Below are positions 1 through 11,872 of a stretch of 11,872 nt of DNA, piece by piece. This DNA is from Nocardioidaceae bacterium (lineage in GTDB: Bacteria > Actinomycetota > Actinomycetes > Propionibacteriales > Nocardioidaceae). Under the pieces are notes generated by a model. The model saw only the letters and a program-made list of their open reading frames with translations. It did not search any database and was not told where the DNA came from. The stretch lies in contig JAGQUE010000430.1 in NCBI GenBank assembly GCA_020438665.1, positions 1 to 11,872 on the forward strand. The letters run 5' to 3'. How positions within the stretch are numbered: the stretch's first letter is position 1; every line of letters starts with the position of its first letter. The translations under genes and the position numbers were made by a program.

Positions 1-908
1 AACTCCCAGGTCTTGGCCCAGCGCTCGTAGTAGCCGCGATGGCTCGCCAGTGTGCGCACGAGCGGGCCGGCCTTGCCCTCGGGGCGCAGCGCGGCGTCGA
101 CGGGCCAGATCGTGCCCTCGGAGGTCTGATCGGAGCAGACCTGCATCAGCGCGGCGGCCAGCTGGGTGGCCACCTTGAGCGCTGGCGTCTCCTCGGCACC
201 CTGGGCGGGCTCGGCCACGAAGATGACGTCCACGTCGGAGACATAGTTGAGCTCGTGGCCGCCGCACTTGCCCATCGCGATCACCGCCAGCCGTGCCGTG
301 GCGGCGGCCGGCCCGACGCGCTCGCGGGCGATCGCCAGGGCCGCGTCGAGCGTGCCGGCCGCCAGATCGGCGAGCTCCGCGGAGGCGTCGTCGACGCCGA
401 GGTGATGGGCGAGGTCGCGGGAGGCGAGCCGCATCAGGTGACGGCGATACTCCACCCGCAGCGCATCCGGTCCCAGCGGCCCGAGGCTGGCCGTCGGGCG
501 GGGGTCGCCCGGGTCCGCGCCCACCGCCGCCAGGAGCGCGCCGCGGACGGCGTACGCCGCAGGTCGGGTGGCGCCCAGGTCGGGATCGCGCAGCTCGTGC
601 CACTGCTCGGGGTGGCGCACGAGGTGGTCGGTCAGCGCCTGGCTGGCCCCGAGCACCATCAGCGTCCGCATCGCCGTGCCCTCGTCGTCGACGAGGGCCT
701 GGATGAGCTGGTGGCGATCCGAGGCGGCGGCGGCCAGTCGCAGCAGACCGGTCAGTGCCTGGTCCGGGTCGGCCGTGCGCGCGAGGATCGCCAGCAGGGG
801 CTCGGCGGCGCCGTCGAGGCGGTCGAGCTCGTCCCGGGCCCGAGACGGCTCACGGAACCCGAGCCGGAGGAGGTTCTGCCGGCTGAGCGCGTCGACCTCG
901 CGGGTCAT
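1..908 (-). CDS. glnE: Bifunctional glutamine synthetase adenylyltransferase/deadenylase, N-terminal part (runs off the left edge)
   Basis: GlnE adds AMP to, and removes it from, a tyrosine of class I-beta glutamine synthetase, tuning ammonium assimilation in the cytoplasm. About 302 codons are present, roughly the first third of a family usually near 1000 residues. The first nucleotidyltransferase domain is visible: MGKCGGHELNY at residues 212-222, then SDVDV at 224-228, whose two aspartates are the metal ligands typical of the fold. Further on come PVDAALRPEGKAGPL and GYYERWAKTWEF, both family hallmarks. The ATG at 908 overlaps the stop of the upstream amidotransferase gene as ATGA, so translation is probably coupled; only a weak GGAG lies about 14 nt before it. 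In Mycobacterium tuberculosis glnE directly follows glnA2; here two genes separate them. Identification is secure. The second, adenylylating domain is outside the window. Confidence 0.95.
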   Translation of the reverse strand, partial: MTREVDALSRQNLLRLGFREPSRARDELDRLDGAAEPLLAILARTADPDQALTGLLRLAAAASDRHQLIQALVDDEGTAMRTLMVLGASQALTDHLVRHPEQWHELRDPDLGATRPAAYAVRGALLAAVGADPGDPRPTASLGPLGPDALRVEYRRHLMRLASRDLAHHLGVDDASAELADLAAGTLDAALAIARERVGPAAATARLAVIAMGKCGGHELNYVSDVDVIFVAEPAQGAEETPALKVATQLAAALMQVCSDQTSEGTIWPVDAALRPEGKAGPLVRTLASHRGYYERWAKTWE

Positions 909-1621
909 CGGTGCAGCACGATCTCCGCGAACCGCGAGGCGAGCGGGCGCCAGGCGTCGTCGAGCTCTGCCCGCGCCGCCGCGACGCGGGCAAGCTCGTC
1001 CTCGATCACGATGCCGTTCTCGGCCGGGCTCACCGGGTCGTCCGCGGCCCAGCGGCGCAGCAGCGGCTCGTCGATCTCGGGGTGCCACTGGACGCCCCAC
1101 ATCGCCTCGCCGAACCGCGCCGCCTGGACCTCGCCTCGCGGCGCGCGGGCCAGCTCGACCGCGCCCGGTGGGAGCTCGGTGACGATGTCGGAGTTCCAGT
1201 GGATGCCCAGCCGCGGCGTGGCGACGGCACCGAAGAGGGGGTCCTCGGCCGCCTTGTCCAACCAGCCGACCTCGGTCAGCCCGACCTGCTGGCCGAGCGG
1301 GTTCGTGTGCACCTCGCCCCCGAGAGCGACGGCCGCCACCTGATGCCCCAGACAGATCCCCAGCGTGGGGACGCCGTCACGATGGGCCTGTCGTATCAGC
1401 TGCTTGACGGGGGTCAGCCAGGCGATCTCGTCGTCGTGGTGGGCGCTCATCCAGCCACCCATGACGAGCAGACCGTCATGGCCGGACAGGTCGCTCGGAA
1501 GGACGTCGCCCGCCCAGGGCTGGCTCACGTGCAGGTCGCAGCCGGCGTCCTGCAACCAGACGCCGAACCACGCCGGCGGGTCGTCGGGCTCGTGTTCGAT
1601 GACCAGGACGCGTGCAGACAC
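905..1621 (-). CDS. Class I (type 1) glutamine amidotransferase-like protein
   Basis: A 238-residue stand-alone class I glutamine amidotransferase domain. The catalytic triad is complete: nucleophile C90 in GICLGHQ, with H180 and E182 in GVQWHPE. The oxyanion region LLVMGGWMSAHHD (residues 51-63) also fits the GMP-synthase-like group. Such proteins hydrolyse glutamine or a gamma-glutamyl compound; the substrate cannot be read from sequence. I chose the GTG at 1621, just before SARVLVIEHEP, because the longer in-frame version (ATG at 1753) would run into the preceding gene, and because TAGGTT lies exactly 7 nt before this GTG, as in a leaderless transcript. Its stop overlaps the glnE start (ATGA). 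Lying between glnA2 and glnE, it probably works in nitrogen or gamma-glutamyl metabolism. A PuuD-like hydrolase of gamma-glutamylated amines is one option, unproven. Confidence 0.88.
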   Translation of the reverse strand: MSARVLVIEHEPDDPPAWFGVWLQDAGCDLHVSQPWAGDVLPSDLSGHDGLLVMGGWMSAHHDDEIAWLTPVKQLIRQAHRDGVPTLGICLGHQVAAVALGGEVHTNPLGQQVGLTEVGWLDKAAEDPLFGAVATPRLGIHWNSDIVTELPPGAVELARAPRGEVQAARFGEAMWGVQWHPEIDEPLLRRWAADDPVSPAENGIVIEDELARVAAARAELDDAWRPLASRFAEIVLHR

Positions 1622-1628
1622 AGGGACG

Positions 1629-1634
1629 AACCTA
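1629..1634 (-). promoter_or_regulatory. Candidate leaderless promoter (-10 TAGGTT) for the amidotransferase gene
   Basis: On the minus strand TAGGTT (TANNNT type) is followed by exactly 7 nt and then the GTG at 1621. That spacing puts the transcript start at or next to the start codon. It sits in the 47-bp gap after the membrane-protein gene. No good -35 is seen. It implies that the amidotransferase and glnE can be transcribed separately from glnA2. Confidence 0.5.
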
Positions 1635-1668
1635 CTGCCTCGCCCAGCGATGCCGGTCCCGGACTCGG

Positions 1669-2373
1669 TCAGTTGACGGCGAGCAGCGCGAACTCGGCGA
1701 TGACGACCGAGACGCCGAGCAGGCCGGCCGCCCACCACCAGTAGCGGCGCCACACCGCGGCCATCGCGGAGAAGACCCCGGCGAGCAGTGCGAGCGCCGG
1801 GACCAGCGAGCTCCAGCCGGTGACCTCACCAGGAGCGTTGGCCGCGAGGCCGAGGTCGAAGGCGCGGTAGGAGACCCATATCAACACCATGGCGCCGATG
1901 CCGAGCAGGCCGACGACCGAGAGCGCGAAGCTCCCTGGCAGCACCCGAGGGGCGTTGGTGTCGTGGTAGCGCCACCGGGTCAACGACAAGGCCACGAGCA
2001 GGCCGCCCGTGCTGATGCTGCCCCAGAAGAGGAAGTGCTTGAGGCCCGGGTCGAGGTTGGCGACCATCGTCAGGCCCCAGGCGGAGATGCCGAGACCTAG
2101 CCCGGCCGCCACCGCGACGCCGCGGCTGGCCCAGCCGGACTGCGCCTGGAGGACCAGGGCAGCGCTCGCGTTGATGAGCAGGACCAGCGAAAGGGCCGCC
2201 GCGAGGGTGGGCAGCTGGCCTGGGACGTCGGCGCCGGGGGCGAGGCCCCGCCGGATGTCGAAGGCGACCATCAGCCACATGCCGCCGGTGACGAGCGCAA
2301 GCCACAGCAGCGGCTCGACCAAGGCGCGGGGATAGCCGATGATCCTTTCCACGCCGAGCGCGGGAATGCTCAT
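1669..2373 (-). CDS. Seven-helix integral membrane protein of unknown function
   Basis: A 234-residue hydrophobic protein that I do not recognise. About seven membrane helices can be read, near residues 19-39, 55-76, 84-104, 111-130, 146-168, 185-205 and 210-232. Short basic or aromatic turns lie between them (DIRRG, TRWRYHDTN, WRRYWWW). There is no signal peptide, catalytic motif or named domain. The start is the ATG at 2373, which forms an ATGA overlap with the glnA2 stop; no Shine-Dalgarno is visible, so ribosomes probably reinitiate after glnA2. A longer frame to 2433 would lie inside glnA2 and is rejected. Tight coupling to glnA2 suggests a linked role, perhaps transport or sensing of an amine or ammonium, but it does not look like AmtB. 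The gene start shares the low-GC, rare-codon patch described at the glnA2 3' end. Confidence 0.82.
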   Translation of the reverse strand: MSIPALGVERIIGYPRALVEPLLWLALVTGGMWLMVAFDIRRGLAPGADVPGQLPTLAAALSLVLLINASAALVLQAQSGWASRGVAVAAGLGLGISAWGLTMVANLDPGLKHFLFWGSISTGGLLVALSLTRWRYHDTNAPRVLPGSFALSVVGLLGIGAMVLIWVSYRAFDLGLAANAPGEVTGWSSLVPALALLAGVFSAMAAVWRRYWWWAAGLLGVSVVIAEFALLAVN

Positions 2374-3707
2374 AACACGGGCAGCATACGGTCTCTTTCG
2401 TAGGCCGACACCTGAATCCGATATTCCGCCCATTCGGCTCTTTTGTTGCGCAGGAAGAACTCGAAGACGTGCTCGCCGAGCGTCTCGGCCAGCAGCTCGG
2501 ACTTCTCGGCGATGGAGATCGCGTCATAGAGGTTGCGGGGCAGCGGCTCGATGCCGAGGGCCTGCCGCTCGCGCTCGGTCAGCGACCAGACGTCGTCCTC
2601 GGCCTCGGGCGGCAGCTCATAGCCCTCGGTGATCCCCTTCATCCCGGCCGCCAGCACCACGGCGAAGGCGAGATAGGGATTGCAGGCCGCGTCGACGGTG
2701 CGCAGCTCGATGCGGGTGGAGTTGCCCTTGTCGGGCTTGTACATCGGCACGCGGATCATCGCCGAGCGGTTGTTGTGGCCCCAGCAGATCCCGGGCGGGG
2801 CCTCGCCACCGCCCATGAGCCGCTTGTAGGAGTTGACCCACTGGTTGGTGACGGCGGTGATCTCGCTGGCATGGGTGAGGATCCCCGCGATGAACTGCTT
2901 GGCCGTCTTGGAGAGCTGGTATTCGGCCCCGGCCTCGAAGAACGCGTTGTGGTCGCCCTCGAACAGCGAGACGTGCGTGTGCATCCCCGATCCGGGGTGC
3001 TGGGTGAAGGGCTTGGGCATGAACGTCGCCCAGATACCCTGGCTGAGCGCCACCTCGCGGACCACCGTTCGGAAGGTCATGATGTTGTCGGCGGTGCTGA
3101 GCGCGTCGGCATAGCGCAGGTCGATCTCCTGCTGTCCGGGGCCGCCCTCGTGGTGGCTGAACTCGACCGAGATCCCCATCGCCTCCAGCATCGTGATGGC
3201 CTCGCGCCGGAAATCGGCGCCCATCGACTGGGGCGTGTGGTCGAAGAACCCGCTCTGGTCGACCGGCACCGGCTCGGCGCCGGGCGTCGGGCCGTCCTTG
3301 AACAGGTAGAACTCGATCTCCGGGTGGGTATAGAACGTGAATCCGTTCTCGGCCGCCGTGCTGAGCGTGCGCTTCAGGACGTGGCGGGGGTCGGCGTAGG
3401 AGGGGCTGCCGTCGGGCATGACGATGTCGCAGAACATGCGGGCCGTGGCCGGTCCCTCGTCGCGCCACGGAAGGATCTGGAACGTCGACGGGTCGGGCCG
3501 GGCGAGCATGTCCGCCTCATAGATGCGGGTGAACCCCTCGATCGCGGAGCCGTCGAACCCGATCCCCTCGTCGAAGGCGCCCTCGAGCTCGGCCGGCGCC
3601 ACCGCCACGGACTTCAACGAGCCGAGCACGTCGGTGAACCACAGCCGGACGAACCGGACGTCGCGCTCCTCGAGTGCCCGGAGGACGAAGTCTTCCTGCT
3701 TACCCAT
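2370..3707 (-). CDS. glnA2: Glutamine synthetase of the GlnA2 type (GSI-alpha-like)
   Basis: A 445-residue ATP-dependent glutamate–amine ligase, the length of M. tuberculosis GlnA2 (about 446). Opening EDFVLRALEERDVRFVRLWF and FDGSAIEGF (51-59) are typical of the actinobacterial GlnA2 branch. EIEF at 130-133 and E188/E195 are metal-binding positions; KPFTQHPGSGMHTHVS at 232-247 is the ATP signature; NRSAMIRVP (313-321) and RIELR (332-336) bind substrate. The adenylylation segment reads VWSL at 373, with Trp where GSI-beta has the modified Tyr, so this enzyme is probably not a GlnE target. In Streptomyces GlnA2 is reported as a gamma-glutamylpolyamine synthetase, so amine rather than ammonia ligation is possible. 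The start is ATG 3707, with a -10-like CATAGT 7 nt upstream and a GlnR-type half-box next to it. It overlaps the following membrane-protein gene (ATGA). Its last 25 codons are atypically AT-rich and end in TTA. Confidence 0.93.
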   Translation of the reverse strand: MGKQEDFVLRALEERDVRFVRLWFTDVLGSLKSVAVAPAELEGAFDEGIGFDGSAIEGFTRIYEADMLARPDPSTFQILPWRDEGPATARMFCDIVMPDGSPSYADPRHVLKRTLSTAAENGFTFYTHPEIEFYLFKDGPTPGAEPVPVDQSGFFDHTPQSMGADFRREAITMLEAMGISVEFSHHEGGPGQQEIDLRYADALSTADNIMTFRTVVREVALSQGIWATFMPKPFTQHPGSGMHTHVSLFEGDHNAFFEAGAEYQLSKTAKQFIAGILTHASEITAVTNQWVNSYKRLMGGGEAPPGICWGHNNRSAMIRVPMYKPDKGNSTRIELRTVDAACNPYLAFAVVLAAGMKGITEGYELPPEAEDDVWSLTERERQALGIEPLPRNLYDAISIAEKSELLAETLGEHVFEFFLRNKRAEWAEYRIQVSAYERDRMLPVL

Positions 3708-3714
3708 GGGTCCC

Positions 3715-3720
3715 ACTATG
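3715..3720 (-). promoter_or_regulatory. Candidate -10 of a leaderless glnA2 promoter
   Basis: CATAGT on the minus strand (four of six matches to TATAAT) ends 7 nt before ATG 3707. No Shine-Dalgarno is visible in the short upstream stretch, which fits a leaderless transcript. There is no recognisable -35; the GlnR-type half-box covers that region. Confidence 0.4.
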
Positions 3721-3730
3721 GCCGACGCGT

Positions 3731-3746
3731 GTTTCGGACGTGTGAC
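3731..3746 (-). promoter_or_regulatory. Putative GlnR half-box upstream of glnA2
   Basis: On the minus strand GTCAC, six bases, then GAAAC exactly match the a-b half (GTNAC-N6-GAAAC) of the GlnR operator consensus of actinobacteria. GlnR is the OmpR-type global nitrogen regulator. It begins 23 bp before the glnA2 start, over the expected -35 region. A second a-b half at the standard spacing is not present. The a-site is also part of GTGTGACAC (3741-3749), a short perfect palindrome. The gene context (glnA2 and glnE) makes the match more than chance, but a single half-site is weak alone. Confidence 0.5.
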
Positions 3747-3806
3747 ACGACCCTCCGGCTGACCGACGGAGTCAGCGCCCGCGCCGCCCACCACCGCTTC
3801 GTCGAG

Positions 3807-3844
3807 ACCGCCGAGCCGGCGGCGGTGCCCGGTCAGCCGACCGG
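3807..3844 (-). terminator. Candidate GC-rich hairpins at the end of the merR gene
   Basis: Two adjacent inverted repeats: CCGCCG-AGC-CGGCGG at 3808-3822 (alternative pairing ACCGCC/GGCGGT, 3807-3826) and CCGGTC-AGCC-GACCGG at 3829-3844, which spans the merR stop. There is no U-tract, common for actinobacterial terminators. They would separate the nadE/merR transcripts from glnA2. Confidence 0.35.
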
Positions 3845-4615
3845 CTGCTGAAGCTCGGTCACCCAGGTCTCCTCCGGCCCCTGCACGTCGTGGTAGAGCT
3901 CACGACACGGGCCGGCGAACTCCAGGCCGGACCGGCGGACGTGGTCGGCGAGCTCCTGCCAGGCCTGACCGATCCCCGCCATCGCCCCCACATAGACCGT
4001 CGTGACCGCCCGCGGCTGGGCTGCCAGCTCGCGGACAGCGGCACCGTCGGGAACCACACTCTTGCCCAGATAGCCGGCCGTGACCCGCAGCCGCTCCCCC
4101 TCGGCCTCATACCAGGCCACGCCCGGGTGGGCGGGCGGGTCGCCTGCCTCGGCCAGCTGCTCGGCCAGCCCGACGAACATCGGCCCGATGACGGCTCCGA
4201 CCTGGGTGGTGTCGTCCACGACGTCCGTGCGGCTGAGCACGGTGAGCGCCGGCAGCTCCTTCTCGACGAACTCCATCTCGCTTCCTCCTTCGATGAGCCG
4301 GAGACGTCGCTCCACCTCGGCCAGCCGGGCGGCGTCCGCCGCGATCTGGCCGCTCAGCGCCGTACGGCGGTCCGCCAGGAGCCTGCGCAGGTCCTGGAGG
4401 TCGCCGGAGACCAGCTCACCGATCTCCGCGAGGCCGAACCCGAGCTCACGCAGGGCCACGATCTGGTGCGCCCGAGGCAGCAGCGCCTCGTCGTAGCGTC
4501 GATAGCCGGAGTGCGGGTCGACCTCGGTCGGGGTGAGCAGGCCGAGCCCGTCATAGTGGCGCAGCATGCGCACCGACAGGCCGGCGTAGCGGGCGAACTC
4601 TCCGATGGTCAACAT
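3833..4615 (-). CDS. MerR-family transcriptional regulator with C-terminal GyrI-like effector domain
   Basis: A 260-residue activator of the BmrR/BltR architecture. Residues 1-70 are a standard MerR winged helix (TIGEFARYAGLSVRMLRHYD, then GLLTPTEVDPHSGYRRY and IVALRELGFGLAEI). Residues 75-110 are a charged dimerisation coiled coil. Residues 114-258 resemble the GyrI-like small-molecule-binding domain, ending in the characteristic WVTELQQPVG. There are no metal-sensing cysteines in a MerR/ZntR-like arrangement, so an organic, probably cationic or hydrophobic, ligand is expected. The start is ATG 4615 with GGAG 5 nt upstream. It lies 36 bp after nadE on the same strand, with its own MerR-type promoter in that gap, so autoregulation is likely. 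No efflux pump or other obvious target is adjacent; besides itself, nadE or glnA2 could only be guessed as targets. Confidence 0.92.
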   Translation of the reverse strand: MLTIGEFARYAGLSVRMLRHYDGLGLLTPTEVDPHSGYRRYDEALLPRAHQIVALRELGFGLAEIGELVSGDLQDLRRLLADRRTALSGQIAADAARLAEVERRLRLIEGGSEMEFVEKELPALTVLSRTDVVDDTTQVGAVIGPMFVGLAEQLAEAGDPPAHPGVAWYEAEGERLRVTAGYLGKSVVPDGAAVRELAAQPRAVTTVYVGAMAGIGQAWQELADHVRRSGLEFAGPCRELYHDVQGPEETWVTELQQPVG

Positions 4616-4624
4616 GACCGCTCC

Positions 4625-4655
4625 AGTCCAGGGCCTGACACGGTGTCAGGGTCAA
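4625..4655 (-). promoter_or_regulatory. MerR-type promoter and operator of the merR gene
   Basis: On the minus strand the -35 is TTGACC (4650-4655) and the -10 is TGGACT (4625-4630), separated by 19 bp, the over-long spacer typical of MerR-activated promoters. Inside it lies a perfect 17-bp palindrome, CCTGACAC-centre-GTGTCAGG (4634-4650). MerR proteins bind such a palindrome and untwist the spacer. The -35 overlaps the nadE stop codon. Autoregulation is the direct inference. Confidence 0.75.
4634..4650. repeat. 17-bp perfect palindrome (8-bp arms, 1-bp centre)
   Basis: CCTGACAC and its exact complement GTGTCAGG flank a single G. Its placement in a 19-bp promoter spacer before a merR gene marks it as the probable operator. 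The same word can be used to look for other members of this regulon. Confidence 0.85.
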
Positions 4656-6727
4656 GCGTCCTCGGGGATCTGGTCCTCGGGGATCTGGGCCAGCTCGTCG
4701 AGCCAGGCGGCCGGTCCGGCGTCGGACGGCATCCGCCAGTCGCCGCGGGGGCTCATCGTGCCGCCGGGGCTGACCTTGGGCCCGTTGGGCAGTGCGGACC
4801 GCTTGAACTGGCTGGCGAAGAAGCGGCGCACGAAGACGTCCAGCCAGTGGCGGATCTCGGCCAGCGAATAGGCCGACCGGCGGTCCTCGGGGAACCCTGG
4901 CGGCCATGCCCCCGTCGCCGCGTCGTGCCAGGCGTGCCAGGCGAGGAAGGCGATCTTGGTGGGCCGCATGCCCCACCGCAGCACGTGATAGAGGGTGAAG
5001 TCCTGCACGGCGTAGGGGCCGACGGTGTCCTCGGTGGCCTGCGGCCGGGCGCCCTCCTCGTGGGGCACGAGCTCGGGGGTGATCTCGGCCTCGACGATCT
5101 CGCGCAGGGCCCGGTTGGTGGCGTCCTCGAACTGCTCGGACGCGATCACCCAGCGGATGAGGTGCTGGATCAGCGTCTTGGGCACGCCGGCGTTGACGTT
5201 GTAGTGGGACATCTGGTCGCCCACGCCATAGGTGCACCACCCCAGCGCGAGCTCGGACAGGTCGCCGGTGCCGAGGACGATGCCGCCGCGGTGGTTGGCC
5301 AGCCGGAACAGGTAGTCGGTGCGCAGGCCCGCCTGGACATTCTCGAACGTGACGTCATAGACCGGCTCGCCGTCGGCGAACGGGTGCCCCAGGTCGGCGA
5401 GCAGCTGGCGCGCGGCGGGACGGATGTCGAGCTCCTCGAAGGTCACCCCGAGTGACGTCGCGAGCCGGGTGGCCCGGTCCTTGCTCTCGGATCCGGTGGC
5501 GAACCCCGGCATGGTGAACGCGTGGATGTCGGACCGGGGCCGGCCGAGCCTGTCGAGCGCCCGGGCGGCGACGATCAGGGCGTGGGTGGAGTCGAGTCCG
5601 CCGCTGACCCCGATGACGACCTTGGGCGAGCCGATCGCCCGCAGCCGCTGCTCCAGGCCCGACACCTGGATGTGGTAGGCCTCATAGCAGTCGAGGGCCA
5701 GTCGCTCGGGGTCGTCGGGCACGAACGGGAAGCGGTCGACGCGACGGCGCAGGCCGATGTCGGTCGCCGGGGGCTGGAGCTCGAAGCCCACCGTGCGGAA
5801 GGTCCGACCCTCCGCTTCGCCGACGGTCGTGATGCCGAGCGTGCGGCGGTTGTCGTCGAAGGTGCCCTGCCGCAGCCGCTCCTGGCGGATCCGGTCGAGG
5901 TCGACGTCGGCGACACTGCGCCGGGGACCATCGGGGAAGCGCTCGGTCTCGGCCAGCAGGTCGCCCAGCTCATAGACCATCGTCTGGCCGTCCCAGGACA
6001 GGTCGGTCGTCGACTCGCCAGGCCCGGCCGCCGTGTAGACATAGGCGGCACTGCAGCGGGCGCTGGCCGAGCGCACCATCAGCCGGCGGTCCTCGGCGCG
6101 GGCGATCGTGATCGGGCTGGCCGACAGGTTGACGAGCACGGTCGCACCGGCGAGAGCGGCCTCGGCGCTCGGCGGCACCGGGACCCACATGTCCTCACAG
6201 ATCTCGACATGCAGCCGCAGGCCCGGCACGTCCGCGGCCTCGAAGATCAGGTCGGGACCGAACGGCACCTCCTCGCCGACGAGATCGATCCACTCACCTC
6301 GACGGTCGTCGCCGGGCGCGAAGTGCCGTCGTTCATAGAACTCGCGATAGGTCGGCAGATAGGACTTCGGGGCCACACCCAGCACCGAGCCCCCCTGGAT
6401 GACGACAGCACAGTTGAGCAGCCGGTTGCCGACGACGATCGGGGCGCCCACCACCAGCACGGGCGTGAGCTCGGCCGAGGCCTCGACGATCCGCTCGATC
6501 GCCTCCTCGACGGCCCCGAGCAGGACGTCTTGGAGCAGCAGGTCGTCGATGGCATAGCCGCTGACACTGAGCTCGGGGAACACCGCGACCCCCACGCCCT
6601 CCTCGTGACAGGCGCGGGCCTCCGCCAGGATCGTCTCGGCGTTGGCCATCGGGTCCGCTGCCGCGACGGGGACGGTGCACGCCGCGACGCGCACGAAGCC
6701 TTGGGCATAGGCGGAGAAGAAGTCCAC
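4652..6727 (-). CDS. nadE: Glutamine-dependent NAD+ synthetase
   Basis: The last step of NAD+ synthesis: deamido-NAD+ is amidated using ATP and ammonia from glutamine. The 691-residue protein matches the two-domain M. tuberculosis type (about 679). The N-terminal nitrilase-fold glutaminase has its triad: E52 in VFPELS, K121 in [15 protein letters not shown] and C177 in VEICEDM. The C-terminal synthetase has the PP-loop SGGLDS at 375-380, then [18 protein letters not shown] and [13 protein letters not shown], and closes with [18 protein letters not shown]. The start is GTG 6727, followed by [16 protein letters not shown] as in the family, with GGAGG 8 nt upstream; the longer ATG 6778 would collide with the divergent gene. 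The 3' end carries a 15-bp in-frame tandem duplication. It is divergent from the phosphotransferase and followed by merR. Confidence 0.97.
4659..4688. repeat. 15-bp perfect tandem duplication at the nadE 3' end
   Basis: TCCTCGGGGATCTGG occurs twice in direct succession (4659-4673 and 4674-4688), encoding two copies of QIPED just before the final Ala and the stop. It keeps the frame and adds five residues to the tail. It looks like a recent slippage event beside the merR promoter. Confidence 0.9.
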
Positions 6728-6735
6728 GGCTGGAT

Positions 6736-6740
6736 CCTCC
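6736..6740 (-). promoter_or_regulatory. Shine-Dalgarno deciding the nadE start
   Basis: GGAGG on the minus strand, 8 nt before GTG 6727. It is the best Shine-Dalgarno in the window and fixes the GTG as the start. It shows that nadE mRNA has a leader, unlike its divergent neighbour. Confidence 0.8.
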
Positions 6741-6763
6741 CACGGCGCCGCGCTGCGTCGTCG

Positions 6764-6769
6764 TAGCCT
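6764..6769 (+). promoter_or_regulatory. Candidate leaderless promoter (-10 TAGCCT) for the phosphotransferase
   Basis: TAGCCT (TANNNT) is followed by 7 nt and ATG 6777. No Shine-Dalgarno precedes this ATG, consistent with a leaderless mRNA. The promoter lies in the 49-bp divergent gap shared with nadE. Confidence 0.5.
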
Positions 6770-6776
6770 GCCGGTC

Positions 6777-7703
6777 ATGCAGCACCCCCCGGTCGAGCCG
6801 TCGGACGCGGTGGTTCTCGACGCCGTACGACGGCACTGGTCGCCCGCGGTCGACGCGGTCCGCTATCTGCCGGTCGGTTTCGGTGCGCACCACTGGGCAG
6901 CGCTGGAGCAGGGTCGGGAACGGCTGTTCGTCACCCTCGACCTCGACTCGCCCCGACACACCCTGGCCTCGCTCGAGGGGGCCTATCGGGCCGGCGTCGC
7001 GCTGGCCGGCGGTGGCCTGGAGTTCCTGGTCGCACCAGTGCCGGCGAGCCCCGACGAGGTCACCGTGGCCGTGGCGGGCGGGCGGCTCTCCGTCACGCCC
7101 TGGGTCAGCGGGACCAGACCCGAGGACGGGAGCGCGGTGGCGCCGCTGGTGGCGCGACTCCATGCCGCTCCACCACCCCCCGACCTGCCGGTCTGGGCGC
7201 CCCTGGTCGGTCCCGACCTCCCCGATCGGCTCCGCGACCTGACCGCTGCGCCGTGGCGGGGCGGGCCGCACGGTGAGACCGCGCGCGTCCTGGTCGGCGA
7301 GGCCCTCGTGGCAGTCGCCCGATGGACCGCCGACTATCTGTCACTGGCAGCGCGGACCGACCCGACGACGTGGGTGCCGACCCACGGCGAGCCCGGGGTC
7401 CACAACCAGCTCATGACGACGGATGGCCGGCTGCTGCTCGTCGACCTCGAGTCGCTCAAGCTCGCTCCCCGGGAGCGCGACCTCGCGCCGCTGCTTCCAC
7501 TCGAGGCCTCCTTCCGGACGGCGTACGACGGGCCGCCGCCCGACGCCGACCTGCTGGCGATGTTCGACCTGGAGTGGCGGCTCGATGAGATCGGGCAGTA
7601 CGCCGCCTGGTTCGCGGGGCCACACGGTGACTCTCCGGACGACCGCACCGCGCTGGGCGGCCTGCGCGAGGAGCTGAGCCGGCCGGACCGGCCGACGCGC
7701 TGA
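6777..7703 (+). CDS. Phosphotransferase of the aminoglycoside/choline kinase (APH) fold
   Basis: A 308-residue kinase-like protein. The catalytic loop is HGEPGVHN (residues 203-210), with Glu205 where classical APH enzymes have the catalytic Asp (HGD), and Asn210 as the metal ligand. The DFG-equivalent aspartate is D223 in LVDLES, and PRERDL follows at 231-236 as in spectinomycin-kinase-like members. The N-lobe has GFGAHHW (34-40) and FVTLD (51-55), where a beta-3 lysine would be expected but Thr is seen. The substrate is unknown: a sugar, amine or drug hydroxyl are all possible, and nothing nearby indicates resistance. Pseudokinase behaviour cannot be excluded. ATG 6777 has no Shine-Dalgarno but has a TANNNT hexamer 7 nt upstream. 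It diverges from nadE by 49 bp and converges on filP with a 22-bp gap. Confidence 0.85.
   Translation: MQHPPVEPSDAVVLDAVRRHWSPAVDAVRYLPVGFGAHHWAALEQGRERLFVTLDLDSPRHTLASLEGAYRAGVALAGGGLEFLVAPVPASPDEVTVAVAGGRLSVTPWVSGTRPEDGSAVAPLVARLHAAPPPPDLPVWAPLVGPDLPDRLRDLTAAPWRGGPHGETARVLVGEALVAVARWTADYLSLAARTDPTTWVPTHGEPGVHNQLMTTDGRLLLVDLESLKLAPRERDLAPLLPLEASFRTAYDGPPPDADLLAMFDLEWRLDEIGQYAAWFAGPHGDSPDDRTALGGLREELSRPDRPTR
7680..7694. terminator. Inverted repeat near the convergent gene ends, possible terminator
   Basis: CGGCCGG-A-CCGGCCG is a perfect 7-bp inverted repeat inside the last codons of the phosphotransferase gene, about 32 nt beyond the filP stop. As RNA it can form a five-pair stem with a five-base loop. 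It could stop the filP transcript. There is no U-tract, so the evidence is weak. Confidence 0.25.
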
Positions 7704-7725
7704 GGAGGCCAGCCTGGATCCGCGC

Positions 7726-8832
7726 TCAGCCCTGGTGGGCCGGCTCCCCGGCGTCGTGCTCGACCTCGGCGTCGAGCTCCGTCGGCTGGCCGTCCTCGGG
7801 CTGGGGCGGGACGTCATCCATCTCCCCCATCTCCCCGTCGGCCACCGGGGCGGTCACCGTGTCGGACTCGACTGGCCCGGCGACCTCGGCGACGTCGTTC
7901 TCACCCACGTCGTCGAGGGCCAACAGGCCGGCGGGTGAGACGTTGGTGAGGGTGGCGAGCATCTGGCGGACGTTGGCGAGCTGGGCGTTGATGCTGTCGC
8001 GGCGCTGGGCGGCGGCGGCCAGGGCACGGTCGGACTCGGCCGCCAGGCGGTCGGCGTGCGCCCGCGCCTGCGCGACGATCTCGGACGCCTCCTGCTGGGC
8101 GTCCTCGACCAGACGGCGGCCGCCGATCTCCGCGTCGTTGCGGATGCGCTGGGCCTCGTTGCGCGTCTGTTCGAGGTGAGCCTGAGCCTCGTCGAGCTGG
8201 CTGCGGGTCGTCTCGAACTGGGACGCGAACTCGCGCTCGACCCGGTCGCGCCGCTCGGCCAGCGTGGTCTCGAAGTCGGCCGCTGCCTGGGCCGCCTTGG
8301 CCTGCTGGGCCTCATAGAGCGCATCGGCCTCCGCTCGCCGGGCCTCGGCGTCGCGCTTGGCCTCCTCGTGGAGCTCGTCGGCTCGGCGATGGGCGTTGTC
8401 GACGAGGGACTTGGCCTCGGTGTCGGCGTCCTGGCGGCGCTGCTGGGCATAGGCGTCGGCCTCGGACCGCACGCGCTCGGCGGTCTGCTCGGCCTCACGC
8501 AGGCGGTCCTCGAAGTCGGTCTTGGCGTTGGCACGGATCTCCGCGGCCTCGTCGTCGGCAAGGCTCAGGATCTGGCCGACCCGCGAGCCGAGGTCGGCGA
8601 AGGTCGGTGCGGCCGTGGGGCCGGGCGCGTCCGCGGCCAGCGCCTGGGCGGTCTCCAGCTCGTGCACCCGCCCGGTCAGCTCGACGATGCGCTGTTGGCT
8701 GGCGCCGGCCTGCTTCATCAGGTCGGTGATGCGCTGGTCGACCTCGGTGGGTTCATAGCCTCGCCGCACGAGCCGGAAGGAGGAGTGGCCGGCCGGCTGG
8801 CCGAGGCTGTCGGGGGTGTTGTCGATGCTCAT
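7726..8832 (-). CDS. filP: FilP-like coiled-coil cytoskeletal protein with DivIVA-like N-terminal motif
   Basis: A 368-residue soluble protein. Residues 19-40, FRLVRRGYEPTEVDQRITDLM, form the DivIVA-type N-terminal motif seen in FilP. FADLGSRVGQILSLADDEA, EADALYEAQQAKAAQAAADF and the closing RRDSINAQLANVRQMLATL (277-295) agree with Streptomyces FilP as I remember it. Residues 100-297 are nearly continuous coiled coil rich in Ala, Glu, Arg and Gln. The last 70 or so residues are a tail with about 20 acidic residues and no Lys or Arg; S. coelicolor FilP is shorter, about 310. FilP forms filaments, binds DivIVA and stiffens growing cell poles. The start is ATG 8832, overlapping the upstream stop (ATGA), with GAGGA 6 nt before it. 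It is the second gene of an operon with the Scy-like protein. Confidence 0.85.
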   Translation of the reverse strand: MSIDNTPDSLGQPAGHSSFRLVRRGYEPTEVDQRITDLMKQAGASQQRIVELTGRVHELETAQALAADAPGPTAAPTFADLGSRVGQILSLADDEAAEIRANAKTDFEDRLREAEQTAERVRSEADAYAQQRRQDADTEAKSLVDNAHRRADELHEEAKRDAEARRAEADALYEAQQAKAAQAAADFETTLAERRDRVEREFASQFETTRSQLDEAQAHLEQTRNEAQRIRNDAEIGGRRLVEDAQQEASEIVAQARAHADRLAAESDRALAAAAQRRDSINAQLANVRQMLATLTNVSPAGLLALDDVGENDVAEVAGPVESDTVTAPVADGEMGEMDDVPPQPEDGQPTELDAEVEHDAGEPAHQG

Positions 8833-10259
8833 GGGGCGTCCTCGGGGGTGGGGGGTGTGGACGAACGGGAGACGAGCGGGTGCTCGGGCTCGGGAACCGC
8901 CAGGGCCGAGATGACGCCGGACAGCCCGCCCAGCTCCTCGACGATCGCGTCGCGGCGACGTTGGAGGCCCTCGAGCTCGACCCGGGCCGCGGCGACGAGG
9001 TCCTCGGCCTCGCGGGCGGTCTGCTCGCGCTGGCGAGCGGCCTCGATGCGCAGCTCGTCGGCCTGCTGGTGGGCGGCGCCGATGATCTGTTGGGCGTCGA
9101 GCTGGGCCCTGGTGACCTCGGCCGCGACCTGTTGACGCAGCGCCTGGGCACCCGCTTCGGCCTCCGCGATGCGGACGGCGGCCGTCTCGTGTGTGCCGGC
9201 GAGGTGGCGCTCGGCCTCCTCGCGGAGGACGGCAGCGTCGGCCCGAGCGCGCTCGCGGACGAGGTCGCCCTCCTGCTCGGCAGCCGCCAGGGCCTTGTGG
9301 CCGGCCTCCTCCAGCTCGACGGCGCGCTGCCGGGCCTCGTCCGCACGCTGGCGCAGCCGGTCGGCCGACCGGCTGATCGTGGCTTGGAGCTCACGCCGGC
9401 GCGCGCCCAGCGCCTGGGCGAGGTCGCGGTGGGCGGTGGCCCTGACCCGCTCGATCTCGGCGTGCGTGGCCGCGAGCAGGGAGGCGACGGTCGCGTTGGT
9501 CCACTCGGTCTGCTCGGCGGCCGCCGTGAGCTGACGGTCGGCCTCGGCGCGGGCGTGGGCGAGGTGTTCGTCGGCCTGACGCACGACCCGGGTGTGGTGG
9601 ACCTCGGCTGCCGAGCGCAGCTGGGCGGCCTCCGTGGTGGCCGCCGCGAGCGCGGCGGTCGCCGCTGCCTCTGCCTCGCTGCGCAGTCGGTTGACCTCCG
9701 ACTGGGCCTCCGCCAGCAGGACCTGGGCGGCGCGCTCGGCCTCGGCGCGTCGGGACCGCTCATGGTCCTCGAGCTCCGCGGCGCGCGCGGACTTGAGGGC
9801 GTCGGTCTCGGCGATGATCTGGTCGGCCTGCGCCCGGGCGGAGGCCACGATCTGCTCGGCGTAGCGCTCGGCCTCGTGGCGTTCCTGATCGGCCGCCATC
9901 CGCTCGACACCCGCCGCCGCACGGGCCTCGGCCAGCAGCTTCTCGCGCTCCTGCCCGGCCGTGTGCATCAACACCGCCGCCTGCTCACCGGCGTCGCGGA
10001 TCAGGGCCTGGCCCTGCTCCTTGGCCCGGGCGAGGTGGTCCTCGGCATCGCGGTTGTCGCGCTCCGCCGCCTGGTGGGCGGCCAGGGCCTCCTGGTGCAG
10101 CCGGGTCGCCTCACGTTCGAGCTCGTGGACCCTGTCGAGGGTCTCCTTGGCCTCCGCCTGGGCATGGGCGACCAGCTCGTCGGCGACCTGCTGCGCACGC
10201 TGGAGCGCAGCGCTCACGGTCGCGGTCGAGTCCGCGGATCCGCTCGTCTGCACGCTCAA
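8829..10259 (-). CDS. Scy-like long coiled-coil protein, compact form
   Basis: A 476-residue, almost wholly coiled-coil protein (about residues 15-455), Ala/Glu/Arg/Gln-rich, with no membrane segment or signal peptide. A short Pro/Ser/Thr-rich tail follows (PEPEHPLVSRSSTPPTPEDAP). Near the end, LQRRRDAIVEELGGLSGVISAL (432-453) recalls the terminal motif of the FilP-like neighbour. Position directly upstream of filP matches scy in Streptomyces, where Scy (about 1300 residues) is a polar scaffold recruiting DivIVA and FilP. This copy is about a third as long, so scy is withheld as a symbol. The start is TTG 10259 (then SVQTSGSAD) with GGAG 5 nt before it; the alternative is GTG 10253, 11 nt from GGAG. 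Other coiled-coil families could look alike, since heptad composition dominates similarity; gene order is the main support. Confidence 0.75.
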   Translation of the reverse strand: MSVQTSGSADSTATVSAALQRAQQVADELVAHAQAEAKETLDRVHELEREATRLHQEALAAHQAAERDNRDAEDHLARAKEQGQALIRDAGEQAAVLMHTAGQEREKLLAEARAAAGVERMAADQERHEAERYAEQIVASARAQADQIIAETDALKSARAAELEDHERSRRAEAERAAQVLLAEAQSEVNRLRSEAEAAATAALAAATTEAAQLRSAAEVHHTRVVRQADEHLAHARAEADRQLTAAAEQTEWTNATVASLLAATHAEIERVRATAHRDLAQALGARRRELQATISRSADRLRQRADEARQRAVELEEAGHKALAAAEQEGDLVRERARADAAVLREEAERHLAGTHETAAVRIAEAEAGAQALRQQVAAEVTRAQLDAQQIIGAAHQQADELRIEAARQREQTAREAEDLVAAARVELEGLQRRRDAIVEELGGLSGVISALAVPEPEHPLVSRSSTPPTPEDAP

Positions 10260-10489
10260 CAGCGCTCCGCCAGGTGATCCACCGGGACATCATTCCAGAC
10301 CTTCCTGAGCCCCACCAGGGAGACGCCGGAGTCGTTGCGCGCATGGGGACCAGCGGCCGGGGGACGTGACGCCGACCACATCCGTGGCGAGGGTGGGCTT
10401 TCCGACGGCTAGCGTTGGGCTCCGGTCCGGGGACTCCACCAGAGGAGCCTCGAGATGACGGCCCCGACGGGGCAGCAGGGAGCACCATC
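10260..10489. other. Divergent intergenic region between the Scy-like gene and panB
   Basis: This 230-bp stretch must hold the promoters of the scy-like/filP operon (minus) and panB (plus). On the plus strand TAGCGT at 10410-10415 is a possible panB -10. On the minus strand AATGAT near 10290 is a four-of-six match to a -10. No conserved reading frame, tRNA or riboswitch-like structure is evident. Confidence 0.5.
10410..10415 (+). promoter_or_regulatory. Candidate panB promoter (-10 TAGCGT)
   Basis: TAGCGT fits the TANNNT -10. It would give a leader of about 68 nt, consistent with panB having a Shine-Dalgarno (GGGAG at 10478-10482). No clear -35 is present. Confidence 0.3.
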
Positions 10490-11359
10490 ATGAGCGAGCC
10501 CACGGGCGCTGCGGCCGCCGAGTCGCCGGCGCCGTACGGAACGGGCGCCTCGCCCGCCGCAGCGGTCAAACGGATCCGCACCCATCATCTGCGGGAGATG
10601 AAGGAGCGCGGCGAGAAGATCACGATGCTCACCTCCTATGACATGTACACCGCCCAGGTCTTCGACGAGGCCGGGATCGAGCTGCTGTTGGTCGGTGACA
10701 GCGCCTCCAACAACGTCTATGGCAACGAGACCTCGCTGCCGGTGACCGTCGACGAGCTCATCCCGCTCACCCGGGCCGTGTCGCGCTCGGCCAGTCGCGC
10801 CATGGTGGTCGGCGACCTCCCGTTCGGCTCCTACCAGGCCTCACCGGAGCAGGGCTATCTCACCGCGGTCCGCTTCATGAAGGAGGGCGGCGCGCACTGC
10901 GTCAAGCTCGAGGGCGGCCGCGAGATGGCACCGCAGATCGAGCTGATGACCCGGGGCGGCATCCCGGTGATCGCTCATATCGGTTTCACCCCCCAGAGCG
11001 AGCACGCCCTCGGCGGCTACCGCGTGCAGGGGCGAGGTGAGTCCGCCGAGCGCTTGCTCGGCGACGCCGTGGCCGTCCAGGAGGCCGGCGCGTTCGCGGT
11101 CGTCATGGAGATGGTGCCCGGCGACGTCGCCGCCGAGGTGTCCCGTCAGCTCGCGATCCCGACGATCGGGATCGGCGCCGGCAACGGGTGCGACGGTCAG
11201 GTGCTCGTGTGGCAGGACGCCTTCGGGCTGCGGGCTGGTCGACTCCCCCGCTTCGTCAAGCAGTACGCCGACGTGCGCGGCGTGCTGCTCGAGGCGGCGC
11301 GCGCCTATGCCGACGACGTGCGCGCCGGGACCTTCCCCGGTCCCGAGCAGACCTTCTGA
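10490..11359 (+). CDS. panB: 3-methyl-2-oxobutanoate hydroxymethyltransferase (ketopantoate hydroxymethyltransferase)
   Basis: First committed step of pantothenate and CoA synthesis: 2-oxoisovalerate plus 5,10-methylenetetrahydrofolate gives ketopantoate, in the cytoplasm. The 289 residues match the M. tuberculosis length (281). Metal ligands of the family are present: D70 in LLVGDS, D109 in [10 protein letters not shown] and E141 in VKLEGG, with K139; the general base is E207 in [24 protein letters not shown] and [21 protein letters not shown] are diagnostic. The start is ATG 10490, with GGGAG 7 nt upstream; the result MSEPTG...PYG resembles the mycobacterial N-terminus. A longer TTG frame from 10415 is rejected. 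It is divergent from the coiled-coil operon and appears monocistronic, with a hairpin after it. No panC or panD is in the window. Confidence 0.97.
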
Positions 11360-11400
11360 GTCTCCCGGCCGACGCGGGCGCGGCCACGGCTCTTCAGCCT

Positions 11401-11415
11401 GGCCGGGCCCCGGCC
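11401..11415 (+). terminator. Candidate panB terminator hairpin
   Basis: GGCCGG-GCC-CCGGCC is a perfect six-pair GC stem 41 nt after the panB stop and just before the next promoter. It has no U-tract. Its position between two same-strand genes supports a terminator role. Confidence 0.4.
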
Positions 11416-11422
11416 CGCCGCG

Positions 11423-11428
11423 TACGTT
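11423..11428 (+). promoter_or_regulatory. Candidate leaderless promoter (-10 TACGTT) of the sugar dehydrogenase gene
   Basis: TACGTT (TANNNT) is followed by 7 nt and ATG 11436. No Shine-Dalgarno is present. This is the same arrangement as upstream of the amidotransferase and phosphotransferase genes. Confidence 0.5.
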
Positions 11429-11435
11429 GGTGGCC

Positions 11436-11872
11436 ATGCCTCGGCACTCGTTCTCGCGCCCCGTGTCCGCTGTCGCCCTGACGGCGGTCTTTGCCCTCAG
11501 CCCGTCGCTGGCCTGTTCGGCGCCTGCCGACGACGCGCCGACGCGAGGCGGAACCCCCGGCGCGAGCGCCGGCACGGCTGGCGTCCCGGGGACGGCCGCC
11601 AAGGTCCCGGCGTTCACCGTGAAGCGGATGGTCAAGGGATACAGCCACGTCTGGGACGTCGCCTCGGTCGGCTCCGAGGGGTGGATCTTCACCGAGCGCG
11701 AGTCGGCCAAGGTCCGCATCGTCAAGGGCAAGGCCGTCCACAACGTGAAGTTCCCGAGCAGCAGCGTGTGGGCCTCCGGCGAGACGGGCCTGATGGGCAT
11801 CGCGGTCGACCCGGCGTTCACCAAGAACCGTCGCTTCTACACCTGCCAGGGCGGGTTCACCAAGAACGGCCA
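11436..11872 (+). CDS. Secreted PQQ-dependent sugar dehydrogenase (glucose/sorbosone dehydrogenase family), N-terminal part
   Basis: 145 codons, open at the right edge; full proteins of this family usually exceed 350 residues. The N-terminus is a secretion signal: basic PRHSFSR, a hydrophobic stretch over residues 9-26, then Cys27 in PSLAC, suggesting a lipoprotein. The lipobox is imperfect, with Ser at -3 and Pro at -4. A low-complexity Ala/Gly/Thr/Pro linker (28-56) follows. The mature domain opens with VKGYSHVWDVA and WIFTERESAKVRIV, and contains GETGLMGIAVDPAFTKNRRFYTCQ (114-137), the first-blade signature of soluble glucose/aldose sugar dehydrogenase beta-propellers. It would oxidise sugars outside the membrane. 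PQQ use cannot be confirmed because the catalytic His and cofactor residues lie beyond the window. The start is ATG 11436, leaderless. Confidence 0.82.
   Translation, partial: MPRHSFSRPVSAVALTAVFALSPSLACSAPADDAPTRGGTPGASAGTAGVPGTAAKVPAFTVKRMVKGYSHVWDVASVGSEGWIFTERESAKVRIVKGKAVHNVKFPSSSVWASGETGLMGIAVDPAFTKNRRFYTCQGGFTKNG

Follow-up and report, generated by a model that had tools for sequence, protein, structure and literature searches.

What stands upstream of filP in actinobacteria outside the streptomycetes, and is it Scy? The published accounts disagree on Scy, as far as the consulted portions of them go. In one of them it is not conserved in other bacteria, while Nocardioides is included in the FilP family (PMC2680258). 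In another it is a protein with a DivIVA-like motif that is restricted to Streptomycetales and arose by duplication of FilP (PMC9858780). According to a third, certain other actinobacteria do have undoubted orthologues of Scy, which almost always lie beside filP and mostly occur in organisms with some propensity for mycelial growth; Nocardioides is given there as mycelial and sporulating (PMC4255298). Phenotypes of scy-filP deletion are described, in the portion consulted, for S. venezuelae (PMC11571769). The question is raised here by a contig of 11,872 nucleotides from a Nocardioidaceae bacterium, the whole of which is referred to as the window, and in which an initial annotation had proposed a minimal pair of Scy and FilP.

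As proposed, two open reading frames on the minus strand form the pair: filP (7726..8832, 368 aa) and an upstream gene (8829..10259, 476 aa), with the stop of the latter and the start of the former sharing the four bases ATGA (8829..8832), an arrangement that would couple their translation. Judged by its sequence, the 368-residue protein is FilP, and it is an ordinary member of that family. It consists of a DivIVA-like head motif, RRGYEPTEVD (residues 23-32), an alanine-rich rod (approximately residues 75-298) with RRDSINAQL at residues 277-285, and a long acidic tail. Residues 24-32, RGYEPTEVD, fit the RGYDxxEVD pattern described in the consulted portion of PMC9858780 as a DivIVA-like motif near the N-terminus, except that the first D is replaced by E. 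In an alignment of 20 FilP sequences, R24, G25, Y26 and V31 are invariant, as are most residues of the ending RRDxIxxQLxNVRxML, so the head motif and the ending singled out in the initial annotation are features of the family rather than chance. The window protein matched 528 proteins at E ≤ 1e-3 (7996 scored), with P0017, P0020 and P0023 as its closest relatives. Streptomyces FilP sequences recovered the 368-aa protein as the best open reading frame of the window in four of four queries (198-207 bits), and the reverse search returned FilP as the best match in three of three Streptomyces loci. Two profile models matched below their cut-offs, with 22.5 bits for Pfam DivIVA (cut-off 28) and a weak 29.8 bits for the NCBIfam Scy model NF041483 (cut-off 1040). 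The window protein thus shares head motif, rod, ending and a reciprocal match with Streptomyces FilP (SCO5396 family), but its gene neighbourhood is unlike that in Streptomyces, where the open reading frames span 310-372 aa as compared to 368 aa here.

Two irregular forms of FilP were observed among its relatives. In P0016 (729 aa) a single frame joins the C-terminus of the upstream protein to the FilP head, which may be a gene fusion or result from a frameshift error. In L111 and L114, and also in G043, G062, G083 and G123, a second FilP-like open reading frame of 277-288 aa lies directly 3' of filP, giving this small clade the gene order partner, FilP, FilP2.

The upstream partner, which starts with TTG, has no match in Pfam or NCBIfam at E ≤ 0.01. 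At least 14 homologues were found in a protein search (7998 candidates scored). Four of the 14 carry the precomputed Pfam accession PF28068, which is also assigned to some FilP relatives; rescanning of P0003, P0006 and P0015 against Pfam gave no match. The conserved core comprises 433 residues: it begins with RAQQVAD at residue 21 and closes with LSGVISAL, whose last residue is 453. A DivIVA-like motif is absent from the 476-aa frame and from the 60 in-frame codons upstream of it. An in-frame stop lies 11 codons before the TTG start, and a longer N-terminus hiding a head is thereby ruled out; the protein is referred to as headless below. In an AlphaFold2 model (mean pLDDT 74.6, pTM 0.21, 13 sequences), residues 14-261 and 269-451 are helical, and confidence drops at a break over residues 253-273 (9441..9503, minus strand), located at the conserved hinge motif AEQTEWT (residues 248-254). 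From the model and the conservation together, the partner is predicted to be a two-segment coiled-coil rod hinged mid-way. Its C-terminal cap, residues 434-456 (RRRDAIVEELGGLSGVISALAVP; 8892..8960, minus strand), resembles the ending of FilP.

The length of the rod is nearly constant. We aligned 84 partner sequences over the core from RAQQVAD to LSGVIxAL (73 from loci, including the window, and 11 database proteins), with the segment anchors taken from the alignment and not from regular expressions. The C-terminal segment from EQTEW to LSGVI has exactly 198 residues in 74 of the 84; it has 209 (+11) in all eight Kribbella sequences, and two database proteins have 205 and 194. The N-terminal segment has 227 residues in 49 of the 84, 249 (+22) in seven and 260 (+33) in one, and varies in the remaining sequences, where the N-terminal anchor is often unsure. 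The differences of 11, 22 and 33 residues correspond to one, two and three hendecads, with few independent events underlying them.

The coiled coil of Scy and FilP is reportedly built on a 51-residue periodicity of four hendecads and one heptad, a description that is said to go back to Walshaw in 2010. The expected pitch is then 51/14, or 3.643. Hydrophobic periods peaked at 3.635 in the rods of both window proteins and at 3.64-3.645 in four Scy proteins, in each case above shuffled controls. For the partner rod, the power at the peak was 2.02, as compared to 0.93 for the 95% level of the shuffles, 0.18 at 3.5 and 0.20 at 11/3, which is the 51-residue type of periodicity that characterizes the Scy/FilP class. 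Lags of 11, 18, 22, 29, 40 and 51 were among its top self-similarity lags, as in two Scy proteins (these lags were scored without a shuffled control). The FilP rod, of 224 residues, had a power of 2.14 at 51/14 and 1.08 at 11/3 and is not separable from plain hendecads, and lag 51 was not raised in its self-similarity. The periodicity anticipated for both proteins was accordingly recovered in the partner but not distinguished in FilP.

Is the location of the pair informative about its function? The initial annotation placed it between nadE and panB. Both genes are as named, nadE at 4652-6778 on the minus strand and panB on the plus strand, with an open reading frame from 10415 and a more likely start at ATG 10490, as in the related locus L156; but an APH/kinase-like gene lies between nadE and filP (6777-7703, plus strand). 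This gene scores 66 bits against an aminoglycoside phosphotransferase model (cut-off 675), which is not a resistance call, and a 48%-identical gene occupies the same place in L156. In the nadE stretches of 18 relatives, panB was present in all 18 and filP in none, and FilP is encoded at another place in six of the 18 genomes (G017, G068, G073, G088, G125, G136). L156 has nadE, the kinase gene and panB without the pair, with 97 bases from the kinase stop to the panB start; in its genome, G039, all 39 candidates were scored and none was FilP. Conversely, none of 84 other filP stretches matched nadE, panB or the kinase gene; three of them contained a glutamine synthetase, 35% identical. The setting between nadE and panB is thus peculiar to the window genome among the loci checked. 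As nadE and panB are kept without the pair in 18 of 18 relatives, the pair has presumably moved or been gained in the window, and the housekeeping setting therefore says little about its function; a functional link to nadE or panB is ruled out. It is likely, then, that relocation or transfer brought the pair to a place without functional meaning, which is compatible with any of the explanations of the partner itself considered below.

Relatives of the locus were collected by scanning contigs with a FilP alignment (A1), as a single-protein query gave none, and partners were counted by profile because regular expressions undercounted them. Within the family of Aeromicrobium phragmitis, which we take to be Nocardioidaceae, 53 of the 55 filP loci read have a headless partner upstream (51 intact, L196 and L213 partial); the other two are L097, truncated at the end of its contig, and L212, which has no partner match. 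None of the 51 intact partners contains the head motif. The wider class contributed 19 filP loci, among which the partner is headless in 12 (two cut by contig ends) and headed, at 608-706 aa, in L127, L131 and L133; L134 has a Scy of the Streptomyces type, and the other three (L129, L130 and L132) fall clearly into none of these groups. A further set consisted of named filP loci, of which 80 were kept from at least 558 relatives and 73 counted after seven duplicates had been dropped. In 61 of the 73 the upstream gene encodes a protein of 1130-1692 aa with an RGY-type head, as identified by regular expression, although L066, at the least, appears to be an open reading frame in the wrong frame. 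These 61 loci are from Streptomyces and Kitasatospora, plus one labelled Saccharothrix. Ten named loci, eight from Kribbella, one from Jatrophihabitans and one from Pseudonocardiales, have a headless partner, and two are cut by a contig end (L021) or broken (L076). The locus labelled Saccharothrix sp. ST-888 (L062) encodes a Scy of 1521 aa that ends like those of the Kitasatospora loci, and its label may be wrong.

The two genes also occur together across genomes. Among 149 genomes drawn evenly from the family of Aeromicrobium phragmitis, FilP was found in at least 23 (E ≤ 1e-20) and the partner in at least 21 (E ≤ 1e-25), both being lower bounds as up to 14 FilP and up to 10 partner candidates were scored per genome. 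All 21 partner genomes are among the 23 with FilP, and by coordinates filP is directly downstream in 21 of 21. In the two others, the locus lies at a contig end (G068) or the match is weak and partial (G144). When 22 negative genomes were searched again with all candidates scored, no match at E ≤ 1e-5 emerged in 21, and the remaining one had a partial match of 36 bits. Gene order in the family, which the initial annotation had wished to see compared, thus bears out the pairing of partner and filP but not the setting between nadE and panB. When 341 genomes of the family (that of G017) were searched at the DNA level, with one or two candidates scored per genome, at least 61 gave any match. FilP is apparently missing in most of this family although relatives have it; its distribution appears patchy, which suggests repeated loss or transfer.

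These results show that the partner belongs to a family of FilP-linked rods, being a headless variant that is conserved at the place taken by Scy in Streptomyces, and that the short form is the standard one. The idea of a uniquely minimal scaffold is ruled out by the presence of the headless form in 53 of 55 family loci and in other actinobacteria. Among the titles and abstract beginnings consulted in the open literature, we found no account of a headless FilP partner.

We compared the partner with Scy in both directions. Four Scy queries gave at best 9.8 bits against the window partner, which in turn had no match at E 1e-3 in three Streptomyces loci and was not matched by NF041483 at E ≤ 0.01; partners from related genomes reached only 19-26 bits on that model. 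As far as sequence goes, the partner is not Scy. Like Scy (NF041483, SCO5397), it is directly upstream of filP, has a pitch near 3.64 and has an ending in register with the RR-x-x-I-type ending of Scy. It differs in having no DivIVA-like head, in its length of 476 aa, about one third of that of Scy, whose rod exceeds 1000 residues, and in overlapping filP, whereas the two open reading frames are 184 bases apart in the Streptomyces locus L007. The proposal that the 476-residue protein is the Scy partner is therefore borne out for the upstream position, the pitch and a weak likeness of the cap, but not for the head, the match to NF041483 or a reciprocal match. Nor is a second, full-length Scy encoded elsewhere: in a search of ten genomes with NF041483, only the Streptomyces genome exceeded the cut-off, as compared to none of the six genomes with a headless partner.

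Profile comparisons provide a more distant view, against a high coiled-coil background, as the partner profile scored higher against its own reverse (102.3) than against FilP (96.6; reversed 56.5 and 59.7). Against Scy it scored 133.5 (reversed 83.4), with the best stretch not at the Scy end. Residues 89-606 of the headed partners of L127, L131 and L133, taken as a profile of three, align with the whole headless partner at a score of 114, as compared to 59.6 and 62.9 reversed; their score against Scy, 126 (reversed 44.0), exceeds that against the headless form. These headed proteins of approximately 600-700 aa thus occupy the same position and have a rod that aligns end to end with the headless one, but they carry an RGY head motif, and the EQTEW hinge is absent from their alignment. 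The C-terminal 100 partner columns scored 55.7 against FilP, as compared to 28.0 reversed and 38.9 for the best internal window. Against the Scy end they scored 40.9, in register, about what the best window inside Scy gives (40.4). Nothing corresponding to the hinge motif was seen in the alignments of the headed L131 group or of Scy. Taken together, position and pitch and, weakly, the C-terminal cap tie the partner to Scy, of which it is probably a distant homologue.

On balance we favour the reading that FilP is accompanied by an overlapping, headless rod in the position of Scy, which would act in the FilP network and is not Scy itself. FilP would dimerise, dock by its DivIVA-like head on DivIVA at poles or septa and build filaments. 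The headless partner would be recruited by FilP through the helical pitch and C-terminal cap that the two have in common, and would serve as a fixed-length spacer or cross-linker of approximately 64 nm (433 residues × 0.148 nm), hinged mid-way; in streptomycetes, this position holds the much longer, headed Scy. Co-assembly with FilP, a shared localisation and the spacer or cross-linker function are inferred from the constant pairing, the pitch and the fixed length.

The partner could instead be a true Scy orthologue that has lost the DivIVA-like head and two thirds of the rod. It has the same position upstream of filP and the same pitch, and two headless loci have, like scy, crotonyl-CoA reductase or thiolase genes around them. 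However, a headless core near 430 residues is the rule in the family and is found also in the Jatrophihabitans and Pseudonocardiales loci, while all forms above 1000 aa that we saw came from Streptomyces or Kitasatospora loci or the one labelled Saccharothrix, and the NCBIfam Scy model gives the window protein no match. Since the short form is widespread and the long form restricted, the change may have been growth and not loss, and we regard a truncated orthologue as unlikely.

We consider it equally improbable that the partner is an unrelated coiled coil, coupled to filP and converged on an alanine-rich rod of the same pitch, a view consistent with the failed reciprocal match to Scy, the hinge motif that Scy and the headed partners do not have, the coiled-coil background of the profiles and the 15 of 17 headless loci outside a scy-type neighbourhood, but at odds with the collinear, full-length match to the headed partners (114 as compared to 60-63 reversed) and with the cap in common with FilP (55.7 as compared to at most 38.9 in controls). 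The outcomes that the initial annotation had named as speaking against the pair were not observed: the match of FilP is reciprocal, and the partner gave no match to an unrelated coiled-coil family.

With the headless rod as a FilP partner distinct from Scy, the neighbouring genes bear on its age. An acetyl-CoA acetyltransferase (thiolase) gene adjoins filP in L117 (headless), L131 (headed) and L007 (Streptomyces), a MeaB gene is located beside filP in L131 and L007, and a crotonyl-CoA reductase gene is near filP in L117, L131 and L121 (headless). Crotonyl-CoA carboxylase/reductase is placed near scy and some filP genes in the consulted portion of PMC9858780. Clustering adds L127 and L129 to the loci with this scy-type neighbourhood; a cluster in L111 resembling crotonyl-CoA reductase was rejected as another oxidoreductase. 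Because two headless loci and some headed ones have scy-type neighbours, the two-gene arrangement may be older than the streptomycetes, against one published view. Further than this, it is conceivable, though we hold it to be rather less than an even chance, that a module of rod and FilP is ancient in actinobacteria and that Scy is its streptomycete elaboration, approximately threefold longer, and not a late copy of FilP; we keep this reading tentative because only two of the 17 headless loci compared (L117 and L121) share the scy neighbourhood.

A conserved headless partner in the position of Scy would explain the disagreement over Scy. The survey in PMC9858780, to judge from the portion consulted, required the motif, and headless partners would therefore be missed by it. 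If the module is indeed ancient, what surveys requiring a head motif would miss is a headless partner of fixed length. Such a partner would give a simpler polar scaffold, and the near-constant length of the rod makes a role as spacer testable.

A separate observation concerns the divergent intergenic region between the partner gene and panB (10260..10489), which contains a conserved element upstream of panB at 10426-10454. It has the form TCCGGGGACTC-loop-GGAGCC-N-CGAG and follows a TAGC(C/G)T box, with a loop of seven bases in the window and six in L156. In Rfam there was a single match, to a microRNA and below threshold, which we attribute to chance. By a simple motif search, the element precedes panB in eight of the 18 relatives, and exactly one copy per genome was found in 25 of the 149 genomes, as compared to none for the backward control pattern. 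It is possibly a leader RNA or an operator for pantothenate synthesis.
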